Source: Actinomycetota bacterium (GTDB taxonomy: Bacteria; Actinomycetota; Acidimicrobiia; IMCC26256; JAENVU01). Taken from it: DNA of 64,000 nt. Positions 1 to 64,000 of this stretch are shown here, piece by piece; positions within the stretch are counted from its first letter, which is position 1, and the number at the start of each line of letters is the position of its first letter. The DNA is taken from positions 1 to 64,000 of the forward strand of contig VGBT01000011.1 in NCBI GenBank assembly GCA_016870395.1, read 5' to 3'. The position numbers and the translations under genes are program-made. The notes beneath the pieces are model-generated. The model ran no database searches. It was not told the DNA's origin and saw only the letters and a program-made list of their open reading frames with translations.

Positions 1-1
1 C

Positions 2-2089
2 GCGCCCCGCACCGATGGCGGTCCGCCGCGCCCGGGCGGCTTCCGGGGTGCTCCCGGTGGGGGTGCTCCTGGCGGGTTCCGCGGTGGTCCCGGTGGCGGT
101 CGGGGTGGTCCCGGTGGCGGTCGGGGTGGTCCCGGTGGCGGTGGTCCCGGTGGCGGGCCGGGCGGGTTCAACCGTGGGCGCGGTCCGGGTGGGCCGGGGC
201 AGCGGCCCCGGCGCAAGAAGCGGCGCCGTCGCAACGCGGAGGAGCTCGGGCCCCAGTCGGCGCCGACGCTCACACCGTCCGACGCGCCGGTCCCCGAGGG
301 CGAGATCGTCGTGGCGCGTGGCATCACGATCCAGGAGCTCGCGCCGAAGCTGAACCGCACGAGCGCGGATCTCGTGCGCATCCTGTTCGACGCGGGCGAG
401 ATGGTCACCGGCACACAGTCGATGGCCGACGAGATGATCGAGCTGATCGCCCAGGAGCTCGGGGCCGAGGTGCTGCTGGTCGAGCCCGGTCAGGAGCAGG
501 AGCTCGAGCTCCAGGCGCTGCTCGGCGACGACGAGGAAGCAGAAGACGAGGCGCTGCTCGAGCCGCGCGCGCCCGTCGTGACGGTGATGGGCCACGTCGA
601 CCACGGCAAGACGACCCTCCTCGATCGCATCCGCGAGACCAATGTCGTCGCGGGCGAGGCCGGCGGCATCACCCAGCACATCGGTGCGTACCAGGTTGTG
701 AAGAACGACCGTCTGATCACCTTCATCGACACCCCGGGCCACGAGGCCTTCACCGCTATGCGCAAGCGCGGCGCGGAGGCCACCGACGTGGCCGTGCTCG
801 TGGTCGCCGCCGACGACGGCGTGATGCCCCAGACCGTGGAGGCGATCAACCACGCACGCGCGGCCGAGGTGCCGGTCGTCGTCGCGATCACGAAGGTGGA
901 CCGTGAGAACGCCGACACGACGCGAGTGAGACAGCAGCTCGTGGAGCAGGAGCTCGTCCCCGAGGAATGGGGCGGCGACATCGTGGTCAACGAGGTGGCG
1001 GCCACGGAGGGCGTCGGCATCGACGATCTGCTCGAGTCGATCCTGCTGGTGGCGGATCTCTACGACCCGCCGCTCGGCGCGAACCCCAAGGTACCGGCCC
1101 GGGCGTTCGTGCTCGAGTCCAACCTCGATCCCGGGCGCGGCGTGGTCGCGACCGTGCTCGTGGAGCGGGGCACCTTGCGGGTCGGCGATCCGGTGGTCGC
1201 CGGCGGCGGCTGGGGCAAGGTGCGCGCGATGTTCGACGACGCGGGCGCTCAGGTGAAAGAGGCCGGTCCGTCGACGCCGGTGGAGGTGCTGGGCCTTGAC
1301 GACGTCCCACTCGCCGGCGACGAGCTGCGGGTCGCGCCCAACGAGAAGATCGCACGAACCGTGGCGGAGGCCCGCTCGCGCCGTCGTCGCATCGCGAACA
1401 TGACCCACCCGATGACGCTCGCCGGTGGCGCACGGCTCGAGGACATCTTCGCGATGGTTCAGCGGGGCGAGGTCGCCACGCTGAACCTCGTGCTCAAGGC
1501 CGACATGCACGGCTCGCTCGAGGCGGTCACAGACGCGCTGCGCAAGCTCGACCAGGAGCACGACGAGGTCCGTCTCAGCTTCGTGCACCGCGCCGTCGGC
1601 GGCATCACCGAGTCCGACATCGACCTGGCCTCGGTGTCCAACGCCACCGTGATCGGTTTCAACGTGCGCCCGGACCGCAAGGCCCGGGAGCTCGCGGAGG
1701 CCGAGAAGGTGGAGATGCGCCTCTACGAGGTGATCTACCAGGTTCTCGACGACGTCAACGCGGCGCTGCTCGGCATGCTCAAGCCCGAGTTCGAGGAGGT
1801 CGTCACCGGCGACGCCGAGGTGCGCGAGATCTTCGGCGTGCCCCGCGTGGGCAAGGTTGCGGGTTGCTTCGTGCGCCACGGGGTCATCACCCGGGGGTCG
1901 AAGGTCCGCTTCCTGCGCGAGGGCACGATCATCTGGAAGGGGTCGATCGCCTCGCTCAGGCGGTTCAAGGAGGACGTGCGCGAGGTCCGGGAGGGCTTCG
2001 AGTGCGGCATCGGACTGGAGAACTTCCAGGATCTGAAGTCGGGGGACGTGATCGAGACCTTCGAGGAGCGCGAGGTCGTCAGAACGTGA
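2..2089 (+). CDS. infB: Translation initiation factor IF-2, 5' end outside window
   Basis: GTPase that delivers initiator tRNA to the 30S subunit and promotes subunit joining. The frame is already open at base 2, so the N-terminus is missing and 695 residues are visible. The first ~80 visible residues are Gly/Pro/Arg repeats of the actinobacterial linker type, ending in a basic RRKKRRRR-like patch. An IF2N domain follows ([10 protein letters not shown]), then the GTPase domain with P-loop GHVDHGKT, switch [10 protein letters not shown] and G4 TKVD, then the C-terminal domains. The G4 Asn is Thr, and the usual G5 SAK is not recognisable (NEVAATEG). It heads the ylxP-rbfA-nrnA-truB block. An internal GTG at 311 could be mistaken for the start, but the upstream frame is plainly IF-2 linker. 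Confidence 0.97.
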
Positions 2090-2123
2090 CCCTGACCATC
2101 GTGGGCGGGGGAGGCGTGGAACA

Positions 2124-2429
2124 ATGGATTTCGTGCACGCCTGGGCCGTTCGCTACGACCTCCACATCCCGGAGAGCCGTTCGCTGAAGGCGAAGCGCGC
2201 GGCGGTCCGCCCGATCGTCGACGGTCTCCGCCATCGGTTCCGAGTGTCCGTCGCCGAGGTCGACCACCTCGATCAGTGGCAGCGCGTCGCGGTCGCGGTG
2301 GCGCTGGTCGCGCAGAGTGATCGGCACGGGCGCGAGGTGCTCGACGCGATCGGCCGGTTCGTGCAGACGCGACCCGATGTCGAGGTCGTCGGTGTCCAGA
2401 CGGCCGCGCTCGAGCTAGAGGACGCCTGA
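2124..2429 (+). CDS. ylxP: DUF503 / YlxP-like protein
   Basis: A 101-residue protein of the small DUF503 family, recognised by the pattern RSLKAKRAAVRPIVDGLR followed by SVAEVD. YlxP proteins lie between infB and rbfA in many Gram-positive bacteria and are linked to ribosome maturation or initiation; the biochemical role is poorly defined. The ATG at 2124 is preceded by a GGGGGAGG ribosome binding site ending 9 nt upstream. Its TGA overlaps the rbfA start by one base (TGATG), implying translational coupling. Fold and neighbourhood both support the call. Confidence 0.88.
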   Translation: MDFVHAWAVRYDLHIPESRSLKAKRAAVRPIVDGLRHRFRVSVAEVDHLDQWQRVAVAVALVAQSDRHGREVLDAIGRFVQTRPDVEVVGVQTAALELEDA

Positions 2430-2809
2430 TGGCCCGCCCCCGCCAGCCCGCCAAGCAGTACCCGCGCACCGCGCGCGTCAACGAGGTGGTGCTGGAGGTG
2501 CTCGCCGATGAGCTCGAGCAGCTGTCCGACCCGCGTGTTGGCTTCGTGACGCTGACGGGGGTGGCGGTCAGCCCCGATCTCCGTCATGCCGACGTCTACT
2601 ACTCGGTGCTCGGCACCGCCGAGAACCACACCGAGACCGCGGCCGGGCTCGTCGCCGCGGGTCCGCACTTGCGCGCCGTCCTCGGTCGACAGGTGCGCCT
2701 CAAGTACCTGCCCGAGCTGCGCTTCCACGAGGATCCCGCCGTAGAGACCGGCCAGCGCATCGAGGCCATCATCCGTGGCCTGCACCGCGACGAGGCGGGA
2801 GGGCGATGA
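2429..2809 (+). CDS. rbfA: 30S ribosome-binding factor A
   Basis: Small KH-like factor (126 aa) that binds 16S rRNA late in 30S maturation. Family features visible are the N-terminal RTARVNEVVLEVLADEL helix, the central DPRVGFVTLTGVAVSPDL segment with ADVYYSV, and the C-terminal RLKYLPELRFHEDP motif. Length is normal. It overlaps ylxP by one base at its start, and nrnA by four (ATGA) at its end. Confidence 0.95.
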   Translation: MARPRQPAKQYPRTARVNEVVLEVLADELEQLSDPRVGFVTLTGVAVSPDLRHADVYYSVLGTAENHTETAAGLVAAGPHLRAVLGRQVRLKYLPELRFHEDPAVETGQRIEAIIRGLHRDEAGGR

Positions 2810-3780
2810 ACGAGTGGGAGGACTACTCGAGCGCGCTCGACCGGGCGGCAAAGGTGATCGACGACGCCGAGCTCGTGGTCCTCGCGTGCCACGTGAACCC
2901 CGACGGAGACGCCCTCGGGTCGATGCTTGCCTTGCACCTGGCCCTGCTCGCCGCCGGACGTCGGAGCGTCGCGTCGTTCCCGGCACCGTTCGTTGTCGCG
3001 CCCCACTACCGAGAGCTGCCCGGCCTGGACCGCCTGGTCCCGCCGTCGGAGGTTCCCGAGGCACCCGACGTGATGGTCACCTTCGACTGCGGTGCAATGA
3101 ACCGCCTCGCGGGGCTGCAGCCCACCGCCGAGCGCGCCGGCGAGCTGATCGTGCTCGACCACCACATCTCCAACGAGCGCTACGGCACGGTCAACGTCAT
3201 CGATTCCGACGCGGCCGCGACCGGCGTCGTGGTGCACCGCCTCATCGGGCGTCTTGGGCTCCCGCTCACCGACGGGTCCGCGATCGCGCTGTACGCCGCG
3301 CTGGTGTGCGACACGGGTCGCTTCCAGTACGAGACCACCACACCCGAGGTGTTCGCGCTCGCAGGCGAGCTCGTCGGCTACGACGTCCCGGTGGCCCGGC
3401 TCAGCCGGACGCTCTTCGAGGAGCACCGCTTCGCGTATCTCCAGCTGCTCGCCGAGGCCCTCGCCGCTGCCGAGCTCGTGCGTGAGCAGCGGTTCGTGTG
3501 GACCGCGGTGACCCAGGAGATGCTGGCTCGTCACGGGGTCGCGCTCGAGGAGATCGAAGGTCTGATCGACGTGGTCCGGCGCACTGCGGAGGCCGACATC
3601 GCGTGCGTCCTCAAGGAGGAGGCCGACGGCAGCGTCAAGGTGAGCCTGCGTTCGGTGGGTGACTCCGACGTGCGCCTCGTGGCCTCGGCTTACGGTGGCG
3701 GCGGCCATCGATTTGCGGCGGGCTTCACGTCGACGGTCGGCATCGCCGAGACCGTCGACCGCATCCGCGCCGCGCTCTGA
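2806..3780 (+). CDS. nrnA: DHH-family nanoRNase / pAp phosphatase
   Basis: DHH/DHHA1 phosphoesterase (324 aa), expected to degrade 2-5-nt RNA and to dephosphorylate 3'-phosphoadenosine 5'-phosphate. Metal-binding motifs are visible in order: HVNPDGDALGS near residue 30, FDCGAMN near 90, LDHH near 120 and CDTGRF near 165. The C-terminal DHHA1 domain carries GGGGHRFAAG. The start overlaps the rbfA stop (ATGA), as in other genomes where nrnA sits between rbfA and truB. The preferred physiological substrate cannot be read from sequence. Confidence 0.92.
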   Translation: MNEWEDYSSALDRAAKVIDDAELVVLACHVNPDGDALGSMLALHLALLAAGRRSVASFPAPFVVAPHYRELPGLDRLVPPSEVPEAPDVMVTFDCGAMNRLAGLQPTAERAGELIVLDHHISNERYGTVNVIDSDAAATGVVVHRLIGRLGLPLTDGSAIALYAALVCDTGRFQYETTTPEVFALAGELVGYDVPVARLSRTLFEEHRFAYLQLLAEALAAAELVREQRFVWTAVTQEMLARHGVALEEIEGLIDVVRRTAEADIACVLKEEADGSVKVSLRSVGDSDVRLVASAYGGGGHRFAAGFTSTVGIAETVDRIRAAL

Positions 3781-3790
3781 GCCCGCGGGC

Positions 3791-3888
3791 TCCCGATGAC
3801 GCTCGACGTATCCCGATGACGCTCGACGTATCCCGATGACGCTCGACGTATCCCGATGACGCTCGACGTATCCCGATGACGCTCGACG
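3791..3888 (+). repeat. Tandem 20-bp repeat made of the truB start region; four mini-cistrons
   Basis: Four perfect copies of TCCCGATGACGCTCGACGTA lie at 3791-3870. The fifth, partial copy at 3871-3888 contains the truB start. Each copy supplies an ATG (3796, 3816, 3836, 3856) that opens a seven-codon frame, MTLDVSR. Its TGA overlaps the next ATG as ATGA, and the last overlaps the truB ATG at 3876. No good Shine-Dalgarno is seen inside the unit. It looks like a replication-slippage expansion of the start site. Confidence 0.97.
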
Positions 3889-4775
3889 GCCTCTTCGTGG
3901 TCGACAAGCCGGCCGGTTGGACCAGCCACGACGTGGTCGCGAAGCTCCGGGGGGTGCTGCGCCAGAAGCGCGTGGGCCACGCCGGCACCCTCGACCCCGT
4001 CGCCACCGGTGTGCTGCTCGTCGGCTTCGGCCGGGTCACGCGGCTGCTGCGGTTCCTCCAGGAGACCACCAAGGAGTACCGCGGCGTCGTGGCCTTCGGG
4101 GTCGCCACCGACTCGCTCGATGCCGCGGGGGCGGTGCTGGAACGACGTCCGATGCCGGTGACGCGGGCCGAGGTCGAAGCCGCGACCCGGCGGTTCCTCG
4201 GCCCCCTCCAACAGGTGCCACCGATGGTCTCCGCGTTGAAGGTCGGGGGCCGGCGACTGCACGAGTTGGCGCGCGCGGGCAAGGAGGTTGAGCGCGAGCC
4301 CCGGACCGTCCACGTCGCACGGTTCGAGGTGGAGAAATTCGAGGAGGGGCCGTACCCGCGGGCCACCGTGCACGTCGAGTGCTCGAGCGGGACCTACGTG
4401 CGTTCGCTCGCGGCGGACCTCGGCACCGCACTCGGTGGTCCCGCACATCTCGCCGAACTGCGGCGGCTCCGGGTCGGACCCTTCACGCTTGCCGACGCGC
4501 ATCCGCTTGCCGAGATCGAAGTTGACCCGTTCCCCAAGGTGTTGAGCCCGGCTGCCGCGATGCGCGGGCTCGCGCGGCTCGGTGTCGACGCCGATACGGC
4601 CCGCGCGGTCGCACACGGTGCGGTGTTCCCCGAGTCCGCGCTCGCCGTCGCGGGCGTGGGCCCGTTTGCGCTGCTCGACGCGTCGGGGTCTCTGCTCGCC
4701 GTCTACGAGCGCCGGGGGGCCGCACTGAGGCCCGCAGTGGTCATCGTCAACGGCGGAGACGCAGGCGCCCAGTAG
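3876..4775 (+). CDS. truB: tRNA pseudouridine(55) synthase
   Basis: Makes pseudouridine 55 in the T-loop of tRNAs. The 299-aa protein has the TruB catalytic core: [12 protein letters not shown] near residue 10, HAGTLDP with catalytic Asp40, KEYRG near 67, [18 protein letters not shown], and [14 protein letters not shown]. The C-terminal part resembles a degenerate PUA-like extension. The start is the final ATG of the upstream repeat array, overlapping the last mini-ORF stop. No strong ribosome binding site is visible, so translation may depend on reinitiation from nrnA and the mini-ORFs. Confidence 0.95.
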
Positions 4776-4828
4776 GTACGAGGGCCTTTTACGTTGGCGC
4801 CGGAGTCGACCATCGAGGGGGAGCGCCA

Positions 4829-5818
4829 GTGACGAGGCAGAATGCACCCATGGTGACGACGCGGGTCGTTCGGCTCGACGGCGGCGATTCCGGCGCTCCA
4901 CTGAGCGACGGCAGCGTCGTGACCATCGGCGCGTACGACGGGTTGCACCTGGGGCATTGGAAGGTGTTGCAACTGGTGCGCGAGCTCGCCGACGCACGGA
5001 GTCTCGACGCGTCCGCGGTGACCTTCGATCGTCACCCGGCGCAGGTGGTCCGGCCGGCGTCGGCGCCGCTGCTGCTCAGCTCCCTGGAGCAGAAGCTCGA
5101 ACTCCTGGTCGGCACCGACCTGCTCGATCTCGTGTGCGTCATGGCCTTCGACGACACGCGCAGCAAGGAGACCGCCGAGGAGTTCGTGCAGGAGGTGCTC
5201 GTCGACCTCCTGCGGGTCCGCGTCGTCGTGGTGGGCGCCGACTTCCACTTCGGGCACCGTCGCCGGGGCAACGTGGCGCTGCTCGAGCACATGGGTACCG
5301 ACCTCGGCTTCGAGGTGCTCGGGCTCGGGCTCGTCGCCCCGGGCAGCGACCCGGCCCACGAGCCGTACTCGTCCACCAGCGTGCGGGGTGCGCTGGCAAC
5401 GGGCGACGTCGGGCGTGCGGCCGGACTCCTCGGCCGCCTCCACGAGGTGCGTGGCACCGTGGTGGCGGGCGATCGGCGAGGGCGCGAGCTGGGCTTTCCC
5501 ACTGCCAACGTGGCGCTGCCGCCCGAGACGTGTCTGCCCGTCGACGGGATCTACGCAGGCTACTTCCGGGGCGTCGACGAACGGTGGCGCCCGTGTGTGA
5601 TCTCGCTGGGGCGCCGACCCACGTTCTACGACAACGACGCGGCCCGGATGCTCGAGGCCTACCTGCTCGACTTCGACGGAGACCTCTACGACCAGGCGGT
5701 GGCAGTCCGGTTCCTGGCGCGGATCCGAGACCAGCGGCGGTTCGCGTCGGTCGACGAGCTCGTGGCGGCCATCACCGCCGACGTCGCCCGGGCCCGGGTG
5801 CTGCTCGCCCGGGCCTGA
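4829..5818 (+). CDS. ribF: Bifunctional riboflavin kinase / FAD synthetase
   Basis: Converts riboflavin to FMN and then FAD. The N-terminal nucleotidyltransferase half has [34 protein letters not shown] and STSVRGAL. The C-terminal kinase half has [14 protein letters not shown]. At 329 aa it is normal length. I take GTG 4829 as start because GGGGGAG ends about 6 nt upstream; ATG 4850 is an alternative. It follows truB as in many bacteria. Confidence 0.95.
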
Positions 5819-5840
5819 GAAAGCCGAATCGGGCGGGTCG

Positions 5841-5849
5841 TGCTACCCT
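5841..5849 (+). promoter_or_regulatory. Extended -10 upstream of rpsO
   Basis: TGCTACCCT fits an extended -10 (TGn-TAnnnT) about 38 nt before the rpsO start. No convincing -35 is visible. It would give rpsO a leader of about 30 nt. Confidence 0.45.
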
Positions 5850-5886
5850 TTTCGCTTCCGCACACCGAAGGACCCTTTCTTCTCGT

Positions 5887-6144
5887 ATGCCCGACACCGC
5901 TGCCACGATCACCGAGCACCGCCTCCACGACACCGACACCGGGTCGCCGGAGGTCCAGGTGGCGCTCCTCACCGGGCGCATCAACCACCTCACGGAGCAC
6001 CTGAAGGTCCACAAGAAGGACCATCACAGCCGCCGTGGGCTGCTCATGCTCGTGGGTCGGCGTCGCCGTCTGCTGGACTACCTGCGGCGCAACGACGTCG
6101 AGCGGTACCGGGCCCTGATCGCGAAGCTGGGGCTCCGCCGGTAG
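5887..6144 (+). CDS. rpsO: 30S ribosomal protein S15
   Basis: Primary 16S rRNA-binding protein of the 30S platform, 85 aa. The family signature is clear: [37 protein letters not shown], continuing into RRRRLLDYL and [16 protein letters not shown] 5887 gives the standard N-terminus; CGAAGGA lies about 14 nt upstream, slightly far for a ribosome binding site. The rpsO-pnp order is classical. A strong hairpin follows the stop. Confidence 0.97.
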
Positions 6145-6152
6145 CGGACCAT

Positions 6153-6179
6153 CGAACGAGCGGCGCGGCCGCTCGTTCG
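6153..6179 (+). terminator. 12-bp perfect hairpin after rpsO
   Basis: CGAACGAGCGGC pairs perfectly with GCCGCTCGTTCG across a GCG loop. There is no U tract, so it may be a terminator, an attenuator, or an RNase processing/stability structure between rpsO and pnp. Confidence 0.65.
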
Positions 6180-6214
6180 TCGCGTCGAGGCGGGTTCGCC
6201 GCGACGCGGTGACA

Positions 6215-6278
6215 TCCCAGATGAGCCGGGGTTGTCAGTCGCCACCGCTCGGTGAGTACCGAGCGATGACAACTGGGA
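6215..6278 (+). promoter_or_regulatory. Structured pnp leader, Actino-pnp-like candidate
   Basis: Nested inverted repeats: TCCCAG (6215-6220) with CTGGGA (6273-6278), GTTGTCA (6231-6237) with TGACAAC (6267-6273), and CGCTCGGT (6246-6253) with ACCGAGCG (6258-6265) around a GAGT loop. The outermost helix competes for base 6273. An Actino-pnp RNA motif is known in actinobacterial pnp leaders, and PNPase represses itself through leader cleavage in enterobacteria. Assignment to that family is inference from position and shape. Confidence 0.6.
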
Positions 6279-6337
6279 ACCGCGCCTCACCACGAACGTC
6301 GCCCCGGAGTGGTGCGACGAGAGAGGAGCGCGCTCCC

Positions 6338-8752
6338 ATGGGCGACGCCATCCGAGTCTCCGGCCCGATCAACGCGGCCGGCCTCACCATGTCCATCGAG
6401 ACCGGCAAGCTCGCCGCCCTCGCCCACGGCGCGGCCGTGGTGCAGGTGGGCGACACGGTCGTGCTGTCCACCGTCGCGACGAGCAAGCCGCGGGAGGGCA
6501 TCGACTTCTTCCCCTTGACCGTCGACGTCGAGGAGCGGATGTACGCGGCCGGGAAGATCCCGGGCTCGTTCTTCCGCCGCGAGGGGCGCCCGGGCGAGCA
6601 GGCGATCCTGACCTGCCGGCTTACCGACCGCCCGTTGCGCCCGAGTTTCCCCGAGGGGTTCCGCAACGAGGTGCAGGTGATCGCGACGATCCTGGGCTCC
6701 GATCAGGAGAACCCGCACGACATCGTGTCGATCAACGGCGCGAGCGCGGCCCTGATGATCTCGGGCATCCCGTTCAACGGCCCGATCGGCGCGGTGCGCA
6801 TGGCGCACTACGACGGCGAGTGGATCGCCCACCCCACCTACCAGCAGGGCGACGAGTCCACGTTCGAGCTCGTGGTCGCGGGCCGGCGCACCGAAGCCGG
6901 CGAGATCGCGGTGATGATGGTGGAGGCCGGTGGCACGGAGGCCAGCTGGGAGCTCTACGAGCAGGGCGCGCCGAAGGTGACCGAGGAGGTCATTGCCGAC
7001 GGCCTCGAGGCCGCGAAGCAGTGGATCGGCGCGTCGATCGACCTGCAGCTTCAGCTGCGCAAGGCGGTCGAGGCTGCCGGCGGCCCGATCGAGCCGATCA
7101 CCTACGACATCCACGTCGACTACGCCGACGAGGTTTTCGAAGCCGTCGCGGGCGAGTCGCGGGACTCCACCGCCGACGCGATGGCGATCGCCGACAAGAC
7201 CGAGCGAAACGACCGGCTCGGCGAGATCCAGGCTGCGCTGGTCGCGAGCCTGGTGGGCACCGACGACGCCCCGGGCGTGTTTTACGGCCGTGGCGGTGAG
7301 GTCAAGAAGGCGTTCCGGTCGCTGCAGAAGCAGGTGGTGCGGTCGCGCATCGTCAACGAGGGCCTGCGCATCGACGGTCGCGGTACCGCTGATCTCCGGC
7401 CCCTGTCCGCCGAGGTCGGCCTGGTCAACGCGGTGCACGGCTCCGGTCTGTTCCAGCGGGGCGAGACCCAGGTGCTGTCGGTCATTACGCTCGGGATGAG
7501 CCGCATGGAGCAGATGCTCGACACGCTCGGCCTCGAGGACCGCAAGCGGTACATGCACCACTACAACTTCCCACCGTTCTCCACCGGCGAGACCGGTCGG
7601 GTGGGCTCGCCGAAGCGCCGCGAGATCGGCCACGGCGCTCTGGCCGAGCGGGCACTCGTGCCCGTCGTGCCCAGCAAGGAGGAGTGGCCCTACACGCTGC
7701 GCGTCGTCTCCGACGTGCTCGCGTCGAACGGCTCCACCTCGATGGCGTCGGTGTGTGGTTCGACGCTGTCGCTCATGGACGCCGGCGTACCGATCAAGGC
7801 GCCGGTCGCGGGCATCGCGATGGGGCTCGTGTACGCGGAGGGCAAGTACACGACCCTCACCGACATCCTCGGCGCGGAGGACGCGTTCGGCGACATGGAC
7901 TTCAAGGTTGCCGGCACCGCCGACTTCGTGACCGCGCTCCAGCTCGACACGAAGATCGACGGCCTCCCGGCTGACGTGCTGGGCCAGGCGCTCGCGCAGG
8001 CCAAGGACGCGCGCCTGAAGATCCTCGAGGTGATGAAGGGCGCGATCGCCGAGCCGCGTGAAGACGTTCGTCCGAGCGCACCGAAGATCATCAGCTTCGA
8101 GATCCCGATCGACAAGATCGGCGAGGTGATCGGACCCAAGGGCAAGGTCATCAACACCATCCAGCAGGAGACGGGTGCCGATATCGCGGTGAGCGACGAC
8201 GGCGTTGTGGGCACCGTGAGCATCGGCTCCAAGGAGGGCGAGAAGGTCGAGGAGGCCAAGCGCCGCATCGAGCTGATCCTCGACCCGCCCACCGCGGAGC
8301 TCGGCGCCGAGTACACCGGGAAGGTCGTCAACGTCACCAAGTTCGGCGCGTTCGTCAACATCCTCCCCGGTCGCGACGGGCTGCTCCACATCTCGAAGCT
8401 CGGCCGCGGCAAGCGGATCGACCGGGTGGAGGACGTGCTCAACCTCGGCGACGAGGTGAGCGTGCGCGTCGACGACATCGACAACCAGGGAAAGCTCTCG
8501 CTTTCGCTGGTTGGCGAGGAGCCGGAGGGTGGCGAGACCGGCGAGCGGAGCGCCGACGACGGCGAGCGCCAGCCTCGGGAGCGGGCCTCGGGGGGTAATC
8601 GTCCGGCCGCCGCCTCGTTCGAAGCCGAGTGGGAGGCCCAGGCCCGTGACGAGTTCGGCGACCTGGGTCCGGCCGAGGTCGGCGGGGGGCGCGGCGATCG
8701 TGGCGGCGACCGTCGCGGCGGTGGTGGCGGAGGTCGGCGTCGTAGCCGGTGA
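6338..8752 (+). CDS. pnp: Polyribonucleotide nucleotidyltransferase (PNPase)
   Basis: Phosphorolytic 3'-5' exoribonuclease. It has two RNase PH-like domains; the second carries GRGTADLRPLSAEVG and SNGSTSMASVCGSTLSLMDAG. A KH domain (IGEVIGPKGKVINTI) and an S1 domain (YTGKVVNVTKFGAFVNILPG) follow. The C-terminus ends in a Gly/Arg-rich tail that may bind RNA. The start is ATG 6338 after GAGAGGAG; an in-frame GTG at 6209 would place the leader hairpin in coding sequence and is rejected. Length is 804 aa, slightly long because of the tail. Confidence 0.96.
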   Translation: MGDAIRVSGPINAAGLTMSIETGKLAALAHGAAVVQVGDTVVLSTVATSKPREGIDFFPLTVDVEERMYAAGKIPGSFFRREGRPGEQAILTCRLTDRPLRPSFPEGFRNEVQVIATILGSDQENPHDIVSINGASAALMISGIPFNGPIGAVRMAHYDGEWIAHPTYQQGDESTFELVVAGRRTEAGEIAVMMVEAGGTEASWELYEQGAPKVTEEVIADGLEAAKQWIGASIDLQLQLRKAVEAAGGPIEPITYDIHVDYADEVFEAVAGESRDSTADAMAIADKTERNDRLGEIQAALVASLVGTDDAPGVFYGRGGEVKKAFRSLQKQVVRSRIVNEGLRIDGRGTADLRPLSAEVGLVNAVHGSGLFQRGETQVLSVITLGMSRMEQMLDTLGLEDRKRYMHHYNFPPFSTGETGRVGSPKRREIGHGALAERALVPVVPSKEEWPYTLRVVSDVLASNGSTSMASVCGSTLSLMDAGVPIKAPVAGIAMGLVYAEGKYTTLTDILGAEDAFGDMDFKVAGTADFVTALQLDTKIDGLPADVLGQALAQAKDARLKILEVMKGAIAEPREDVRPSAPKIISFEIPIDKIGEVIGPKGKVINTIQQETGADIAVSDDGVVGTVSIGSKEGEKVEEAKRRIELILDPPTAELGAEYTGKVVNVTKFGAFVNILPGRDGLLHISKLGRGKRIDRVEDVLNLGDEVSVRVDDIDNQGKLSLSLVGEEPEGGETGERSADDGERQPRERASGGNRPAAASFEAEWEAQARDEFGDLGPAEVGGGRGDRGGDRRGGGGGGRRRSR

Positions 8753-8809
8753 CCCGATCCTTCAGGCGCGCCACCCGCGCGCCGATAGGCGACAGGTGAG
8801 CCGAGCCCG

Positions 8810-10150
8810 GTGTCGCAGATGAGTCAGCGGGCGATGGGCGGAGCGGGGCCCGAGCGGCCCGGCCCGCCAGGGCTGAGAGCGGAGATGGTGAGCAGCGGAG
8901 CGGAGGTCAGGGGCGTCGAGCGGACGCGGCTGGCCTCGGGGCTGCGCGTCGTCACTGAGGCCATGCCCGAGCTTCGGTCAGTGGCCGTCGGCTTCTGGGT
9001 GGGCACGGGCGCCGTCGACGAGACCGGCGAGCAGCTCGGGGCGAGCCATTTCCTCGAGCACCTGCTCTTCAAGGGGACCGACACGCGCTCGGCCGCCGAG
9101 ATCGCCCACGCGGTCGAGTCGGTGGGTGGCGACATGAACGCCTTCACCACCCAGGAGTACACGGCGTTCTACGTGCGGGTGCCCGACGACCACCTCGCGT
9201 TGGCGCTCGACATCCTCTCCGACGTCGTGTGGGAACCCGCGTTTCGCCCCGACGAGGTCGACTCCGAGCGTCAGGTCATCCTCGAAGAGATCGGCATGCG
9301 CGATGACACGCCCGACGACGTCGTGCATGAGCTCTTCGCGGAGGCGCTCTACCCGGAGCACCCGCTGGGCCGATCGGTCCTCGGGACGCGCGAGTCGATC
9401 GCGGCGATGCCCCGTGAGGCGATCGCGGCGTACCACGGCGAGCACTACCACCCGGCCAACGTGGTCGTGGCGGCGGCCGGGAACCTCGATCACGAGCGGG
9501 TGGTCGAGCTGGTGGAGGCCCGTCTCCCGCAGCAGTCGGGGGCTCGGCCCGCGCGAGCACAGTCGCGGCTCGTCGCGCCCCGAGCGGTGATCGGCCGCCG
9601 GCGTCCCACCGAGCAGGCGCACCTGGTGGTGGGGATGCGCTCGATCGCGCGCGACGACCCCGACCGGTACGCCCTGTCGGTGATGAACCAGGCGTTCGGT
9701 GGCGGGATGTCGTCGCGACTGTTCCAGGAGGTGCGGGAGAAGCGCGGCCTCGCGTACTCCGTCTACTCCTATCGGGCCGCGTACGAGGACACGGGCGCGC
9801 TCGGCGTCTACGCGGGTACTGCCCCCGAGCGCGTGCGCGAGACGCTTGCGGTGATCGAGGGCGAGCTGGCCCGGCTGGTAGCCGAAGGCCTGCCCGAGGA
9901 GGAGCTCGCCGCGGCGAAGGGTCATCTGCGCGGGTCGACGGCACTCTCGCTGGAGTCGAGCTCGAGTCGGATGCACCGGATCGGCCGCAGCGAGCTGACG
10001 TTGGGCGAGGTGCCGTCGGTCGACGAGCTGGTCGCCTCGGTGGAGGCGGTCGAACCCGACGACGTCGGTCGGGTCATCGAGCGCGTGCTCGCGAACGAGG
10101 CGCAGGTGCTCTCGGTCGTCGGCCCGTTCGACCCCGAAGACTTCGCCTGA
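8810..10150 (+). CDS. M16-family zinc metallopeptidase
   Basis: A 446-aa pitrilysin-type peptidase with the inverted zinc motif HFLEH (His80 and His84 flanking Glu83, counted from 8810) and a distal glutamate region ERQVILEEIGMRDD. The C-terminal M16 half contains FGGGMSSRLFQEVREKRGLAYSVYS. Homologues lie downstream of pnp in actinobacteria and many other bacteria and are annotated as processing proteases; the substrate is unknown. The start is uncertain: GTG 8810, ATG 8819 and ATG 8885 are all possible and the first ~25 residues look unstructured. The stop precedes a palindromic element and dapB. Confidence 0.9.
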   Translation: MSQMSQRAMGGAGPERPGPPGLRAEMVSSGAEVRGVERTRLASGLRVVTEAMPELRSVAVGFWVGTGAVDETGEQLGASHFLEHLLFKGTDTRSAAEIAHAVESVGGDMNAFTTQEYTAFYVRVPDDHLALALDILSDVVWEPAFRPDEVDSERQVILEEIGMRDDTPDDVVHELFAEALYPEHPLGRSVLGTRESIAAMPREAIAAYHGEHYHPANVVVAAAGNLDHERVVELVEARLPQQSGARPARAQSRLVAPRAVIGRRRPTEQAHLVVGMRSIARDDPDRYALSVMNQAFGGGMSSRLFQEVREKRGLAYSVYSYRAAYEDTGALGVYAGTAPERVRETLAVIEGELARLVAEGLPEEELAAAKGHLRGSTALSLESSSSRMHRIGRSELTLGEVPSVDELVASVEAVEPDDVGRVIERVLANEAQVLSVVGPFDPEDFA

Positions 10151-10176
10151 CCGTCGACCAGGCCCACACTCCCAGG

Positions 10177-10224
10177 AACTGTCGCGCCTATCTCGTGCTC
10201 TGGCGTGAGGAACACGCGACAGTT
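10177..10224 (+). repeat. 48-bp palindromic element, copy A
   Basis: Outer arms AACTGTCGCG and CGCGACAGTT pair over 10 bp (12 with flanking GG/CC). Inside, CTCGTGC pairs with GCGTGAG around a TCTG loop. A second copy at 31373-31420 has exactly the same length and geometry. Here the right arm falls near the -35 position of the dapB promoter. Confidence 0.85.
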
Positions 10225-10240
10225 CCGGGCGCGGGACGCC

Positions 10241-10246
10241 TAGGCT
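10241..10246 (+). promoter_or_regulatory. Leaderless-type -10 for dapB
   Basis: TAGGCT, then 7 nt, then GTG 10254. No Shine-Dalgarno precedes the start. Confidence 0.6.
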
Positions 10247-10253
10247 CGCCGTT

Positions 10254-11039
10254 GTGATCCGGGTCGGCGTGTTCGGGGCGGGGGGCCGCATGGGGGCGAC
10301 GGTGTGTCGCGCCGTGCTCGACGCCGCCGACACCGACCTCGTCGCCGCGGTCGACCCCCAGCACGCGGGCGAGACCGTCGCGGGCACGGGGCTCACCCTC
10401 GCGGCCGACCCGGCGGTGATCGCCGCCGAGCGTGCCGACGTGGCGATCGACTTCACCGTGGCGGCGGCCGCCCGCGAGAACCTGCGCTGGTGCGCGGCCC
10501 ACGACGTGCACGCCGTCGTGGGCACCACGGGCTTCAGCCAGGACGACCTCGACGAGTTCGCCGCGTTGTTCCACGACTCCCGGGCCAACGCGCTGATCGC
10601 GCCGAACTTCGCGATCGGTGCGGTCCTCATGATGCGCTTCGCCGAGCAGGCCGCACCGTGGTTCGAGACTGCCGAGGTGATCGAGCTGCACCACGACACG
10701 AAGGCCGACGCACCGTCGGGCACGGCGATGGCCACGGCCCAGCGCATGGCCGCGGCGTCGGCCGAGTGGGCCGAGGACCCGACCGAGTCCGTGCTTGCCG
10801 AGGGGGCCCGTGGCGGCCTCGTGGCCTCGGGGCCGGGTGGCGGGATCCGGGTCCATGCGGTGCGGATGCGGGGGATGGTCGCGAGCCAGGAGGTGATCCT
10901 GGGGACGACGGGCCAGACCCTGACGATCCGCCACGACACGTTCGACCGCACGTCGTTCATGCCGGGGGTGCTCCTCGCGGTGCGCAGGGTCGCGGAGCTG
11001 GCCGATCTCACCCTGGGCCTCGACTCACTGCTCGGCTGA
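10254..11039 (+). CDS. dapB: 4-hydroxy-tetrahydrodipicolinate reductase
   Basis: NAD(P)H-dependent reductase of the diaminopimelate/lysine pathway, 261 aa. N-terminal nucleotide-binding GAGGRMG starts near residue 8. The VVGTTGF segment follows, and the catalytic/substrate motif HHDTKADAPSGTA is near residue 143. It is separated from the dapF-dapC-dapD-dapE genes at 34.6-40.0 kb. The start GTG has no ribosome binding site but sits 7 nt after a -10-like TAGGCT. Confidence 0.95.
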   Translation: MIRVGVFGAGGRMGATVCRAVLDAADTDLVAAVDPQHAGETVAGTGLTLAADPAVIAAERADVAIDFTVAAAARENLRWCAAHDVHAVVGTTGFSQDDLDEFAALFHDSRANALIAPNFAIGAVLMMRFAEQAAPWFETAEVIELHHDTKADAPSGTAMATAQRMAAASAEWAEDPTESVLAEGARGGLVASGPGGGIRVHAVRMRGMVASQEVILGTTGQTLTIRHDTFDRTSFMPGVLLAVRRVAELADLTLGLDSLLG

Positions 11040-11058
11040 GCTTCGGTCGCGACGGCCA

Positions 11059-11667
11059 ATGGCGAACCACGACCCGGCGCCGCGGGAGCGGCTGCTCGAA
11101 GCCGCGTACGCGTGCGTGGCGCGCTTCGGCATGGCCAAGACCACGGTGGAGGACGTCGTCAAGGAGTCCGGGGTGTCGCGGGCGACCGTGTACCGCGTCT
11201 TCCCGGGGGGCAAGGACCAGCTCCTGCGTGAGGTCGTCGCCTGGGAGATGGGCCGCTTCTTCGGCGCGCTGGCCGAGGCCGCCGCGGGCGCGCCCGACTT
11301 CGCGAGCCTCGTGGAGTCCGGCCTCGTCTACGCCCACCGGGCCGTGCGGGAGCACGAGGTGCTCCAGACGATCCTGGTCACCGAGCCCGAACGCCTGCTG
11401 CCGCTGATGACCACCGAGCAGGAGCGGCCGCTGCGCTTCGTCACCGCGTACCTGCTGCCGTTCCTCGAGCGTGAGGCCCGAGCCGGACACGTGCGCGACG
11501 GTGTCGACCTCGACACCGCCTCCGACTACGTGGCGCGCATGCTGCTCTCGCTGATCTCGTCGCCGGGTCGCTGGGACCTCGACGACCCCGCCCAGGTCCG
11601 CCAGGTCGTGCGCGAGGAGCTCCTCGCCGGTGTCCTCACGCCGGAGGCGCTCGCCGCCGAGACATGA
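11059..11667 (+). CDS. TetR-family transcriptional regulator
   Basis: A 202-aa protein with an N-terminal TetR helix-turn-helix (ERLLEAAYACVARFGMAKTT, then VSRATVYRVFPGGKDQLL) and an all-helical ligand-binding domain. It starts 19 nt after dapB, so it could be cotranscribed. The ligand and targets are not evident. It resembles the second TetR at 13062 in its FG.AKTT and RATVYR motifs, suggesting they are related paralogues. Confidence 0.88.
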   Translation: MANHDPAPRERLLEAAYACVARFGMAKTTVEDVVKESGVSRATVYRVFPGGKDQLLREVVAWEMGRFFGALAEAAAGAPDFASLVESGLVYAHRAVREHEVLQTILVTEPERLLPLMTTEQERPLRFVTAYLLPFLEREARAGHVRDGVDLDTASDYVARMLLSLISSPGRWDLDDPAQVRQVVREELLAGVLTPEALAAET

Positions 11668-11716
11668 TCCCCCCGACGCTCGCGGGTCGAAGGGAACCGC
11701 GCGTTGTGTCCGCGTC

Positions 11717-12343
11717 TCAGCGCTGGTCCCGTGACGCCAGCGCCCGCGCAGCGAGAAGGACGGCTCCGACCGTCGAGGCGGTGGCGACGGCGGTCACGAA
11801 CACCGCGGCATTGGATTCGCCTCTGCTGACGCCTCCTACGGCGAAGAGCGCGCCAGCGGAACACGCCAGGAGCACCGGATTCCCGAACAGCCGGTCCAGC
11901 TTTGGTGCGGTCAAAGCAGCAACCGAAACCACACCGGCTGCCACCGGGAGGAAGATCGCGTTGAGCGCCCACCATCCCTCTGCATCGTGCGGCGCCGTCG
12001 CGTAGTACACGAGCAAGGTCGGCAGTACCACAGCCGGTCCGATGAAGGGCCAGAGCCTCGGACGGAGCCGGCCGGCCACCAGGCCGACGACGAGCCATCC
12101 GGCCATGGCGACCCAGAGGCGGTCGCGCTCGATGAGATCTGCTGGATCGATGCCCGGCGCACCCCAGCCGAAGAGGGTATCCAGACGATCGGGCGCGCCC
12201 CAGGGGCGCGCGTAGTCACGCGGTTGCACGGCGACGTAGGCGAACCAGAGGAGGAGCGCTGCTACGGCAGCGCAGCCGAGAACGCCCGCGTCGCTTCGAC
12301 TCCGCGGGTACCGGGCGGGTCGGTGAACGCGCGTCCGGTCCAT
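11717..12343 (-). CDS. Hypothetical multi-pass membrane protein
   Basis: A 208-aa protein with about six hydrophobic segments (for example CAAVAALLLWFAYVAV, WVAMAGWLVVGLVAG, FIGPAVVLPTLLVYYAT) separated by short loops. I recognise no family. The start overlaps the vapC stop by one base (TAATG on the minus strand), which suggests coupling to the VapBC operon. An association of an unknown membrane protein with a toxin-antitoxin pair is worth noting, but no function follows from it. Confidence 0.65.
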   Translation of the reverse strand: MDRTRVHRPARYPRSRSDAGVLGCAAVAALLLWFAYVAVQPRDYARPWGAPDRLDTLFGWGAPGIDPADLIERDRLWVAMAGWLVVGLVAGRLRPRLWPFIGPAVVLPTLLVYYATAPHDAEGWWALNAIFLPVAAGVVSVAALTAPKLDRLFGNPVLLACSAGALFAVGGVSRGESNAAVFVTAVATASTVGAVLLAARALASRDQR

Positions 12344-12765
12344 TACCCGGCGCCGGTCGGGATCAGGGTGAAGTGGCCACCGTCGAGTGGGCGGAGCACG
12401 TCGAAGTGGCGACGGTCCAGCGTGAGGATGTCGCGGGTGCCGTAGCGGTGCGCGAGCACGACGAGCGACGCGTCGGCGATCCCGATCTCCTGGTCGTGAT
12501 ACCGCTCGAGGATCTCGGCGCAAACCCGGAGGTCGTCGTCGGCGAGACGCGGATGCTCGTAGGCGCCGCCGGCGAGCTCCCGCACGATGGCGAGCTCGGC
12601 CTCGGCGCCGAGTCGGGTGGCGGCGAGGTAGTCGATCTCGGCGACGACGAAGGGCGAGACGGCCAAGATCTGGCTGGTCGCTGCCACCGCACGGGCGACC
12701 GGGGCGTGGGCGGGCTCCTTCCGGTTGAACAGCGCCAGCAGGCCGCTGGTGTCGGCGACGATCAC
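12343..12765 (-). CDS. vapC: VapC-type PIN-domain ribonuclease toxin
   Basis: A 140-aa PIN domain with the expected acidic residues: Asp5 (VADTSG), Glu43 (VAEIDYL), Asp98 (GIADAS) and Asp117 (TLDRRHF). Known VapC toxins cleave tRNA or rRNA when released from their antitoxin. The GTG start overlaps the upstream antitoxin stop by four bases (GTGA), the usual toxin-antitoxin arrangement. All catalytic positions are present, so it is probably active. Confidence 0.9.
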   Translation of the reverse strand: MIVADTSGLLALFNRKEPAHAPVARAVAATSQILAVSPFVVAEIDYLAATRLGAEAELAIVRELAGGAYEHPRLADDDLRVCAEILERYHDQEIGIADASLVVLAHRYGTRDILTLDRRHFDVLRPLDGGHFTLIPTGAG

Positions 12766-12971
12766 CGCTCGCCGAACCCCGCGAGCATCTCGTCGACCCG
12801 GTCGGCGATCGGGGCGCCCTCGATCAGCCCGGTCGTCGGGCGCGGTCGGGTCACTGCGGCCCGTACCGCCTCGCGGATCACCGCGGCCTCGGAGCTGCCG
12901 CGCCGGCGGGCCTCGTGCTCGACCGCGGTCTTCAGATCGTCGGGCAGGTAGATGGTCGTCTTCTTCGACAT
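12762..12971 (-). CDS. vapB: Ribbon-helix-helix antitoxin of the VapBC pair
   Basis: A 69-aa protein with a CopG-like ribbon-helix-helix N-terminus (KTTIYLPDDLKTAVEHEARR, then SSEAAVIREAVRAAV) and a C-terminal tail (ADRVDEMLAGFGER) that should wrap the toxin. The ATG lies directly after a perfect 10-bp palindrome that is a likely autoregulatory operator. The fold, gene order and 4-bp overlap with vapC agree. Confidence 0.87.
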   Translation of the reverse strand: MSKKTTIYLPDDLKTAVEHEARRRGSSEAAVIREAVRAAVTRPRPTTGLIEGAPIADRVDEMLAGFGER

Positions 12972-12972
12972 G

Positions 12973-12982
12973 CCATATATGG
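12973..12982 (-). promoter_or_regulatory. Palindromic vapBC operator/promoter candidate
   Basis: CCATATATGG is perfectly palindromic and starts one base before the vapB ATG. The wider region has ATGCC/GGCAT inverted arms. It is AT-rich against a GC-rich background, consistent with a -10 and RHH binding site. Confidence 0.55.
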
Positions 12983-13028
12983 TACCAGCGGTGGCATCAT
13001 TGGCCCCGTGGCTGTGACCGGCGACACG

Positions 13029-13058
13029 TTGACGCTGAGACACTTGCTGCCTTAGCGT
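13029..13058 (+). promoter_or_regulatory. Promoter and inverted repeat before second TetR gene
   Basis: TTGACG (13029-13034) and TAGCGT (13053-13058) are 18 nt apart. TGAGAC (13036-13041) and GTCTCA (13057-13062) form an inverted repeat over the same region, a possible autoregulatory operator. Confidence 0.45.
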
Positions 13059-13061
13059 CTC

Positions 13062-13697
13062 ATGATCATGTCTGCGCTGCGTGAGGCGTCTCGGGTCCGC
13101 GGCGCCGAGGCCCCGGGGGAGGCCATCGAGTCCGGCTCGGAAGCCGGCGTCGAGGAGCGAATCCTCGATGCAGCGCTCGTCTGTCTCGCCCGCTTCGGCG
13201 TCGCCAAGACCACGCTCGACGACGTCGCGCGCGAGGCCGGCTGCGCCCGCGCCACCGTCTACCGCTACTTCGCCAGCAAGGCAGCCCTCCTCGGGGCCGC
13301 GGCCGACGGCGAGCGCGAGCGCATCAGCGCCGCGGTCGACGCCGCGGGCGCATCCGCGGACACGCTCGGCGACGCCCTCAGCGCGATGCTCCTCACCGCG
13401 GCTCGCGAGCTCAGCGCGCAGGAGGCGCTCCAGCGCGTGCTGGAGGTGGAGCCCGAGGCGATCCTCTTGCACCTCGCCTTCGAGGGCTGCGACCGCACGC
13501 TCGCGTTCGCCAGCCTCCGGTTCGCGCCGACGCTGACCCGGTTCCTGCCGTCCGACAAGGCCGCGCGCGCCGCCGAGTGGTCCACGCGGGTGCTGTTCGC
13601 GTACCTGCACCCGAGCGGCGCCCCGATCTCCATGACCGACGAGGACTCGGTGCGAGACCTCGTCCGCCGGCTCGTCCTGCCCGCGTTCGTTTCCTGA
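13062..13697 (+). CDS. TetR-family regulator, probable controller of the adjacent diiron gene
   Basis: Up to 211 aa. The TetR helix-turn-helix is at residues ~31-75 (RILDAALVCLARFGVAKTT, then ARATVYRYFASKAALL). Start is ATG 13062 or ATG 13068; the -10-like TAGCGT lies 3 and 9 nt upstream respectively, so a very short or absent leader is likely. It ends 19 nt before the diiron oxygenase-like gene and is probably cotranscribed with it. Helical C-terminal domain; ligand unknown. Confidence 0.87.
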   Translation: MIMSALREASRVRGAEAPGEAIESGSEAGVEERILDAALVCLARFGVAKTTLDDVAREAGCARATVYRYFASKAALLGAAADGERERISAAVDAAGASADTLGDALSAMLLTAARELSAQEALQRVLEVEPEAILLHLAFEGCDRTLAFASLRFAPTLTRFLPSDKAARAAEWSTRVLFAYLHPSGAPISMTDEDSVRDLVRRLVLPAFVS

Positions 13698-13716
13698 CCC
13701 CCGGAGGTAGACCCCC

Positions 13717-14841
13717 ATGGCCACCAACTTCGAGATCCTCGGGCGCGAGAACGTCGACGACCTCGAGGCGATCCTCTCGGTCAGCAACACCGACGTAGAC
13801 GCGGTCGTGCACGCGGTCAAGGTCGAGGCCGACGCGCTGTTCAACTGGGACTACACCCGGTCGCGTCCGTCGCTGATCAAGCTCTACGAGAAGGCGAAGA
13901 CCTCGCAGTGGAACGCCGAGACCGACCTCGACTGGTCGATCGAGGTCGACCAGGCCGAGGTCGCGATGGCGAACCAGGCGAACATCCCCGGCGGCGGGGC
14001 GGCCGACCAGGACATGACCGGGACGCCGTTCGAGTCCTGGACCGAAGACGACTGGGTGCAGCTCGGCATCGAGATGCAGAACTGGATGCTCTCGCAGTTC
14101 ATGCACGGCGAGCAGGGCGCGCTGATCTGCACCGCGCAGATCGTCGAGACCGTGCCCTGGATCGACGCGAAGTACTACGCCGCAACGCAGGTGATGGACG
14201 AGGCGCGCCACGTCGAGGTGTTCGCGAAGTACCTCGACACCAAGCTCTCGGGCCACTACCCGATCAACGCGCACCTGCGCCTGCTGCTCGACGACATCAT
14301 CAGCGACAGCCGTTGGGACATGACGTACCTCGGCATGCAGATCATGGTGGAGGGCCTGGCGCTCGCCGCGTTCGGCTTCATGCACCAGCTCACCGCCGAG
14401 CCGCTGCTGAAGAAGCTGCTGCGTTATGTCATGAGCGACGAGGCGCGCCACGTCGCGTTCGGTGTGCTGTCGCTGCAGGAGTACTACACCGAGCTCACCA
14501 CGCCCGAGATCCGCGAGCGCCAGGAGTTCGCGTTCGAGGCCGCGGTGCGCATGCGCGACCGGTTTCTCCAGCAGGAGGTGTGGGAGCGGATGGGTATCGA
14601 CCCGAAGGAAGTGCTTCCGCTCGTGCTCGCCGACGAGAGGCGCCCGATGTTCCAGGCGGTGCTCTTCTCGAAGATCGTGCCGAACTGCAAGAAGCTCGGT
14701 CTGCTCGACGCGGGCGACGGCTGGCTCCGTGACCGGTTCACCGAGCTCGGCGTGATCCAGTTCGAGGACTGGACCGACACGGGCGAGGAGTACGCCATGC
14801 TCGACGAGGTGTCGAAGGACCGCGAAGCGCAAAGCGCGTAA
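13717..14841 (+). CDS. Ferritin-like diiron protein, oxygenase/hydroxylase-like
   Basis: A 374-aa protein with two copies of the EX29EXXH diiron motif: Glu132/Glu162/His165 (HGEQ, DEARH) and Glu212/Glu242/His245 (VEGL, DEARH). This is the carboxylate-bridged diiron arrangement of ferritin-like oxidases and R2-like or AurF-like oxygenases. The intact ligand set predicts O2 activation; the substrate is not evident. GGAGG precedes the ATG. It lies directly behind a TetR regulator, which suggests induction by a hydrophobic small molecule. No reductase or ferredoxin gene is next to it. Confidence 0.82.
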   Translation: MATNFEILGRENVDDLEAILSVSNTDVDAVVHAVKVEADALFNWDYTRSRPSLIKLYEKAKTSQWNAETDLDWSIEVDQAEVAMANQANIPGGGAADQDMTGTPFESWTEDDWVQLGIEMQNWMLSQFMHGEQGALICTAQIVETVPWIDAKYYAATQVMDEARHVEVFAKYLDTKLSGHYPINAHLRLLLDDIISDSRWDMTYLGMQIMVEGLALAAFGFMHQLTAEPLLKKLLRYVMSDEARHVAFGVLSLQEYYTELTTPEIRERQEFAFEAAVRMRDRFLQQEVWERMGIDPKEVLPLVLADERRPMFQAVLFSKIVPNCKKLGLLDAGDGWLRDRFTELGVIQFEDWTDTGEEYAMLDEVSKDREAQSA

Positions 14842-14869
14842 TTCGCTGCGTCCGACCTCGGGAGGGCGC

Positions 14870-15430
14870 ATGCGGGCATGGATCGGGTAATTGCTGGCGG
14901 CGGTGCTCGTCGCGACCGGGCTGCTCGTGGGTGAGGCACACCGCCGTACTCGAACGCCGGCGGGGGCTTCGTGTACGTGTTCGACGGCGCCGATGCCACG
15001 GGGGCCGCTGCTCTGGAAGGACGACCTCGGGCTGGGTGGCCTCGGGTCGGCTCTGATTCGCAACGGGTTCGTGTACGCGTCGGGCCGGTCGGCGAGCGGG
15101 TGGGATGTGCGTGCGTTCGACCGGGCCGGCCTGCAGGGCTGCTCAAGCTCGCCGAAGGTGTGTGCGCCGCTGTGGTCCACAGACGGTCGGCTCACTACGA
15201 CAAAGGGCTAGAGCGCAGTGGCAGGTTCGCGGCTGTTCCGGCCGTCGGGCGGGGAGCTGCCGGTCTACGACGCGAACGGCGTGCAGGGCTGCGGCGGGTC
15301 GCCCGTGGTGTGCCTGCCGGTCTGGACGGCGACGGCCGCCATCACGACGACTTCGGCTTCCGCGATCTCCAACGGCATCGTGTTCGTCGGTGGCGGCGAC
15401 GGCAAGGTCACCGCGTTCGCGACGCCGTGA
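14870..15430 (+). pseudogene. Decayed secreted PQQ-like beta-propeller gene
   Basis: ATG 14870 follows GGGAGGG and begins a signal-peptide-like sequence (MRAWIG, stop, LLAAVLVATGLLVG). In the same frame, propeller-blade sequence appears (LLWKDDLGLGGLGSALIRNG, then FVYASG), a second stop at 15209-15211, and more blade sequence ending SAISNGIVFVGGGDGKVTAF at 15430. A piece reading FVYVFDGADATG near 14968-15003 is in another frame, so a frameshift is also needed. The repeated LQGC..SP.VC.P.W pattern marks two blades. The length is far below a full propeller, so internal deletion is likely. Confidence 0.7.
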
Positions 15431-15488
15431 TGGAGTTGGACCCCGCTGTTGAGAAGCACATCCTGGACTACCCCTCTGGTGCGGGTTG

Positions 15489-15885
15489 ATGGCTACTGAC
15501 GCCGCGAGTCTCCGTCTCCAGTCGCCGGACCCTACCGTCGCGCAGCTGACGAAGCTCATGGGCCTCCAGCCACATCGCACAGTCGATGTGGGCTCACCCG
15601 TCAGCTCTCGCACTCAGGATGCAGGGGCCCGCTCCGTAACGACTTGGATCTTGTTGGCTCAAGCTGAAGGCGACGAGCTCGGTCCGTACGTGCTAGCCCT
15701 CGAACCCGCCCTTCGCCGATTCCGGGCGTTGCCGAAAGAAGCCCCGAATCGTCGCCGACTTGGTCGTCGCGCTGACAGGACGAGAACTGGGAAGGATGGC
15801 AGCGCTCTCCAGCGACGAGGTCAGACTTCTCGGAAGCGCTGGGTTGGGTCGGGTGATCGACGTCTACGCACCCGACGACTTGTAG
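15489..15885 (+). pseudogene. Frameshifted DUF4279-like gene
   Basis: Frame one from ATG 15489 reads MATDAASLRLQSPDPTVAQL, then TKLMGLQPHRTVDVGSPV and continues to LRRFRALPKEAP. Near 15735-15746 coding character passes to another frame: PRIVADLVVALTGRELGRMA, then LGSAGLGRVIDVYAPDDL, stop 15885. Joined, the two parts match the outline of DUF4279 (N-terminal GLxP motif, C-terminal LG..IDVY end). One base change in the AAAGAAGCCCC tract would restore it. It could be a real mutation or a homopolymer error. Confidence 0.6.
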
Positions 15886-15951
15886 GCGGAGCGCTCCTGC
15901 AACTCACAGCCGCCCGGCGCAGGTACAGGCCCTGATGCTCCGGTGTGCGGC

Positions 15952-15957
15952 TACCCT
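15952..15957 (+). promoter_or_regulatory. Leaderless-type -10 for the RNase J gene
   Basis: TACCCT, then 8 nt, then ATG 15966. This supports 15966 over an in-frame ATG at 15945, which would lie upstream of the -10. Confidence 0.6.
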
Positions 15958-15965
15958 CCGGGGCG

Positions 15966-17669
15966 ATGGCGGAACCCCGGCGGGTCTCGAAGCGGGCCAA
16001 GGTCACAGCTCCCGTGCGGATCGTGTTCCTCGGTGGGCTGGGCGAGATCGGCCGCAACTGCTTTTGCCTGGAGGTCGAGGGCCGGATCCTCGTGGTGGAC
16101 TGCGGGATCATGTTCCCGGATCCCGACATGCCCGGGATCGACCTCGTCCTGCCGGACCTGACCTTCCTGCGGGAGCGAGCCGACGACGTCGAGGGCGTCA
16201 TCCTCACCCACGGCCACGAGGACCACGTCGGGGGGCTCGCCTTCCTGCTGCGTGACGTCTCGTGCCCGATCTACGGGTCGCCCCTCTCGCTGGGCCTGGC
16301 CCGCAACCGCATCGCCGAGGCCGGCCTGCTCGACCGCACCGAGCTGATCCCCGTGGCCGACGGCGAGACCCGCAGGATCGGCGCGGTCGAGGTCGAGTTC
16401 GTGCCGGTCACGCACTCGGTGCCCCATGCATTCGCCGCGGCGTATCACACGCCGCACGGCACCATCCTGCACACCGGCGACTTCAAGCTCGACCTCATGC
16501 CCGTCGACGGTCGCCGTACCGACCTCGCCCGCCTCGGCGAGATCGCCCGCCGGCCGGGCGGGGTGCGGCTGCTCCTGTCCGACTCGACCAACGCGGAGCG
16601 TCCCGGCTTCACGCCGTCGGAGTCGACCGTGGGTCAGGTGATGGGCAGCTTGTTTCGCGACCGGGAGGGCAAGCGCTTCATCGTCGCGAGCTTCGCCTCG
16701 CACCTGCACCGGGTCCAGCAGGTGGCCGAGGCCGCGCTCGCGAACGGGCGCCAGCTCGCCTTCGTCGGCCGATCGATGGCCAACAACGTCTCGCTCGCCC
16801 GCGAGATGGGTCTCCTCGACGTGCCGTCCGACCGGGTGATCGACATCGAGGAGGCCGTGCGTTGCGCGCCCGGTGAGATCTGCATCGTCTGCACGGGATC
16901 GCAGGGCGAGCCGATGAGCGCGCTGTCGCTCATGGCCGCGCACGAGCACAAGCTCGTGCAGGTCGACGAGGACGACGTGGTGGTGATCTCCGCACACGCC
17001 ATCCCCGGCAACGAGCACAACGTGAACCGGGTGATCGACGCGCTCTATCGCGCGGGAGCGGAGGTGGTGCACGGCGGCAACGCGCCGGTGCACGTCTCCG
17101 GCCATGCGTCGCAGGAAGAGCTCAAATTCATGTGCAGCCTCGTGGACCCCGACTGGTTCGTGCCCGTGCACGGGGAGTACCGCCACATGGTCCACCACGC
17201 GGAGCTGGCCGCGGCGAGTGGCGTGCCGTCCGACCACGTGCTCGTCTGCGAAGACGGAGACATGCTCGCCCTCGACGCCGACGGGCTCACCGTGGAGCGT
17301 CGCGCCGTGCCCGCCGGCTACCTCTACGTCGACGGGATCGTCGGCGACATCGGCCAGGGCGTGCTCCGCGACCGTCGTCAGCTCGCGGAGGAAGGCGTGG
17401 TGGTGGTGATCCTCACCGTCGACGCGCGCACGGGTGAGATCGTGACCGGTCCCGAGATCGTGACGAAGGGATGGGTCCACGCGACCGAGGCCGAGGAGCT
17501 GCTCGAGGAGGCGAAGGCGGCAGTGCGAGCGTCGGTCGAGGAGGCCGCCAAGGAGGGCGCGACGGACTTCGAGACGGTCCGCCGGCACTCCCGGCGCGCG
17601 CTCGGCAAGCTGATCAACGAGCGGACCCGCCGGCGGCCTGCCGTCATCCCCGTGGTCATGGAGGTCTAG
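15966..17669 (+). CDS. rnj: Ribonuclease J
   Basis: Metallo-beta-lactamase/beta-CASP RNase with endo- and 5'-3' exonuclease activity, 567 aa. Motifs in order: GGLGEIGRN, the metal-binding THGHEDHVGG, HSVPHAF, HTGDFK, SDSTNAERPG, FASHLHRVQQ, CTGSQGEP, SAHAIPGNE and HVSGHASQEE. A C-terminal domain ends in RRPAVIPVVMEV. The ATG at 15966 sits 8 nt after a -10-like box, so the mRNA is probably leaderless. The SDR gene follows with no gap. Confidence 0.95.
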   Translation: MAEPRRVSKRAKVTAPVRIVFLGGLGEIGRNCFCLEVEGRILVVDCGIMFPDPDMPGIDLVLPDLTFLRERADDVEGVILTHGHEDHVGGLAFLLRDVSCPIYGSPLSLGLARNRIAEAGLLDRTELIPVADGETRRIGAVEVEFVPVTHSVPHAFAAAYHTPHGTILHTGDFKLDLMPVDGRRTDLARLGEIARRPGGVRLLLSDSTNAERPGFTPSESTVGQVMGSLFRDREGKRFIVASFASHLHRVQQVAEAALANGRQLAFVGRSMANNVSLAREMGLLDVPSDRVIDIEEAVRCAPGEICIVCTGSQGEPMSALSLMAAHEHKLVQVDEDDVVVISAHAIPGNEHNVNRVIDALYRAGAEVVHGGNAPVHVSGHASQEELKFMCSLVDPDWFVPVHGEYRHMVHHAELAAASGVPSDHVLVCEDGDMLALDADGLTVERRAVPAGYLYVDGIVGDIGQGVLRDRRQLAEEGVVVVILTVDARTGEIVTGPEIVTKGWVHATEAEELLEEAKAAVRASVEEAAKEGATDFETVRRHSRRALGKLINERTRRRPAVIPVVMEV

Positions 17670-18443
17670 GTGATCCGCGACTGGAGCAACTTCATCGCCG
17701 GCCGGCAGGCCCTGGTCACCGGCAGCGGCGGGGGAGTGGGCCGGGCGATCGCGATCCAGATGGCCCGGGCGGGCGCCGAGCTCTGGGTCAACGACGTGTA
17801 CCCCGATCGGGCCGAGAGGGTGTGTCGCGAGATCGAGGAGGAGCAGCTCGTCGCGCACCCGATCGTGGCCGACGTCTGCGATCCCGCGCAGGTGGAGCGC
17901 ATGCTCGCCGAAACGGGCCCTGTCGACATCCTCGTCAACAACGCCGGGATCCCGCCCGGAGGCTTCACCGTCAAGCCCTTCGTGGAGCAGGGCCCGGCCG
18001 AGTGGGACCCGCTGCTGCGCCTGAACCTCGCGGCCGTGCTGCACGTCACCAGGGCCTATCTGCCCGCGATGATCGAGGCTCGATGGGGCCGAATCCTGAC
18101 CATCGTCTCCGACGCGGGGCGGCGGGGCGAGCGCAAGCAGGTGGTGTACGGCGCAGCGAAGGCCGCGGCCATGGGGTTCTCGCGGGGGCTGGCGGCCGAG
18201 GTCGGTCGCGACGGCGTCACCGTCAACTGCATCGCGCTCGGCACCATGTACCACGGCCAGCTCGCGGCCGCGCTGGAGCAGGCACCGGAGCTGGAGACGA
18301 AGCTCGCGCGCGCGTATCCGGCCGGCCGGATCGGGAGGGTCGACGACTGCGCGCCGCTTGCGGTGCTGTTGTGCAGCGACGCGGCCGAATGGATAACCGG
18401 GCAGGTCTACCCGGTCGACGGCGGGTACGCGCCCGCGCTGTGA
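17670..18443 (+). CDS. SDR-family oxidoreductase
   Basis: A 257-aa classical short-chain dehydrogenase. The cofactor motif TGSGGGVGRA is near residue 17, NNAG near 90, and the catalytic YGAAK near 155 with an upstream Ser in TIVSDAG. A WITGQVYPVDGGYAPAL C-terminus is typical of FabG-like members. The GTG start immediately follows the RNase J stop, with GGAGG inside the RNase J 3' end. The substrate is unknown. Confidence 0.85.
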   Translation: MIRDWSNFIAGRQALVTGSGGGVGRAIAIQMARAGAELWVNDVYPDRAERVCREIEEEQLVAHPIVADVCDPAQVERMLAETGPVDILVNNAGIPPGGFTVKPFVEQGPAEWDPLLRLNLAAVLHVTRAYLPAMIEARWGRILTIVSDAGRRGERKQVVYGAAKAAAMGFSRGLAAEVGRDGVTVNCIALGTMYHGQLAAALEQAPELETKLARAYPAGRIGRVDDCAPLAVLLCSDAAEWITGQVYPVDGGYAPAL

Positions 18444-18444
18444 C

Positions 18445-19386
18445 ATGACGATGGAGCTCCCCACCGGGTACGTGGTGCGCCACCCGAGCCCACGCGACTC
18501 CGAGGCGGTCACGCAGGTCGTCGTCGCCGGCGACATCGCCGACTTCGGCGAGCCCGACTTCACCGAGGACGACCTGCTCGACGACTGGAAGCGTCCGCGC
18601 TTCGACCTCGAGTACGACGCGTGGGTCCTCGCCGGGCCGACCGGGCGCATCGTCGGGTACGCGTTCGTCTGGGAGGCCCAGCCGGGCGAGGACATCGAAG
18701 CCGACGCGTTCGTCCTGCCCGAGTACCAGGGCCGTGGGCTCGGCAACCTCCTGATCGACGTCATCGAGGAGCGGGCGGCCGAGGTGGCGGCCGGCCGCGC
18801 GATGCGGGTCGGCGTCTACGCGTCGAAGGTGAACGAGGCAAAGCGCGCGCTGCTCGAGAAGCACGGCTTCGCACCGGTGCACACCGTGCTCCGGCTGAAG
18901 ATCGACCTCGAGCACCGGCCGCCCGACGCGGCCGAGCCGCCCGCGGGCGTGACGCTGCGCGCGTTCGGGCCCGAGGACGAGGCGGCAGTCCGGGCCACGA
19001 TGCTCGAGGTGTTCGAGAGCCATCGCCGCTATACGCGGCGCCGCTTCGAGGAGTGGCTCGACCTGCGGCTCCAGCATCCCGCCTTCGACCCGGGGCTCTG
19101 GCGCGTCGCCGAAGCCGAGGGGGGCCTGGTGGGCGCCGCGCTCGTCTACGACGTCGGCGGCACCGGGTACATGAGCTCCCTGGCGGTGCGCTCCGACTGG
19201 CGGGGGCGTGGGGTGGGCCCGGCATTGCTGCGCGACTCCTTCGCGGCTCTGCGAGAGCGGGGCCAGATGCGGGTGCTGATCTCGTTCGACGCCGACGCGG
19301 CGCCCGAGATGGTCCGGATGTTCGAGGCCGCCGGGATGCGAATCCACGAGCAGCACGACTGGTTCGAGAAGTTCCTGCCTGCCTGA
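18445..19386 (+). CDS. Tandem GNAT-domain acetyltransferase
   Basis: A 313-aa protein with two GNAT folds. The first has LPEYQGRGLGNLLI near residue 100 and the second LAVRSDWRGRGVGPALL near 255; both keep the R-G-x-G acetyl-CoA loop. The architecture is like mycothiol synthase MshD, but I see no MshD-specific motif, so that assignment is only a possibility. Starts at ATG 18445 or 18451, one base after the SDR stop, implying an operon. The substrate is not evident. Confidence 0.78.
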   Translation: MTMELPTGYVVRHPSPRDSEAVTQVVVAGDIADFGEPDFTEDDLLDDWKRPRFDLEYDAWVLAGPTGRIVGYAFVWEAQPGEDIEADAFVLPEYQGRGLGNLLIDVIEERAAEVAAGRAMRVGVYASKVNEAKRALLEKHGFAPVHTVLRLKIDLEHRPPDAAEPPAGVTLRAFGPEDEAAVRATMLEVFESHRRYTRRRFEEWLDLRLQHPAFDPGLWRVAEAEGGLVGAALVYDVGGTGYMSSLAVRSDWRGRGVGPALLRDSFAALRERGQMRVLISFDADAAPEMVRMFEAAGMRIHEQHDWFEKFLPA

Positions 19387-19436
19387 GACCACCGCACTCC
19401 CCGCCGGCCGGTCACCCCGGCCGAGATTGTGCGCTG

Positions 19437-19457
19437 AGGAGCGCATACCGCTCCTTT
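19437..19457 (+). terminator. Weak intrinsic terminator after the GNAT gene
   Basis: AGGAGCG pairs with CGCTCCT around CATAC and is followed by a short TTT run. Confidence 0.5.
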
Positions 19458-19530
19458 CCGAACGAACCCGGGGGAGGTGGGGGTGGACCGGGGGATAGGG
19501 GTATCCCTGTGTGGCTGATGTTGCCGCTGT

Positions 19531-19536
19531 TACCGT
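19531..19536 (+). promoter_or_regulatory. Leaderless-type -10 for ftsK
   Basis: TACCGT, then 7 nt, then GTG 19544. Decides the ftsK start in favour of 19544 over the in-frame GTG at 19511. Confidence 0.6.
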
Positions 19537-19543
19537 GGAGGCC

Positions 19544-21934
19544 GTGGCGACTAACAAGTCCCGCCGCCCGACGTCGCGCGCGTCGAAGCGGCCGGCCAAG
19601 CGCAGCGGTCGGTCGGTGGCGGCCAAGCGGGCGCCTCGGCGATCGCAGCTCGGCGACGCGGCCCGGACCCAGCTGCGCGGTCACGGCGCGGACGCCGTTG
19701 CGCTCGGCCTGATCGCGCTCGGCGCGATCAGCGCGCTCGCACTGGCCACCGACCTCGCGGGCCCGGTCGGCCGGACGCTCGCCGACGGGGTCACCGCGCT
19801 GCTCGGCAACGGGGCGTTTTTCGTTCCCGTGTCGCTCGGGGTGGCGGCGCTGCTCCTGCTGTGGCGGCGCGCCGACGACGAGGAGCCCTCCTCGGCCCCT
19901 CTGCGCGTCGGGCTCGGGGTCACGCTCGTCGTGCTCGCGTCCGTCGGGCTGATCCAGGTCGTGGGCGGTGCACCCGCCATCTCGGCTGGCACCGACGCGC
20001 TGCGCGACGCCGGCGGCTACCTCGGTGCGGTCGTAGCGAATCCGCTCGTCGCGGGCCTCGGCACCGCAGGGGCGGTGATCGTCCTCGGTGCCGTGCTCGC
20101 GCTGGGCGCCTTGGTCGCTCCGGGACTCTCGCTGCGGCGCGTGGTCCAACTCGTGGGCACGGCCCTCACCCGCCTCCGGGCCAAGCTCCGCGCCTCGCTC
20201 GACCTGACCGCCCTGCCCGACGCGACCACGGCGGCGCCCGTCGATCCAGAGCCCACGCGCCGGATGACCCTCGACAACGTCGTATACGAGAAGGAGGACG
20301 ACGAGCCTGCCGAGGCGATCGTCGTCGATGCGGCGGACGCGCCGGAGGCGGAGCCCGAGCCGCGTCTCGCGGTCGTGCCCACCGTCGCGGCGGACGAGGT
20401 GAGCGTGGTCGAGGCCGACAAGGGCCAGATGGCGATCGATCTCACGGCCTACGGGCACGGCGACTGGACGCTGCCGCCGCGCGACGTCCTCAAGCGCAGC
20501 ACCGCCAAGGAGCTCGACCAGCGGGTCGTCGCGCAGGGCGGCGAGGTGCTGGAGGCAACGCTTCGCGACTTCGGCGTCGACGCCCGGATGATCGGCATGA
20601 CCGTCGGCCCCACGGTCACGCGCTACGAGCTCGAGCTCGCGCCGGGCGTGAAGGTCAATCGAGTCACCGGCCTCAGCCACGACATCGCGTACGCGATGGC
20701 GAGTCCGGACGTGCGCATCCTGGCGCCGATTCCGGGTCGGTCTGCGATCGGTGTGGAGGTGCCCAACAAGCAACGTCAGCTCGTGACGCTCGGCGACATC
20801 CTCACCTCGCCCGAGGCGAAGCAGGCGACCCATCCGCTCGAAGTGGGCCTCGGGCGCGACATCGCCGGCCGCTCCCACATGTGCAACCTCGCGACCATGC
20901 CGCACCTGCTCATCGCGGGCCAGACCGGCGCGGGCAAGTCGAGCTGCATCAACAGCCTCGTCACGTCGATCTTGATGCGCTGCACTCCGGAGCAGGTCCG
21001 GCTCATCCTCGTCGACCCGAAGCGTGTCGAGCTCGGCGCGTACAACGGGCTGCCGCACCTGCTCACCGAAGTGGTCACCAGCCCCAAGAAGGCGGCCAAC
21101 GCGCTCGAGTGGGCCGTGCGCGAGATGGACCTCCGATACGACCTGCTCGCCGAGGTCGGCGTGCGCGACATCGGTGGCTACAACGCGATGTACGACCGCG
21201 GCGACCTGACGACTGCCGAGAACCCGGATCCGCACGGCGGCAAGCACTACGAGCGTCTGCCCTACATCCTCGTCGTGGTCGACGAGCTCAACGACTTGAT
21301 GATGGTCGCGGCGCGCGACGTCGAAGCGAGCATCTGTCGCATCGCGCAGATGGCGCGCGCCGTCGGCATCCACCTCGTGATCGCGACCCAGCGCCCCTCG
21401 GTCGACGTGATCACGGGTGTCATCAAGGCCAACGTGCCGAGTCGGCTCGCGTTCTCGGTGAGCACCCTTGCCGACTCGCGGGTCATCCTCGACCAGCCCG
21501 GCGCCGAGAAGCTGATCGGTCACGGCGACATGCTGCTGATGAGCGCGTCGTCGTCACGCGCGCAGCGCATCCAGGGTTCGTGGGTCGATGAGGAGTGCGT
21601 GCGGAAGGTCGTCGGGCACTGGCGCCGGCAGGTGCCGACACCCCAGTACGTCGAGGGCCTCCAAGGCGACGAGTCGAGTGCCGGCGTCAGCTGCCGAGGC
21701 GGCAGCGGTGACGACGACGACGAGCTGCTGGCCGAGGCGATGGAGCTGGTGGTGCGCAGCGGGCTGGGTTCCACGAGCATGCTGCAGCGCAAGCTGCGCG
21801 TGGGCTTCGCTCGTGCGGGCCGCCTGATGGACCTGCTCGAGCGCAAGGGCGCGGTCGGACCGAGCGAAGGCTCGAAGGCCCGTGCCGTGCTCATGACGGT
21901 CGAGGAGCTCGAGAGCACCCAAGCCGGCGTCTAG
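19544..21934 (+). CDS. ftsK: DNA translocase FtsK
   Basis: Septal DNA pump for chromosome segregation, 796 aa from GTG 19544. A basic N-terminus is followed by about four membrane segments to residue ~210, a short linker, and the motor. The motor has Walker A AGQTGAGKSS, DPKRVELGAYN, Walker B VVVDELNDLMM, and TQRPSVDVITG. The gamma winged-helix domain is at the C-terminus (SGLGSTSMLQRKLRVGFARA). Walker B reads DELN where DELA/DEFA is usual. The short linker is common in actinobacteria. Confidence 0.95.
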   Translation: MATNKSRRPTSRASKRPAKRSGRSVAAKRAPRRSQLGDAARTQLRGHGADAVALGLIALGAISALALATDLAGPVGRTLADGVTALLGNGAFFVPVSLGVAALLLLWRRADDEEPSSAPLRVGLGVTLVVLASVGLIQVVGGAPAISAGTDALRDAGGYLGAVVANPLVAGLGTAGAVIVLGAVLALGALVAPGLSLRRVVQLVGTALTRLRAKLRASLDLTALPDATTAAPVDPEPTRRMTLDNVVYEKEDDEPAEAIVVDAADAPEAEPEPRLAVVPTVAADEVSVVEADKGQMAIDLTAYGHGDWTLPPRDVLKRSTAKELDQRVVAQGGEVLEATLRDFGVDARMIGMTVGPTVTRYELELAPGVKVNRVTGLSHDIAYAMASPDVRILAPIPGRSAIGVEVPNKQRQLVTLGDILTSPEAKQATHPLEVGLGRDIAGRSHMCNLATMPHLLIAGQTGAGKSSCINSLVTSILMRCTPEQVRLILVDPKRVELGAYNGLPHLLTEVVTSPKKAANALEWAVREMDLRYDLLAEVGVRDIGGYNAMYDRGDLTTAENPDPHGGKHYERLPYILVVVDELNDLMMVAARDVEASICRIAQMARAVGIHLVIATQRPSVDVITGVIKANVPSRLAFSVSTLADSRVILDQPGAEKLIGHGDMLLMSASSSRAQRIQGSWVDEECVRKVVGHWRRQVPTPQYVEGLQGDESSAGVSCRGGSGDDDDELLAEAMELVVRSGLGSTSMLQRKLRVGFARAGRLMDLLERKGAVGPSEGSKARAVLMTVEELESTQAGV

Positions 21935-21937
21935 CGT
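21932..21937 (+). promoter_or_regulatory. Leaderless-type -10 overlapping the ftsK stop
   Basis: TAGCGT contains the ftsK TAG; 7 nt later is GTG 21945. It suggests the DUF2207-like gene keeps its own promoter. Confidence 0.5.
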
Positions 21938-21944
21938 CGCGCCC

Positions 21945-23070
21945 GTGCAGGGGGCAGACGCGCCGGAGTGGCCGCCACGGCTCGGCGACGAGCCGCCGGC
22001 GATCGCCAACCTGCTGACCCATGACTTCGAGCTGACCCGCTCCGCGATGGCCGCGGCGCTCCTGGACCTCGTCGCGCGAGACGTGCTGTCTCTCGAACAG
22101 GTGGAGCCGGGCGTCCCTCTCCTGCGCGTCCCGGTGCGCGATGCCGACCTGCTCGTCCCGTACGAGCGCCAGGTGTACGAGGCCGTGGTCGCGGCCGCGG
22201 ACCACGGCTTCTTGCCCGTGGAGGTTCTGACGAAGGAGCTTCGGTTGCAGCCCAACGCGTGGATGCGTCAATTCCGGAGCGCCGTCGTCGACGACGCCCA
22301 GGCGCGGAAGCTCGTGCGCAGCCGCTGGACGAGCAACGCGCTTCTCGCGACAAACGGCGCGCGGCGCAGCAGTGGCTGGCGCGGCGGGAGGCCTTCGAGG
22401 CCGACGGGACCTTCGAGGATCTGCCTCCGACCGCGGTGGCGGTCTGGGATCGCCATCTGGACTACGCGGTGGCCGTCGGCGTCGCGCATCGTGCCTCGGC
22501 CGAGATCCCCATCGGCGACGACGGGTGCCGCGCGCGGTCTTCGGCGACAGGCCGTTGGCGGCGCGTACACATCACCTACCCACGCCTGGTCCTACCGGCT
22601 TGGGGACGGCCACCCGTTCAGGCACTCACCATGGCGCTGGCGATCGGAACGATCGGTACCTGGCTTGCGCTCGTGCTGGCCCGTGCGGGCCGCCCGTACC
22701 CCAGCCCACCGTTCGGACCGGGTGCAGGGCAGGTGATCGGTCGCGGCGAGCTGGTGCTGGCGGCAGCTGCGGCATGGGCGGTGCTGTGGTCGCTCTCGGT
22801 GCTCGCGATGCTGCTGCTGGAGAACGGCCCGGTACCAGTCGAGCGAGGAACGGTCGTGCGCATCCAGTCGCGCCAGGGTCATCTCCTGTGGCCCGAGATG
22901 CCGCGCCTGCCCGCGCGCTGGTACGTGGCGATCGACGATGGTCGGCACGATCACCTGCGCGCATACCGGGTGCGGCCGGAGATCGGGCGCGGCTCGCGGC
23001 GCGACAGGAGGTGCTCGTCACGGCGACCCGCTGGCGGGGCTACGTGCGGGTCGTCGACGAGCTGAGCTGA
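21945..23070 (+). pseudogene. DUF2207-like membrane protein broken by two frameshifts
   Basis: Three frames are needed. From GTG 21945 the first reads RLGDEPPAIANLLTHDFELT through ARKLVRSRW. Near 22320-22350 it shifts to a frame reading RRAAQQWLARREAFEADG and LDYAVAVGVAHRASAE with two membrane helices (TMALAIGTIGTWLALVLA; VLAAAAAWAVLWSLSVLAML). Near 22975-22990 it shifts again to AARQEVLVTATRWRGYVRVV, stop 23070. The pattern resembles the C-terminal cytoplasmic and membrane part of DUF2207 proteins; their N-terminal extracytoplasmic domain is absent. Base composition stays coding-like across the shifts, so either recent damage or sequence error is possible. Confidence 0.65.
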
Positions 23071-23179
23071 GCGTGCCAGCCCCTGTTGCTGACGACATCC
23101 GCTCAGCTCGAGGCTGTCGTGCAGGAGACCCCGACGCCGGCTGTTCTTCTCCGTCGCTTCGGGGCGGCGTGCTCATCGG

Positions 23180-23185
23180 TAGCGT
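23180..23185 (+). promoter_or_regulatory. Leaderless-type -10 for the MDMPI-like gene
   Basis: TAGCGT, then 6 nt, then ATG 23192. Confidence 0.55.
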
Positions 23186-23191
23186 CTGGCC

Positions 23192-23779
23192 ATGAGACCT
23201 GTCATCGAGATCGAGGCCTGCCGTGAAGGCCATGTTCGGCTGCTCAACAGCGTGGCTGCCCTCACCGAGGGTGAGCTGCGGGCGGCGAGCCTGCTGCCCG
23301 GTTACTCGCGTGCGCACGTGATCGCGCACATCGCGAACAAGGCGTGGGCTCATGTTGTGTTGCTCGGCGGTGCCGCCGCTGGTGAGGTTCGCCGTCTCCA
23401 CCCAGAGGGTTATGACTCCGACGAGGCGGCCAGGGAGGGAGCATGCCGTCCCGGCGACGAGCTTCGTTCCGAGCTGGAACGCTCCCTGGCTGCCCTCGAA
23501 GCGGCCTGGGACCATCTCGACGAAGGGCGGTGGGATGTTCGGGGGGTCATGATGGCCGGGTCACGCACGATGGCTGAGATCGTGGGTCATCACCTGCGGA
23601 ACGTCGAGGTTCACCACGTCGACCTCGACGTCGGGTATCGACCGGCCGACTGGCCGCGCACCTTCGTCGATGGCGAGTTGGCCCGTCGCCTGCGCGCTCT
23701 GCCGGATCGTGCCGAGCACCCGGAACTGTTGGCATGGCTCTTGGGTCGGGGTCCATGTCCGGCGCTCGCGCCGTGGTGA
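23192..23779 (+). CDS. Mycothiol-dependent maleylpyruvate isomerase-like protein
   Basis: A 195-aa four-helix DinB-type protein of the MDMPI N-terminal family. Typical features are LPGYSRAHVIAHIANKA near residue 40 and EIVGHHLRNVEVHHVDLDVG near 130, giving the three-histidine metal site. Family members are mycothiol-dependent enzymes in actinobacteria, although many have no proven substrate. It is monocistronic, with its own -10 and a strong hairpin after it. Confidence 0.82.
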   Translation: MRPVIEIEACREGHVRLLNSVAALTEGELRAASLLPGYSRAHVIAHIANKAWAHVVLLGGAAAGEVRRLHPEGYDSDEAAREGACRPGDELRSELERSLAALEAAWDHLDEGRWDVRGVMMAGSRTMAEIVGHHLRNVEVHHVDLDVGYRPADWPRTFVDGELARRLRALPDRAEHPELLAWLLGRGPCPALAPW

Positions 23780-23827
23780 TGCGTCCACATCGCGGCCGGT
23801 TCGCCGCGCCCGGCGAGTCGGTGACGC

Positions 23828-23860
23828 ACTCGGGGCGCCCGCTGTGGGGGCGCCCCGAGT
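23828..23860. terminator. 13-bp bidirectional hairpin between convergent genes
   Basis: ACTCGGGGCGCCC pairs perfectly with GGGCGCCCCGAGT across a 7-nt loop. It is placed between the ends of the isomerase-like gene (plus) and the serine hydrolase gene (minus). Confidence 0.75.
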
Positions 23861-23927
23861 CTCGTACCTGGCCGCCGGCGTCGTTGGCGGTGGCCTCGGG
23901 GTTCAGACCGCGTGGCCCGGGTCCGGG

Positions 23928-25079
23928 TTACAGCGAGGCCATCACCGCCCGCACGAGCATCTCGCTGCGCAGGTCCGTGCCCACACCGAGGTTCATGGTG
24001 TTCATGACGTAGCCGAACCCGATGCCCGCGTCGACGTCGGCGAAGGCCAGGGAGCCGCCCGCGCCGGAGTGGCCGAAGGCGCCCGGACCGCAGGACGGTG
24101 GCAGGCAGGGACCGATGCCGAAGCCGAGCCCATAGCGCATCGGCAGCCCGAGCACCCGGTCGGGTCCGTCGGACTCCTGGCGGCGGGCGCGCTCGACCGT
24201 CGGCGGTGCGAGCAGCCGCGGTGCCCCCTCGACCGAGCCCACGGTCGCCGCGTAGAGCCGCGCCAGCGCGCTCGCCGATCCGATCCCGTTCGACGACGGG
24301 AGCTCGCAGGCGTGCAGCGCGCGCGTGTTCCACATCTCGTCGTACGCGAACAAGCCCGACGGGCCGTTGAACGTGTCGCCCGTCATCGTGCCGGGCGCGG
24401 TGAAGGCGTCCATCAGGGCCACCAGCTCGGGATCGCCGGACTTCGCCGGAGGGATGAGCCGCGCGACCCGGGGCTCGAGCTCCTCGGGGAGCCCGATCCA
24501 GAAGTCGAGCGAGTACGGCGCGGCGATCTCGGACGCGAAGAACGAACCGATCGTCTGCCCCGTGACCCGGCGTACCAGCTCGCCGACGATCCAGCCGTAG
24601 GACCGCATGTGGTAGCCGGGCGCGCCCTCGCCCGGTGGCCAGCGCGGCGCCTGCCGCGCGAGCTGGGTGACCACGGGTTCCCAGGAGAGCGCCTGCTCCA
24701 GGGTGAAGTCGCCCTCGATCGCCGGGAGCCCCGCGCGGTGTGACAGCGCGTGGCGGACGAGTACACCTTCCTTGCCGGCGGCGGCGAACTTGGGCCAGTA
24801 CGCGGCCACCGGCGCGTCGGGATCGAGGCGGCCGCGCTCGATCAGCAGATTGGCGCAGATCGCGGTGACGCCCTTCGTGGTCGAGAAGACGGGGACGACC
24901 GTGTCGGCGTGCCACGGGGATCCCGCCTCGGCGTCCGCGAGGCCGCCGTACAGCTCCACGGCGGGACGGCCGTCGGCGTAGACGCCGACCGCGGCGCCGA
25001 CGTCGCCGTGCTCGAAGTTCCGGCGGAACGCGTCCGCGACGGCACCCCATCCGGGCTCGACGTGACCTTCGACTTGCAC
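23928..25079 (-). CDS. Beta-lactamase-fold serine hydrolase (class C / EstB-like)
   Basis: A 383-aa member of the serine beta-lactamase-like family. The nucleophile motif STTK (SxxK) is near residue 66, a tyrosine follows in HMRSYGW near 160, and the third motif appears as HSGAGG near 338. Such proteins are mostly esterases or D-aminopeptidases, not true beta-lactamases. No signal peptide is visible, so it is probably cytoplasmic. The GTG start is 8 nt after a TAGACT box on the minus strand and only 41 bp from the divergent rimO start. Confidence 0.88.
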   Translation of the reverse strand: MQVEGHVEPGWGAVADAFRRNFEHGDVGAAVGVYADGRPAVELYGGLADAEAGSPWHADTVVPVFSTTKGVTAICANLLIERGRLDPDAPVAAYWPKFAAAGKEGVLVRHALSHRAGLPAIEGDFTLEQALSWEPVVTQLARQAPRWPPGEGAPGYHMRSYGWIVGELVRRVTGQTIGSFFASEIAAPYSLDFWIGLPEELEPRVARLIPPAKSGDPELVALMDAFTAPGTMTGDTFNGPSGLFAYDEMWNTRALHACELPSSNGIGSASALARLYAATVGSVEGAPRLLAPPTVERARRQESDGPDRVLGLPMRYGLGFGIGPCLPPSCGPGAFGHSGAGGSLAFADVDAGIGFGYVMNTMNLGVGTDLRSEMLVRAVMASL

Positions 25080-25087
25080 GGGGCGGG

Positions 25088-25093
25088 AGTCTA
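25088..25093 (-). promoter_or_regulatory. Leaderless-type -10 for the serine hydrolase gene
   Basis: On the minus strand TAGACT, 8 nt, then GTG at 25079. It lies back to back with the rimO -10, 15 bp away. Confidence 0.55.
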
Positions 25094-25108
25094 CGGAGGA
25101 TCGGCCGG

Positions 25109-25114
25109 TAGGAT
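25109..25114 (+). promoter_or_regulatory. Leaderless-type -10 for rimO
   Basis: TAGGAT, 6 nt, then GTG 25121. Confidence 0.6.
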
Positions 25115-25120
25115 TCCCAG

Positions 25121-26431
25121 GTGGCCCAGCGCTTCTACGTCGAGACGCTCGGCTGTCCGAAGAATGCCGTCGACACCGAGAAGGTGACGGCGTCCCTTCT
25201 CGCCGACGGGTTGACGCCCGCCGCGCGGCCGGAGGACGCCGACCTCGTGGTCGTCAACACGTGCGCGTTCGTCGAGGCGGCCCGGCAGGAGTCGATCGAC
25301 GTCGCCCTGGCGCTGGCCGACGCCAGGCGTCCCGGGGCCCGCCTGGTGCTCACCGGCTGCATGGCCGAACGCTACGGCGACGAGCTCGCGGCCGCGCTGC
25401 CCGAGGCCGACGCGGTGGTCGGGTTCGCCGGCGAGGGCGCGCTGGCCGACGTGGTCCTGCGCGGCCGCAAGCCGTCGGGGGTGCGCGACCTGCTCGAGCT
25501 GCCCCGCCCGGCGCCGCGCGCGCCGTGGGCGTACCTCAAGGTGGCGGAGGGCTGCGATCGGGCCTGCGCCTTCTGCGCGATCCCGTCGTTTCGCGGTGCG
25601 CAGCGATCCCGCGCCCCGGAGGCGATCGAAGCCGAGGCGCGGGGCCTGGTCGACGGCGGCGTCGCAGAGCTCGTGCTCGTGGCCCAGGACCTCGCGTGGT
25701 ACGGGCGCGACGCGGGCGAGCCGGGCGCGCTCGCCCCGCTGCTGCGCAGACTCGACCGGCTCGCGGCCAACGGTCTCGCCCGTGTCCGGCTCCTGTACCT
25801 GTACCCGAGCGAGGTGCGCGACCCGCTGGTAGCGACGATGCTCGAGCTGCCCACGGCGGTCCCGTACTTCGACCTGTCGTTGCAGCACGCGTCCGCGCCG
25901 TTGCTGCGACGCATGAAGCGCTGGGGGAGTGCCAACCGCTTCCATGAGATCGTCGACGGGATCCGCGCGCAGGAGCCCGAGGCCGCGTTCCGCTCGTCGT
26001 TCATCGTCGGCTTCCCCGGTGAGACCGAGGCGGACCACGACGCGCTGGTGCGGTTCCTGGGTGATGTCGCCCTCGACTGGGCCGGCTTCTTCCCGTTCTC
26101 CGAGGAGGTCGGCACCGCGGCCGCCTCGATGGACGGACAGGTGCCCGCGGAGCTCGCGGCCGAACGGCTCTGTGAGTGCAGCGAGGTCCAGGACCCGGTC
26201 ACACAGGCCGCGCGCGACCGCCTCGTGGGTCAGACGGTCGAGGTGCTCGTCGACGGCGACGACGAGGGCGAGCCCGTCGGTCGCACCCATCGCGAGGCGC
26301 CCGAGATCGACGGCGTGGTCCGTCTCGGCGCTGATGCCTTCGCTCGCCCGGGGGCGATCGTCGCCGCCACGGTGACCGATGCCATCGGGCCCGACCTCGT
26401 GGCACGGGCGAACGTTCGGAGGAGCGCGTGA
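25121..26431 (+). CDS. rimO: Ribosomal protein S12 methylthiotransferase
   Basis: Radical-SAM enzyme that adds a methylthio group to an aspartate of S12, 436 aa. The N-terminal UPF0004 domain has cysteines in TLGCPKNAVD, NTCAFVEAA and TGCMAERY. The radical-SAM cluster motif is CDRACAFC near residue 148. LQHASAPLLRRMKR and GFPGETEADHD are RimO-typical, and a TRAM domain ends the protein. It is a paralogue of miaB at 32287. It overlaps pgsA by four bases. Confidence 0.94.
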   Translation: MAQRFYVETLGCPKNAVDTEKVTASLLADGLTPAARPEDADLVVVNTCAFVEAARQESIDVALALADARRPGARLVLTGCMAERYGDELAAALPEADAVVGFAGEGALADVVLRGRKPSGVRDLLELPRPAPRAPWAYLKVAEGCDRACAFCAIPSFRGAQRSRAPEAIEAEARGLVDGGVAELVLVAQDLAWYGRDAGEPGALAPLLRRLDRLAANGLARVRLLYLYPSEVRDPLVATMLELPTAVPYFDLSLQHASAPLLRRMKRWGSANRFHEIVDGIRAQEPEAAFRSSFIVGFPGETEADHDALVRFLGDVALDWAGFFPFSEEVGTAAASMDGQVPAELAAERLCECSEVQDPVTQAARDRLVGQTVEVLVDGDDEGEPVGRTHREAPEIDGVVRLGADAFARPGAIVAATVTDAIGPDLVARANVRRSA

Positions 26432-26997
26432 GCGTCGGCCGGAGGCCCAAGCGCTTCGGCGACACCGCGCTGGCCACGCCGGCGAACTACCTCACCATCG
26501 CCCGACTGCTGCTCGCGGTGCCGACACTCCTCCTGATCGCGCGCGACGGCGCGACCTGGCTCAACGTCTCCCTGTGGTTCGTGCTGTCGGTCACCGACGG
26601 GCTCGACGGCTGGATCGCCCGCCGGCTGGGCACCACGCGCTCGGGTGCGTTCCTCGATCCGCTGGCCGACAAGTTCCTCACGATCGGCGGCTTCGTCGCG
26701 CTGGTGTGGCGCGGCGACGTGTGGTGGCTCCCGGTCGCGCTGATCGCGGCGCGGGAGCTGTTCGTCTCCGTGTACCGCTCGCTCGCGGCGAAGCGCGGGA
26801 TCTCGCTCCCGGCGCGCCAGCTCGGGAAGTGGAAGGCCGTGCTCCAGATGCTGGCCGTCGGCGCGTACGTGCTCCCTCCGTTCGAGGACCTCACCGGGCT
26901 CAAGCTCGCGGTCCTCTGGGTCGCCGTGGCGTTCACGATCGTGTCGGGCGCCGACATCGTTCGGCGCGGCTGGCGGGTGTCCAACAACGGGAGCTGA
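26428..26997 (+). CDS. pgsA: CDP-diacylglycerol--glycerol-3-phosphate 3-phosphatidyltransferase
   Basis: Membrane enzyme of phosphatidylglycerol synthesis, 189 aa. The CDP-alcohol phosphotransferase signature DGLDGWIARRLGTTRSGAFL is followed by DPLADK. The protein has several hydrophobic helices starting with NYLTIARLLLAVPTLLLI. GTG 26428 overlaps the rimO stop as GTGA. The rimO-pgsA-cinA order is common in actinobacteria. Confidence 0.92.
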   Translation: MSVGRRPKRFGDTALATPANYLTIARLLLAVPTLLLIARDGATWLNVSLWFVLSVTDGLDGWIARRLGTTRSGAFLDPLADKFLTIGGFVALVWRGDVWWLPVALIAARELFVSVYRSLAAKRGISLPARQLGKWKAVLQMLAVGAYVLPPFEDLTGLKLAVLWVAVAFTIVSGADIVRRGWRVSNNGS

Positions 26998-27000
26998 CCG

Positions 27001-28245
27001 ATGCGCTGTGACGTCCTCGCGATCGGCACCGAGCTGCTGCTCGGCCAGATCGTCGACAGCAACTCGAGCTGGATCGGGGAGCAGCTCGCGGCCGTCGGCA
27101 TCGACACGATGGAGCACCGCAAGGTCGGCGACAACCTCAGTCGCATGACCACCGCGATCGGCGAGATGCTGGCCGCGGCGGACGCGGTGGTCGTGTGCGG
27201 CGGCCTCGGGCCCACTCAGGACGACGTGACGCGCGAGGCGATCGCCGCGGCCATGGGCGTCGAGTTGGAGCGGCACGACGACCTGGTGGCCCAGATCGCG
27301 GCGATGTTCGGCTCGCGCGGGCGCGACATGCCGGCCAACAATCTGCGCCAGGCGGACGTGCCGGTCGGCGCCGAGGTGATCCCGAACCCCATCGGCACCG
27401 CGCCGGGCATCCGCGCGGAGATCGCGGGCAGGGTCGTGTACGCGGTGCCGGGCGTCCCCTACGAAATGCAACGGATGGTGATCGAGCACGTCCTGCCCGA
27501 CCTGCTCGCGCGCTCGGGGGAGTCGTCCGCGATCGTGAGCCGCTCGCTCAAGACCTGGGGCGCCTCCGAATCGGGGCTCGCGGAGATGATCGCCCACCGG
27601 GTCGACGTGCAGACCAACCCCACGATCGCGTTCCTCGCCCGCGGCATCGAAGGGATCGTGGTGCGCCTCACCGCCAAGGCGCCGACCGAAGCCGAGGCGC
27701 GCGCGCTGATCGAGCCCGAGGAAACGACCCTGCGCGAGGTGCTGGGTGAGCTGGTGTTCGCGGTCGACGACGAGACCATGGAGCATGCCGTCCTCAGCCG
27801 ACTCGAGGCGCGCGGCTGGACGCTCGGCGTCGCCGAGTCGCTCACCGGAGGCCTGATCGGCGCCCGCATCGCGAACGTGCCCGGTGCGAGCCGAACGTTT
27901 CGCGGCTCCGTCGCCTCCTACGCGACCGACGTGAAGCGATCGCTGCTCGGGGTGACGGCCGAGCACGTCGTGAGCAAGGAGTGTGCCGAGCAGATGGCCG
28001 ATGGCGCGCGGCGCGCGCTCGGTGCCGACGTGGGGATCGCGGCCACCGGCGTGGCCGGGCCCGAGGAGCAGGACGGGCAGCCGGTGGGGACGGTGTGGTT
28101 CGCGCTCGCCTTGCCCGGCCTCCCCGTGGAAGCGGTGTCGACCCGTCTCCCGGGTGACCGCGAGCGGATCCGCCAGTTCTCGACGATCTCGCTGCTCAAC
28201 CTGCTGCGGGTGCGCCTCGACGCCTTGGAGCACCTCGGCGCGTGA
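27001..28245 (+). CDS. cinA: CinA-like nicotinamide-nucleotide amidase
   Basis: A 414-aa two-domain CinA protein. The N-terminal MoaB/MogA-like domain (IGTELLLGQIVDSNS; CGGLGPTQDD) is linked to ADP-ribose pyrophosphatase activity in homologues. The C-terminal domain (AESLTGGLIGARI; TGVAGPEEQDGQPVGTVWF) deamidates nicotinamide mononucleotide. It starts three bases after pgsA and overlaps thpR by four bases. Both halves are intact. Confidence 0.93.
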   Translation: MRCDVLAIGTELLLGQIVDSNSSWIGEQLAAVGIDTMEHRKVGDNLSRMTTAIGEMLAAADAVVVCGGLGPTQDDVTREAIAAAMGVELERHDDLVAQIAAMFGSRGRDMPANNLRQADVPVGAEVIPNPIGTAPGIRAEIAGRVVYAVPGVPYEMQRMVIEHVLPDLLARSGESSAIVSRSLKTWGASESGLAEMIAHRVDVQTNPTIAFLARGIEGIVVRLTAKAPTEAEARALIEPEETTLREVLGELVFAVDDETMEHAVLSRLEARGWTLGVAESLTGGLIGARIANVPGASRTFRGSVASYATDVKRSLLGVTAEHVVSKECAEQMADGARRALGADVGIAATGVAGPEEQDGQPVGTVWFALALPGLPVEAVSTRLPGDRERIRQFSTISLLNLLRVRLDALEHLGA

Positions 28246-28814
28246 CCGGGGCGTCCCTGCGCCGAGCGTTTCTGGCCGTCGTACCGCCGGGGGAGGTGCT
28301 CGACGCCGTCGACGGGTTGCTCGAGCGGTCCCCCGACCGGCGCTTCAAGTGGACGACGCGCGACCAGTGGCACGTCACCGTGCAGTTCTACGGCCGCGTG
28401 CGAGACGCCGGCGAGCTCGTCGCCGCGTTGCGCGCGGCGCTGGGCGCCGTCGAACCGGTCACGGCGCGTCTGCGCGGCGCGGGGGCCTTCCGGGACGCCA
28501 AGCGCGCGGATGTGTTCTGGCTGGGCCTAGAGGTGCCCGAGGCGTTCGCCGACCTCCACGCCGCGGTGTGCGCCGCGAGCGCCGCCTTCGTGGCGCCGCG
28601 TGACCGCGTGGTGTTCACCCCCCACCTGACCCTGGCCCGGCTGCGGCGGGCCGCCGACCTGCGCCCCGAGGTCGACACGCTCGAGGGGGTCGCGGTCGGG
28701 CCCGCCTGGACCGTGCGCGAGCTCGTGCTCTTCGAAAGCGAGACGCGGCGCGAGGGCGCGCTGCACCACGAGGTGGCGAGGATCCCGTTGCGCGGACCGG
28801 CTAACGGCGCCTGA
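28242..28814 (+). CDS. thpR: RNA 2',3'-cyclic phosphodiesterase
   Basis: 2H-phosphoesterase, 190 aa, with two HxT motifs: WHVTVQF near residue 46 and FTPHLTLARL near 127. Homologues open terminal 2',3'-cyclic phosphates on RNA. The GTG start overlaps the cinA stop (GTGA), ending the rimO-pgsA-cinA-thpR operon. Its last 14 bases overlap the convergent glycoside hydrolase gene. Confidence 0.9.
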   Translation: MTGASLRRAFLAVVPPGEVLDAVDGLLERSPDRRFKWTTRDQWHVTVQFYGRVRDAGELVAALRAALGAVEPVTARLRGAGAFRDAKRADVFWLGLEVPEAFADLHAAVCAASAAFVAPRDRVVFTPHLTLARLRRAADLRPEVDTLEGVAVGPAWTVRELVLFESETRREGALHHEVARIPLRGPANGA

Positions 28815-30030
28815 CGGCGCGCTCGGAGACGGGCGGCGAACCCTCCACCATCGCGACGAACGCCTCCAAGGCGGGCTTGGGCGTTCGATCGTGGCGCACC
28901 AGCCCGTACGCGTCCTCGACGTCGCGGCCGGCGCTCTTGTCGCGTGCGGAGAACCACAGGAGCGGTCCCGTGAACTTCCACCGGTCCCAGAGGTCGTAGT
29001 ACGCGCGCAGCCACTCGGCCTGGTCGTGCTCGCTCACCGCGCCCGAGCCGCGCGTGGGCGCGCCCACCTCGGTGCCCCAGATGCGCTTGTCGCCGTCGCC
29101 GCGCTCGGCCATCAGGAGGTGGAGGCGCTCGGTCTGGCGGAACGCGTTTGTGTCCTCGGGGGAGAGCGGGTGGTTCGGGTACTGGTAGGGGTGGTGGGCG
29201 ACCGCGTCGAAGGCGGGGCCGGCGCCGGCGTCGTACACGCGACGCAGGAACGTAAGCGGAGAGAGGTCTCCGTCGTGGTCGCCGCCGGGTGAGAGGCCAC
29301 CCGAGATCACAATCGCCTCGGGGTCGGCGGCGCGGATGGCGCGTGAGGCGGCGACGAGCGTGCGCGCGTAGGCGGACGCGTCGGCACCCGGGCTCCAGAA
29401 CACCGCGTGGTTCGGCTCGTTCCAGACCTCGAAGTGATGCACGCCACGCGGCGCGTAGCGCGCGGCGACGAGGCCCGCGAACGCGCCGAAGGCGTCGGGA
29501 TCCTGCGGCGCGCACTCGTAGTGGCGGCATCGAGGGTCGGCGGCCCAGGGCGGCGCGTAGGTGACGACCGCGACCACCGACATGCCCCGAGCACGCGCGC
29601 CGTCCACGACGCGGTCGGTGCCCGTCCAGTCGAAGCCGCCGGGCGTCGGCTCCACGTGTCCCCAGTCGACGGTGGCGCGCAGCCAGCGGGCCCCGGTGCC
29701 CGCCATGAGGTCGAGGTCGCGCTCGACGTCTGCCGGGGGCACGGCGCGGTTCAGCTCGAAGCCGTGGGCGAACCCGGCGCGGTCGCCGGTGACCGTGAAC
29801 CGCCGCGCCTCGGCGGGGCCGGTGCGCGGGAGGATGGCCCGCGGGTCGGTCGGCGTCTCCAGAGCCGGGGACGGTCGGGTGCTCGCCGCCGCGGGGTCGG
29901 CGCGGTTCGGCGCTTCGGAGCCCGCGCAGCCGGCCACGAGGACCACGAGCACCGCCAGCACGACCGTGAACGCGGGCACTGCCGGCACCGCCGCCGAGTG
30001 GTGGGCAGCACGGGTGGGGCGGGTGACCAT
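28801..30030 (-). CDS. Secreted glycoside hydrolase lipoprotein (clan GH-A, GH39-like)
   Basis: A 409-aa protein with an N-terminal signal and lipobox LVAGC, so it should be lipid-anchored outside the membrane. The mature part is a TIM-barrel hydrolase: WLRATVDWGHVEPTPGGFDW, the acid/base motif FEVWNEPNHAVFW, HHPYQYPN, and the likely nucleophile WGTEVG. Clan GH-A fits; GH5 and GH39 are both possible, and the substrate is unknown. It is transcribed away from recA. Confidence 0.83.
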   Translation of the reverse strand: MVTRPTRAAHHSAAVPAVPAFTVVLAVLVVLVAGCAGSEAPNRADPAAASTRPSPALETPTDPRAILPRTGPAEARRFTVTGDRAGFAHGFELNRAVPPADVERDLDLMAGTGARWLRATVDWGHVEPTPGGFDWTGTDRVVDGARARGMSVVAVVTYAPPWAADPRCRHYECAPQDPDAFGAFAGLVAARYAPRGVHHFEVWNEPNHAVFWSPGADASAYARTLVAASRAIRAADPEAIVISGGLSPGGDHDGDLSPLTFLRRVYDAGAGPAFDAVAHHPYQYPNHPLSPEDTNAFRQTERLHLLMAERGDGDKRIWGTEVGAPTRGSGAVSEHDQAEWLRAYYDLWDRWKFTGPLLWFSARDKSAGRDVEDAYGLVRHDRTPKPALEAFVAMVEGSPPVSERAVRRR

Positions 30031-30092
30031 CGCACGAGTCTCGCGGAGCCGGCGCGCTCGGCCCGTTCGCTGGGCCGTGCTCTGGCCGGTGC

Positions 30093-30121
30093 TTGCATCG
30101 AACGAATGTTCGCTCTAGGCT
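30093..30121 (+). promoter_or_regulatory. recA promoter with LexA (SOS) box in the spacer
   Basis: TTGCAT (30093-30098) and TAGGCT (30116-30121) are 17 nt apart. The spacer contains CGAACGAATGTTCG (30099-30112), a perfect CGAAC-N4-GTTCG LexA box. LexA bound here would block RNA polymerase directly. Confidence 0.88.
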
Positions 30122-30207
30122 GCTCACACGCATGGAGTTCCACCGGTGGGATTCACCCGATAGACCGGATTTGGCGGGAGCCCCCGGGCCTCCCGCCGTC
30201 GAATGAG

Positions 30208-30232
30208 TGTCACACCCCCGTCGTAGGTTCCC
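30208..30232 (+). promoter_or_regulatory. recA leader motif shared with the LysM gene
   Basis: TGTCACACCCCCGT (30208-30221), then CGTA, then GGTTCCC (30226-30232). The same two blocks occur at 42963-42983 without the CGTA. TAGGTT inside it could also be a second, LexA-independent -10. Confidence 0.6.
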
Positions 30233-30298
30233 CGAGCACCGCTTCCCCCGACCGATCGACACCGGCCACAGGCCGCCGAAGCGAAGAAGGAGTCCACG

Positions 30299-31345
<1,047 letters not shown>

Positions 31346-31372
31346 AGCACCAGCCACTGAACCCGGTCACGA

Positions 31373-31420
31373 AGCTGTCGCGGCCATCTCACGCCCCAGC
31401 GTGCGCAAGCCGCGACAGTC
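31373..31420 (+). repeat. 48-bp palindromic element, copy B
   Basis: Arms AGCTGTCGCG and CGCGACAGTC (9 bp pair, plus GAAG/CTTC beyond a bulge). Inner CTCACGC pairs with GCGTGCG around CCCA. Ungapped alignment to copy A gives 35 of 48 identities. Two inner pairs differ from copy A by wobble-to-Watson-Crick changes. Located after recA. Confidence 0.85.
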
Positions 31421-31459
31421 TTCGCGTCGGGTGCCGGGACGCGTGGGTCTGGCGGGGGC

Positions 31460-32194
31460 TCAGAGGGAGCTGAGGCCGTTCACGATCGCGACGGTCCCCG
31501 CGGCGGCGGCGAACACGAGCACGGCCGGGCGCAGCACCTTCGGGTGCAGCCGCGGGCCCATGAAGTGGCTGATCGCCAGGCCGACGAGCAGGCCCGGCAG
31601 GAGCACGAGCGAGAGCGCGAGCTGCTCGAGGGTGAGGTCTCCGGCGATCCCGAGTGCGATGCCGCTCATCGCCGCGCCGGCGACGAAGCACACCGCGAGC
31701 GTCGCCCGGATCGTGTGTCCCTCGTGGTGCTGGTAGAGGAGCGCCATCGGCGGGCCGTCGACTGCCGCGGCGGTGCCCATCGCCCCGGCGGCGAAGCCAC
31801 TCGTGAGGGCGCTGTGGCGGTTGACCCCCACGCCGGGATGTACCAGCGAGAGCACCACCCCCGCCACGATCACGACGCCGACGACGGTGGCGAGCAGCGC
31901 GTCGGACACCAGGGCCACCACGAGCAGCCCCAGCAGCGTGCCGGGGACTCGACCGGTCAGGATCCAGCGCACGCCGAACCAGTCGATGGCGTGGTGCTCG
32001 CGCAGGAGCATCGTGATCGTGAGCGGCAGCGACAGCAGCACCATCGAGCCCGGTACCGACCCGGGGGCGAGGACCGCCATCACCGGCGCCACCATGAGGT
32101 TGATCCCGAAGCCGATCGAGCCCTGCACCACGGCCCCCACCACCACGATCGCGAGGCAGCCCGCGAGCTCCCAGCCGCCGACGTCGAGGGGCAT
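31460..32194 (-). CDS. TSUP-family (TauE/SafE) membrane permease
   Basis: A 244-aa integral membrane protein with about eight hydrophobic segments and the glycine-rich VVVGAVVQGSIGFGINLMVAP start typical of TauE/SafE proteins. An internal second half begins near TSGFAAGAMGTAAAVDGPPM. Family members move sulfite, sulfoacetate or other organic anions; the cargo cannot be told. It converges on recA across the palindromic element. Confidence 0.85.
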   Translation of the reverse strand: MPLDVGGWELAGCLAIVVVGAVVQGSIGFGINLMVAPVMAVLAPGSVPGSMVLLSLPLTITMLLREHHAIDWFGVRWILTGRVPGTLLGLLVVALVSDALLATVVGVVIVAGVVLSLVHPGVGVNRHSALTSGFAAGAMGTAAAVDGPPMALLYQHHEGHTIRATLAVCFVAGAAMSGIALGIAGDLTLEQLALSLVLLPGLLVGLAISHFMGPRLHPKVLRPAVLVFAAAAGTVAIVNGLSSL

Positions 32195-32272
32195 CGAGCT
32201 CAGAGAGCCCGCGCGCGAAGGCGGCAGGGCGTGGGCTCGCGCATCGGGCGGATCCTAGGACCCCGGTCCCCG

Positions 32273-32278
32273 TAGGAT
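32273..32278 (+). promoter_or_regulatory. Leaderless-type -10 for miaB
   Basis: TAGGAT is 8 nt before GTG 32287 and only 2 nt before GTG 32281, favouring the later start. Confidence 0.55.
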
Positions 32279-32286
32279 CGGTGGTC

Positions 32287-33672
32287 GTGACCCGTCGCTT
32301 CCACGTCCGCACCTTCGGGTGCCAGATGAACGAGCACGACTCCGAGCGCCTCGCCGGGCTGCTGGCGGCCGACGGCCTCGAGCCCACCGACCGGGTCGAG
32401 GACGCCGACGTCGTGATCCTCAACACCTGCTGCATCCGCGAGAACGCCGACAACAAGCTCTACGGGCACCTCGGGCACCTGCGTTCCCTCAAGGAGGCCC
32501 GGCCCGACCTCCAGATCGCGGTCGGCGGCTGCCTGGCGCAGAAGGACCGCGACCTCATCGTGGCCCGTGCCGACCACGTCGACGTGGTCTTCGGTACCCA
32601 CAACCTCGCCCACGCCCCCGCGCTCCTCGCCGAGTCGCGCCGCACCGGTGCCCCGGTCGTCGAGATCCTCGACGAGCACGAGGCCTATCCCTCGGCGCTC
32701 CCGGCTCGCCGCGAGGTCGACCACCGGGCGTGGGTCACGATCCAGATCGGCTGCGACAACGCGTGCGCGTTCTGCATCGTGCCGATCGTGCGTGGCCCCG
32801 AGGTGAGTCGCCGGCTCGGCGACGTCGTCCGCGAAGTGGAGGAGCTCGCCGCCGACGGGGTCTCGGAGATCACGCTGCTGGGCCAGAACGTCAACTCGTA
32901 CGGCCGCGACCTCGGGGCCGGCCAGTGGCGACCGCAGTTTGCTGACCTCCTGCGTGCGATCGACGCGGTCGACGGCATCCGGCGTGTCCGGTTCACGTCG
33001 CCGCACCCGAAGGACCTGCGCCCGGAGACCATCGCCGCGATGGCCGAGTGCGAGACCGTGTGCGAGCACCTGCACCTCCCATTGCAGTCCGGAAGCGATC
33101 GCACGCTCGCGCGGATGCATCGCGGCTACACGGCCGAGCGCTACCTCGCGCGGCTCGCGGCCGCTCGCGCCACGATCCCCGACCTTGCAGTCACGACCGA
33201 CCTCATCGTGGGGTTTCCGGGCGAGACCGACGCCGACTTCGAGGCCACCCTCGCTGTGGTGGAAGAGGCCTCGTACGACGCCGCGTACACGTTCGTGTTC
33301 TCACCCCGGCCGGGCACGCCGGCCGGGGCGATGACCGACGAGCTCGTCGACGGCGCCGTCGTCCGCGAGCGCATGGATCGACTCGCGGAACTGGTCGAGC
33401 GTCACGCGCTCGCTCGACACGAGGCGCGGATCGGCCAGGTCGAGGAGGTGCTCGTGGATGGACCGTCGAAGAAGGACCCTGCGGTGCTCGCCGCGCGTAC
33501 CAGGCAGCACAAGCTCGTGCACTTCGCCGCGCCGGAATCCGCGTTGACGCCGGGGACGTACGCCCGGGTCCGCGTCACCGGCGCCGCGCCGCACTGGCTG
33601 CGCAGCGAGCTCCTCGACGCTGAGCCCTCGCCTTCGGCCCGGCGGGTCCGCATCCCGGTCACGGCAGGCTGA
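32287..33672 (+). CDS. miaB: tRNA-2-methylthio-N6-dimethylallyladenosine synthase
   Basis: Radical-SAM methylthiotransferase acting on i6A37 of tRNA, 461 aa. N-terminal cysteines lie in TFGCQMNEHD, LNTCCIRENA and GGCLAQKD. The radical-SAM motif is CDNACAFC. LHLPLQSGSDRTLARMHRGY and GFPGETDADF are MiaB-typical, with a C-terminal TRAM domain. The next gene, miaA, provides its substrate modification. Start GTG 32287 is chosen from -10 spacing; GTG 32281 is the alternative. Confidence 0.94.
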   Translation: MTRRFHVRTFGCQMNEHDSERLAGLLAADGLEPTDRVEDADVVILNTCCIRENADNKLYGHLGHLRSLKEARPDLQIAVGGCLAQKDRDLIVARADHVDVVFGTHNLAHAPALLAESRRTGAPVVEILDEHEAYPSALPARREVDHRAWVTIQIGCDNACAFCIVPIVRGPEVSRRLGDVVREVEELAADGVSEITLLGQNVNSYGRDLGAGQWRPQFADLLRAIDAVDGIRRVRFTSPHPKDLRPETIAAMAECETVCEHLHLPLQSGSDRTLARMHRGYTAERYLARLAAARATIPDLAVTTDLIVGFPGETDADFEATLAVVEEASYDAAYTFVFSPRPGTPAGAMTDELVDGAVVRERMDRLAELVERHALARHEARIGQVEEVLVDGPSKKDPAVLAARTRQHKLVHFAAPESALTPGTYARVRVTGAAPHWLRSELLDAEPSPSARRVRIPVTAG

Positions 33673-33675
33673 GCC

Positions 33676-34599
33676 ACGGCCACGCACCTCGCCCTCGTCG
33701 GGCCGACCGCGGTCGGCAAGTCCGCGCTGGCGCTGCGCCTGGCGCGGGAGCTCGGCGACGTCGAGATCGTCTCGCTCGACTCGATGCAGGTGTACCGGCG
33801 CATGGACGTCGGTACCGCAAAGGCTTCGGAGGCGGAGCGGGCGCTGGTGCCGCACCACCTGATCGACGTCGTGGAGCCGTGGGAGTCGTGGTCGGCGTCC
33901 CGGACGCAGACCGAGGCCCGCGCGGCGATCGAGGCCATCGAGGCGCACGGGCGCCGCGCGCTGCTCGTCGGCGGGACCGGTCTCTACCTGCAGGCGGTGA
34001 TCGACGCCCTGCGCTTCCCCGGCGAGGACCTCGTCCTGCGCGCGCGGCTGGAGGCCGAGGTCGCCGAGCCCGAAGGGCTGGCCGGCGCGTACGCGCGCCT
34101 CGCGACGCTCGATCCGCAGGCCGCTGCTCGCATCGAACCCGCGAACACGCGCCGCATCGTGCGCGCACTGGAGGTGATCGAGCTCACGGGCGCGCCGTTC
34201 TCCGCTTCCGGGCCGGGGGTGGGGGAGTACGGCGCCACGGTCTTCCCGGTACGGCTCGCCGGGCTGAGCCTGGCCACGAGCCGGCTCGGCGAACGGATCG
34301 CGGCACGGTTCGCCGGCATGCGGGCGGCCGGGCTGCTGGCCGAGGTCGAGGCGCTGGCCGCCGATCCTCGCGGTTGGTCGCGCACCGCGCGGCAGGCCAT
34401 CGGCTACAAGGAGGTGCTCGCCCACCTCCAGGGATTCGAGCCGAGTCTCGATGGGGCCCTCGACGCCGCCGTGCGCCGGACGCGCTCGTTCGCCCGGCGG
34501 CAGCGGGCCTGGTTCCGCCGTGATCCCCGCATCACCTGGTTCAACGCGGAATGCGGCGCGACCGAGGCGGAGTTGCTGGCATGGTGGTGTCGCCCATGA
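33676..34599 (+). CDS. miaA: tRNA dimethylallyltransferase with apparent ACG start
   Basis: Transfers dimethylallyl to A37 of tRNA before MiaB acts. The frame immediately after the miaB stop reads GCC, ACG, then ATHLALVGPTAVGKSALAL, which is the MiaA N-terminus with P-loop GPTAVGKS. SLDSMQVYRRMDVGTAK and LVGGTGLYLQAVID follow. No ATG, GTG or TTG exists in this frame between the miaB stop and ATG 33784, which is past the P-loop. ACG 33676 is where the initiator belongs, giving 307 aa, a normal length. It is either a non-canonical start or an ATG-to-ACG change. The 3' end overlaps dapF by four bases. Confidence 0.85.
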   Translation, partial: TATHLALVGPTAVGKSALALRLARELGDVEIVSLDSMQVYRRMDVGTAKASEAERALVPHHLIDVVEPWESWSASRTQTEARAAIEAIEAHGRRALLVGGTGLYLQAVIDALRFPGEDLVLRARLEAEVAEPEGLAGAYARLATLDPQAAARIEPANTRRIVRALEVIELTGAPFSASGPGVGEYGATVFPVRLAGLSLATSRLGERIAARFAGMRAAGLLAEVEALAADPRGWSRTARQAIGYKEVLAHLQGFEPSLDGALDAAVRRTRSFARRQRAWFRRDPRITWFNAECGATEAELLAWWCRP

Positions 34600-35453
34600 C
34601 CACGTTCCGAGCCTCGAAGCTCCACGCCACCGGCAACGACTTCGTCGTCGTACCTGCCGACGCGGCTGCGTTCACCGCTGCCGACGCCGTCGCGCTCTGC
34701 GACCGCCATCGAGGGATCGGAGCCGACGGGCTGTTGGTCCTGGGGCCGGGGGGCGACGGCGCCGACGCGACGATGACCCTCTACAACGCCGACGGTGGCT
34801 TCGCCGAGATGAGCGGCAACGGTGCCCGTTGCCTCGCCTGGGCCGCGCGCCGAGCGGGCTATGGCGAGCCGGAGCGGCTGGTCGTCGACACCGGAGGCGG
34901 TCGCCGCGTCCTCGAGCTCACGCTCGACGCCGACAAGGACGTGGCGCACGCGGTGTGCGACATGGGTCCGGTCACCTTCGAGCCGGCCGAGATCCCGCTC
35001 GCGGCGCCCAGTTCCTTCGGACTCGCTGCGGAGGTCCACGGCGTCGCGTACGACGGCGACGCCGCCGGGATGGGGAACCCCCACCTCGTCCTCTTCGTCG
35101 ACGACCCGGCCACCGCGCGCGTCGCCCAGCACGGACCGCGCCTCGAGCACGACGCTCGTTTCCCCGCACGGACGAACGTCGAGTTCGTCGCGCCGACGCC
35201 CGGGGAGCGCGATGCGCTCACGATGCGGGTCTGGGAGCGAGGCGTGGGCGAGACGCTCTCGTGCGGCACGGGCGCGTGCGCCGCGGCCGCCGCCGCCCGT
35301 CGGCGTGGGCTGGTCGGAGACCGCGTGACCGTGCACGTGCCCGGCGGCGACCTCTCGGTGCTCGTGGGGGCAACCATCCGGCTCGGCGGGCCGGTGGTGC
35401 ACGTCTTCGACGTCGACGTCGACCTTGCGGCACTGCGTCGCGAATCCCGATGA
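34596..35453 (+). CDS. dapF: Diaminopimelate epimerase
   Basis: Interconverts LL- and meso-diaminopimelate, 285 aa. The catalytic cysteine pair is Cys79 (SGNGARC) and Cys223 (SCGTGAC). KLHATGNDFVV near the N-terminus and GMGNPHLVLF are family motifs. Start ATG 34596 overlaps the miaA TGA as ATGA; in-frame starts at 34581 or earlier would extend into miaA. It overlaps hflX by four bases. Confidence 0.95.
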   Translation: MTTFRASKLHATGNDFVVVPADAAAFTAADAVALCDRHRGIGADGLLVLGPGGDGADATMTLYNADGGFAEMSGNGARCLAWAARRAGYGEPERLVVDTGGGRRVLELTLDADKDVAHAVCDMGPVTFEPAEIPLAAPSSFGLAAEVHGVAYDGDAAGMGNPHLVLFVDDPATARVAQHGPRLEHDARFPARTNVEFVAPTPGERDALTMRVWERGVGETLSCGTGACAAAAAARRRGLVGDRVTVHVPGGDLSVLVGATIRLGGPVVHVFDVDVDLAALRRESR

Positions 35454-36802
35454 GCCGGGCGCACCTCGACCGCCAGCGGCGCCGGCTCACCGCCACCGAG
35501 ACCGATCTCGGCGTCGTCCGCCAGCGCGCGCTGCTCGTCGGCACCGGTGCCGGGACCCGTTCGGCGGAGGAGGCGGAGGCCAGCCTCGAGGAGCTGGCGC
35601 TCCTGGCCGACACCGCCGGGGCCGACGCGGTGGCCTCGGAGCTGCAGCGGCGCGACTTGCCCGACCCGGCCACCTACATCGGCAAGGGCAAGGCCCGGGA
35701 GATCGCGGAGCTCGCGGAGGGGCTCGACGTCGACGTCGTGATCTTCGACGACGAGCTGTCGCCCGCGCAGCAGCGCAACCTCGAGCAGCTCTTCGAGCGC
35801 GACGTCGTCGACCGGGTGGCGCTGATCCTCGACATCTTCGCCCAGCACGCAGCCAGCCAGGAAGGCATGCTCCAGGTCGAGCTTGCGCAGCTTCGGTACC
35901 GCCTGCCGCGTCTGCGCGGCCGCGGCATCACGCTGTCGCAGCAGGGAGCCGGCATCGGCACCCGCGGTCCCGGTGAGACCCAACTCGAGGTCGACCGGCG
36001 CCGTATCCAGCGGCGCATCACGAAGCTCGAGCACGATCTGGTGCGCCTGGGCAAGATTCGAGCCACCCAGCGCAAAGCACGCGACCGGCGCGCGCTTACC
36101 ACCGTCGCGCTCGTCGGCTACACGAACGCAGGGAAGTCGACGCTGCTGAACCGGTGTACGCATGCGCACTCGCTCGTCGAGGATCGGCTCTTCTCGACGC
36201 TGGACCCGACCACGCGGCGGCTTCGCCTGGCCGGGGGTGAGACGGTGCTGCTGTCGGACACGGTCGGCTTCGTGCGACGGCTCCCGCATCAGCTCGTCGA
36301 GGCGTTCCGATCGACGCTCGAGGAGGTGTGCGACGCCGACTACCTGGTCCATCTGGTCGACGCCGGCGCACCCGAGCCCTACGGGAGGATCGAGGCCGTT
36401 CGCACCGTGCTGCGCGAGATCGGCGCGGGTGGGGTCCCCGAGCTGCTCGTCTTCACGAAGTCCGACAGGGTCTCCGGGTCCGATCTTGCGAGCCTGCTCC
36501 GTTCGCATCCCGACTCGGTGGGGTGCTCGGCTCGTACCGGCGAGGGTGTCGACGCGTTCGTGGCGCTGCTGGGCGAACGACTGCGGGCGCTCGAGGAGGT
36601 CGTGGAGCTGCGGGTTCCCTACGACCGGTGCGAGGTGCTCGCGTCGCTGCATCGGGAAGGCGAGGTGCTCGTCGAGGTCTACGAGGAGGGTGGCACGCGG
36701 GTCCGGGCGCGGCTGCCCGACGCGGTGGCGAGCCGGTACCGAGACCTGGTTGCAAACCCGCCCGCGACCGGAGAGCCCGGGGCCGCGGCCGGCGGCCGGT
36801 AG
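35450..36802 (+). CDS. hflX: Ribosome-rescuing GTPase HflX
   Basis: A 450-aa HflX-family GTPase that splits stalled ribosomes in studied bacteria. The N-terminal domain includes YIGKGKAREIAEL and the glycine-rich GAGIGTRGPGETQLEVDRRR segment. The GTPase domain has GYTNAGKST, DTVGFVRRLPHQLVEAFRST, and G4 TKSD in place of NKxD. A short C-terminal domain follows. Start ATG 35450 overlaps the dapF stop (ATGA). Its stop TAG is the first part of the dapC -10. Confidence 0.93.
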   Translation: MSRAHLDRQRRRLTATETDLGVVRQRALLVGTGAGTRSAEEAEASLEELALLADTAGADAVASELQRRDLPDPATYIGKGKAREIAELAEGLDVDVVIFDDELSPAQQRNLEQLFERDVVDRVALILDIFAQHAASQEGMLQVELAQLRYRLPRLRGRGITLSQQGAGIGTRGPGETQLEVDRRRIQRRITKLEHDLVRLGKIRATQRKARDRRALTTVALVGYTNAGKSTLLNRCTHAHSLVEDRLFSTLDPTTRRLRLAGGETVLLSDTVGFVRRLPHQLVEAFRSTLEEVCDADYLVHLVDAGAPEPYGRIEAVRTVLREIGAGGVPELLVFTKSDRVSGSDLASLLRSHPDSVGCSARTGEGVDAFVALLGERLRALEEVVELRVPYDRCEVLASLHREGEVLVEVYEEGGTRVRARLPDAVASRYRDLVANPPATGEPGAAAGGR

Positions 36803-36805
36803 TCT
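36800..36805 (+). promoter_or_regulatory. Leaderless-type -10 overlapping the hflX stop
   Basis: TAGTCT contains the hflX TAG stop; 6 nt later is GTG 36812. Confidence 0.6.
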
Positions 36806-36811
36806 CGCCGC

Positions 36812-37954
36812 GTGGCGCCGCCCGAGGGGTTCGTCCCGCCGCCGTACCCGCACGACCGTCTCGACGCGCTGCGCCGTCTGGCCGATGCTGCGCCCGGGGG
36901 CGCGGTCGACTGCTCGATCGGCAACCCCGTCGACCCGATCCCGGAGGTCGCGCTGGTCGCGCTGGCGCGGGCGGGGGCCAATGCGATGGTGTACCCCCCC
37001 ACGATCGGCACCCCCGAGCTTCGTGAGGCCGCGACGGACTGGATGGATCGCTGCTTCGGCGTGCGGATACCGGCGGACCACGTGGTCGCGTGCGTCGGCA
37101 CCAAGGAGCTCGTGGCCTCGCTGCCGCGCCTGCTCTCGTTGCGCGATCCGAGCCGCGACACCGTGCTGTACCCGGCGGTGGCGTACCCCACCTACGCCAT
37201 GGGGGCCCAGCTCGCCGGCCTGCGCGCGGTGCCGGTGCCGCTCGACGACGGCTGGCAGCCGGATCTCGCACGCGTACGCGAGGCGGACGCGGACCGCGCG
37301 CTCCTGCTGTGGACGAACAGCCCGGGCAACCCCACCGCGGCGGTCGCCGACGGGCCCCGGACCGAGGAGACGGTCGCCTGGGCGCGCGAGCGCGGCGTCG
37401 TGCTCGCGGCCGACGAGTGCTACGCGGAATTCTCAGGTGGTCCGCCCGCGACTGCCTTGCTCGCCGGCACCGACGGCGTGCTCGCCCTGCACTCCCTGTC
37501 GAAGCGGTCCAACATGGCCGGCTTCCGAGTGGGCTTCGTCGCCGGCGACGGCGATCTCGTGCGCTACCTGGGTGAGACCCGCAAGCACGCCGGGTTGATC
37601 GTCCCCACCCCGATCCAGGCCGCGGCGGCGGCCGCCCTCGGCGACGACGATCACGTCGACGACCAGCGCGCGCGCTACGCCGATCGCCGCGCGCTGATGC
37701 TGGAGGGCCTCGCGGCCCACGGGCTCGTGCACGACGGCGGTCCGGCACCGTTCTACCTGTGGCTGCGCGCCGAGGGCGCGGCCGACGACGGCTGGGAGAT
37801 CGCCGCGCGTCTGGCCGAGGCGGGCACCCTGGTCGCGCCCGGCAACCTCTACGGCCCGGCGGCGGCCGACCACGTGCGCCTGGCGCTCACCCAGCCGCGG
37901 GAACGGCTCGAGCTGTCGTTGGCGCGCCTCGCGGAGTCGGCGGCCCGCGCCTGA
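36812..37954 (+). CDS. dapC: Succinyldiaminopimelate aminotransferase
   Basis: Class I/II PLP aminotransferase, 380 aa, assigned to the succinylase lysine branch by its place between dapF and dapD. Motifs include DCSIGNPVDPIPE, YPAVAYPTYAMGA, NSPGNPTAAV, DECYAEF and the Schiff-base lysine in SLSKRSNMAGFRVGF. Start GTG 36812 lies 6 nt after the -10 and has no ribosome binding site. General aminotransferase activity is certain; the exact substrate rests on context. Confidence 0.9.
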   Translation: MAPPEGFVPPPYPHDRLDALRRLADAAPGGAVDCSIGNPVDPIPEVALVALARAGANAMVYPPTIGTPELREAATDWMDRCFGVRIPADHVVACVGTKELVASLPRLLSLRDPSRDTVLYPAVAYPTYAMGAQLAGLRAVPVPLDDGWQPDLARVREADADRALLLWTNSPGNPTAAVADGPRTEETVAWARERGVVLAADECYAEFSGGPPATALLAGTDGVLALHSLSKRSNMAGFRVGFVAGDGDLVRYLGETRKHAGLIVPTPIQAAAAAALGDDDHVDDQRARYADRRALMLEGLAAHGLVHDGGPAPFYLWLRAEGAADDGWEIAARLAEAGTLVAPGNLYGPAAADHVRLALTQPRERLELSLARLAESAARA

Positions 37955-37983
37955 ACGTTCGGCTCCGAGCGGTCCGGGCCACG

Positions 37984-37989
37984 TAGCCT
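37984..37989 (+). promoter_or_regulatory. Leaderless-type -10 for dapD
   Basis: TAGCCT, 7 nt, then ATG 37997. Confidence 0.6.
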
Positions 37990-37996
37990 GGCCCGC

Positions 37997-38824
37997 ATGG
38001 CCGACCTCGAAGCACAGATCACCGAGCTCTGGGAGCATCGCGACGACCTGGCATCGGTGATGCCCGAGGCGCAGGTCGCGGCGACCGTGCGAGAGGCGAT
38101 CGACCTGCTCGACCGCGGGGAGGTCCGGGTTGCCGAGGTCGTCGACGGCGAAGTCGTCGTGCACCAGTGGGCGAAGCTCGCGATCCTGCTGCTGTTCCGC
38201 ACCACGAAAATGAGCGTCGCCGAGGTGGGGCCGTTCGAGTACCGCGACAAGATCCCGCTCAAGCGCGACTACGAGGCCGCCGGGGTGCGGGTCGTGCCTG
38301 GGGCCTCGGCTCGGTGGGGCGCGTACCTCGCGCCCGGAGTCGTGATGATGCCGAGCTACGTGAACATCGGCGCGCACGTGGGGGCCGACACGATGGTCGA
38401 CACCTGGGCGACGGTGGGATCGTGCGCCCAGATCGGGGCGCGCGTGCACCTCTCCGGTGGGGTCGGCATCGGAGGGGTGCTCGAGCCACCGCAGGCCGCG
38501 CCCATCATGGTCGGCGACGACGCGTTCATCGGGTCGCGCTCGATGGTGGTCGAAGGCGCGCGCGTCGGCACCGGTGCGGTGCTGGGCGCGGGCACGATCC
38601 TCTCGGGCTCCGTGCCGGTGATCGACGCCGAGACCGGCGAGGAGCTGCATCGCGGCGTCGTTCCCGACTGGACGGTCTGCGTCACCGCGACCAGACCGCG
38701 GGCGTTTTCGGGAGGCGAGTTCGGGTTGCCGTGCGTGCTGGTGATCAAGCGGCTCACCGAGGGCGAACGCCACGACAAGGCCCAGCTCAACGAGGTCCTC
38801 CGCGAAGGCGGCGTGACCACGTGA
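37997..38824 (+). CDS. dapD: Tetrahydrodipicolinate N-succinyltransferase
   Basis: Trimeric left-handed beta-helix succinyltransferase, 275 aa. The hexapeptide core contains MMPSYVNIGAHVGADTMVDT, WATVGSCAQIG and HLSGGVGIGGVLEPPQA. Length and motifs follow the E. coli-type DapD rather than the longer mycobacterial form (about 317 aa), which is unusual for this phylum. dapE follows 82 nt later. Confidence 0.94.
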   Translation: MADLEAQITELWEHRDDLASVMPEAQVAATVREAIDLLDRGEVRVAEVVDGEVVVHQWAKLAILLLFRTTKMSVAEVGPFEYRDKIPLKRDYEAAGVRVVPGASARWGAYLAPGVVMMPSYVNIGAHVGADTMVDTWATVGSCAQIGARVHLSGGVGIGGVLEPPQAAPIMVGDDAFIGSRSMVVEGARVGTGAVLGAGTILSGSVPVIDAETGEELHRGVVPDWTVCVTATRPRAFSGGEFGLPCVLVIKRLTEGERHDKAQLNEVLREGGVTT

Positions 38825-38906
38825 GCGAGCGTCCGCGAGGCGGGTATCCCGCCGAGCAGCGAGCGTGGCCCGAGCGGCCCCGGCTGCAGGCCGGAGAGCG
38901 GGAAGG

Positions 38907-39989
38907 ATGACCGGTCCGGCCCTTGCCGTCGACCTGCTGGCGCTCACCGAGCAGCTCTGCGCCGTCCCGTCGGAGAGCCTGCACGAGACGGCACTCGCCG
39001 ACCTGGTGGAAGCGCGCCTGCGCGAGCGCGCGTCCGGGCTGCGCGTGGATCGCCAGGGCGACAACGTGGTGGTCCGCACCGAGCTCGGACGCGAGCAGCG
39101 GGTCGTGCTCGGCGGCCATCTCGACACCGTGCCGGCCAACGGCAACGAGCGGCCGCGACGGGCCGACGACGTGGTGCACGGTCTCGGCGCGGCCGACATG
39201 AAGGGCGGCCTCGCGGTGCTGCTCGCCCTGGCCGAGGCGTTGCACCGGGCGCCGGAGTCGGCGCGCTTCGACGCGACGCTCGTGTTCTACGCGGCCGAGG
39301 AGATCGCCGAGGAGCACAACGGCCTGCGGGAGCTGTTCGCCGAGCGGCCGGCGTGGGTCGCTGGTGACCTGGCGGTCCTGCTCGAGCCCACGGGCGCATG
39401 GGTCGAGGCAGGCTGCCAGGGGACGCTGCACGTGCGGGCCACCTTCCGAGGTGCGCGGGCCCATTCGGCCCGGCCGTGGACGGGGGTCAACGCGATCCAT
39501 CGTCTCGCCGACGTGTTGGCTCGGATCGCGGCACACGAAGCCGACACGGTCGACCTCGACGGCCTGGCCTACCGGGAGTCGCTGCAGGTCGTGGGGATCG
39601 AGGGGGGAGTGGCGAACAACGTCGTGCCCGACCAGGCGTCACTCCTGGTCAACCGACGGTTCGCTCCGTGCTACTCGGTCGAGGAGGCGACGCTGCAGGT
39701 GCGCGCGCTGCTCGCCGGTGCCGACGAGATCGAGGTCGTGAACGCGTCCCCGGCTGCGCCGCCGAACCTGTGGGACCCGCTGGTGGCCGAGCTGATCGGG
39801 ACGTTCGATCTCGGTGTGCGACCCAAGCTCGGATGGACCGACGTGGCGCGCTTCGCGGCAGTTGGAGTTCCTGCCCTCAATTTCGGGCCGGGCGACCCGG
39901 CGATCTCGCACACCGCCGACGAGCACGTCACCCGTGCGTCGCTCGAGAGCTGCTATGCCGTGCTGGGCCGCTTCCTGGGTGTGGCGTGA
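38907..39989 (+). CDS. dapE: Succinyl-diaminopimelate desuccinylase
   Basis: M20-family zinc hydrolase, 360 aa from ATG 38907. Metal and catalytic motifs are GGHLDTVPANG near residue 70, HGLGAADMKGG near 91 and YAAEEIAEEHNG near 130. The dimerisation domain contains GARAHSARPWTGVNAIH. The C-terminal HTADEHV supplies the last metal ligand. An in-frame GTG at 38865 would add 14 unsupported residues; GGAAGG and GAGAG precede 38907. Completes the dap series. Confidence 0.92.
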   Translation: MTGPALAVDLLALTEQLCAVPSESLHETALADLVEARLRERASGLRVDRQGDNVVVRTELGREQRVVLGGHLDTVPANGNERPRRADDVVHGLGAADMKGGLAVLLALAEALHRAPESARFDATLVFYAAEEIAEEHNGLRELFAERPAWVAGDLAVLLEPTGAWVEAGCQGTLHVRATFRGARAHSARPWTGVNAIHRLADVLARIAAHEADTVDLDGLAYRESLQVVGIEGGVANNVVPDQASLLVNRRFAPCYSVEEATLQVRALLAGADEIEVVNASPAAPPNLWDPLVAELIGTFDLGVRPKLGWTDVARFAAVGVPALNFGPGDPAISHTADEHVTRASLESCYAVLGRFLGVA

Positions 39990-39999
39990 CGAGCCGACG

Positions 40000-40668
40000 A
40001 TGACCCTGCGGGTCGAGCCGCGTGACGCGGTGCGGGTGGTGCACTGGGAGGACGGCGACAACCGGGTGAACCACGCGTCGATGCAGGCGTGGCACGAGCT
40101 GCTCGACGAGCTCGAGGACATCGACGAGCCGTTCGCCCTGGTCGTGACGGGCGCGGGGAAGTTCTTCTCGAATGGGTTGGACCTCGACCGGTTTGCGGCC
40201 GTGCCTGACGAGGCCGGACCGACGGTCGAGGCGCTGCAGCGACTGTTCGGGCGCCTCCTGCTGTTCCCCGCGTACACGGTGGCGGCGATCAACGGGCACG
40301 CGTTCGCGGCCGGGGCGATGCTCAGCTGCGCGTTCGACGCCCGGGTCATGCGCGAGGACCGAGGCTACTGGTGCCTGCCCGAGGTCGACCTCGGCCTGCC
40401 GCTCAGCGAAGCGATGGCGGCGGTGGTGACCGCGCGCCTGCCGGCGCCGGCGGCGCAGGACGCGATGCTCACCGGTCGTCGGTACGGCGGCCCCGCGGCC
40501 CTGGCGACCGGGATCGTGTCGGCCGCGGTGCCCGAGGCGGAGGTCCTCGACGTCGCCGTGGCGCTCGCGGCCGAGGTCGCGACGAAGGACCGCCGGGTGA
40601 TCGCGGAGCACAAGCGGCTCCTCTTCGGCGCGGCAGCCGAGGTGTGCGGCTACGCGCCCGGACGCTGA
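40000..40668 (+). CDS. Enoyl-CoA hydratase/isomerase-family protein
   Basis: A 222-aa crotonase-fold protein. The oxyanion-hole segments are SNGLDLDRFAAV near residue 55 and INGHAFAAGAMLSCAFD near 95. It is short, like enoyl-CoA isomerases, and the hydratase Glu pair is not obvious (PEVDLGLPLSEA). It starts 10 nt after dapE. The role is probably in fatty acid catabolism; reaction unresolved. Confidence 0.83.
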   Translation: MTLRVEPRDAVRVVHWEDGDNRVNHASMQAWHELLDELEDIDEPFALVVTGAGKFFSNGLDLDRFAAVPDEAGPTVEALQRLFGRLLLFPAYTVAAINGHAFAAGAMLSCAFDARVMREDRGYWCLPEVDLGLPLSEAMAAVVTARLPAPAAQDAMLTGRRYGGPAALATGIVSAAVPEAEVLDVAVALAAEVATKDRRVIAEHKRLLFGAAAEVCGYAPGR

Positions 40669-40702
40669 GCCGCGGGTCGAGCGCCCCTCGCGCGCGTGAA
40701 CC

Positions 40703-40708
40703 TATGGT
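40703..40708 (+). promoter_or_regulatory. Leaderless-type -10 for the PNPOx-fold gene
   Basis: TATGGT, 6 nt, then GTG 40715. Confidence 0.5.
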
Positions 40709-40714
40709 GGCGCG

Positions 40715-41224
40715 GTGCACGAGACGCCTGAGGACCTGGTCGCGCTGCGGGACCTCCTCGACCGCAGCTACGAGCTCGGGGGCGTGCACCTCCACGAGGT
40801 GATCACCCCGGAACGGCGCCTCGACGCCGCCGGCGTGGTCGAGCGGCTGCAGGGCATGTGCCTGCTCTCACTGGCAACCGTCACCGCCGACGGGCGACCG
40901 CTCGTGGGACCGGTCGACGGGATCTTCTACCGGGGCCACTGGTACTTCGGGTCGTCGCCGGCATCGGTGCGGTTCCGCCACATCCGGGTCCGGCCCGCCG
41001 TCAGCGCGACGCACCTGCCGGGGGAGGAGTACTCGGTCACGGTGCACGGGCGGGCCGAGATCATCGACGTCGCCAGCCCGACCCAGGCCGGGTTCCGCCG
41101 GGCGCTGCTCGACGTCTACGTGCCCCGGTACGGCCCGGAGTGGGAGACCTTCCTCGACTCGGGGCCGGTCTACGCGCGCATCGACGCCGACCGGATGCTC
41201 ACGTTTCAGATGCCCCCGGAGTGA
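40715..41224 (+). CDS. Pyridoxamine 5'-phosphate oxidase-fold flavin/F420-binding protein
   Basis: A 169-aa split-barrel protein. CLLSLATVTADGRPLVGPVD near residue 50 and FYRGHWYFGSSPASVRFRHI match the PNPOx-like family, which in actinobacteria includes many FMN- or F420-dependent oxidoreductases. The cofactor and substrate cannot be assigned. It is monocistronic by its own -10. Confidence 0.75.
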   Translation: MHETPEDLVALRDLLDRSYELGGVHLHEVITPERRLDAAGVVERLQGMCLLSLATVTADGRPLVGPVDGIFYRGHWYFGSSPASVRFRHIRVRPAVSATHLPGEEYSVTVHGRAEIIDVASPTQAGFRRALLDVYVPRYGPEWETFLDSGPVYARIDADRMLTFQMPPE

Positions 41225-41255
41225 TCGATTGGCGTGCTGCCAAGCTGCGCACGAA

Positions 41256-41261
41256 TAGGGT
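41256..41261 (+). promoter_or_regulatory. Leaderless-type -10 for the small membrane protein
   Basis: TAGGGT, 6 nt, then GTG 41268. Confidence 0.5.
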
Positions 41262-41267
41262 TGGCGG

Positions 41268-41591
41268 GTGGCATACATCGATGTGGACAGCGGCTCGGCG
41301 ATTGCATCCTTGGTCGCGCTCCTGTTCATTGCAGCCGGGATCACGACGCTCGTGCTCGCGATCGTCGTCGTCGTCGACACCGGACGACATCCCGAGGCGG
41401 TCTGGGCGCAGGCCGGTCAGAACCGGATCGTGTGGATCGTGCTTCCACTCGTCCTCTTGGTGGTGTGCGGTGTGGCAAGCCTCGTTGTGAGCATCGTCTA
41501 CTTGACGTCGATCAAGAAGAAGCTGATCGCCATCGAGGAGGCCGGAACAGGGCAGTCCGCGACCTCCGGTGGTGACATCCCGTCGGCGTAG
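41268..41591 (+). CDS. Small two-helix membrane protein, unknown
   Basis: A 107-aa protein with two clear hydrophobic segments (SLVALLFIAAGITTLVLAIV and IVLPLVLLVVCGVASLVVSI) around a short polar loop, and a polar C-terminal tail. I recognise no family. The leaderless-type -10 and good codon structure support it as a gene. Confidence 0.65.
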   Translation: MAYIDVDSGSAIASLVALLFIAAGITTLVLAIVVVVDTGRHPEAVWAQAGQNRIVWIVLPLVLLVVCGVASLVVSIVYLTSIKKKLIAIEEAGTGQSATSGGDIPSA

Positions 41592-41643
41592 ATCAACCCG
41601 AACGCAGATCTGCGGCATCGATCGCGGCCCACTTCGGCGGCGC

Positions 41644-42033
41644 CTATGGGAGCAGCGGCATCCCGCGCTCGTCGAGGGTCCACCCGGGGTTGTGGGCGAC
41701 CTCCCAGCAGTGTCCGTCGGGGTCGGCGAAGTAGCCCGAGTAGCCGCCCCAGAACACCGACTCGGCTGGCTTCAGGATCGTCGCGCCCGCCCCCGCGGCC
41801 GCGGTCATGGCGGCGTCGACGGCGTCCGGGGACCCGAGGTTGATCGCGAGCGCGACCCCGGAGAAGCCGCTGCGCTCGGGGGAGAGGTGCGCATCGGCCG
41901 CGAGCTCGGTGAGAGGGAACAGCGCGACCACCGGTCCGGCGGTGCGCAGGAACGTGACGGCGTCGTTCGAGTCGGCGCCGAGTTCCCAGCCGAGCGCTCG
42001 GTAGAACGCAGTCGCGCGCCCGAGATCGGCCAC
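41644..42033 (-). CDS. VOC/glyoxalase-fold protein, N-terminus in doubt
   Basis: Vicinal-oxygen-chelate protein, 129 aa from GTG 42033. RATAFYRALGWE, and WGGYSGYFADPDGHCWEV near the end, are family motifs. The same frame continues upstream as RVSLVTPGVADLG, the expected first beta-strand, but has no start codon. A GTG at 42074 (MTVRARVSLVTPG) would be in frame if the (CG)6 run at 42054-42065 were one unit shorter. Lies 14 nt downstream of lexA in that reading, so possibly lexA-linked. Confidence 0.7.
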   Translation of the reverse strand: MADLGRATAFYRALGWELGADSNDAVTFLRTAGPVVALFPLTELAADAHLSPERSGFSGVALAINLGSPDAVDAAMTAAAGAGATILKPAESVFWGGYSGYFADPDGHCWEVAHNPGWTLDERGMPLLP

Positions 42034-42088
42034 CCCGGGGGTGACGAGGCTGACGCGCGCGCGCGGACCGTCACGCGAGCGTCGACGC

Positions 42089-42757
42089 TCAGAGGCGCCG
42101 CAGGACGGTGACGACCTTGCCGTAGACGGTGACCTCGGCGGGGTCGAACACCATGTCGGACAGGGCGGGGTTCGCCGGTCGCAGGACGATCTTGCCCTTG
42201 CGGCGCAGGAAGGTCTTGACGGTGGCCTCCTCGCCGGGGATGCCGGCGACGACCGTGTCGCCGTTCTCGGCCGTCTCCTGCTGGCGGACCACCACGTAGT
42301 CGCGATCGAAGATGCCCGCCTCGATCATGGAGTCGCCCCGGACGCGCAGCATGAAGAGCTGTCCGTCGCCGGTGAGGTCCTCGGGGAGGGGGTAGGACTC
42401 CTCGATGTTCTCCGCGGCGAGGACCCCGGTGCCCGCCGCGACGTCGCCGACGAGCGGGACGTGGCGGACCGGGCGGCGGTCGACCGCCGCCCCCGAGCTC
42501 GGGTCGAAGCTGACCTCGAGGGCGCGGGGCTTGGTGTGGTCGCGCCGCAGATAGCCCTTGTCCTGCAGGGCGGCGAGGTGGGCGTGCACCGTGGAGCTCG
42601 AGGAGAGGCCCACGGCCTCGCCGATCTCGCGCACGCTCGGTGGGTAGCCGCGCTGGCGAACCTCGGCGTCGATGAACTCGAGCACCTGGCGCTGGCGGGG
42701 GGTGAGCGCCTGGAGCTGGTGGAGCTCGGCGCGTTGGGTGGTTCGGCGGGTCGTCAT
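42089..42757 (-). CDS. lexA: SOS repressor LexA
   Basis: Self-cleaving repressor, 222 aa. The N-terminal winged helix (LTPRQRQVLEFIDAEVRQRG, then VREIGEAVGLSSSSTVHAHL) binds DNA. The linker holds the expected Ala-Gly cleavage site in GDVAAGTG. Catalytic residues are Ser143 (GDSMIEAG) and Lys181 (ATVKTF). The start is 6 nt after a TATTTT -10, and up to three LexA boxes lie upstream, so it should repress itself and the divergent LysM gene. Confidence 0.96.
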   Translation of the reverse strand: MTTRRTTQRAELHQLQALTPRQRQVLEFIDAEVRQRGYPPSVREIGEAVGLSSSSTVHAHLAALQDKGYLRRDHTKPRALEVSFDPSSGAAVDRRPVRHVPLVGDVAAGTGVLAAENIEESYPLPEDLTGDGQLFMLRVRGDSMIEAGIFDRDYVVVRQQETAENGDTVVAGIPGEEATVKTFLRRKGKIVLRPANPALSDMVFDPAEVTVYGKVVTVLRRL

Positions 42758-42763
42758 GACGGG

Positions 42764-42769
42764 AAAATA
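42764..42769 (-). promoter_or_regulatory. Leaderless-type -10 for lexA
   Basis: Minus-strand TATTTT, 6 nt, then ATG at 42757. A degenerate LexA box fills the region just upstream. Confidence 0.55.
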
Positions 42770-42772
42770 TCA

Positions 42773-42786
42773 CGATCAGGCGTTCG
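42773..42786 (-). promoter_or_regulatory. Degenerate LexA box 3
   Basis: Minus strand CGAACGCCTGATCG: one perfect half-site, two mismatches in the other. Lies between -35 and -10 of lexA. Confidence 0.4.
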
Positions 42787-42789
42787 GGG

Positions 42790-42803
42790 CAAACATCTGT
42801 TCG
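42790..42803 (-). promoter_or_regulatory. LexA box 2
   Basis: Minus strand CGAACAGATGTTTG: one mismatch to CGAAC-N4-GTTCG. It overlaps the -35 position of lexA. Confidence 0.6.
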
Positions 42804-42811
42804 AAAAATCC

Positions 42812-42841
42812 TTGACTACGAACGGACGTTCGTGGTTGGCT
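42812..42841 (+). promoter_or_regulatory. LysM-gene promoter with perfect LexA box
   Basis: TTGACT (42812-42817), LexA box CGAACGGACGTTCG (42819-42832) and TTGGCT (42836-42841) reproduce the recA promoter layout, with the box in the spacer. Confidence 0.8.
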
Positions 42842-42962
42842 GGCACCGAAGAGGCGGTTGCCGGGCCTCGGGCGGAGGGGCCGGGTGGCGGCAGGTGCGC
42901 CGGGTGTCCGGTCGCTTCCGTTCGAGTGGTTGCGGTCGGCGCCCTGTCCAGTTCGCAATGGA

Positions 42963-42983
42963 TGTCACACCCCCGTGGTTCCC
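42963..42983 (+). promoter_or_regulatory. LysM-gene leader motif shared with recA
   Basis: TGTCACACCCCCGT directly followed by GGTTCCC. It begins 130 nt downstream of the LexA box and ends 35 nt before the start codon, so it should be in the mRNA leader. Confidence 0.6.
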
Positions 42984-43018
42984 TGCGGGTACGGACTTCC
43001 CCCCACCAGGAGACCCAG

Positions 43019-43495
43019 ATGGCCGCCGTCATGACCACCCATCAGCCCGCACCGAGGCGAAGCCTCGGCTACGTGTCGAGGCGAAGCCTCGGCTACGTGT
43101 CGAGGCGAAGCCTCACGGGTGTGCCCGCTGCCCCTCGCCGGGCGCACCTGCACGCGGTGCCGGATCCCGCCCCCGCCCCCGGGGTCGTGCTCCGGCGCCG
43201 TCCGCGGGTCACGGCTGCGACGTTCCGGCGGCGGCGCCTCGCCGTCGCGCTGGCTGTCGCGGCCGTGGTTTTGACGGCGGGACGGGCGGGCGCGTCGCTC
43301 GGGAGCTCACCCCTCGCGGCTCCCGAGCGACGCCCGTCGGTCACCGAGTACGTGGTCGAGCCCGGCGACTCGCTCTGGACGGTCGCGGGGGAGCTCGCGC
43401 CCGACGCGGACCCGCGGGCAGTGGTCGACGCGCTGACGAGGACCCGCGGCGAGGCGCCGCTGCTGCCGGGCGAGGTGATCCGCTGGCAGCGGTGA
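43019..43495 (+). CDS. LysM-domain protein, probable SOS-induced division inhibitor
   Basis: A 158-aa protein: a basic, repeat-containing N-terminus, one membrane segment (LAVALAVAAVVLTAGRAGA near residue 75), and a C-terminal LysM domain (YVVEPGDSLWTVAGELAP). Divergence from lexA, a LexA box in its promoter, and this architecture match YneA/DivS-type inhibitors, which hold back septation during DNA damage; function here is inferred. ATG 43019 follows CAGGAGA. Residues ~12-35 are a 24-bp tandem repeat encoding RRSLGYVS twice and RRSLTGVP. Confidence 0.83.
   Translation: MAAVMTTHQPAPRRSLGYVSRRSLGYVSRRSLTGVPAAPRRAHLHAVPDPAPAPGVVLRRRPRVTAATFRRRRLAVALAVAAVVLTAGRAGASLGSSPLAAPERRPSVTEYVVEPGDSLWTVAGELAPDADPRAVVDALTRTRGEAPLLPGEVIRWQR
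43053..43114 (+). repeat. 24-bp in-frame tandem repeat with GCGAAGC mini-hairpins
   Basis: Two identical 24-bp units (43053-43076, 43077-43100) and a 14-bp partial unit (43101-43114). Each contains the palindrome GAGGCGAAGCCTC, whose GCGAAGC core is known to form an unusually stable DNA hairpin. The units encode eight residues each. Confidence 0.93.
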
Positions 43496-43538
43496 CGCGG
43501 GCCGGGGAGCCGGCCGGGAAGGGGCAGGGACGTGGCGC

Positions 43539-43544
43539 TACCGT
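43539..43544 (+). promoter_or_regulatory. Leaderless-type -10 for nrdR
   Basis: TACCGT, 6 nt, then GTG 43551. Confidence 0.6.
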
Positions 43545-43550
43545 GGCGCC

Positions 43551-44033
43551 GTGCGCTGCCCGTACTGCTCCGAGCTCGACGACAAGGTGGTCGACTCCCG
43601 CCTCGCCGACGGGGGCGACGCCATCCGTCGGCGACGGGAGTGCCTGGGCTGCGGCCGACGGTTCACCACCTACGAGCGGCTCGACCCGCTGCCGCTCCAG
43701 GTGCGCAAGCGGGGTGGCGAGCTGGAGGCGTTCGACCGGGCGAAGCTGGCGCGAGGCATCGCCCAGGCGGTGGCGGGACGGCCGATCGCGCCGGTCACGG
43801 TCGACGCGATCGCCCAGGAGATCGAGGAGCAGGTGCGTGCCGCCGGCCCCGAGGTGACCAGCGAGACCGTGGGGCTGGCGGTCCTCGAGCACCTGCGGGC
43901 ACTCGACCCGATCTCGTACCTGCGGTTCGCGTCCGTCTACAAGGGCTTCGAGGACATCGCCGAGTTCGAGGCCGAGGTCTCCGAGCTCCAGAAGCACACC
44001 GCGCCGAAGCGTCGCGCCCCGGCCTCGCCCTGA
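43551..44033 (+). CDS. nrdR: Transcriptional regulator NrdR
   Basis: Zinc-ribbon/ATP-cone repressor of ribonucleotide reductase genes, 160 aa. The zinc site is CPYC near residue 3 and CLGC near 31. RRRRECLGCGRRFTTYERL and the ATP-cone (VRKRGGELEAFDRAKLARGI) are diagnostic. It lies just upstream of nrdJ, its likely target. Confidence 0.95.
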   Translation: MRCPYCSELDDKVVDSRLADGGDAIRRRRECLGCGRRFTTYERLDPLPLQVRKRGGELEAFDRAKLARGIAQAVAGRPIAPVTVDAIAQEIEEQVRAAGPEVTSETVGLAVLEHLRALDPISYLRFASVYKGFEDIAEFEAEVSELQKHTAPKRRAPASP

Positions 44034-44088
44034 GCAGCCTCGGCGTTGGCGCAGGTCGCGGGGTTTTCGCGGCCGAGCCCGTTCCGAC

Positions 44089-44120
44089 CGTTGACAACGG
44101 TGGAACTCCAGTGTTGTAAT
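44089..44120 (+). promoter_or_regulatory. nrdJ promoter with palindrome over the -35
   Basis: TTGACA (44091-44096), 18 nt, TGTAAT (44115-44120). The -35 is inside the perfect palindrome CCGTTGACAACGG (44089-44101), a likely repressor site. Confidence 0.7.
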
Positions 44121-44150
44121 TCACCACCCCTCGCGGTTCCGGTCTTCTGA

Positions 44151-44168
44151 ACCACAAGATGTTGTGGT
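44151..44168 (+). promoter_or_regulatory. NrdR-box-like palindrome in the nrdJ leader
   Basis: ACCACAAGATGTTGTGGT is a perfect 7-4-7 inverted repeat resembling the ACACNATATNTNGTGT type of NrdR box. Confidence 0.55.
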
Positions 44169-44221
44169 CACGGGGCTCCGGGGGGATCACGACGATTCGA
44201 ACTCGGGGAAGGGACGCACCC

Positions 44222-47053
44222 ATGGCGATGGCGCCGGAGCAGGTCGGGATCGGGATCCGCCGGTACTTCACGAAGGCGGGTGCACACCCGTACGAGACCG
44301 TCGAGTGGGAGCGGCGCGACGCGCGGATCCCGAACTTCAAGGACGGCACCGACGCCTTCTTCCAGGCCGACGTCGAGTTCCCCGTGACCTGGTCGGTCAA
44401 CGCCACCAACATCGTCGCCCAGAAGTACTTCCGGGGCACCCTCGGCACGGCAGAGCGCGAGTGGTCGCTGCGCCAGGTGATCGACCGGGTCGCCGACACG
44501 ATCACCGACTGGGGCGTGCGCGACGGCTACTTCCTCGACGACGAGGAGGCCGAGGCGTTCCGCGCCGAGCTCAAGTACCTGCTCGTGCACCAGCGCGCCG
44601 CGTTCAACTCGCCGGTCTGGTTCAACATCGGCGTGAAGAACGTCCCGCAGCAGGCGAGCGCGTGTTTCATCCTCGCGGTCGAGGACACGATGGACGGGAT
44701 CCTCAACTGGTACCGCGAGGAAGGCGTCATCTTCAAGGGCGGCTCGGGTTCGGGCATCAACCTGTCGAACATCCGCTCGAGCTTCGAGGGCCTGAAGGGC
44801 GGCGGCACCGCGAGCGGGCCGGTGAGCTTCATGCGCGGCGCCGACGCGTCGGCCGGCACGATCAAGAGCGGCGGCAAGACGCGGCGCGCCGCGAAGATGG
44901 TCATCCTCAACGCGGATCACCCCGACGTCGAGGAGTTCGTGTGGTGCAAGGCGCACGAGGAGCGCAAGGCCCACGCGCTGAAGGACGCCGGGTTCGACAT
45001 GGACCTCGACGGCAGGGACTCCCACTCGATCCAGTACCAGAACGCCAACAACTCCGTGCGCGTCACCGACGACTTCATGCGCGCGGTCGTGGAGGACAAG
45101 GACTGGGACCTCAAGGCCGTCACCACCGGTGACACGATCAAGACGGTGCGCGCCAGGGAGCTGATGCGCCAGATCTCCGAGGCGACCTGGGAGTGCGCAG
45201 ACCCGGGGATGCAGTTCGACACCACCGTCAACCGCTGGCACACCGCGCCGAACACGGGCCGCATCAACGCATCCAACCCGTGCTCGGAGTACATGCACTT
45301 GGACAACTCGGCCTGCAACCTGGCGAGCATCAACCTGTTGAAGTACCTGAACGACGACGGTACGTTCGACGTCGCCGCGTACCGCCACACCGTCGAGGTG
45401 ATCTTCACCGCGCAGGAGATCCTCGTCGGCAACGCCGACTACCCGACGCCGTCGATCGGCGAGACGAGCCGGCAATTCCGCCAGCTCGGCCTCGGCTACG
45501 CGAACCTCGGCGCGCTGCTCATGGCCCAGGGCCTGCCGTACGACTCGTCCGAGGGCCGCGCGTGGGCGGCGTCGCTGACTGCGCTCATGACCGGCCACGC
45601 GTACGCCACGAGCGCGCGCACCGCGGGGCGGATGGGCCCGTTCGCCGGCTACGCCGACAACGCCGAGGCGATGCTCGACGTGCTGCGCATGCACCGCGCC
45701 GAGGCCGCCAAGATCGACGAGGAGCTCGTGCCGCCCGAGCTGCTCTCGGCGGCGCAGCGCAGCTGGGACGACGCCGTCGAGCTCGGCGAGCGCCACGGCG
45801 TGCGCAACTCGCAGGCCAGCGTGCTCGCGCCCACCGGCACCATCGGGTTGATGATGGACTGCGACACCACCGGCATCGAGCCCGACCTCGCGCTCACCAA
45901 GGCGAAGAAGCTCGTCGGCGGCGGCACGATGTACATCGTCAACCAGACGGTGCCGCGGGCGCTGCGCCAGCTGGGCTACGCGGAGGCGCAGGTCGACGCG
46001 ATCATCGGCCACATCGACGAGCACAAGACCATCGTCGGCGCGCCCGGGTTCAACCCCGAGCACCTGCCGGTGTTCGCCTGCTCGATGGGCGACAACACGA
46101 TCCACTACATGGGCCACGTCACGATGATGGGCGCGGTCCAGCCGTTCATCTCGGGCGCGATCAGCAAGACCGTGAACATGCCCGAGGAGGTGACGGTCGA
46201 GGAGGTCGAGCAGCTCCACATCGAGGCGTGGCGGCTCGGGCTCAAGGCCGTCGCGATCTACCGCGACAACTGCAAGGTCGGCCAGCCCCTCTCGAGCCAG
46301 AAGGCTGCGACGAAGTCGCAGGACGGGGAGGTGGACGCGACCACGGCCGGTACGACTGTGGTGGAGGTGGGCCCGGAGCGGATCGTCGAGCGGATCGTCG
46401 AGCACGTCATCGTGCAGGAGCCGGTCCGCCAGAGGCTCCCGCGGGTGCGTCGCTCGAAGACGTTCTCGTTCCGGGTCGCCGACTGCCACGGCTACGCCAC
46501 CGTCGGCGAGTTCGAGGACGGCCGCCCGGGGGAGGTGTTCCTCAAGGTCGCCAAGCAGGGCTCGACGCTGGCCGGGATCATGGACGCGTTCGCGATCTCG
46601 ATCAGCCTGGGTCTGCAGTACGGCGTGCCGCTGCGGGCGTTCGTGGAGAAGTTCACGAACATGCGCTTCGAGCCCGCCGGCATGACCGACGACCCCGACC
46701 TGCGGTTCGCGACGAGCCTCGCCGACTACATCTTCCGGCGGCTCGCGGTCGAGTACCTCTCGGAGGACGACCGGCGCGACCTCGGCATCCTCACGGTGGG
46801 GGAGCGGCTGCAGCCGACCCTCCCCGGCGTGGAGGAGGCCGCCGCGGCGACGGTCACCGAGCCCGGCCTCGAGCTGCTCCCGCCCGAGGACCGTGCCCCG
46901 TCGGCGCCCAGCGCGCCCGCGCCACCGCCTCCACCCACGGCCTCACGCGAGGCGCGTGACACGGTGCTCTGCTATGTCTGCGGCGACATCATGCAGCGGG
47001 CCGGCTCGTGCTACGCGTGCCCGTCGTGCGGCACCACGAGCGGCTGTTCGTAG
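44222..47053 (+). CDS. nrdJ: Adenosylcobalamin-dependent ribonucleotide reductase, class II
   Basis: Makes deoxyribonucleotides with a B12 radical initiator, 943 aa from ATG 44222 after GGGGAAGGG. Visible features are AAFNSPVWFNIGV, GGSGSGINLSNIRSS, NPCSEYMHLDNSACNLASIN with the active-site cysteine, and LAPTGTIGLMMDCDTTGIEP. A late NrdJ-typical domain begins SLGLQYGVPLRAFVEKFTNM. The C-terminal zinc/redox tail is CYVCGD...CYACPSCGTTSGCS. A Pro-rich linker precedes the tail. The 3' end overlaps the convergent chimeric ORF by 43 bases. Confidence 0.95.
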   Translation: MAMAPEQVGIGIRRYFTKAGAHPYETVEWERRDARIPNFKDGTDAFFQADVEFPVTWSVNATNIVAQKYFRGTLGTAEREWSLRQVIDRVADTITDWGVRDGYFLDDEEAEAFRAELKYLLVHQRAAFNSPVWFNIGVKNVPQQASACFILAVEDTMDGILNWYREEGVIFKGGSGSGINLSNIRSSFEGLKGGGTASGPVSFMRGADASAGTIKSGGKTRRAAKMVILNADHPDVEEFVWCKAHEERKAHALKDAGFDMDLDGRDSHSIQYQNANNSVRVTDDFMRAVVEDKDWDLKAVTTGDTIKTVRARELMRQISEATWECADPGMQFDTTVNRWHTAPNTGRINASNPCSEYMHLDNSACNLASINLLKYLNDDGTFDVAAYRHTVEVIFTAQEILVGNADYPTPSIGETSRQFRQLGLGYANLGALLMAQGLPYDSSEGRAWAASLTALMTGHAYATSARTAGRMGPFAGYADNAEAMLDVLRMHRAEAAKIDEELVPPELLSAAQRSWDDAVELGERHGVRNSQASVLAPTGTIGLMMDCDTTGIEPDLALTKAKKLVGGGTMYIVNQTVPRALRQLGYAEAQVDAIIGHIDEHKTIVGAPGFNPEHLPVFACSMGDNTIHYMGHVTMMGAVQPFISGAISKTVNMPEEVTVEEVEQLHIEAWRLGLKAVAIYRDNCKVGQPLSSQKAATKSQDGEVDATTAGTTVVEVGPERIVERIVEHVIVQEPVRQRLPRVRRSKTFSFRVADCHGYATVGEFEDGRPGEVFLKVAKQGSTLAGIMDAFAISISLGLQYGVPLRAFVEKFTNMRFEPAGMTDDPDLRFATSLADYIFRRLAVEYLSEDDRRDLGILTVGERLQPTLPGVEEAAAATVTEPGLELLPPEDRAPSAPSAPAPPPPPTASREARDTVLCYVCGDIMQRAGSCYACPSCGTTSGCS

Positions 47054-47769
47054 CCGACCCCACCAGGGGCGGTTCCGCGGAATCGCCCCGCGTCGATCCG
47101 CTCGCGCAGCACCCGCCATGCGCCCGGCACCGTCGTCCACGCGGGCGCGTCATCGGCCACCGTGAAGCAGGGCTTGAAACCGAGGAGTCCGCTGGTACTC
47201 GTGAGGCAAGACCGTACCGACCGCACCGCGTCGGCGAGGCCGTTCACCCATGCGTCGACGTCGTCGGGCGCGACGAGCGGCTCGCCCGGGAGGCGGGTCG
47301 CGAGCACCGCGGCCAGCCCGCAGCCACCGCCGGCGAGATCGGTTGCGAGCAGGGCCGGGGTGTGCGGGCACCCGGCACGGGGTTCGAGCATCTCGGCCTC
47401 TCGGCGCGCCTCGCCGATCGGGTCGGGGTGCCAGGTCGCGTCGTACGCGATGCGCCGCAGCACCACCTCACGCCGAGCTCCGTCGCGGTCGGTCAGGACC
47501 ACGAAATCGATCCGGGACGACACACCACCCGAGGGCCGCGTCGAGGAGACGACACGCGCGCCGGTCACGTCGGCGACCCACGCTGCGGGCGCCGCCGCCT
47601 CGCGGGTGAAGCCGGCCGACTCGGCGGCGAGGGAGTCGCCGTAGAGCACGACCTGACCCGGAGCAGCGCCCGTTGGGGCGCCGAAGCCGCATGCGCCGAG
47701 GAGCAGGGCGAACGCCATGCCGACCGCCTTCGTCCATCCGAAGCGCCCGTTCGGGCCCCTCTCCGCCAT
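47011..47769 (-). CDS. Chimeric lipoprotein ORF: SGNH N-terminus joined to truncated APH-like kinase
   Basis: A 252-aa ORF with lipobox LLGAC and then VVLYGDSLAAES, the first block of SGNH hydrolases. From about residue 54 it becomes the N-lobe of an aminoglycoside phosphotransferase-like kinase: AAWVADVTGARVVSSTRPSG, GVSSRIDFVVLTD, EVVLRR, AVLATRLPGEP and a FKP..TVADDAPAWTTVP segment. The catalytic HGDxxxxN and DxD motifs are missing. The last residues are antisense to the nrdJ 3' end. Best read as the product of deletions joining two genes, probably non-functional, though still an open frame. Confidence 0.6.
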   Translation of the reverse strand: MAERGPNGRFGWTKAVGMAFALLLGACGFGAPTGAAPGQVVLYGDSLAAESAGFTREAAAPAAWVADVTGARVVSSTRPSGGVSSRIDFVVLTDRDGARREVVLRRIAYDATWHPDPIGEARREAEMLEPRAGCPHTPALLATDLAGGGCGLAAVLATRLPGEPLVAPDDVDAWVNGLADAVRSVRSCLTSTSGLLGFKPCFTVADDAPAWTTVPGAWRVLRERIDAGRFRGTAPGGVGYEQPLVVPHDGHA

Positions 47770-47856
47770 CCCCCTCGTGTCGGGCCGCGGCGGGCCCGCG
47801 TTGAGCGGAACGTGGGTGTTTCGTCGGCTTCCGGCGCGGGCCGTGCCCGCGGCGGG

Positions 47857-48717
47857 TCAGCCCGCGGGCTGCCAGGTCGTGGTGGTGGTGACGTCGGCGC
47901 CCTCGGCGGTCAGCTCCGTGAGCGTGGCGAACCCGGCCAGGAACGCGGCGATGTCGTCGGTCACGTCGGTGGCGGTCGAAGCGCAGTCCGCCGGATCCAC
48001 CGCACCGGCGCCATCCACCGCGAGCGGCACCTGCTTCAACCCCCGGATCTTCAGACCCGCTGCGCACGTCGGCGCGTTGAAGTTCAGCACGGTCGGTTCC
48101 AGCTTCCCGCGAGCGATCGCCTGCCGGTGATCCTCGATCCACTCCTTCACGAGTGCCGCGGACGCCGGGTAGTCAGGCACGTCGGCCAACCCCTGGCTCG
48201 TCGCCACCGCGACGATGCCCTGGGTCGCGGCCGTCTTGGCCGCGCCGACGGTGCCGGAGATGTCGGTGATCGGCCCGAGGTTCTGACCCTGGTTGATCCC
48301 CGACACGACCAGGTCGGGCTTGCCGTCGGTGTACACGTTCTCGAGCGCGTAGTTGATCGTGTCCGCGGGGAAGCCGTTGACCGCCGTCGCGGGGTAGCCG
48401 CTCTTGGTCTCCTGCTCGGTCGCGGTCAGGGTGCCCGGCGTCGTCGTCTCGCCGGATCCGCTCTTGTTCTCCGCGGGCGCGACGACCGTGACCTTTACGT
48501 CGGGAAGGGTGCGCAGGGCCTCGACCATCGTGTCGATGCCCTCGGCCGCGTAGCCGTCGTCGTTCGTGACCAGGATCTCCAACGGTGCGGTACCCTTGGG
48601 GCCCGGAACGGTGGTCGTCGACGACCCCTTCGCGTCGTCGTCTCCGTCGCTGCTGCACGCGCTCAGGACGAGGGCGCCGAGGGTCAGCAGGGCCAGGGCA
48701 CGGTGAATCCGGTTCAT
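47857..48717 (-). CDS. Secreted SurE-like nucleotidase lipoprotein
   Basis: A 286-aa protein with a signal peptide and lipobox (LGALVLSACSS) followed by a Thr/Gly linker and a SurE domain: ILVTNDDGYAAEGI, VVAPAENKSGSG and VVSGINQGQNLG. SurE enzymes dephosphorylate nucleoside monophosphates and are normally cytoplasmic; this form would act outside the membrane, perhaps scavenging phosphate or nucleosides. Start ATG 48717 is taken because it gives the signal peptide. It follows DUF3097 by 10 nt. Confidence 0.83.
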   Translation of the reverse strand: MNRIHRALALLTLGALVLSACSSDGDDDAKGSSTTTVPGPKGTAPLEILVTNDDGYAAEGIDTMVEALRTLPDVKVTVVAPAENKSGSGETTTPGTLTATEQETKSGYPATAVNGFPADTINYALENVYTDGKPDLVVSGINQGQNLGPITDISGTVGAAKTAATQGIVAVATSQGLADVPDYPASAALVKEWIEDHRQAIARGKLEPTVLNFNAPTCAAGLKIRGLKQVPLAVDGAGAVDPADCASTATDVTDDIAAFLAGFATLTELTAEGADVTTTTTWQPAG

Positions 48718-48727
48718 CCGGGGAAGA

Positions 48728-49609
48728 CTAGGACGCCGGGCCGCCCGGTGCCGTGACGAAGTCGACCAGCTCCTCGACGGCCTGCACCAGCGGCTGCTCG
48801 AGGTCACCCCAGTCGTCGACGGCCGCGAGCACGCGCCGCCAGAAGTCGCGGGGGTCGCCGACGCCGAGCGCCGCGCAGACGCCCTCCTTCCAGGGCGTGC
48901 CCCGAGGGATCTCGGGCCAGGCGAGGATTCCCACGGACTTCGGGCGGACCGCCTGCCACACGTCGACGTAGGGCGTGCCGGTCACGAGCACGTGCGGGTG
49001 CTGCACCTCGGCGGCGAGCCGGGCCTCCTTGCTCCCTGGTACGAGGTGGTCGACCAGCACCCCGAGACGCCGTCCCGGACCGGGACCGAACGCGGCGACG
49101 GCTGCCGCGAGGTCGTCGATGCCGTCGAGGCGTTCCACCACCACGCCCTCAACGCGCAGGTCGTCACCCCAAACCATCTCCACGAGCTCCGCGTCGTGCA
49201 CGCCCTCGACCCAGATGCGACTGCCGCGCGCAGTGCGCGCCTTCGCCCCCTCCACCGCCCGACTCCCCGACGCGGTGCGCTGTGCCGTGACCCGCCCACC
49301 GCGCAGGTCGATCCCGTCGGTCCCGAAGTCCGTCCCGCCTGCGTCGCCAAGCGCGGGCGGGACAAGCCGCACCGCGTGGCCGTCGTGCGCGAACGCGCCC
49401 GGGGTGTGCGGCCACGCGCGCTCGACCCCGGTCGTGCCGCGCAGCACCACCCGGTCGGGCGCGAACGCGACGAGCTCGCCCGCGAAGCCGGACGCGCGGT
49501 GGAGCAGTCGCAGGCCGGGTGTCGCCACGACCGCGGGGAACGAGGCCGCGAGACGGGCCGGGCCGTCGACCGGCCCGCCGAGGATCCCACCGGGGTGCCT
49601 GTGCAACAT
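48728..49609 (-). CDS. DUF3097-family protein
   Basis: A 293-aa protein of a mainly actinobacterial uncharacterised family. Recognisable parts are WVEGVHDAELVEMVWGDDLR near the middle, VLVDHLVPGSKEARLA, HVLVTGTPYVDVWQAVRP and WKEGVCAALG. The WVEG..DAELVE and DHLVPGSKE pattern recalls Toprim-like domains, which is only a resemblance. ATG 49609 is 7 nt after a TACGGT box; an earlier GTG at 49660 is less likely. Function unknown. Confidence 0.8.
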   Translation of the reverse strand: MLHRHPGGILGGPVDGPARLAASFPAVVATPGLRLLHRASGFAGELVAFAPDRVVLRGTTGVERAWPHTPGAFAHDGHAVRLVPPALGDAGGTDFGTDGIDLRGGRVTAQRTASGSRAVEGAKARTARGSRIWVEGVHDAELVEMVWGDDLRVEGVVVERLDGIDDLAAAVAAFGPGPGRRLGVLVDHLVPGSKEARLAAEVQHPHVLVTGTPYVDVWQAVRPKSVGILAWPEIPRGTPWKEGVCAALGVGDPRDFWRRVLAAVDDWGDLEQPLVQAVEELVDFVTAPGGPAS

Positions 49610-49616
49610 GCCGTCG

Positions 49617-49622
49617 ACCGTA
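49617..49622 (-). promoter_or_regulatory. Leaderless-type -10 for DUF3097
   Basis: Minus-strand TACGGT, 7 nt, then ATG at 49609. Confidence 0.5.
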
Positions 49623-49768
49623 CGCGGGCGCGCCGGCCCGTCGGTGGACCTCGGTCGCACCGACCGACCTCCCCCCGGTTCGTGACGCGATGCTCGCTAT
49701 TCGCTCTTCATCGCACAAACCGGGGACGACAGGGGCGGGAGGGGCGGGAGGTGGTGGTAGAACCGGGC

Positions 49769-50221
49769 ATGGCTTCCTACGCATCCATCGCCGAGCTGCT
49801 CGGCGCGGCGGGCGCGCCGGTCGGTACCACCGACTGGACCACGCTCTCCCAGGACCGCATCGACCAGTTCGCCGAGGCGACCGGCGACCACCAGTGGATC
49901 CACGTCGACGTTGAGCGCGCGAAGGCCGGCCCGTTCGGGGCCACGATCGCGCACGGCTACCTCACCCTGTCGTTGTGCGCGCCGTTCCTCGGCGAGCTGG
50001 TGCAGGTGGGCGGCATCTCGATGGGCATCAACTACGGGATCGACAAGGCGCGTTTCATCGCCCCGGTGCCCGCGGGCTCGCGCGTGCGCGCCCACGGCGA
50101 GGTCGTGTCGGTGACCGAGGTGCCCGGCGGGGCGCAGGCAGTGGTGCGGCTCACGATCGAGCTCGAGGGTTCGGAGAAGCCCGCCGCCGTCGTCGACACG
50201 GTGTCTCGCTTCCTCGCCTAG
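49769..50221 (+). CDS. MaoC-family dehydratase
   Basis: Hot-dog-fold (R)-enoyl-CoA hydratase-like protein, 150 aa. The catalytic Asp/His pair is in EATGDHQWIHVD near residue 40, followed by AKAGPFGATIAHGYLTLSL. The ATG at 49769 follows GGGAGGTGG. Homologues hydrate trans-2-enoyl-CoA or act in polyketide and fatty acid pathways; the substrate is not defined here. Confidence 0.9.
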   Translation: MASYASIAELLGAAGAPVGTTDWTTLSQDRIDQFAEATGDHQWIHVDVERAKAGPFGATIAHGYLTLSLCAPFLGELVQVGGISMGINYGIDKARFIAPVPAGSRVRAHGEVVSVTEVPGGAQAVVRLTIELEGSEKPAAVVDTVSRFLA

Positions 50222-50248
50222 GACGTGTCACGGCCCGGTCCGCCGCGC

Positions 50249-52303
50249 TCAGCGCGGCGGGGCCGTCACCTCGACCAGGAACGCTCGCACCACGTCCGCG
50301 TCGACGACGCGGCGCATTGGCGGCAGGGCGTCGAGCAACACGTCGCGGTAGCCAGCAGTCGCGAGGCGGCGGTCGAGCACTGCTACCACGCCCCGGTCCG
50401 AGCGCGACCGGATCAGGCGGCCGACGCCCTGCGCGAGCACGAGCGCCGCGCCGGGCAGGTCGACGTCGCGGAAGCCGTTGCCGCCCTCGCGCTCGACGGT
50501 CTCCCGCCGGGCCTCCGAGAGCGGGTCGTCGGGGCGAGCGAACGGCAGCCGGTCGATGACCACGAGGACGCAGGTCGGCCCGGGCACGTCGACGCCCATC
50601 CAGAAGCTGCGCGTTGCCACCAGCACGGAGGCCTCCTCGGTTGCGAAGCGCTCGAGCAGCGCTGCCTTCGAGGAGTCGCCCTGCACGAGGATCAGGTGGT
50701 CGGTGTCGCGCAGCGCGTCGGCAATGCGCGTCACCGCCGCGCGCGACGTGCACAGGACGAGCGATCGGCCGCCGGCGGCGTCGACGAGCCGGTGGATCTC
50801 CGCGGTGGCCGCGTCGGGCCAGGCCGGGTCGCGGGGCTCGGGGAGGTGGCGGGCGACGTAGAGCAGCGCCTGGCTGCGGAAGTCGAAGGGCGAGTCGACC
50901 CGCAACGCCGCGTAGCCGCGACCGGGTCGGGGCCGATCGCCGGGCTCGTCGCCGAACTCGTGGTCGGCGTCGGGATCGAGCGGCAGCGGTCCCGGGTCGG
51001 TGGCCGGGTCGAGGCCAAGGCGTTCGGTGAGCGGCGCGAACCGGTTGCCGGCGCCGAGCGTGGCGGAGCACAGCACCGTCGGCACCCGAGTGAACAGGCG
51101 GTCGGCGAGCGTGTCGGCCACCGAGACGGGCGACAGGCACAGCGAGCCGTGCTCCTGCCATACGACGTCGCCGACGCGCGGCGCCTGCGCGCGTCGCAGA
51201 GCTTCGAGGCGGGCCGTGGCGAGCTGCGTGGTCTGCGCGGCTGCGGCCGGGTCGGGGCCGGGCTCGATGCGGGGGATCGCGGTGGCGAGGTGCTCCGCGG
51301 CCGACCCGAGCGCGTCGGCCAGCGCGCCTCGGGTGGGATCCAGTCGGCCCTCCGCGCCGTCGAGCGCGCGTTCCAGGGCGTCGGCCGCGGCCGCGATCGG
51401 GTCGGTGTCGCTGCGGGACACGCCCACCCCTGAGAGGCGGGTCGCGAGCTGGCGCAGCCCGAGCGGCGCGAGGTCGAGGCCGAAGGCGTCGGTGGCCACG
51501 TCGGCGAGCCCGTGCGCCTCGTCGAAGACCACGACGTCGTGCTCGGGTAGCACGTTGCCGCCCGACGCGAGGTGCGCGCAGTAGAGCGCGTGGTTCACCA
51601 CGAGCACGTCGGCCTTCGCCGCCCGGTCGCGGGCCCACTCGGCGAAGCACTCCTCCCCGTCGGCGCACTTGCCCCGCCCCGGACATTCTCGGGGCGCGCA
51701 GCTCGCGGCGCGCCGGGACGCATCCGCGATGTCGACCGCCGCGAAGTCGCCGGTGTCGGACGTGCGGGCGAAGGCTTCGAGCCGCTCGAGATCGCGAGTG
51801 AACGTGGGACCCGGCCGCTCGTCGAAGAGTGGCCGCCCGTCCAGGGCCGCCCGCAGCTTGGTGCGGCACACGTACTGGGAGCGGCCCTTCAGCAGGGCCG
51901 CCGTGAACGGCGCGCCCCCGTGGGTCTGGAGGTGTGGGATGTCCTTGCTCCACAGCTGGTCCTGGAGGGTGAGCGTGGCCGTAGCGATCACCACGCGGCG
52001 CCCGGCGACGGCGGCAGGGGCGAGGTAGGCGAGGCTCTTGCCCGAGCCCGTCGGCGCTTCCGCCACGAGGTGGTGGCCTGTCGCGAAGGCCGCGGCGACG
52101 GCGGCACACAGCTCCTGCTGGCCCGGTCGGTCCTCGCCCCCGAGTGCCGCCACCGCGAGCGCGAGGACCTCGGCGGCCGCCTCCGCCTCCTCCTCCTCTG
52201 ATGGTCGGCTTCGGCGTCGGTGGTCGTGCGCGCCGGCTGATTCGGGCGCCTCCGCCTCCTCCTCTGATGCCTCCGGCGGCGGCGGGTCCTGGTCCTCGCT
52301 CAT
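50249..52303 (-). CDS. dinG: DinG/XPD-family ATP-dependent DNA helicase
   Basis: Superfamily 2 helicase, 684 aa. Motif I is EAPTGSGKSLAYL near residue 85. Four clustered cysteines for an Fe-S cluster lie between YVCRTKL and CFAEWA (CAPRECPGRGKCADGEEC). Further motifs are NHALYCAHL, VVFDEAHGL, SATLGAG, and QGVGRLIRSRSDRG. ATG 52303 follows GGGGAG; the N-terminal 60 residues are acidic and low complexity. No LexA box is seen upstream, unlike dinG in E. coli. Confidence 0.92.
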   Translation of the reverse strand: MSEDQDPPPPEASEEEAEAPESAGAHDHRRRSRPSEEEEAEAAAEVLALAVAALGGEDRPGQQELCAAVAAAFATGHHLVAEAPTGSGKSLAYLAPAAVAGRRVVIATATLTLQDQLWSKDIPHLQTHGGAPFTAALLKGRSQYVCRTKLRAALDGRPLFDERPGPTFTRDLERLEAFARTSDTGDFAAVDIADASRRAASCAPRECPGRGKCADGEECFAEWARDRAAKADVLVVNHALYCAHLASGGNVLPEHDVVVFDEAHGLADVATDAFGLDLAPLGLRQLATRLSGVGVSRSDTDPIAAAADALERALDGAEGRLDPTRGALADALGSAAEHLATAIPRIEPGPDPAAAAQTTQLATARLEALRRAQAPRVGDVVWQEHGSLCLSPVSVADTLADRLFTRVPTVLCSATLGAGNRFAPLTERLGLDPATDPGPLPLDPDADHEFGDEPGDRPRPGRGYAALRVDSPFDFRSQALLYVARHLPEPRDPAWPDAATAEIHRLVDAAGGRSLVLCTSRAAVTRIADALRDTDHLILVQGDSSKAALLERFATEEASVLVATRSFWMGVDVPGPTCVLVVIDRLPFARPDDPLSEARRETVEREGGNGFRDVDLPGAALVLAQGVGRLIRSRSDRGVVAVLDRRLATAGYRDVLLDALPPMRRVVDADVVRAFLVEVTAPPR

Positions 52304-52536
52304 CCTGCTCCCCTCGCGGCGGGGAGGGTACGCCGTGGCTGGGACAGCGGGTCTCGCACCGGGCCTCCGCCACCACATTCACAACATGGGCCACGGCAGC
52401 AACACCAGCGCGCGACTCAGGGCTCCCGATCGACCACGGGGCGCGAAAGAGCCTGGAAATCCACGGTTTCTCGGCGGTTCCGTGCAAGGCTGCCAACAGC
52501 CAGCCGGCAACCTGCCTCCCACGAGAAGGAGCTTCC

Positions 52537-52818
52537 GTGAACCGCACCGAGCTGATTGGTGCGCTCGCCGAGCGCACCGAGTCCGACAAGAAGACGGCCA
52601 CCGCCTTCCTGAACGCCTTCACCGAGGTGGTCACCGAGAGCGTGTCCAAGGGTGACCCGGTCGCGATCAGCGGCTTCGCCAAGTTCGCGAAGGTGTTCCG
52701 CCCGGAGCGCCAGGGCCGCAACCCGGCGACCGGCGAGACGATCACGATCAAGGCCTCCAACAAGGTCCGAATCACGCCGCTGAAGGCGTTCAAGGACGCC
52801 GTCCTGGCCAGCAGGTAG
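52537..52818 (+). CDS. hup: HU-family DNA-binding protein
   Basis: Nucleoid protein, 93 aa, with the HU signature GFAKFAKVFRPERQGRNPAT, then GETITIKASNKVRITPLKAF. Start GTG 52537 follows GAGAAGGAG. It lacks the long Lys/Ala-rich C-terminal tail of mycobacterial HupB and is the plain short form. A UUCG-loop hairpin terminates it. Confidence 0.96.
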   Translation: MNRTELIGALAERTESDKKTATAFLNAFTEVVTESVSKGDPVAISGFAKFAKVFRPERQGRNPATGETITIKASNKVRITPLKAFKDAVLASR

Positions 52819-52852
52819 CGCCTGGCGTCCGTCCGGGCGCCTGCGAACCTCT

Positions 52853-52878
52853 GCGAGGGGGCCTTCGGGCCCCCTCGC
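52853..52878 (+). terminator. 11-bp UUCG-loop hairpin after hup
   Basis: GCGAGGGGGCC and GGCCCCCTCGC pair perfectly around TTCG. There is no T run. Confidence 0.75.
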
Positions 52879-52928
52879 CGCGTCTGGGCCGCGTCCGGGC
52901 CGGTGACGGTTCTGGAAGGATGCGCCCG

Positions 52929-53708
52929 ATGCGGATGCTCGAAGGGGAGCTGGCACTGGTCACGGGGGGCGCCTCCGGCATCGGGCGGGCCACCGTCGGG
53001 CGCATGGCGGAGGCGGGCGCCCGGGTCGCGGTGCTCGACGTCGACGCCGAGGGTGCGCGAGCGGCCGCCGCCGAGATCGGCGGGGTCGCGGTCGTGGCCG
53101 ACGTCGCCGACCCCGAGGCGTGCGCGGCCGCGGTCGCGCGGGCCGCGGAGGAGCTGGGCGGTCTCACGGTCCTGTTCAACAACGCCGGGGTGGGCAGCGC
53201 GATGCCGCTGCACGAGTACCCCGATGCGGAGTGGCAGCGCCTGGTGGGAGTCAACCTCGCGGGCACGTTCCACTGCATCCGCGCGGCGGTGCCGCTCATG
53301 CGCGAGCACGGCGGGAGCATCGTCAACCACGCGTCGGTCAGCGGGGTGCGGCCCACCCGCTTCGAGGGCCCGTACTCCGCGGCGAAGGCGGGCGTCATCT
53401 CGCTGACGATGGACGCCGCACTCGAGTACGCGCCGGAAATCCGGGTGAACTGCGTGTCACCCGGGATGATCGACACGCCGCTCACCGCGGGAGTGCTCGC
53501 GAACGACGAGCTGCGGGCGGTCGTCGAAGCGGCGACACCGCTGGGCCGGGTGGGGACCGCCGACGACGTGGCGAACGTGGTGGTCTTTCTCGCGTCGCCG
53601 CTCGCGGCCTACGTGACCGGGCAGAACGTCCTCGTCGACGGCGGCTCGTTCCTGCCGAACGCGCAGGCCGACGCCCTCTTGAACCACTTCGTGCGCGGCG
53701 GACGTTGA
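52929..53708 (+). CDS. SDR-family oxidoreductase
   Basis: A 259-aa short-chain dehydrogenase with TGGASGIGRA near residue 14, LFNNAGVGSAM, YSAAKAGV and the SPGMIDTPLT loop. ATG 52929 is chosen because GGAAGG lies 9 nt upstream; 52920 and 52935 are alternatives. The stop overlaps the aldo/keto reductase start (TGATG). With the reductase and the epimerase-like gene it forms a short oxidoreductase cluster, possibly for a sugar or aldehyde. Confidence 0.87.
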   Translation: MRMLEGELALVTGGASGIGRATVGRMAEAGARVAVLDVDAEGARAAAAEIGGVAVVADVADPEACAAAVARAAEELGGLTVLFNNAGVGSAMPLHEYPDAEWQRLVGVNLAGTFHCIRAAVPLMREHGGSIVNHASVSGVRPTRFEGPYSAAKAGVISLTMDAALEYAPEIRVNCVSPGMIDTPLTAGVLANDELRAVVEAATPLGRVGTADDVANVVVFLASPLAAYVTGQNVLVDGGSFLPNAQADALLNHFVRGGR

Positions 53709-54694
53709 TGGACACCCGTCCGCTCGGTGCGCTCGGGCCCGTCAGCGTGCTGACCCTCGGCGGCGGAGGTCTCGGCCAGATCTGGGGTGAGACCTCGCGC
53801 AAGGAAGCGGTCGCCACCGCGCGGGCGGCGGTCGACGCGGGAATCACGCTGCTCGACGTCGCGCCCGGGTATGGCCGGGGCGAGGCCGAGCGCGTCATCG
53901 GCGAGGCGTTCGCGGGGCGCCTGCCCGAGGGTGTCCGGATCGGCACGAAGGTGATGGTCGGCGATCCCGGGCCCGGCGCGGTGGCCGACCGGATCGAGCA
54001 CTCCCTCTCACGCAGCCTCGAGGCCTTGCGCCTCGACCGGGTCGACTGCTGCTTCCTGCACTCGAACCTCGTGCCCGACGGCTATGTGCTGGCGCGCCAT
54101 CCCGAGGTGCAGCACCGGCTGGCCACTCCATGGACCCGTTACGTCGACGAGGTGCGGCCCGCGTTCGAACGACTCGTCGCCGAGGGTCGGATCGGGGCCT
54201 GGGGGATCACGGGCGTCGCGCTGCCCCGGACCGTGCTCGACGCATTGGCGGACGCACCCGCTCCGGCGGCCGTGCAGTGCATCGCGAACCTGCTCGACTC
54301 CGCCGGAAGCATCTACGTGCACGACGAGCCGCCCCGGCACCGGGAGGTGATCGCCGCCGCAGCGGGCCGGGGCATCGGCGTGCTGGGCATTCGCGCGGTG
54401 CAGGCGGGCGCGTTGACCGACAGCGTCGACCGGCAGCTCGCGGACGACGAACCGGAGATGGCCGACTACCGACGCGCCGCCGCCTTCCGGACCCTCGCGA
54501 CCGAGGTCGGGGATTCACCGGCTGCGCTCGCACACCGTTACGCGCTCGCGATGGACAGCGTCGACACCGTCGTGCTCGGCGTGAAGAACCGAGTCGAGCT
54601 CGCGGAGTGCGTGGCCGCCGCGGCGCGAGGGCCACTCGACGCGGCGCTGGTTGCGCGCATCGACGAGGCCGTAGGGCGTAAGGGGTCCGCGTAG
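53708..54694 (+). CDS. Aldo/keto reductase
   Basis: A 328-aa TIM-barrel oxidoreductase. TLGGGGLGQIWGE, the catalytic GITLLDVAPGYGRGEAERVIG segment with Asp50/Tyr55-type residues, GTKVMVGD, and DRVDCCFLHSN are visible. The C-terminal VVLGVKNRVELAECV is a cofactor-side motif. It resembles aldose dehydrogenase-type members. It is coupled to the upstream SDR by a one-base overlap. The substrate is unknown. Confidence 0.88.
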   Translation: MDTRPLGALGPVSVLTLGGGGLGQIWGETSRKEAVATARAAVDAGITLLDVAPGYGRGEAERVIGEAFAGRLPEGVRIGTKVMVGDPGPGAVADRIEHSLSRSLEALRLDRVDCCFLHSNLVPDGYVLARHPEVQHRLATPWTRYVDEVRPAFERLVAEGRIGAWGITGVALPRTVLDALADAPAPAAVQCIANLLDSAGSIYVHDEPPRHREVIAAAAGRGIGVLGIRAVQAGALTDSVDRQLADDEPEMADYRRAAAFRTLATEVGDSPAALAHRYALAMDSVDTVVLGVKNRVELAECVAAAARGPLDAALVARIDEAVGRKGSA

Positions 54695-54697
54695 TCT
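54692..54697 (+). promoter_or_regulatory. Leaderless-type -10 overlapping the reductase stop
   Basis: TAGTCT contains the stop codon of the aldo/keto reductase; ATG 54704 is 6 nt later. Confidence 0.5.
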
Positions 54698-54703
54698 GCC
54701 CCG

Positions 54704-55611
54704 ATGATCGCACCTCTCGAGAACGCCCGCGTCCTCGTCACCGGTCCTACCGGCCAGGTGGCTCTCCCCGTCACGCTCGCGCTCGCCGAGCGCAACGACG
54801 TCATCGGCATCGCCCGGTTCCGCGACGCTGCGGCGCGGGCCCGGCTGGAGGCGGCGGGGGTCACCTGCGTCGAGGCCAACCTCGCGGGTGGCGACTTCGG
54901 CACGGTGCCGGCCGACGTCGACTACGTGCTGAACCTCGCCGTCGTGAAGAGCAACCGCTGGGACCTCGACCTCGCGGCGAACGCCGAGGGATCGGGCTCC
55001 TGATGGCCCACTGTTGCGCTGCCAAGGCGTGGTTGCAGTGTTCCTCCACCGGCGTGTACCAGCCTGCCGGCCAGCACCCGCTACGGGAGACCGACCCGCT
55101 CGGCGACAATGATCGGGTGATGATGGAGACCTACTCGCTCTCGAAGATCGCGGCCGAGGTGGTGGCCAGCACCGGCGCCCGGGAGCACGGCCTGCCCACG
55201 ACGATCGCCCGGCTGAACGTCCCCTACGGTGACAACGGCGGGTGGCCGGCGTTCCACCTGGCGATGATCGAGGAGGGCCAGCCGGTGCCGGTGCACCCCG
55301 ATCGTCCGAACCTCTTCAACCCGGTCCACCACGACGACATCGTCCGGATGGTGCCCGCGCTCCTCGACGCCGCGACGACACCGGCCACCAGTGTGAACTG
55401 GGGCGGGGTCGAGCAGGTCGCGCTCGAGACGTGGTGCGAGGAGCTCGCCGACGCCGCCGACGCCGCCGGCGTCGAGGCCGCCTCCGTGGAGACCGAGGCG
55501 ACCATCGGCGGCGTCACGATCGACACCACCCGCATAATCGACCTCGTCGGGCCCACGCGCATCGAGTGGCGTGACGGCATGCGGCGCCTCGTGGAGGCGC
55601 ACCGCGCCTGA
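54704..55611 (+). pseudogene. NAD-dependent epimerase/dehydratase with a central frameshift
   Basis: The first part (to TGA 55003) has the Rossmann start RVLVTGPTGQVALPV and ADVDYVLNLAVVKSNRWDLD, ending NAEGSGS. The second part, in another frame from before 55003, reads GLLMAHCCAAKAWLQCSSTG, then VYQ, with the catalytic YSLSK, LNVPYGDNGGWP and a normal C-terminus. One base gained or lost within 54985-55000 restores a ~300-aa enzyme. Everything else is intact, so the damage is recent or is a sequence error. Confidence 0.8.
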
Positions 55612-55630
55612 GGGATCGGGCCGGTTATCC

Positions 55631-55648
55631 CGCCTGAGGGATCAGGCG
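55631..55648. terminator. Hairpin between convergent genes
   Basis: CGCCTGA pairs with TCAGGCG around GGGA. It overlaps the stop codon of the minus-strand Coq4-like gene. A direct repeat CGCCTGAGGGATC also occurs 26 bp upstream at 55605. Confidence 0.6.
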
Positions 55649-56547
55649 GTCCGCGCGACGACGCCGTAGCGGGCGCGGACGGCTTCGAGCGGTTCGTCGA
55701 TGAGCGCCAGGTGGTCGTCGTCGGAGAAGTCGCGGTGGCAGGCCCGGCCGCGCCGGAGGGCATCTGCGAGCTCCTCGGGGGCACCGGCCCGCGCGAGCGC
55801 GCCGACGACCGGGTCGATGCCGGGGAAGGGGAGTGCCCCGGCCTCGCTGAGCAGCAGCGCCGCCATGAAGCTGGAGAAGTGGTGCTCGCAGTCGGCCGAC
55901 GCCAGGAGCATCGCCTGGAGCGCGATCTCGTCCTTCGGATCGGTGTCGTACCCCGCGATCACATGGGTGATGTCGTGGGTCAGCAGGCTCAGGCCGAACG
56001 GGTCCGCGCCGGTCCCGGGGATCGGGAAGCCCCAGCGGTCGTAGAACGCCACGACCTCGGCGCCGAGCGCCCCGGGTGCCGAGGCACGCATCCGTTCGAA
56101 GATCTCGATCGCCGCGGCGGCCTCCCGATCGGTGCCGATCACGTCGTCGAGTGCGGGTTCGTGCATCGGGGTGTCGGCGAGGCGTCGGTAGTCGGCCGCC
56201 ACGCGATCGATGGCGCCGGCGAGCACGTCGTGCGTCGCCTCGAGCCAGCCACCCTCGGCGCCGAGTGCGAGCGCGTACGCCTCGGTGCGCGCGGCCTGGG
56301 CGGGATCCGCGGGGTGTCGGCACAGTTCGACCGCGATGAGGAGGTCGATGACGCGGGTGCGGTCCTCGGTCGGCACCGCAGCGGCGAGGCCGGCCGGGTC
56401 GAGCGGGTCGAGCGCGTCGACCGCGGCGTCGAGCCCGAAGTACCCGTGGATGAGGCAGTCGATGATGCGACGCTGCTCCTCGGTGGGTCCGGCGCCGACC
56501 GCGGCCGAGCCGAGGAGCCCCCGGGCGATGGCGAGCTCGTCCTGCAT
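55642..56547 (-). CDS. Coq4-like HDxxH protein of unknown function
   Basis: A 301-aa protein. Its C-terminal half contains FGLSLLTHDITHVIAGYDTD, then PKDEIALQAMLLA, which matches the HDxxHxxxG...E metal-ligand pattern of the ubiquinone-biosynthesis protein COQ4. The N-terminal half is helical and unfamiliar, so a full COQ4 role is not claimed. ATG 56547 lies 7 nt after TACCAT; an earlier ATG at 56583 would place the -10 inside the gene. Confidence 0.6.
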   Translation of the reverse strand: MQDELAIARGLLGSAAVGAGPTEEQRRIIDCLIHGYFGLDAAVDALDPLDPAGLAAAVPTEDRTRVIDLLIAVELCRHPADPAQAARTEAYALALGAEGGWLEATHDVLAGAIDRVAADYRRLADTPMHEPALDDVIGTDREAAAAIEIFERMRASAPGALGAEVVAFYDRWGFPIPGTGADPFGLSLLTHDITHVIAGYDTDPKDEIALQAMLLASADCEHHFSSFMAALLLSEAGALPFPGIDPVVGALARAGAPEELADALRRGRACHRDFSDDDHLALIDEPLEAVRARYGVVARTA

Positions 56548-56554
56548 GGCCTGT

Positions 56555-56560
56555 ATGGTA
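56555..56560 (-). promoter_or_regulatory. Leaderless-type -10 for the Coq4-like gene
   Basis: Minus-strand TACCAT, 7 nt, then ATG at 56547. Confidence 0.55.
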
Positions 56561-56592
56561 CTTGGTCCGAACGGCTCTGCCACCCCGACCCC

Positions 56593-57348
56593 TCACATCG
56601 TGCGCTCGTAGCGCCAGCCGGACTCGGTCATCCGGAGCCGGTGGCGGGCGCCCGGGGTCGACGGGTCGCCGGACTCGTAGCCCGCGTCGCCGTGCCACAT
56701 CGTCACGACGCCCTCGTCGGTCACCGCGGCCCTCGTGGTGAAGTGCTCGGGCTCGGAGCCCGCGGCCCGCTCGAGCGCGTGCTCGACGGTGGGGGACAGG
56801 CTCAGGGTGTGCAGCGTGACCCACGTGGGCGGGGCCAGCTCGATCTCCGCCGCGTCGCGGCGGGCGATCGCGTCGGCCGGGGAGACCCACATGTGGTCGT
56901 GGATCTCGCCCTCGTCGACGACGACGGCGCCTTCCGGGGCTCGCGCGACGAAGAACCACGTCGCGAACCGTTTCGGGGTCTGGGGCGGCGGAACCCAGTA
57001 GGACTGCCACACCAGTGCGTCGAGCGCGACCACGAGACCGGTCTCCTCCATCGTTTCGCGCACCGCGGCCTGCCGTGCCGCGGCGAACGGGTCGTCCGGA
57101 GCGTCGGCAACGACGTCCGCAGCATCGACGCGGCCACCTGGGAACACCCACATCCCACCGAACGCGATCTTGGAGTTGCGCTTGAGCATCAGCGTCTCGA
57201 CGCCGTCAGGGCTGTCCCGCAGCAGGATCACCGTGGCCGCGGGGATCGCCTCGACCACGTCCTTGCTCGTCGCCCAGCGCTCCAGGCCGGCGCGATCGAA
57301 GCCCAGCCCGCGTGGCACCCCTGACGGCGGGCTCACCGGGTTGGTCAC
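56593..57348 (-). CDS. NUDIX hydrolase
   Basis: A 251-aa NUDIX protein. The box is recognisable as GG at FPGGRVD followed by AVRETMEETGLVV, with about 15 extra residues between the two parts, so the canonical 23-residue spacing is expanded. ATVILLRDSPDGVETLML precedes it. Long NUDIX proteins with such an insertion include acyl-CoA pyrophosphatase-like types. The start GTG overlaps the upstream alcohol dehydrogenase stop by four bases. Confidence 0.85.
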   Translation of the reverse strand: MTNPVSPPSGVPRGLGFDRAGLERWATSKDVVEAIPAATVILLRDSPDGVETLMLKRNSKIAFGGMWVFPGGRVDAADVVADAPDDPFAAARQAAVRETMEETGLVVALDALVWQSYWVPPPQTPKRFATWFFVARAPEGAVVVDEGEIHDHMWVSPADAIARRDAAEIELAPPTWVTLHTLSLSPTVEHALERAAGSEPEHFTTRAAVTDEGVVTMWHGDAGYESGDPSTPGARHRLRMTESGWRYERTM

Positions 57349-58424
57349 GTGTGGGTGATCACCGAGCGGATCACCTCGCCGGCGACCATCGCCCGGAACG
57401 CGTCGTTCACCTCGTCGAGGCCGATCCGGCGGCTCACCATGTCGGCGAGGTTGAGGCGACCGGTCTCCACCAGCTCCACGAACCGCGGGAAGTCGCGGCG
57501 CACCTGCGCGGAGCCGTACACGCAGCCGAGCAGCTTCTTCTCCGCGTAGAACAGCGAGAAGCCCCCCAGCGTCACCGACGAGTCCATGCGCGGCATCCCG
57601 ACGACGACGGCGGTGCCGCCGCGCCGGGCCATCTCGTAGGCCTGCACGATCGTGTCGGGCAGGCCGATGACCTCGAACGCGTAGTCGACGCCGCGCCCGC
57701 CGGTGAGCGCCTGGACCTGCGCGATCGCGTCACCCGCGCTCGGGTCGACGAGGTCGGTGGCCCCGAGCTGCTCGGCGGCCTTGCGCTTCAGCTCCACCGG
57801 GTCGACCGCGATGATGCGCGCCGCGCCGGCGATGCGCGCGCCCTGGATCACCGCCTGCCCCACGCCGCCGCAGCCGATCACCGTTACGCTGGAGCCCGGC
57901 GTCACCTGCGCGGTGTTGAGCGCCGCGCCGACGCCCGTGGTCACCCCGCACCCGATCAGCGCGAGCTGCTCGTCGGGGAGGTCGGTGTCGACCTTGACCA
58001 CGCTCGCCTCGTGCGCGGTCATCTGGTCGGCGAAGGTACCGAGCCCGGTGAGGCTGATCGCGACCGACCCGTCGCCGCGCGTCGCCTTCGGCTTCAGCAT
58101 CGTCTCTTCGCCGAGCGAGCACAGGTTCGACTGCCCGTTGAGGCACCAGAAGCAGTGGCCGCAAGACGGGACGAACGACGCGACCACGTGGTCGCCAACC
58201 TTCACCCGCGTCACCTCGGGGCCGGCCCACTCGATGATGCCGGTGCCCTCGTGGCCGAGGATGCACGGCGGCGGCATCGCGATGGTGCCGTTCATGAACG
58301 ACAGGTCCGAGTGGCACACCCCGCTCGCCCCGATCCGTACGACCACGTCGTTGGGTCCCGGCTCGATTGACGTGACGTCCTCGACGGACAGCTTGGTCTC
58401 GCCGGTGAAGATGGCGGCACGCAT
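57345..58424 (-). CDS. Zinc-dependent class III-like alcohol dehydrogenase
   Basis: A 359-aa MDR enzyme. The catalytic zinc ligands are in GVCHSD near residue 36, GHEGTG near 57 and IGCGVTTGVG near 158. The structural zinc cysteines are CGHCFWCLNGQSNLC. The NAD-binding motif is GCGGVGQAVI. Homologues oxidise alcohols or S-hydroxymethyl-thiols, some mycothiol-linked. GGAGG precedes ATG 58424. Coupled to the NUDIX gene downstream. Confidence 0.9.
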   Translation of the reverse strand: MRAAIFTGETKLSVEDVTSIEPGPNDVVVRIGASGVCHSDLSFMNGTIAMPPPCILGHEGTGIIEWAGPEVTRVKVGDHVVASFVPSCGHCFWCLNGQSNLCSLGEETMLKPKATRGDGSVAISLTGLGTFADQMTAHEASVVKVDTDLPDEQLALIGCGVTTGVGAALNTAQVTPGSSVTVIGCGGVGQAVIQGARIAGAARIIAVDPVELKRKAAEQLGATDLVDPSAGDAIAQVQALTGGRGVDYAFEVIGLPDTIVQAYEMARRGGTAVVVGMPRMDSSVTLGGFSLFYAEKKLLGCVYGSAQVRRDFPRFVELVETGRLNLADMVSRRIGLDEVNDAFRAMVAGEVIRSVITHT

Positions 58425-58493
58425 CGGGTCCTCCAGGATGCCGAATGCAGGTGCGGGCCCGCCGACCCTACGCGATGGGATCCGGTGGGCGCG

Positions 58494-58946
58494 TCAGTTC
58501 GGCTGGGACCGCTTGGAGGCGAGGTAGCCCCTGATCATTTCGGCGAACTCCTCGACCTTGTAGAGGTCCTCCTCGTAGGACCACTCCCCGTCGCCCGCGT
58601 AGTCGAGCCGCGACCAGTTGATCGCCTGGTGCACCTGGCCGTCGCCGATGTCCTGCATACGGTTCCACACCGCGCAGATCACCCGGTCTCGCTCCTCGTC
58701 GATCACCCACCAGTCGGCCGGGAACTCGGTCATTTCCCGGTTGATCGGCTCGGCCATCGTGGTGGTGATCCACTGGCGGATCGCCTCGCGGCCCTTGAAG
58801 GTGCCGTAGAGGTGCTCGAAGTACTCGGCATCCTCGGTGAACAGGTCGGCCCACTCGTCCCAGTCTCCCGACGCCCCGCAGCGCGCCGCGACCTCGCGGT
58901 AGTGCGCGTAGGCGTCTTCGATCTCCTCGCGGCTGAACCGACCCAT
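58494..58946 (-). CDS. SnoaL/NTF2-like protein
   Basis: A 150-aa cone-shaped alpha+beta protein. GDWDEWADLFTEDAEYFEHL near residue 25 and FKGREAIRQWI are typical of SnoaL-like polyketide-cyclase/isomerase folds. ATG 58946 follows GAGGGGG. The family covers isomerases, dehydratases and binding proteins, so function is open. Divergent from the quinone oxidoreductase-like gene. Confidence 0.78.
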   Translation of the reverse strand: MGRFSREEIEDAYAHYREVAARCGASGDWDEWADLFTEDAEYFEHLYGTFKGREAIRQWITTTMAEPINREMTEFPADWWVIDEERDRVICAVWNRMQDIGDGQVHQAINWSRLDYAGDGEWSYEEDLYKVEEFAEMIRGYLASKRSQPN

Positions 58947-58987
58947 CCGTCCCCCCTCGTCTCGGTGGTGTCCCGGGGCAGCGAGGT

Positions 58988-58993
58988 TACGGT
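58988..58993 (+). promoter_or_regulatory. Leaderless-type -10 for the MDR gene
   Basis: TACGGT, 6 nt, then ATG 59000. Confidence 0.55.
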
Positions 58994-58999
58994 AGGGCG

Positions 59000-59983
59000 A
59001 TGCGTGCATGGAGGGTGTCGGAGCTCGGCGAGCCCGAGTCGGTGCTGGAGCTGGTCGAGATCCCCGAGCCCGAGCCCGGGCCGAACGAGGTCCTCGTCGA
59101 GGTCGCCGCGGCGTCGTGCAACTTCCCCGACGTGCTCATGTGCCGGGGCGAGTACCAGGTGAAGCCCCCGCTGCCGTTCACGCCCGGCTCGGAGGTGTCG
59201 GGCGCGGTCGTTGGACTGGGCGACGGCGCGGATCCGGACCTGCTCGGCCGCCGGGTGATCGCGATCCCGCGCTTCGGCGACGGCGGGTTCACCCAACGGA
59301 CGGTCGCGCCAGCGGCGACGGTCTTCCCGATCCCCGACGCGCTGCCCGACGCGGCCGCAGCCGCGCTCCACATCACGTACCAGACGGGTCACGTCGCGCT
59401 GCACCGCCGGGCGGCGATCCAACCGGGCGAGGTGCTTCTCGTGCATGCCGGCGCGGGCGGGGTGGGCTCGGCGGCGATCCAGCTCGGCCTCGCCGCGGGA
59501 GCGCGCGTGCTCGCGACCGCGGGCGGCCCCGAGAAGGTGCAGGTGTGCCGGGACCTCGGTGCCGAGCTCGTGGTCGACTACCGCTCCGGCGACTTCGTCG
59601 ATTTGGTGAAGGGGGCCACGGACGGGCGTGGTGCCGACGTGATCTACGACCCGGTCGGGGGTGACACGTTCGACCGGTCGACCAAGTGCGTCGCGTTCGA
59701 AGGTCGGATCCTGGTGATCGGCTTCACGGGCGGACGGTTCGCGGAGGCGCGCACGAACCACGTGCTCATCAAGAACTACGCGGTCGTCGGGGTGCACTGG
59801 GGCCTCTACAACCTGATGGACCCGAGGCTCATCCGCCGCACCCACGACGAGCTCATGGCGCTTCACGCCACCGGGAAGATCGCGCCGCTCATCTCACGTG
59901 AGCTGCCGATGCGAGATGTTCCGGCCGGGCTCGCCAGCCTCGCGACGCGGGGCACCTGGGGCAAGCTCGTCGCCCACTGGTAG
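59000..59983 (+). CDS. NADPH:quinone oxidoreductase-like MDR protein
   Basis: A 327-aa zinc-free medium-chain reductase. SCNFPDVLMCRGEYQVKPPL near residue 38, HAGAGGVGSAAIQLG near 148 (NADPH-binding) and DPVGGDTFDRSTKCVAFEGR match quinone reductase/enoyl reductase members. No zinc ligands are present. The physiological substrate is unknown. Confidence 0.87.
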   Translation: MRAWRVSELGEPESVLELVEIPEPEPGPNEVLVEVAAASCNFPDVLMCRGEYQVKPPLPFTPGSEVSGAVVGLGDGADPDLLGRRVIAIPRFGDGGFTQRTVAPAATVFPIPDALPDAAAAALHITYQTGHVALHRRAAIQPGEVLLVHAGAGGVGSAAIQLGLAAGARVLATAGGPEKVQVCRDLGAELVVDYRSGDFVDLVKGATDGRGADVIYDPVGGDTFDRSTKCVAFEGRILVIGFTGGRFAEARTNHVLIKNYAVVGVHWGLYNLMDPRLIRRTHDELMALHATGKIAPLISRELPMRDVPAGLASLATRGTWGKLVAHW

Positions 59984-60039
59984 CCGCCGGGCAACCCGTT
60001 CGCCCCGGGTCGTCCCGATCGGGCACCATCTATGCCGCC

Positions 60040-60501
60040 ATGCCCACGCCGATCACAGTTCGCCTGCTGCCCGACCCCGACCAGCACGACCTGCTCGCGG
60101 CCACGCTCGAGCGGGTCAACAAGGCGTGCAACGCGGCGCGCACGAGGGCGCTCGAACGCAAGGTCACCGGCAAGGCCGAGCTGCGCGCCCTGGTCAGAGA
60201 GGAGCTGGAGCGCTTCAAGCTGCCGGCCACCTTCAACGCGCCGTCGGCAGATCGGGTCGCGGCGAGTCTGCGAGGCCAGAGGTTCGGGACCTACCAGACG
60301 CTGGTGCTCCCGCCCGCCGCCCTGAAGTGGCCGGCGACCGACCGGGTCTCCCTGCCGACCTCCGCCGGCAAGCGGACCGTCCGCGTCTACGTCGACCCGG
60401 CCCGCGGTAGTCTGCGCCCGCCCCTCGAAGGCAAGCCCACGGCCCTGGTGTACCGCAACGGCGGGTTTGAGCTCGTCGACGCCGGCAGCCCTCGGGGCTG
60501 A
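60040..60501 (+). CDS. Orphan TnpB-like N-terminal-domain protein without nuclease domain
   Basis: A 153-aa protein. VRLLPDPDQHDLLAATLERV, then NKACNAARTRAL, resembles the N-terminal start of IS200/IS605 TnpB/OrfB proteins (RLxPxxxQ...N.A). Later parts, FGTYQTLVLPPAALKWP and GKPTALVYRNGGFELV, resemble the RNA-binding (WED/REC-like) region. The RuvC nuclease half and zinc finger are absent: the ORF stops and a phosphatase gene starts two bases later. No TnpA or terminal hairpins are seen. A decayed transposon remnant or a domesticated RNA-binding domain are both possible. Confidence 0.5.
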   Translation: MPTPITVRLLPDPDQHDLLAATLERVNKACNAARTRALERKVTGKAELRALVREELERFKLPATFNAPSADRVAASLRGQRFGTYQTLVLPPAALKWPATDRVSLPTSAGKRTVRVYVDPARGSLRPPLEGKPTALVYRNGGFELVDAGSPRG

Positions 60502-60503
60502 CG

Positions 60504-61103
60504 GTGAGCAAGATCCTGCTCGTCCGGCACGGCCAGTCGGCCTGGAACGCCGACGGCCGCTGGCAGGGCCGAGCGGACCCGCCGCTCTCCGAGCTCGGCG
60601 AGCGTCAGGCCGCATCCGCGGTGACGAGCGAGCACGCCGAAGCCGTCGCGCACCTGTGGGCGTCGCCGCTGAAGCGCGCCAGCCGGACCGCGGCGGTGAT
60701 CGCTGCCGGCCGGGGACTCGAAGTCCGTTTCGACGCCCGCCTGATGGAGCGTGACGCAGGGGAGTGGACCGGGCTCACCCGCGACCAGATCGAGGCCGGC
60801 TGGCCGGGCTTTCTCGCCGACCGTCGCCGGCCTGCAGGTTTCGAGCCCGACGACGCCATCGCGAGTCGCGCGTTCGAGGTCCTCCACGAGATCGCGGCTG
60901 CGTGCGCGGGGGCCACCGCGCTGGTGGTGAGCCACGGCGGGCTGATCCGGGTGGTGGAGCGCAGCCTCGGTGGGGACGCGCCGCCGGTTGCCAACCTGGG
61001 CGGTCGGGAGCTCGTCGCGAGCGCCGGCAGCCTGGTGCTCGGTGACCGTCTGCTGCTCCTGGATCCCGACTCCGTCGAGGTCACCGCCCCCCGTCAGCTC
61101 TGA
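60504..61103 (+). CDS. Histidine phosphatase family protein
   Basis: Phosphoglycerate-mutase-like phosphatase, 199 aa. The phosphohistidine motif LVRHGQSAWN is near residue 6, the general acid region is LMERDAGEWTG, and the second histidine is in VVSHGGLIRVV. All catalytic residues are present. GTG 60504 lies two bases after the TnpB-like ORF stop, so the two are probably cotranscribed. The substrate is unknown. Confidence 0.87.
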   Translation: MSKILLVRHGQSAWNADGRWQGRADPPLSELGERQAASAVTSEHAEAVAHLWASPLKRASRTAAVIAAGRGLEVRFDARLMERDAGEWTGLTRDQIEAGWPGFLADRRRPAGFEPDDAIASRAFEVLHEIAAACAGATALVVSHGGLIRVVERSLGGDAPPVANLGGRELVASAGSLVLGDRLLLLDPDSVEVTAPRQL

Positions 61104-61215
61104 GCTGGGGCAACGGCGATCGCCGCTCGGTCACCGCTCACCGGTGCTCAGGGCCGAGCAGCCGCGGTAAGGGTCGCTCAGCGAGAGACCCTGAGCACCC
61201 GACGTGGGAATCCCG

Positions 61216-61221
61216 TAGACT
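61216..61221 (+). promoter_or_regulatory. -10 for the HelD-like gene
   Basis: TAGACT lies 39 nt before GTG 61261. Unlike the leaderless promoters it would leave a short leader carrying GGAGG. Confidence 0.45.
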
Positions 61222-61260
61222 CTCCGGTTCTCCCAGTTGCGCCGGAGCGTCGGAGGATGG

Positions 61261-63573
61261 GTGCACGAAGGCCAGCACGCTCGCCCGCACGTCGATCCCG
61301 AGGTCGCCGCCGAGCAGAAGTACCTCGACGTCGTCTACCAGCGTCTCGACGCGATGCGCCGGGCGGCCGCGAGCGTCGCAGAGGTTTACGCCGACGTCCG
61401 CCGCGGCGGTACGCACCAGGCCCGGCTCGAGCGCGACATCGCGGTGGAGACCACCGAGCGGCGTCTCGCCTCGCTCGACATCGGCGACACCCCCCTCTGC
61501 TTCGGGAGGCTCGACCTGCGTGACCGCGGCCGGTTCTACGTCGGCCGCTTCGGGGTCGACGACGAGGAGCACACCCCGCTCGTGGTCGACTGGCGGGCGC
61601 CGGTCGCCGAGCCGTTCTACCGGGCGACGGCGGTGGAACCCATGGGAGTGCTGCGCCGTCGGCATCTGCTCACCCACAAGGGCCGTGAGGTCGTCGGGCT
61701 CGACGACGAGGTCTTCGACGCCGAGGCGATCGAGCACGCCGGGCTCGCCGTCATGGGCGAGGGCGCCCTGCTCGCCGCGCTCGAGCGCCGCCGGACCGGT
61801 CGCATGGGCGACATCGTCGCGACCATCCAGGCTGAGCAGGACGCCGCGGTGCGCGCCGATCTCCCGGGCGTGCTCGTCGTGTCCGGGGGCCCGGGCACCG
61901 GCAAGACCGCGGTGGCGCTCCATCGTGCCGCGTACTTGCTCTACACGCACCGCAAACGCCTCGGGCCGCAGGGGGTGCTGCTCGTCGGGCCGAGCACGGT
62001 GTTCCTGCGCTACATCGAGCAGGTGTTGCCGAGCCTCGGCGAGCACGAGGTGCAGCTCGCCACGGTCACGGGACTCAGGCCCGGGCTGCGTCTCGCCGCG
62101 TCCGCCGGTTACGACGAGGCGCGTGTCAAGGGCGACGCCCGCATGGCGACCGTGCTGGAGCGCGCGCTGACCGACCGCGAACGGCCGCCACGTCGCGACG
62201 TGGAGCTCTCCATCGACGGCATGCGACTTCGCCTGTCGCGGCGTGAGTGCTGCCAGGTGGTGGACCGGGCCCGAGCCAAGCGCGGCACCCACAACTCCCG
62301 TCGCCCGCTTGTCGAGCGTATGGTGCTCGATCGGCTGGTGGCGAAGTACCGCAGCGCGATGGCGCGCACGCACCGCGAGGTCACACGGCTCCCGCCCGTC
62401 GAAGCCGAAGGAGCGTACGACGCGGTTGTCGCCACCGCCGTCGCGCGTGGCGACGCGTTCCCGCCCGAGTTCGAAGCAGACCTTCGTCGCCGGCTGCGGC
62501 GCACGCCCGAGGTCCGAGCGCTGCTTGCGCGCATGTGGCCGGTGTTGTCGGGCGCCGAGCTCGTTCACGACCTCATGTCCTTCGACGAGCTCGTGCGCTC
62601 CGCGGCGCGCGGGGTGCTGAGCCGATTCGAGCAGGAGGTGCTGGTGCGACCTCGTGCCGCAAGGGTTCGCGAGGTCCCCTGGACCGAGGCCGATGTCGCG
62701 CTCGTCGACGAGGCCGACGCGCTCTGCGGCCCGGTGGCTGCGGCCCGCCCGCGTCGTCGACGGCAACGCGGCGCCGCCGACGGGGGCACAGCCGCCAACG
62801 TTGTGCGCGAGCTCGGCCTCGGGGGCTTCATGACCGCCGCGGCGCTCGAGGAGCGGTTCGCCGACCCCGCGGAGCGGACCAACGGCGAGGTGCCGGAGCT
62901 GCGCACGTTCGGTCACGTGCTCGTCGACGAGGCCCAGGACCTCTCACCGATGCAGTGGCGAATGCTCGCCCGCCGCTGCCCCAACGGATCGATGACGATC
63001 GTCGGCGACTTCGGTCAGGCGTCGAGGCCGGGCGCCGCGAGCGGCTGGGACGACGTCCTCGCCCATTTGGTGCAGCACGACCCGCCGCGCCACGCGGTGC
63101 TCACCGTCAATTACCGCACCCCCACGGAGATCATGGAAGTCGCGAACCGGCTCCTCGCGGTGGCCGCGCCGGAGGTCGAGCCGACCCGGTCGGTGCGCGC
63201 CACCGGCGTGGCCCCGGAATTCGCCCGGGTCGACGACCTCGTGGGTGAGGCCGCGGCGCGAGCCCGGGACGCCGCCCTGCATGGCGGCACGATCGCGGTG
63301 ATCGCCCCCGACGAGCTCCATGACCCGATCACCGCCGCGTTGGCCGACGTCGGCGCAGTTGCCGACTCACCCGAAGCCCTCGACGCGCCAGTCGGAGTGC
63401 TCGGTCCCGCGGCGGCCAAGGGCCTCGAGTTCGACCACGTGATCGTCGTGGAGCCGGCCGCCCTCGTCACCGGCGATCGTGCCGGGCTCCGGTTGCTGTA
63501 CGTGACCCTGACCCGGGCGACCCAGACCCTCGCAGTGCTCCACGCGCGTGGACTCCCCGAGGCGCTCGCGTAG
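61261..63573 (+). CDS. helD: HelD-like UvrD/Rep-family ATPase
   Basis: Superfamily 1 helicase-like protein, 770 aa from GTG 61261 after GGAGGA. An N-terminal coiled coil precedes Walker A VSGGPGTGKTAVALH. Later motifs: LVDEAQDLSPMQWRML (II), GDFGQASRPG (III), VNYRTPTEIM (IV), AAKGLEFDHVIVVEP (V) and LLYVTLTRATQ (VI). A large insertion separates motif I from II, as in HelD proteins that recycle RNA polymerase; a DNA helicase IV role is the alternative. TTG 61237 is a possible earlier start. Confidence 0.85.
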   Translation: MHEGQHARPHVDPEVAAEQKYLDVVYQRLDAMRRAAASVAEVYADVRRGGTHQARLERDIAVETTERRLASLDIGDTPLCFGRLDLRDRGRFYVGRFGVDDEEHTPLVVDWRAPVAEPFYRATAVEPMGVLRRRHLLTHKGREVVGLDDEVFDAEAIEHAGLAVMGEGALLAALERRRTGRMGDIVATIQAEQDAAVRADLPGVLVVSGGPGTGKTAVALHRAAYLLYTHRKRLGPQGVLLVGPSTVFLRYIEQVLPSLGEHEVQLATVTGLRPGLRLAASAGYDEARVKGDARMATVLERALTDRERPPRRDVELSIDGMRLRLSRRECCQVVDRARAKRGTHNSRRPLVERMVLDRLVAKYRSAMARTHREVTRLPPVEAEGAYDAVVATAVARGDAFPPEFEADLRRRLRRTPEVRALLARMWPVLSGAELVHDLMSFDELVRSAARGVLSRFEQEVLVRPRAARVREVPWTEADVALVDEADALCGPVAAARPRRRRQRGAADGGTAANVVRELGLGGFMTAAALEERFADPAERTNGEVPELRTFGHVLVDEAQDLSPMQWRMLARRCPNGSMTIVGDFGQASRPGAASGWDDVLAHLVQHDPPRHAVLTVNYRTPTEIMEVANRLLAVAAPEVEPTRSVRATGVAPEFARVDDLVGEAAARARDAALHGGTIAVIAPDELHDPITAALADVGAVADSPEALDAPVGVLGPAAAKGLEFDHVIVVEPAALVTGDRAGLRLLYVTLTRATQTLAVLHARGLPEALA

Positions 63574-63576
63574 CCT
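63571..63576 (+). promoter_or_regulatory. Leaderless-type -10 overlapping the helD stop
   Basis: TAGCCT contains the helD TAG stop; 8 nt later is ATG 63585. Confidence 0.55.
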
Positions 63577-63584
63577 CGGGCTCC

Positions 63585-64000
63585 ATGGCCCATACCGACA
63601 CCGACCTGACGGCCGCCGACGTCGCGTGGAACCTCGAGCCGCTCGTCGACGGCCGCGGCGCGGCCGGGGTCGACGCGCTGCTCGACGACGCCGACGCGCT
63701 CGCGGCTGCTATCGAGACCCGCCGGGGAGTGGTGTCCGCACTCGACGCCGGTCAGCTGGCCGAGCTGATGCACGAGATGGCCGACCTCGCCGAGCGCGTG
63801 GGTCGCGCCGGCTCCTACGCCGGCCTCCGATTCGCCGTCGACACGGCCGACCCGGAGCGCGGTGCGCTGATGCAGCGGGTCGAGGAGCGCGCGACGGCGG
63901 TCCAGACCCGGGTGCTCTTCTTCGAGCTGGAGTGGGCGGCGGTGGACGACGACCGGGCCGAGGCGCTCCTCACCGACGACCGCCTGGCGTTCTGCCGCCA
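63585..64000 (+). CDS. pepF: M3-family oligoendopeptidase, 3' end outside window
   Basis: The first 138 residues of a gene that runs off the window. VAWNLEPLVDGRG near the start, then ALLDDADALAAAI, RAGSYAGLRFAVDTADPERG and EWAAVDDDRAEALLTDDRLA match the helical N-terminal domain of oligoendopeptidase F-like M3 peptidases. The zinc motif HExxH would be beyond the window, so catalytic competence cannot be judged. Confidence 0.75.
   Translation, partial: MAHTDTDLTAADVAWNLEPLVDGRGAAGVDALLDDADALAAAIETRRGVVSALDAGQLAELMHEMADLAERVGRAGSYAGLRFAVDTADPERGALMQRVEERATAVQTRVLFFELEWAAVDDDRAEALLTDDRLAFCR

Follow-up and report, generated by a model that had tools for sequence, protein, structure and literature searches.

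Two SOS genes, recA and a LysM-domain gene next to lexA, carry the same short sequence in their leaders, downstream of their LexA boxes. The question is whether this sequence marks a second regulatory layer on both genes and, if so, what reads it. We followed this up in the 64,000-nucleotide stretch of DNA in which both genes lie (the window), in the 97-contig Acidimicrobiia assembly to which it belongs, and in related genomes. The window contains the 14-mer TGTCACACCCCCGT at 30208-30221 and at 42963-42976, in + orientation both times; 100 dinucleotide-shuffled versions of the window gave no copy. The sharing is real and not due to chance. The features of the two leaders and their surroundings are as follows.

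30093-30121, + strand: LexA-controlled promoter of recA, with -35 TTGCAT (30093-30098), LexA box GAACGAATGTTC (30100-30111, kept 5' of recA in relatives) and -10 TAGGCT (30116-30121)
30208-30217, + strand: PafBC-type -26 element of recA, TGTCACACCC, read in the window
30224-30229, + strand: predicted -10 of the recA PafBC promoter, TAGGTT, 16 nt from the start of TGTC
30299-31345, + strand: recA, GTG start (Pfam RecA, 3.6e-140)
42089-42757, - strand: lexA, divergent from the LysM gene (Pfam LexA_DNA_bind, 2e-27; Peptidase_S24, 2.2e-31)
42791-42802, unstranded: LexA-box-like site AAACATCTGTTC, nearest lexA, kept in relatives
42812-42841, + strand: LexA-controlled promoter of the LysM gene, with -35 TTGACT (42812-42817), LexA box GAACGGACGTTC (42820-42831) and TGG plus TTGGCT (42833-42841), read in the window and compared with relatives
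42963-42972, + strand: PafBC-type -26 element of the LysM gene, TGTCACACCC, read in the window and aligned with relatives
42976-42984, + strand: TGG and hexamer TTCCCT (42979-42984) of the putative LysM PafBC promoter, an extended -10 without A at -11, from an alignment of 39 leaders
43019-43495, + strand: LysM-domain membrane gene, ATG start, AGGAG upstream, a candidate division inhibitor of the YneA/DivS/ChiZ type
43551-44033, + strand: nrdR, 3' of the LysM gene (Pfam Zn_ribbon_NrdR, 9e-22; ATP-cone, 2.3e-15)

The conserved unit and the genes that carry it

An earlier note on this DNA had described a 21-nt match, the 14-mer followed by GGTTCCC, restricted to these two SOS genes. Both copies are there and GGTTCCC does follow in both leaders, but neither the restriction nor the meaning given to GGTTCCC held. 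In recA, GGTTCCC overlaps the -10 TAGGTT (offset 16-21 from TGTC), whereas in the LysM leader it begins 4 nt closer to the motif. Relatives read TAGGGT, TACCGT and others for recA and TGGTTCGAT, TGGTGTGCT and others for the LysM gene. Because the registers differ and the sequence is conserved in neither gene, we rejected homology of this half and regard it as a coincidence. As read across relatives, the conserved unit is TGTCRCACCC-N6-hexamer and not a 21-mer; in recA it takes the form TGTCACACCC-CCGTCG-TAGGTT. A third exact copy of TGTCACACCCCCGT lies 5' of rmuC (C8:79731, gene L046), and the core TGTCRCACCC has 34 matches in the genome compared to 4 for its reversed control, which refutes a confinement to two genes.

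At 20 of the 34 sites, counting from the first base of TGTC, [T/G]AnnnT stands at exactly 16 nt (13 of these read TAnnnT), compared to at most 1 of the 34 at any other offset between 10 and 27. The genes 3' of the sites include recA, rpsF (which usually heads an rpsF-ssb operon), an SSB paralogue, a UvrD-like helicase, a PD-(D/E)XK nuclease, RmuC, ComM/YifB, ComF, DnaB, DUF559 nuclease-like proteins, and LAGLIDADG and HNH nucleases. DNA-repair genes thus lie 3' of the element, as in a PafBC regulon. Not all sites are at repair genes, as an M23 peptidase also carries one, and the site TGTCAGGAAC at an MFS transporter is probably due to chance. The earlier note would have given up its reading if the motif proved common without a link to damage genes; it is indeed frequent genome-wide, but the link is present. 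Many start codons of the predicted regulon lie 28-30 nt from TGTC, approximately 6-8 nt past the -10 (L031, L040, L041, L048, L053, L020, and L010), and leaderless mRNAs are therefore predicted for the damage regulon.

The element is also kept at the recA and LysM leaders of relatives, the other point on which that reading had been made to depend. Counting by eye from the alignment output, we found 32 recA leaders with the element among relatives of the order and class, this one included; A stands at -11 in 31 of them, and the full TAnnnT is present in 27. In relatives, the element typically lies between the LexA box and the gene. Further away, TGTC[AG]-...-TAnnnT is found 5' of recA in Mycobacterium, Rhodococcus, Nocardia, Streptomyces, Cellulomonas, Actinoplanes, and others, and LysM leaders carry the TGTC[AG] element in Mycobacterium, Nocardia, Gordonia, Amycolatopsis, Cellulomonas, Labedella, and Actinomyces. 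The recA element was absent from the Bacillota and Sphingomonas controls, except for one weak match in Litchfieldia, and some relatives have recA or LysM leaders without such a site. A separate observation concerns the recA genes themselves. In G007, G009, G014, G023, G024, and G038, the RecA matches are interrupted near residue 202 or 249, in most cases within an open reading frame of 727-831 aa. These are likely RecA inteins, which are known in some mycobacteria.

PafBC as the probable reader

Judged by its sequence, the element is of the RecA-NDp/PafBC promoter type, TGTC[AG]..-N-TAnnnT. The RecA-NDp consensus is quoted as tTGTCRgtg-8 nt-TAnnnT (PMC5656591), and the recA element matches it except for the leading T and gtg. 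Among the M. tuberculosis variants, given as TGTC[GG/AG/AC]-10N-TA-3N-T (PMC8151990), it matches TGTCAC-10N-TA-3N-T exactly. The pattern with the mycobacterial first T, TTGTCR-N-TAnnnT, has no match in the window because the recA copy reads GTGTC. The known reader of the motif in mycobacteria is PafBC (PMC8151990, PMC8223512), which is activated by single-stranded DNA (ssDNA) and sits between the promoter and sigma domain 4, with PafB reading the -26 motif (PMC11804915).

Both pafB and pafC are present in our genome. Contig C8 carries, in this order, the proteasome alpha subunit, pafA, a DUF3866-like gene, pafB, pafC, and tatC (the proteasome, DUF3866, and TatC assignments were made by eye), with profile matches (L061) to Pup_ligase (1.9e-165), HTH_PafC (1.7e-29), and a WYL+WCX pair. 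It is very probable, on these comparisons, that both copies are PafBC-dependent promoters and that recA and the LysM gene each have a LexA-repressed promoter upstream and a PafBC-activated promoter downstream. In such a system, ssDNA would activate the WYL-domain pair PafB/PafC, which would act as a sigma adapter with PafB reading the -26 element TGTCRCACCC, and the housekeeping RNA polymerase would then open the -10 at the 16-nt offset from TGTC. A LexA-independent promoter with TAGGTT as the recA -10 was one of the readings offered earlier, and it agrees with the fixed spacing, the conservation across Actinomycetota, the repair regulon, and the presence of pafBC. Stripped of the two-gene restriction and of the weight laid on GGTTCCC, the proposal that both SOS genes have a further promoter layer independent of LexA appears well supported.

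It could be argued that the promoters are of the PafBC class and are read by another protein pair. A second adjacent WYL-WCX pair with a pafBC-like layout is complete in the genome (G000:C22:28.6-30.5 kb; L060:4619-6474), and a site TGTCGCACCC-N6-TATCGT is found some 1.1 kb away (L055). However, the profile search gave no HTH_PafC match in this pair, the mycobacterial reader cited above is PafBC, and the excess of the motif follows HTH_PafC. Motif and control counts are 438 and 73 in 46 order-mates with HTH_PafC, compared to 148 and 85 in 42 f22 family genomes that lack it; this co-occurrence is supportive and is confounded with phylogeny and composition, because f22 is one genus of small (~1 Mb) genomes. 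We consider it improbable that the second pair, and not the proteasome-linked PafBC, is the reader.

PafBC-type sites also occur in repeated sequences in relatives. In a class-mate (G140, family f36) we counted 65 such sites, with 1 for the control. Many of them form the 5' end of a dispersed repeat of ~200 bp with a conserved body (L300, L302, L309, L316, and L321, around the match at 1501). The repeat has no Rfam match and shows weak covariation (double changes in 7 of 38 pairs), and it is possibly a multicopy damage-induced RNA or a mobile element with a PafBC promoter. L299 (G224:C10:1900-3400) holds a tandem array with a period of ~47 bp and sites at G224:C10:2404-2804 on the minus strand; each unit bears TGTCGCACCCCTGCCGTACCGT, a promoter of the PafBC type, or a degenerate version of it.

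The putative LysM promoter without A at -11

The LysM copy has the TGTC[A/G] -26 element, but at offset 16, where canonical members have TAnnnT, it reads TTCCCT. We class it as a variant that would work like a PafBC promoter, outside the canonical members. In 39 Acidimicrobiia LysM leaders with a recognizable element (leaders without one were left out of the count, and the relatives are not independent), T is present at offset 16 (-12) and at offset 21 (-7) in all 39, TG at offsets 13-14 in 37, and offset 17 (-11) is T in 28, G in 6, C in 5, and A in none, so that the -10 reads TGn-T[T/G/C]nnnT. Information content drops to background just past offset 21, and none of the 39 leaders has an alternative TAnnnT -10 at offsets 8-44. 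As the sites were picked by the -26 block (12 of them via loosened forms) and never by the -10, this choice does not account for the missing A. The set omits one extra L095 match that overlaps a LexA box, and Aquihabitans was treated apart; its hexamer, GAGACT, keeps the A and has G at -12. The LysM leaders of Cellulomonas, Labedella, and Actinomyces, reading TG[G/A]-T[G/C]nnCT, resemble those of Acidimicrobiia in lacking the A.

The LexA-controlled promoter of the LysM gene, TTGACT-18-TTGGCT with TGG upstream, is likewise without A at -11, and in relatives its -10 is mostly TTnnnT or CAnnnT and in a few cases TAnnnT. We rejected the idea that promoters of this genome generally lack the A, as its other LexA promoters have TAnnnT, for example TAGGGT, TAGCGT, TACGAT, and TAGGCT (that of recA). 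The A at -11 is the base whose flipping out begins melting; TGn adds an extended -10 contact that compensates. Whereas the recA promoter would open at an ordinary TAnnnT, the missing A at the LysM promoter may prevent expression of a division-arresting product as long as the activator is absent. That the promoter is deliberately weak and low in leakage, as would suit a candidate division inhibitor, has in our estimate about an even chance of being right. The same balance applies to the wider proposal that the Acidimicrobiia LysM promoters are a distinct class, combining a PafBC -26 element with a TGn -10 selected against A, in which both damage pathways and weak, activator-dependent melting would make a low-leak switch.

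The LysM assignment itself depends on orthologues. The Pfam LysM match of our copy is below the cut-off (E 0.18), and we assign the domain because orthologues match it (3.3e-8, 4.7e-5, and 0.0084, with one orthologue without a match). The location next to lexA and the LexA boxes fit a division inhibitor. In the N-terminal coding region, at 43053-43114 of the window, there is a 24-bp tandem repeat of 2.6 perfect copies that encodes RRSLGYVS repeats and is a possible length-variable site.

As the LysM -10 fails the TAnnnT rule, the site could be silent or otherwise regulated. A decayed promoter, or a protein site that is not a promoter, would fit the hexamer TTCCCT and the lack of A in 39 of 39 leaders. 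Decay, however, is not expected to leave T at -12, T at -7, the upstream TGn, and the 16-nt offset invariant or nearly so, with conservation that stops past -7, and the gene and the direction of the site match rv2719c, which is reported to be PafBC controlled (PMC8151990). Such an explanation therefore seems quite improbable. The earlier note had also offered an mRNA element, which would fit the position of the motif inside both leaders if transcription begins at the upstream LexA promoters. This was rejected, as the region 29900-43200 has no Rfam match and conservation in the LysM leader ends at the -10. Moreover, with many regulon genes beginning so close to TGTC, the motif would lie outside their own transcripts, and conservation in two sharply bounded blocks, the second of them -10-like, is what a DNA element would show, so we give this reading very little credence. 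Chance similarity, for which only the differing registers of GGTTCCC would speak, is hardly conceivable given the shuffles, the genome-wide excess, and the retention in relatives, and for the core element it is already refuted by the spacing peak and conservation.

Comparison with known systems

The mycobacterial RecA-NDp/PafBC promoter (recA P1) shares with our element TGTC[A/G], the distance to TAnnnT, and the position at recA beside a LexA promoter, and the mycobacterial system also shares the DNA-repair regulon and the pafA-pafB-pafC operon. The consensus differs, as mycobacteria have tTGTCRgtg (often GTG) whereas our genome has TGTCRCACCC, with CACCC, and its -10 may be GAnnnT. Our literature search found no work on PafBC in the class Acidimicrobiia. 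The present analysis extends a damage response studied in mycobacteria to a little-studied class, with its own consensus and predicted regulon.

In M. tuberculosis, the same element has been reported at recA and rv2719c, and the PafBC motif beside lexA is oriented away from that gene and governs the rv2719c operon (PMC8151990). Rv2719c/ChiZ is a damage-induced negative regulator of division (PMC3989709). Our LysM gene lies between divergent lexA and nrdR, which is the rv2719c neighborhood, and it shares with rv2719c the orientation away from lexA and the combination of LexA boxes with a PafBC-type element. The lexA/LysM layout with the TGTC[AG] element is also found in Mycobacterium, Nocardia, Gordonia, and Amycolatopsis. 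Together with the rv2719c reports, this means that placing recA and the LysM gene under two layers of control is a known arrangement, seen here in a new lineage. Like YneA, DivS, and ChiZ, the LysM product would be an SOS-controlled small membrane protein with a C-terminal LysM domain, encoded beside lexA; here it is a candidate by sequence and differs in its LysM score and in a low-complexity N-terminal region with the tandem repeat. The LysM copy of the element may be the new part, as Acidimicrobiia have TGn-T[T/G/C]nnnT where the Mycobacterium LysM leader keeps TAGCGT. This promoter is a natural test of a sigma adapter working without the most conserved -10 base, and it bears on how a division inhibitor is silenced where two damage pathways converge.

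What the first reader, a model, noticed from the sequence alone, without database searches (positions are those of the whole stretch)
60040..60501. Stand-alone TnpB-like RNA-binding half without RuvC
The protein resembles only the N-terminal part of TnpB, is in good coding condition, and sits two bases from a phosphatase gene. No tnpA, transposon ends or RuvC remnants are visible. Recently described nuclease-dead TnpB-like repressors show such proteins can be domesticated; a version lacking the nuclease half altogether would be different.
Basis: inference. Interest (0 to 1): 0.62.

Follow-up and report, generated by a model that had tools for sequence, protein, structure and literature searches.

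The report
Stand-alone TnpB recognition lobe, nuclease lost
A small bacterial protein is the front half of the gene-cutting enzyme TnpB (the ancestor of Cas12) without its cutting half, and one bacterial order keeps it as an ordinary inherited gene, so this half seems to have gained a job of its own.

Summary
The ORF at 60040-60501 (+, 153 aa) is real and conserved. It is the complete REC lobe (WED + REC domains) of a TnpB, ending just before RuvC. Sequence: a profile of the family finds full-length TnpBs (E 7e-11), and a TnpB profile finds exactly this gene, at model positions ~1-160 of 362 only, in 28 of 29 carrier genomes. Fold: AlphaFold2 pLDDT 90.8; VIA-align maps residues 1-150 onto ISDra2 TnpB 3-174, Z 10.4. 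It is not a recent deletion. 28 homologues are all 147-173 aa, dN/dS is 0.02-0.30 in 14 pairs, and the gene tree groups by host family with the minimum number of changes. Carriers hold no TnpB nuclease half above Pfam cut-off (0 of 29). TnpB-invariant residues near the TAM-reading positions are lost; the WED beta4-beta5 hairpin (omegaRNA stem 4 side in ISDra2) keeps invariant residues, and new invariants appeared. Most likely a domesticated, non-catalytic nucleic-acid (probably RNA) binding protein with its own leaderless promoter; that function is inferred. Closest known kind: TldR repressors, which keep a dead RuvC. New variant of a known kind.

The parts
60040..60501 (+). REC-lobe-only TnpB homologue, 153 aa (WED beta1 ~1-10; REC ~11-81; WED beta2-beta7 ~82-150)
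   Evidence: domain limits by analogy with ISDra2 TnpB
60343..60390 (+). codons for residues 102-117: WED beta4-beta5 hairpin with T107, G110, R112 invariant in 28 of 28 and K/R111 in 27 of 28
   Evidence: equivalence to ISDra2 beta4-beta5 is by strand count (inference)
60024..60029 (+). -10-like hexamer CACCAT ending 10 nt before the ATG; candidate leaderless promoter
   Evidence: a YANNNT hexamer ending 6-12 nt upstream of the start in 23 of 28 homologues, shuffled mean 2.8; pattern chosen after seeing the sequences
60504..61103 (+). histidine phosphatase superfamily gene (PF00300), probably co-transcribed here; neighbour in 14 of 29 carriers
59000..59983 (+). zinc-binding dehydrogenase (PF00107/PF08240), upstream neighbour; context only

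Best explanation
Identity (shown, about 95% sure): the protein is the REC lobe (WED + REC) of an IS605/IS607-type TnpB that lost the whole NUC lobe (RuvC + TNB) before the sampled host families diverged, and has since been inherited as a single-copy chromosomal gene in one actinobacterial order (Acidimicrobiia by record titles). Mechanism (inferred): it works as a non-catalytic nucleic-acid-binding protein. It cannot cleave with a RuvC, no guide-RNA gene was found next to it, and the TnpB-invariant residues around the TAM-reading positions are gone. The WED OB-fold, including the beta4-beta5 hairpin and the following Gly/Pro-rich loop, is under strong constraint and carries conserved basic residues. 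I therefore think it binds a structured cellular RNA through WED, as a post-transcriptional regulator or RNA chaperone, and is made from its own leaderless promoter. The confidence given is for identity and mechanism together.
For: Homology: family profile to full-length TnpBs E 6.9e-11, 8.1e-11, 7.7e-8, whose RuvC-I motif follows directly after the aligned part; reciprocal TnpB profile hits only this gene, within model positions 1-160 of 362, in 28 of 29 carriers, best E 3e-15; hhalign 153 columns, E 6e-17. Fold: pLDDT 90.8, Foldseek top 18 rows all TnpB/Cas12/Fanzor/TranC, VIA 8exa_A Z 10.4 over 136 residues; a divergent member (38% identical to the window protein) gives the same fold at pLDDT 94.3. 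Domestication: fixed length, purifying selection, tree follows host families, several genomic contexts, no nuclease half in the genomes. RNA leaning: invariant T107, G110, R112 and K/R111 in the hairpin that in ISDra2 contacts omegaRNA stem 4; TnpB Asp (8 of 9) and Arg (8 of 9) at/near the T123/N124 TAM positions replaced mostly by Pro and small residues; predicted pI 9.0 or more in 25 of 28 and 7.9 in the other three.
Against: No RNA, DNA or partner was seen; no binding data exist. In ISDra2 the omegaRNA scaffold binds a surface formed by WED and RuvC, so loss of RuvC removes much of the RNA surface. Conservation in the hairpin (mean top-residue frequency 0.70) is not higher than in the loop (0.72), the last two strands (0.73) or REC helix 1 (0.71), so it does not single out the RNA face. 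Mapping of TAM residues onto the family rests on my own reading of alignments. Rfam found nothing near the gene, which is uninformative for an unknown trans RNA.
Confidence: 0.45

Rival explanations
1. Sequence-specific double-stranded DNA binding protein (transcription factor or nucleoid protein) that still uses the WED-REC cleft, with a changed short motif.
For: The whole WED-REC cleft that holds the TAM duplex in ISDra2 is retained. A basic residue is typical at position 53 (K19 R3 of 28) and Q86 is invariant, both new. Genetic linkage to the HU gene in nine carriers incl. the window is suggestive at most.
Against: Residues invariant in the parent TnpB clade at or near the TAM-contact positions are replaced by Pro, small or hydrophobic ones, and no conserved target motif is known. 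TnpB reads the TAM within an RNA-loaded complex, and the lobe alone may not suffice.
Confidence: 0.22
2. Protein-protein adaptor or auxiliary subunit that lends a REC lobe to another nucleic-acid enzyme, as the second protomer does in Cas12f dimers.
For: Among the best VIA matches are B chains of Cas12f complexes whose listed length is about 175-200 residues (8dzj_B 197, 7wju_B 200, 9nzp_B 194, 9nzt_B 175). New invariant residues (R25, W97, G123, P128) could form an interface.
Against: No TnpB nuclease half in any of the 29 carriers, and no neighbour gene is conserved across all carriers.
Confidence: 0.15
3. RNA-guided, nuclease-free regulator like a TldR, with a guide RNA made elsewhere in the genome.
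For: Derived from an RNA-guided protein; WED hairpin kept.
Against: The guide-target heteroduplex sits in a channel formed with RuvC, which is absent. In the window there are two bases between the stop codon and the next gene, so the usual place of an omegaRNA is taken. No Rfam match. TAM residues lost.
Confidence: 0.06
4. Decaying remnant or annotation artefact of a deleted TnpB.
For: Truncated and broken TnpBs exist, e.g. the frame-broken copy on Allomeiothermus plasmid pMESIL01.
Against: 28 homologues of near-constant length, dN/dS 0.02-0.30, tree by host family, confident folds.
Confidence: 0.02

Closest known systems
TnpB (IS200/IS605 and IS607 RNA-guided nuclease), e.g. ISDra2 TnpB; nearest clade here: L097, L098, L099 and Rhodovastum WP_203330512.1
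   Same: Complete REC lobe: WED beta1, REC helices, WED beta2-beta7; 24-28% identity in the alignment; same fold
   Different: No RuvC, no TNB, no transposon found, no adjacent omegaRNA found; vertical inheritance; TAM-side invariants lost and new invariants gained
TldR (TnpB-like nuclease-dead repressor)
   Same: TnpB domesticated with loss of cleavage
   Different: TldRs have a mutated RuvC and work with a guide RNA (PMC13418256 passages); here the whole NUC lobe is missing and no guide RNA was found
Cas12f, second protomer of the dimer
   Same: B chains of about REC-lobe length in solved Cas12f complexes match over the whole protein (VIA rows 8dzj_B, 7wju_B)
   Different: There it is part of a full nuclease acting within a dimer; here it is encoded alone with no such nuclease found in the genome

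Membership tests
TnpB / Cas12 superfamily (homology) | WED + REC lobe homologous to TnpB | tested here: met
   sequence; fold
TnpB RNA-guided nuclease | RuvC nuclease domain with DED triad and TNB zinc-ribbon domain | tested here: not met
   protein ends before RuvC-I; no RuvC half of this clade elsewhere in 29 carriers; PF07282 over cut-off in 0 of 29
TnpB RNA-guided nuclease | omegaRNA overlapping the gene's 3' end | tested here: inconclusive
   no Rfam match and only two bases to the next gene in the window; a trans RNA cannot be excluded
IS200/IS605 or IS607 element | tnpA and element ends next to the gene | tested here: not met
   no Y1 transposase in the genome; serine TnpA was not searched for; no clear ends in the repeat scan
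TldR | TnpB-like protein with an inactivated but present RuvC | tested here: not met
   no RuvC
TldR | RNA-guided DNA binding and repression | not testable with these tools
   needs RIP-seq and ChIP-seq
Domesticated transposon protein | vertical inheritance under purifying selection outside a mobile element | tested here: met

The most novel reading that the evidence does not exclude
A Cas12/TnpB REC lobe alone binds a trans-encoded RNA that still carries a guide and steers a nuclease-free regulator: the smallest RNA-guided protein of this superfamily, showing that guide-directed binding does not need the NUC lobe.
Probability: 0.06. Interest if true: 0.95.

Novelty: new variant of a known kind. 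Interest (0 to 1): 0.68.

Why it matters
Known exaptations of TnpB (Cas12 effectors, TldR repressors) keep the RuvC fold, active or dead. A lineage that threw away the whole nuclease lobe and kept the recognition lobe under purifying selection would show that the REC lobe is an autonomous functional module, and it gives a minimal natural system for asking what WED-REC binds without guide and nuclease. It also marks a blind spot: profile surveys may discard such proteins as partial (166 RuvC-less candidates were called potential partial proteins or false positives in the Fanzor survey, PMC10432273), and Pfam and NCBIfam do not recognise this one.

Tried and rejected
Single-sequence searches: Pfam and NCBIfam gave nothing, PDB only chance hits. 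The family profile against PDB sequences gave only chance hits (myoglobin and the like at E 0.7 and above). Member-by-member Pfam gave one PF12323 hit at 0.19, NCBIfam TIGR01765 (transposase N-terminal) in 2 of 28 at best 0.005, PADLOC nothing convincing.

The profile did not match the TnpB-containing ORFs of the host's own class (L067-L096; best E 0.79, not a TnpB). The relation is to another TnpB clade, found in other classes of the phylum and on plasmids. Weak phylum hits from E 4e-4 downwards were not pursued; L100, the best of them, has three stops inside.

Viral contigs: none. Phages: one chance hit at E 3. So a phage origin is unsupported here.

A phosphatase-coupled function was considered and set aside, as the phosphatase follows the gene in 14 of 29 carriers (13 by motif, plus G022 by clustering). 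The consensus sigma-70 and terminator scan found none, so the leaderless-promoter reading rests on the post hoc pattern.

A DNA-binding reading was first preferred because the TAM cleft is retained, and was lowered.

Wrong turn: one search translated minus-strand loci on the wrong strand; one search replaced it. Row dropped: L026, a fragment of 62 aa at a contig end, is left out of A1, the tree, the dN/dS pairs and the promoter count. L023 was translated from a downstream GTG in A1; an in-frame ATG 18 nt upstream is likelier (used).

Full report
What is there. The + strand ORF 60040-60501 codes for 153 aa; the stop codon is two bases before a histidine-phosphatase gene at 60504 (PF00300, 3e-42). 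Alone, the protein matches nothing in Pfam or NCBIfam and nothing significant in PDB sequences. tblastn over 72,556 plasmid records gave 3 hits at E up to 10: two annotated TnpB proteins and a frame-broken TnpB annotated as hypothetical. The best was E 0.01, 27% identity over residues 1-149.

A conserved family. The gene occurs once per genome in 29 of 61 related genomes and in 29 of 296 genomes of the class, all in the host's own order. Named records among the relatives are titled Acidimicrobiia, Actinomycetota or Actinobacteria, with one titled Bifidobacterium breve. Excluding one fragment at a contig end (L026), 28 proteins are 147-173 aa long as called, with no RuvC fused. dN/dS (Nei-Gojobori, 14 pairs) is 0.020-0.304. 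On a tree of the 28 plus 6 TnpBs, the family is split from the TnpBs with 100/100 support and nine groups need 8 changes, the least possible (shuffled mean 20.2). Host family f1 alone needs two changes, and the order of the deep forks inside the family is unresolved.

It is a TnpB REC lobe. The family profile finds full-length TnpBs in other classes at E 6.9e-11 (L097), 8.1e-11 (L098) and 7.7e-8 (L099). L097, L098, L099 and two plasmid TnpBs all carry PF07282 above cut-off, and in the TnpBs examined the RuvC-I motif G[VI]D[LV]G follows directly after the aligned part. The reverse search is the strongest result. A profile of the five TnpBs, 362 positions, matched one place in each of 28 of 29 carriers, always this gene and always within positions 1-160, best E 3.0e-15; the 29th (G036) has only the cut fragment. 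Profile-profile alignment gives 153 columns, probability 98.8, E 6e-17. Against this, the TnpBs of the host's own class did not match the family profile, so the relation is to a particular clade.

Fold. AlphaFold2 on 28 sequences gives pLDDT 90.8, pTM 0.84. Foldseek's first 18 PDB rows are all TnpB, Cas12, Fanzor or TranC, E 2.8e-4 to 1.6e-2. VIA-align puts residues 1-150 on ISDra2 TnpB 3-174 (8exa_A, Z 10.4, 136 aligned, 3.1 A), and the top row is a Cas12f (9i8y_A, Z 13.2, 148 aligned). ISDra2 TnpB has WED at 1-12 and 117-176, REC at 13-116 and RuvC from 185 (PMC10097598, passages), so the protein is the whole REC lobe and nothing of the NUC lobe. The model has seven strands, as the ISDra2 WED does. 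A divergent member (L027, 38% identical to the window protein) gives the same fold at pLDDT 94.3.

No nuclease in trans. PF07282 is over cut-off in 0 of 29 carriers (one weak hit in G019, 18.8 bits). No RuvC half of this clade is found at E 0.01. There is no Y1 transposase in the window's genome.

What was lost and gained (28 family against 9 TnpB rows). TnpB-conserved residues lost: Tyr (9 of 9) at position 53, now mostly Lys (19) or Arg (3); Tyr (8 of 9) at 77, now Leu (25); Asp (8 of 9) at 91, now Pro (21) or other residues, or a gap in one row; Arg (8 of 9) at 93, now Ser, Ala, Gly or Thr. Counting from ISDra2 (sequence as printed), positions 91-93 lie at the T123/N124 stretch that reads the TAM. 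That mapping is mine and approximate. New invariants in all 28: R25, Q86, R112, G123, P128; W97 is also invariant (aromatic in the TnpBs). T107 and G110 are kept. K/R111 and R112 lie on the beta4-beta5 hairpin; in ISDra2, WED beta4-beta5 contact omegaRNA stem 4. This leans towards RNA rather than TAM DNA, but conservation in the hairpin is no higher than in the loop after it, the last strands or REC helix 1.

Expression and context. In 23 of 28 homologues a YANNNT hexamer ends 6-12 nt before the start codon (shuffled mean 2.8, maximum 9 in 1000), while Shine-Dalgarno-like motifs are at chance (3 against 2.9). The pattern was chosen after looking at the sequences, the rows are related, and a consensus sigma-70 scan found nothing. 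The reading is a leaderless transcript from an own promoter. The phosphatase follows the gene in 14 of 29 carriers; 12 carriers of family f10, two of f14 and one of f6 have other neighbours. An HU gene lies upstream in eight relatives (adjacent in f14, 110 nt) and in the window at about 52.5-52.8 kb, so the region is old. Rfam shows no RNA at the gene.

Mechanism. Shown: a REC lobe, conserved alone, with no nuclease half detected. Inferred: it binds nucleic acid without cutting. Preferred: structured RNA through the WED barrel. Rivals: duplex DNA, an adaptor role, a guide RNA made in trans.

Known or new. TldRs are nuclease-dead TnpBs with mutated RuvC that act with guide RNAs (PMC13418256, passages; the original paper was not held). 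The Fanzor paper called 166 candidates without a RuvC match potential partial proteins or false positives (PMC10432273, one passage). Searches of the held open-access library listed no paper that, by title or abstract start, describes a conserved REC-lobe-only family; most subscription papers are not in that library. I therefore call it a new variant of a known kind: domesticated TnpB.

Noticed in passing
window 52144-52818 (+); also L114, L115, L116, L119, L122, L123, L139, L141: An HU (histone-like) gene is linked upstream of the TnpB-lobe gene in eight relatives (directly adjacent in two) and about 7 kb upstream in the window.
   Followed up: partly
L111:1983-3008: Allomeiothermus silvanus plasmid pMESIL01 carries a TnpB of the related clade whose frame is broken; the record annotates it as two hypothetical proteins.
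   Followed up: partly
L031 (CAMBEL010000011.1): A MAG contig titled Bifidobacterium breve carries this gene at 71% identity, close to the Acidimicrobiia contig L030; the record title looks wrong.
   Followed up: no
G103 (same class; L074, L093): One genome of the class has 30 PF07282 matches, the number scored, far more than other genomes in the sample.
   Followed up: no
L072, L092 (G011): TnpB-like ORFs in the same order whose N-terminal halves look unlike the other TnpBs printed.
   Followed up: no
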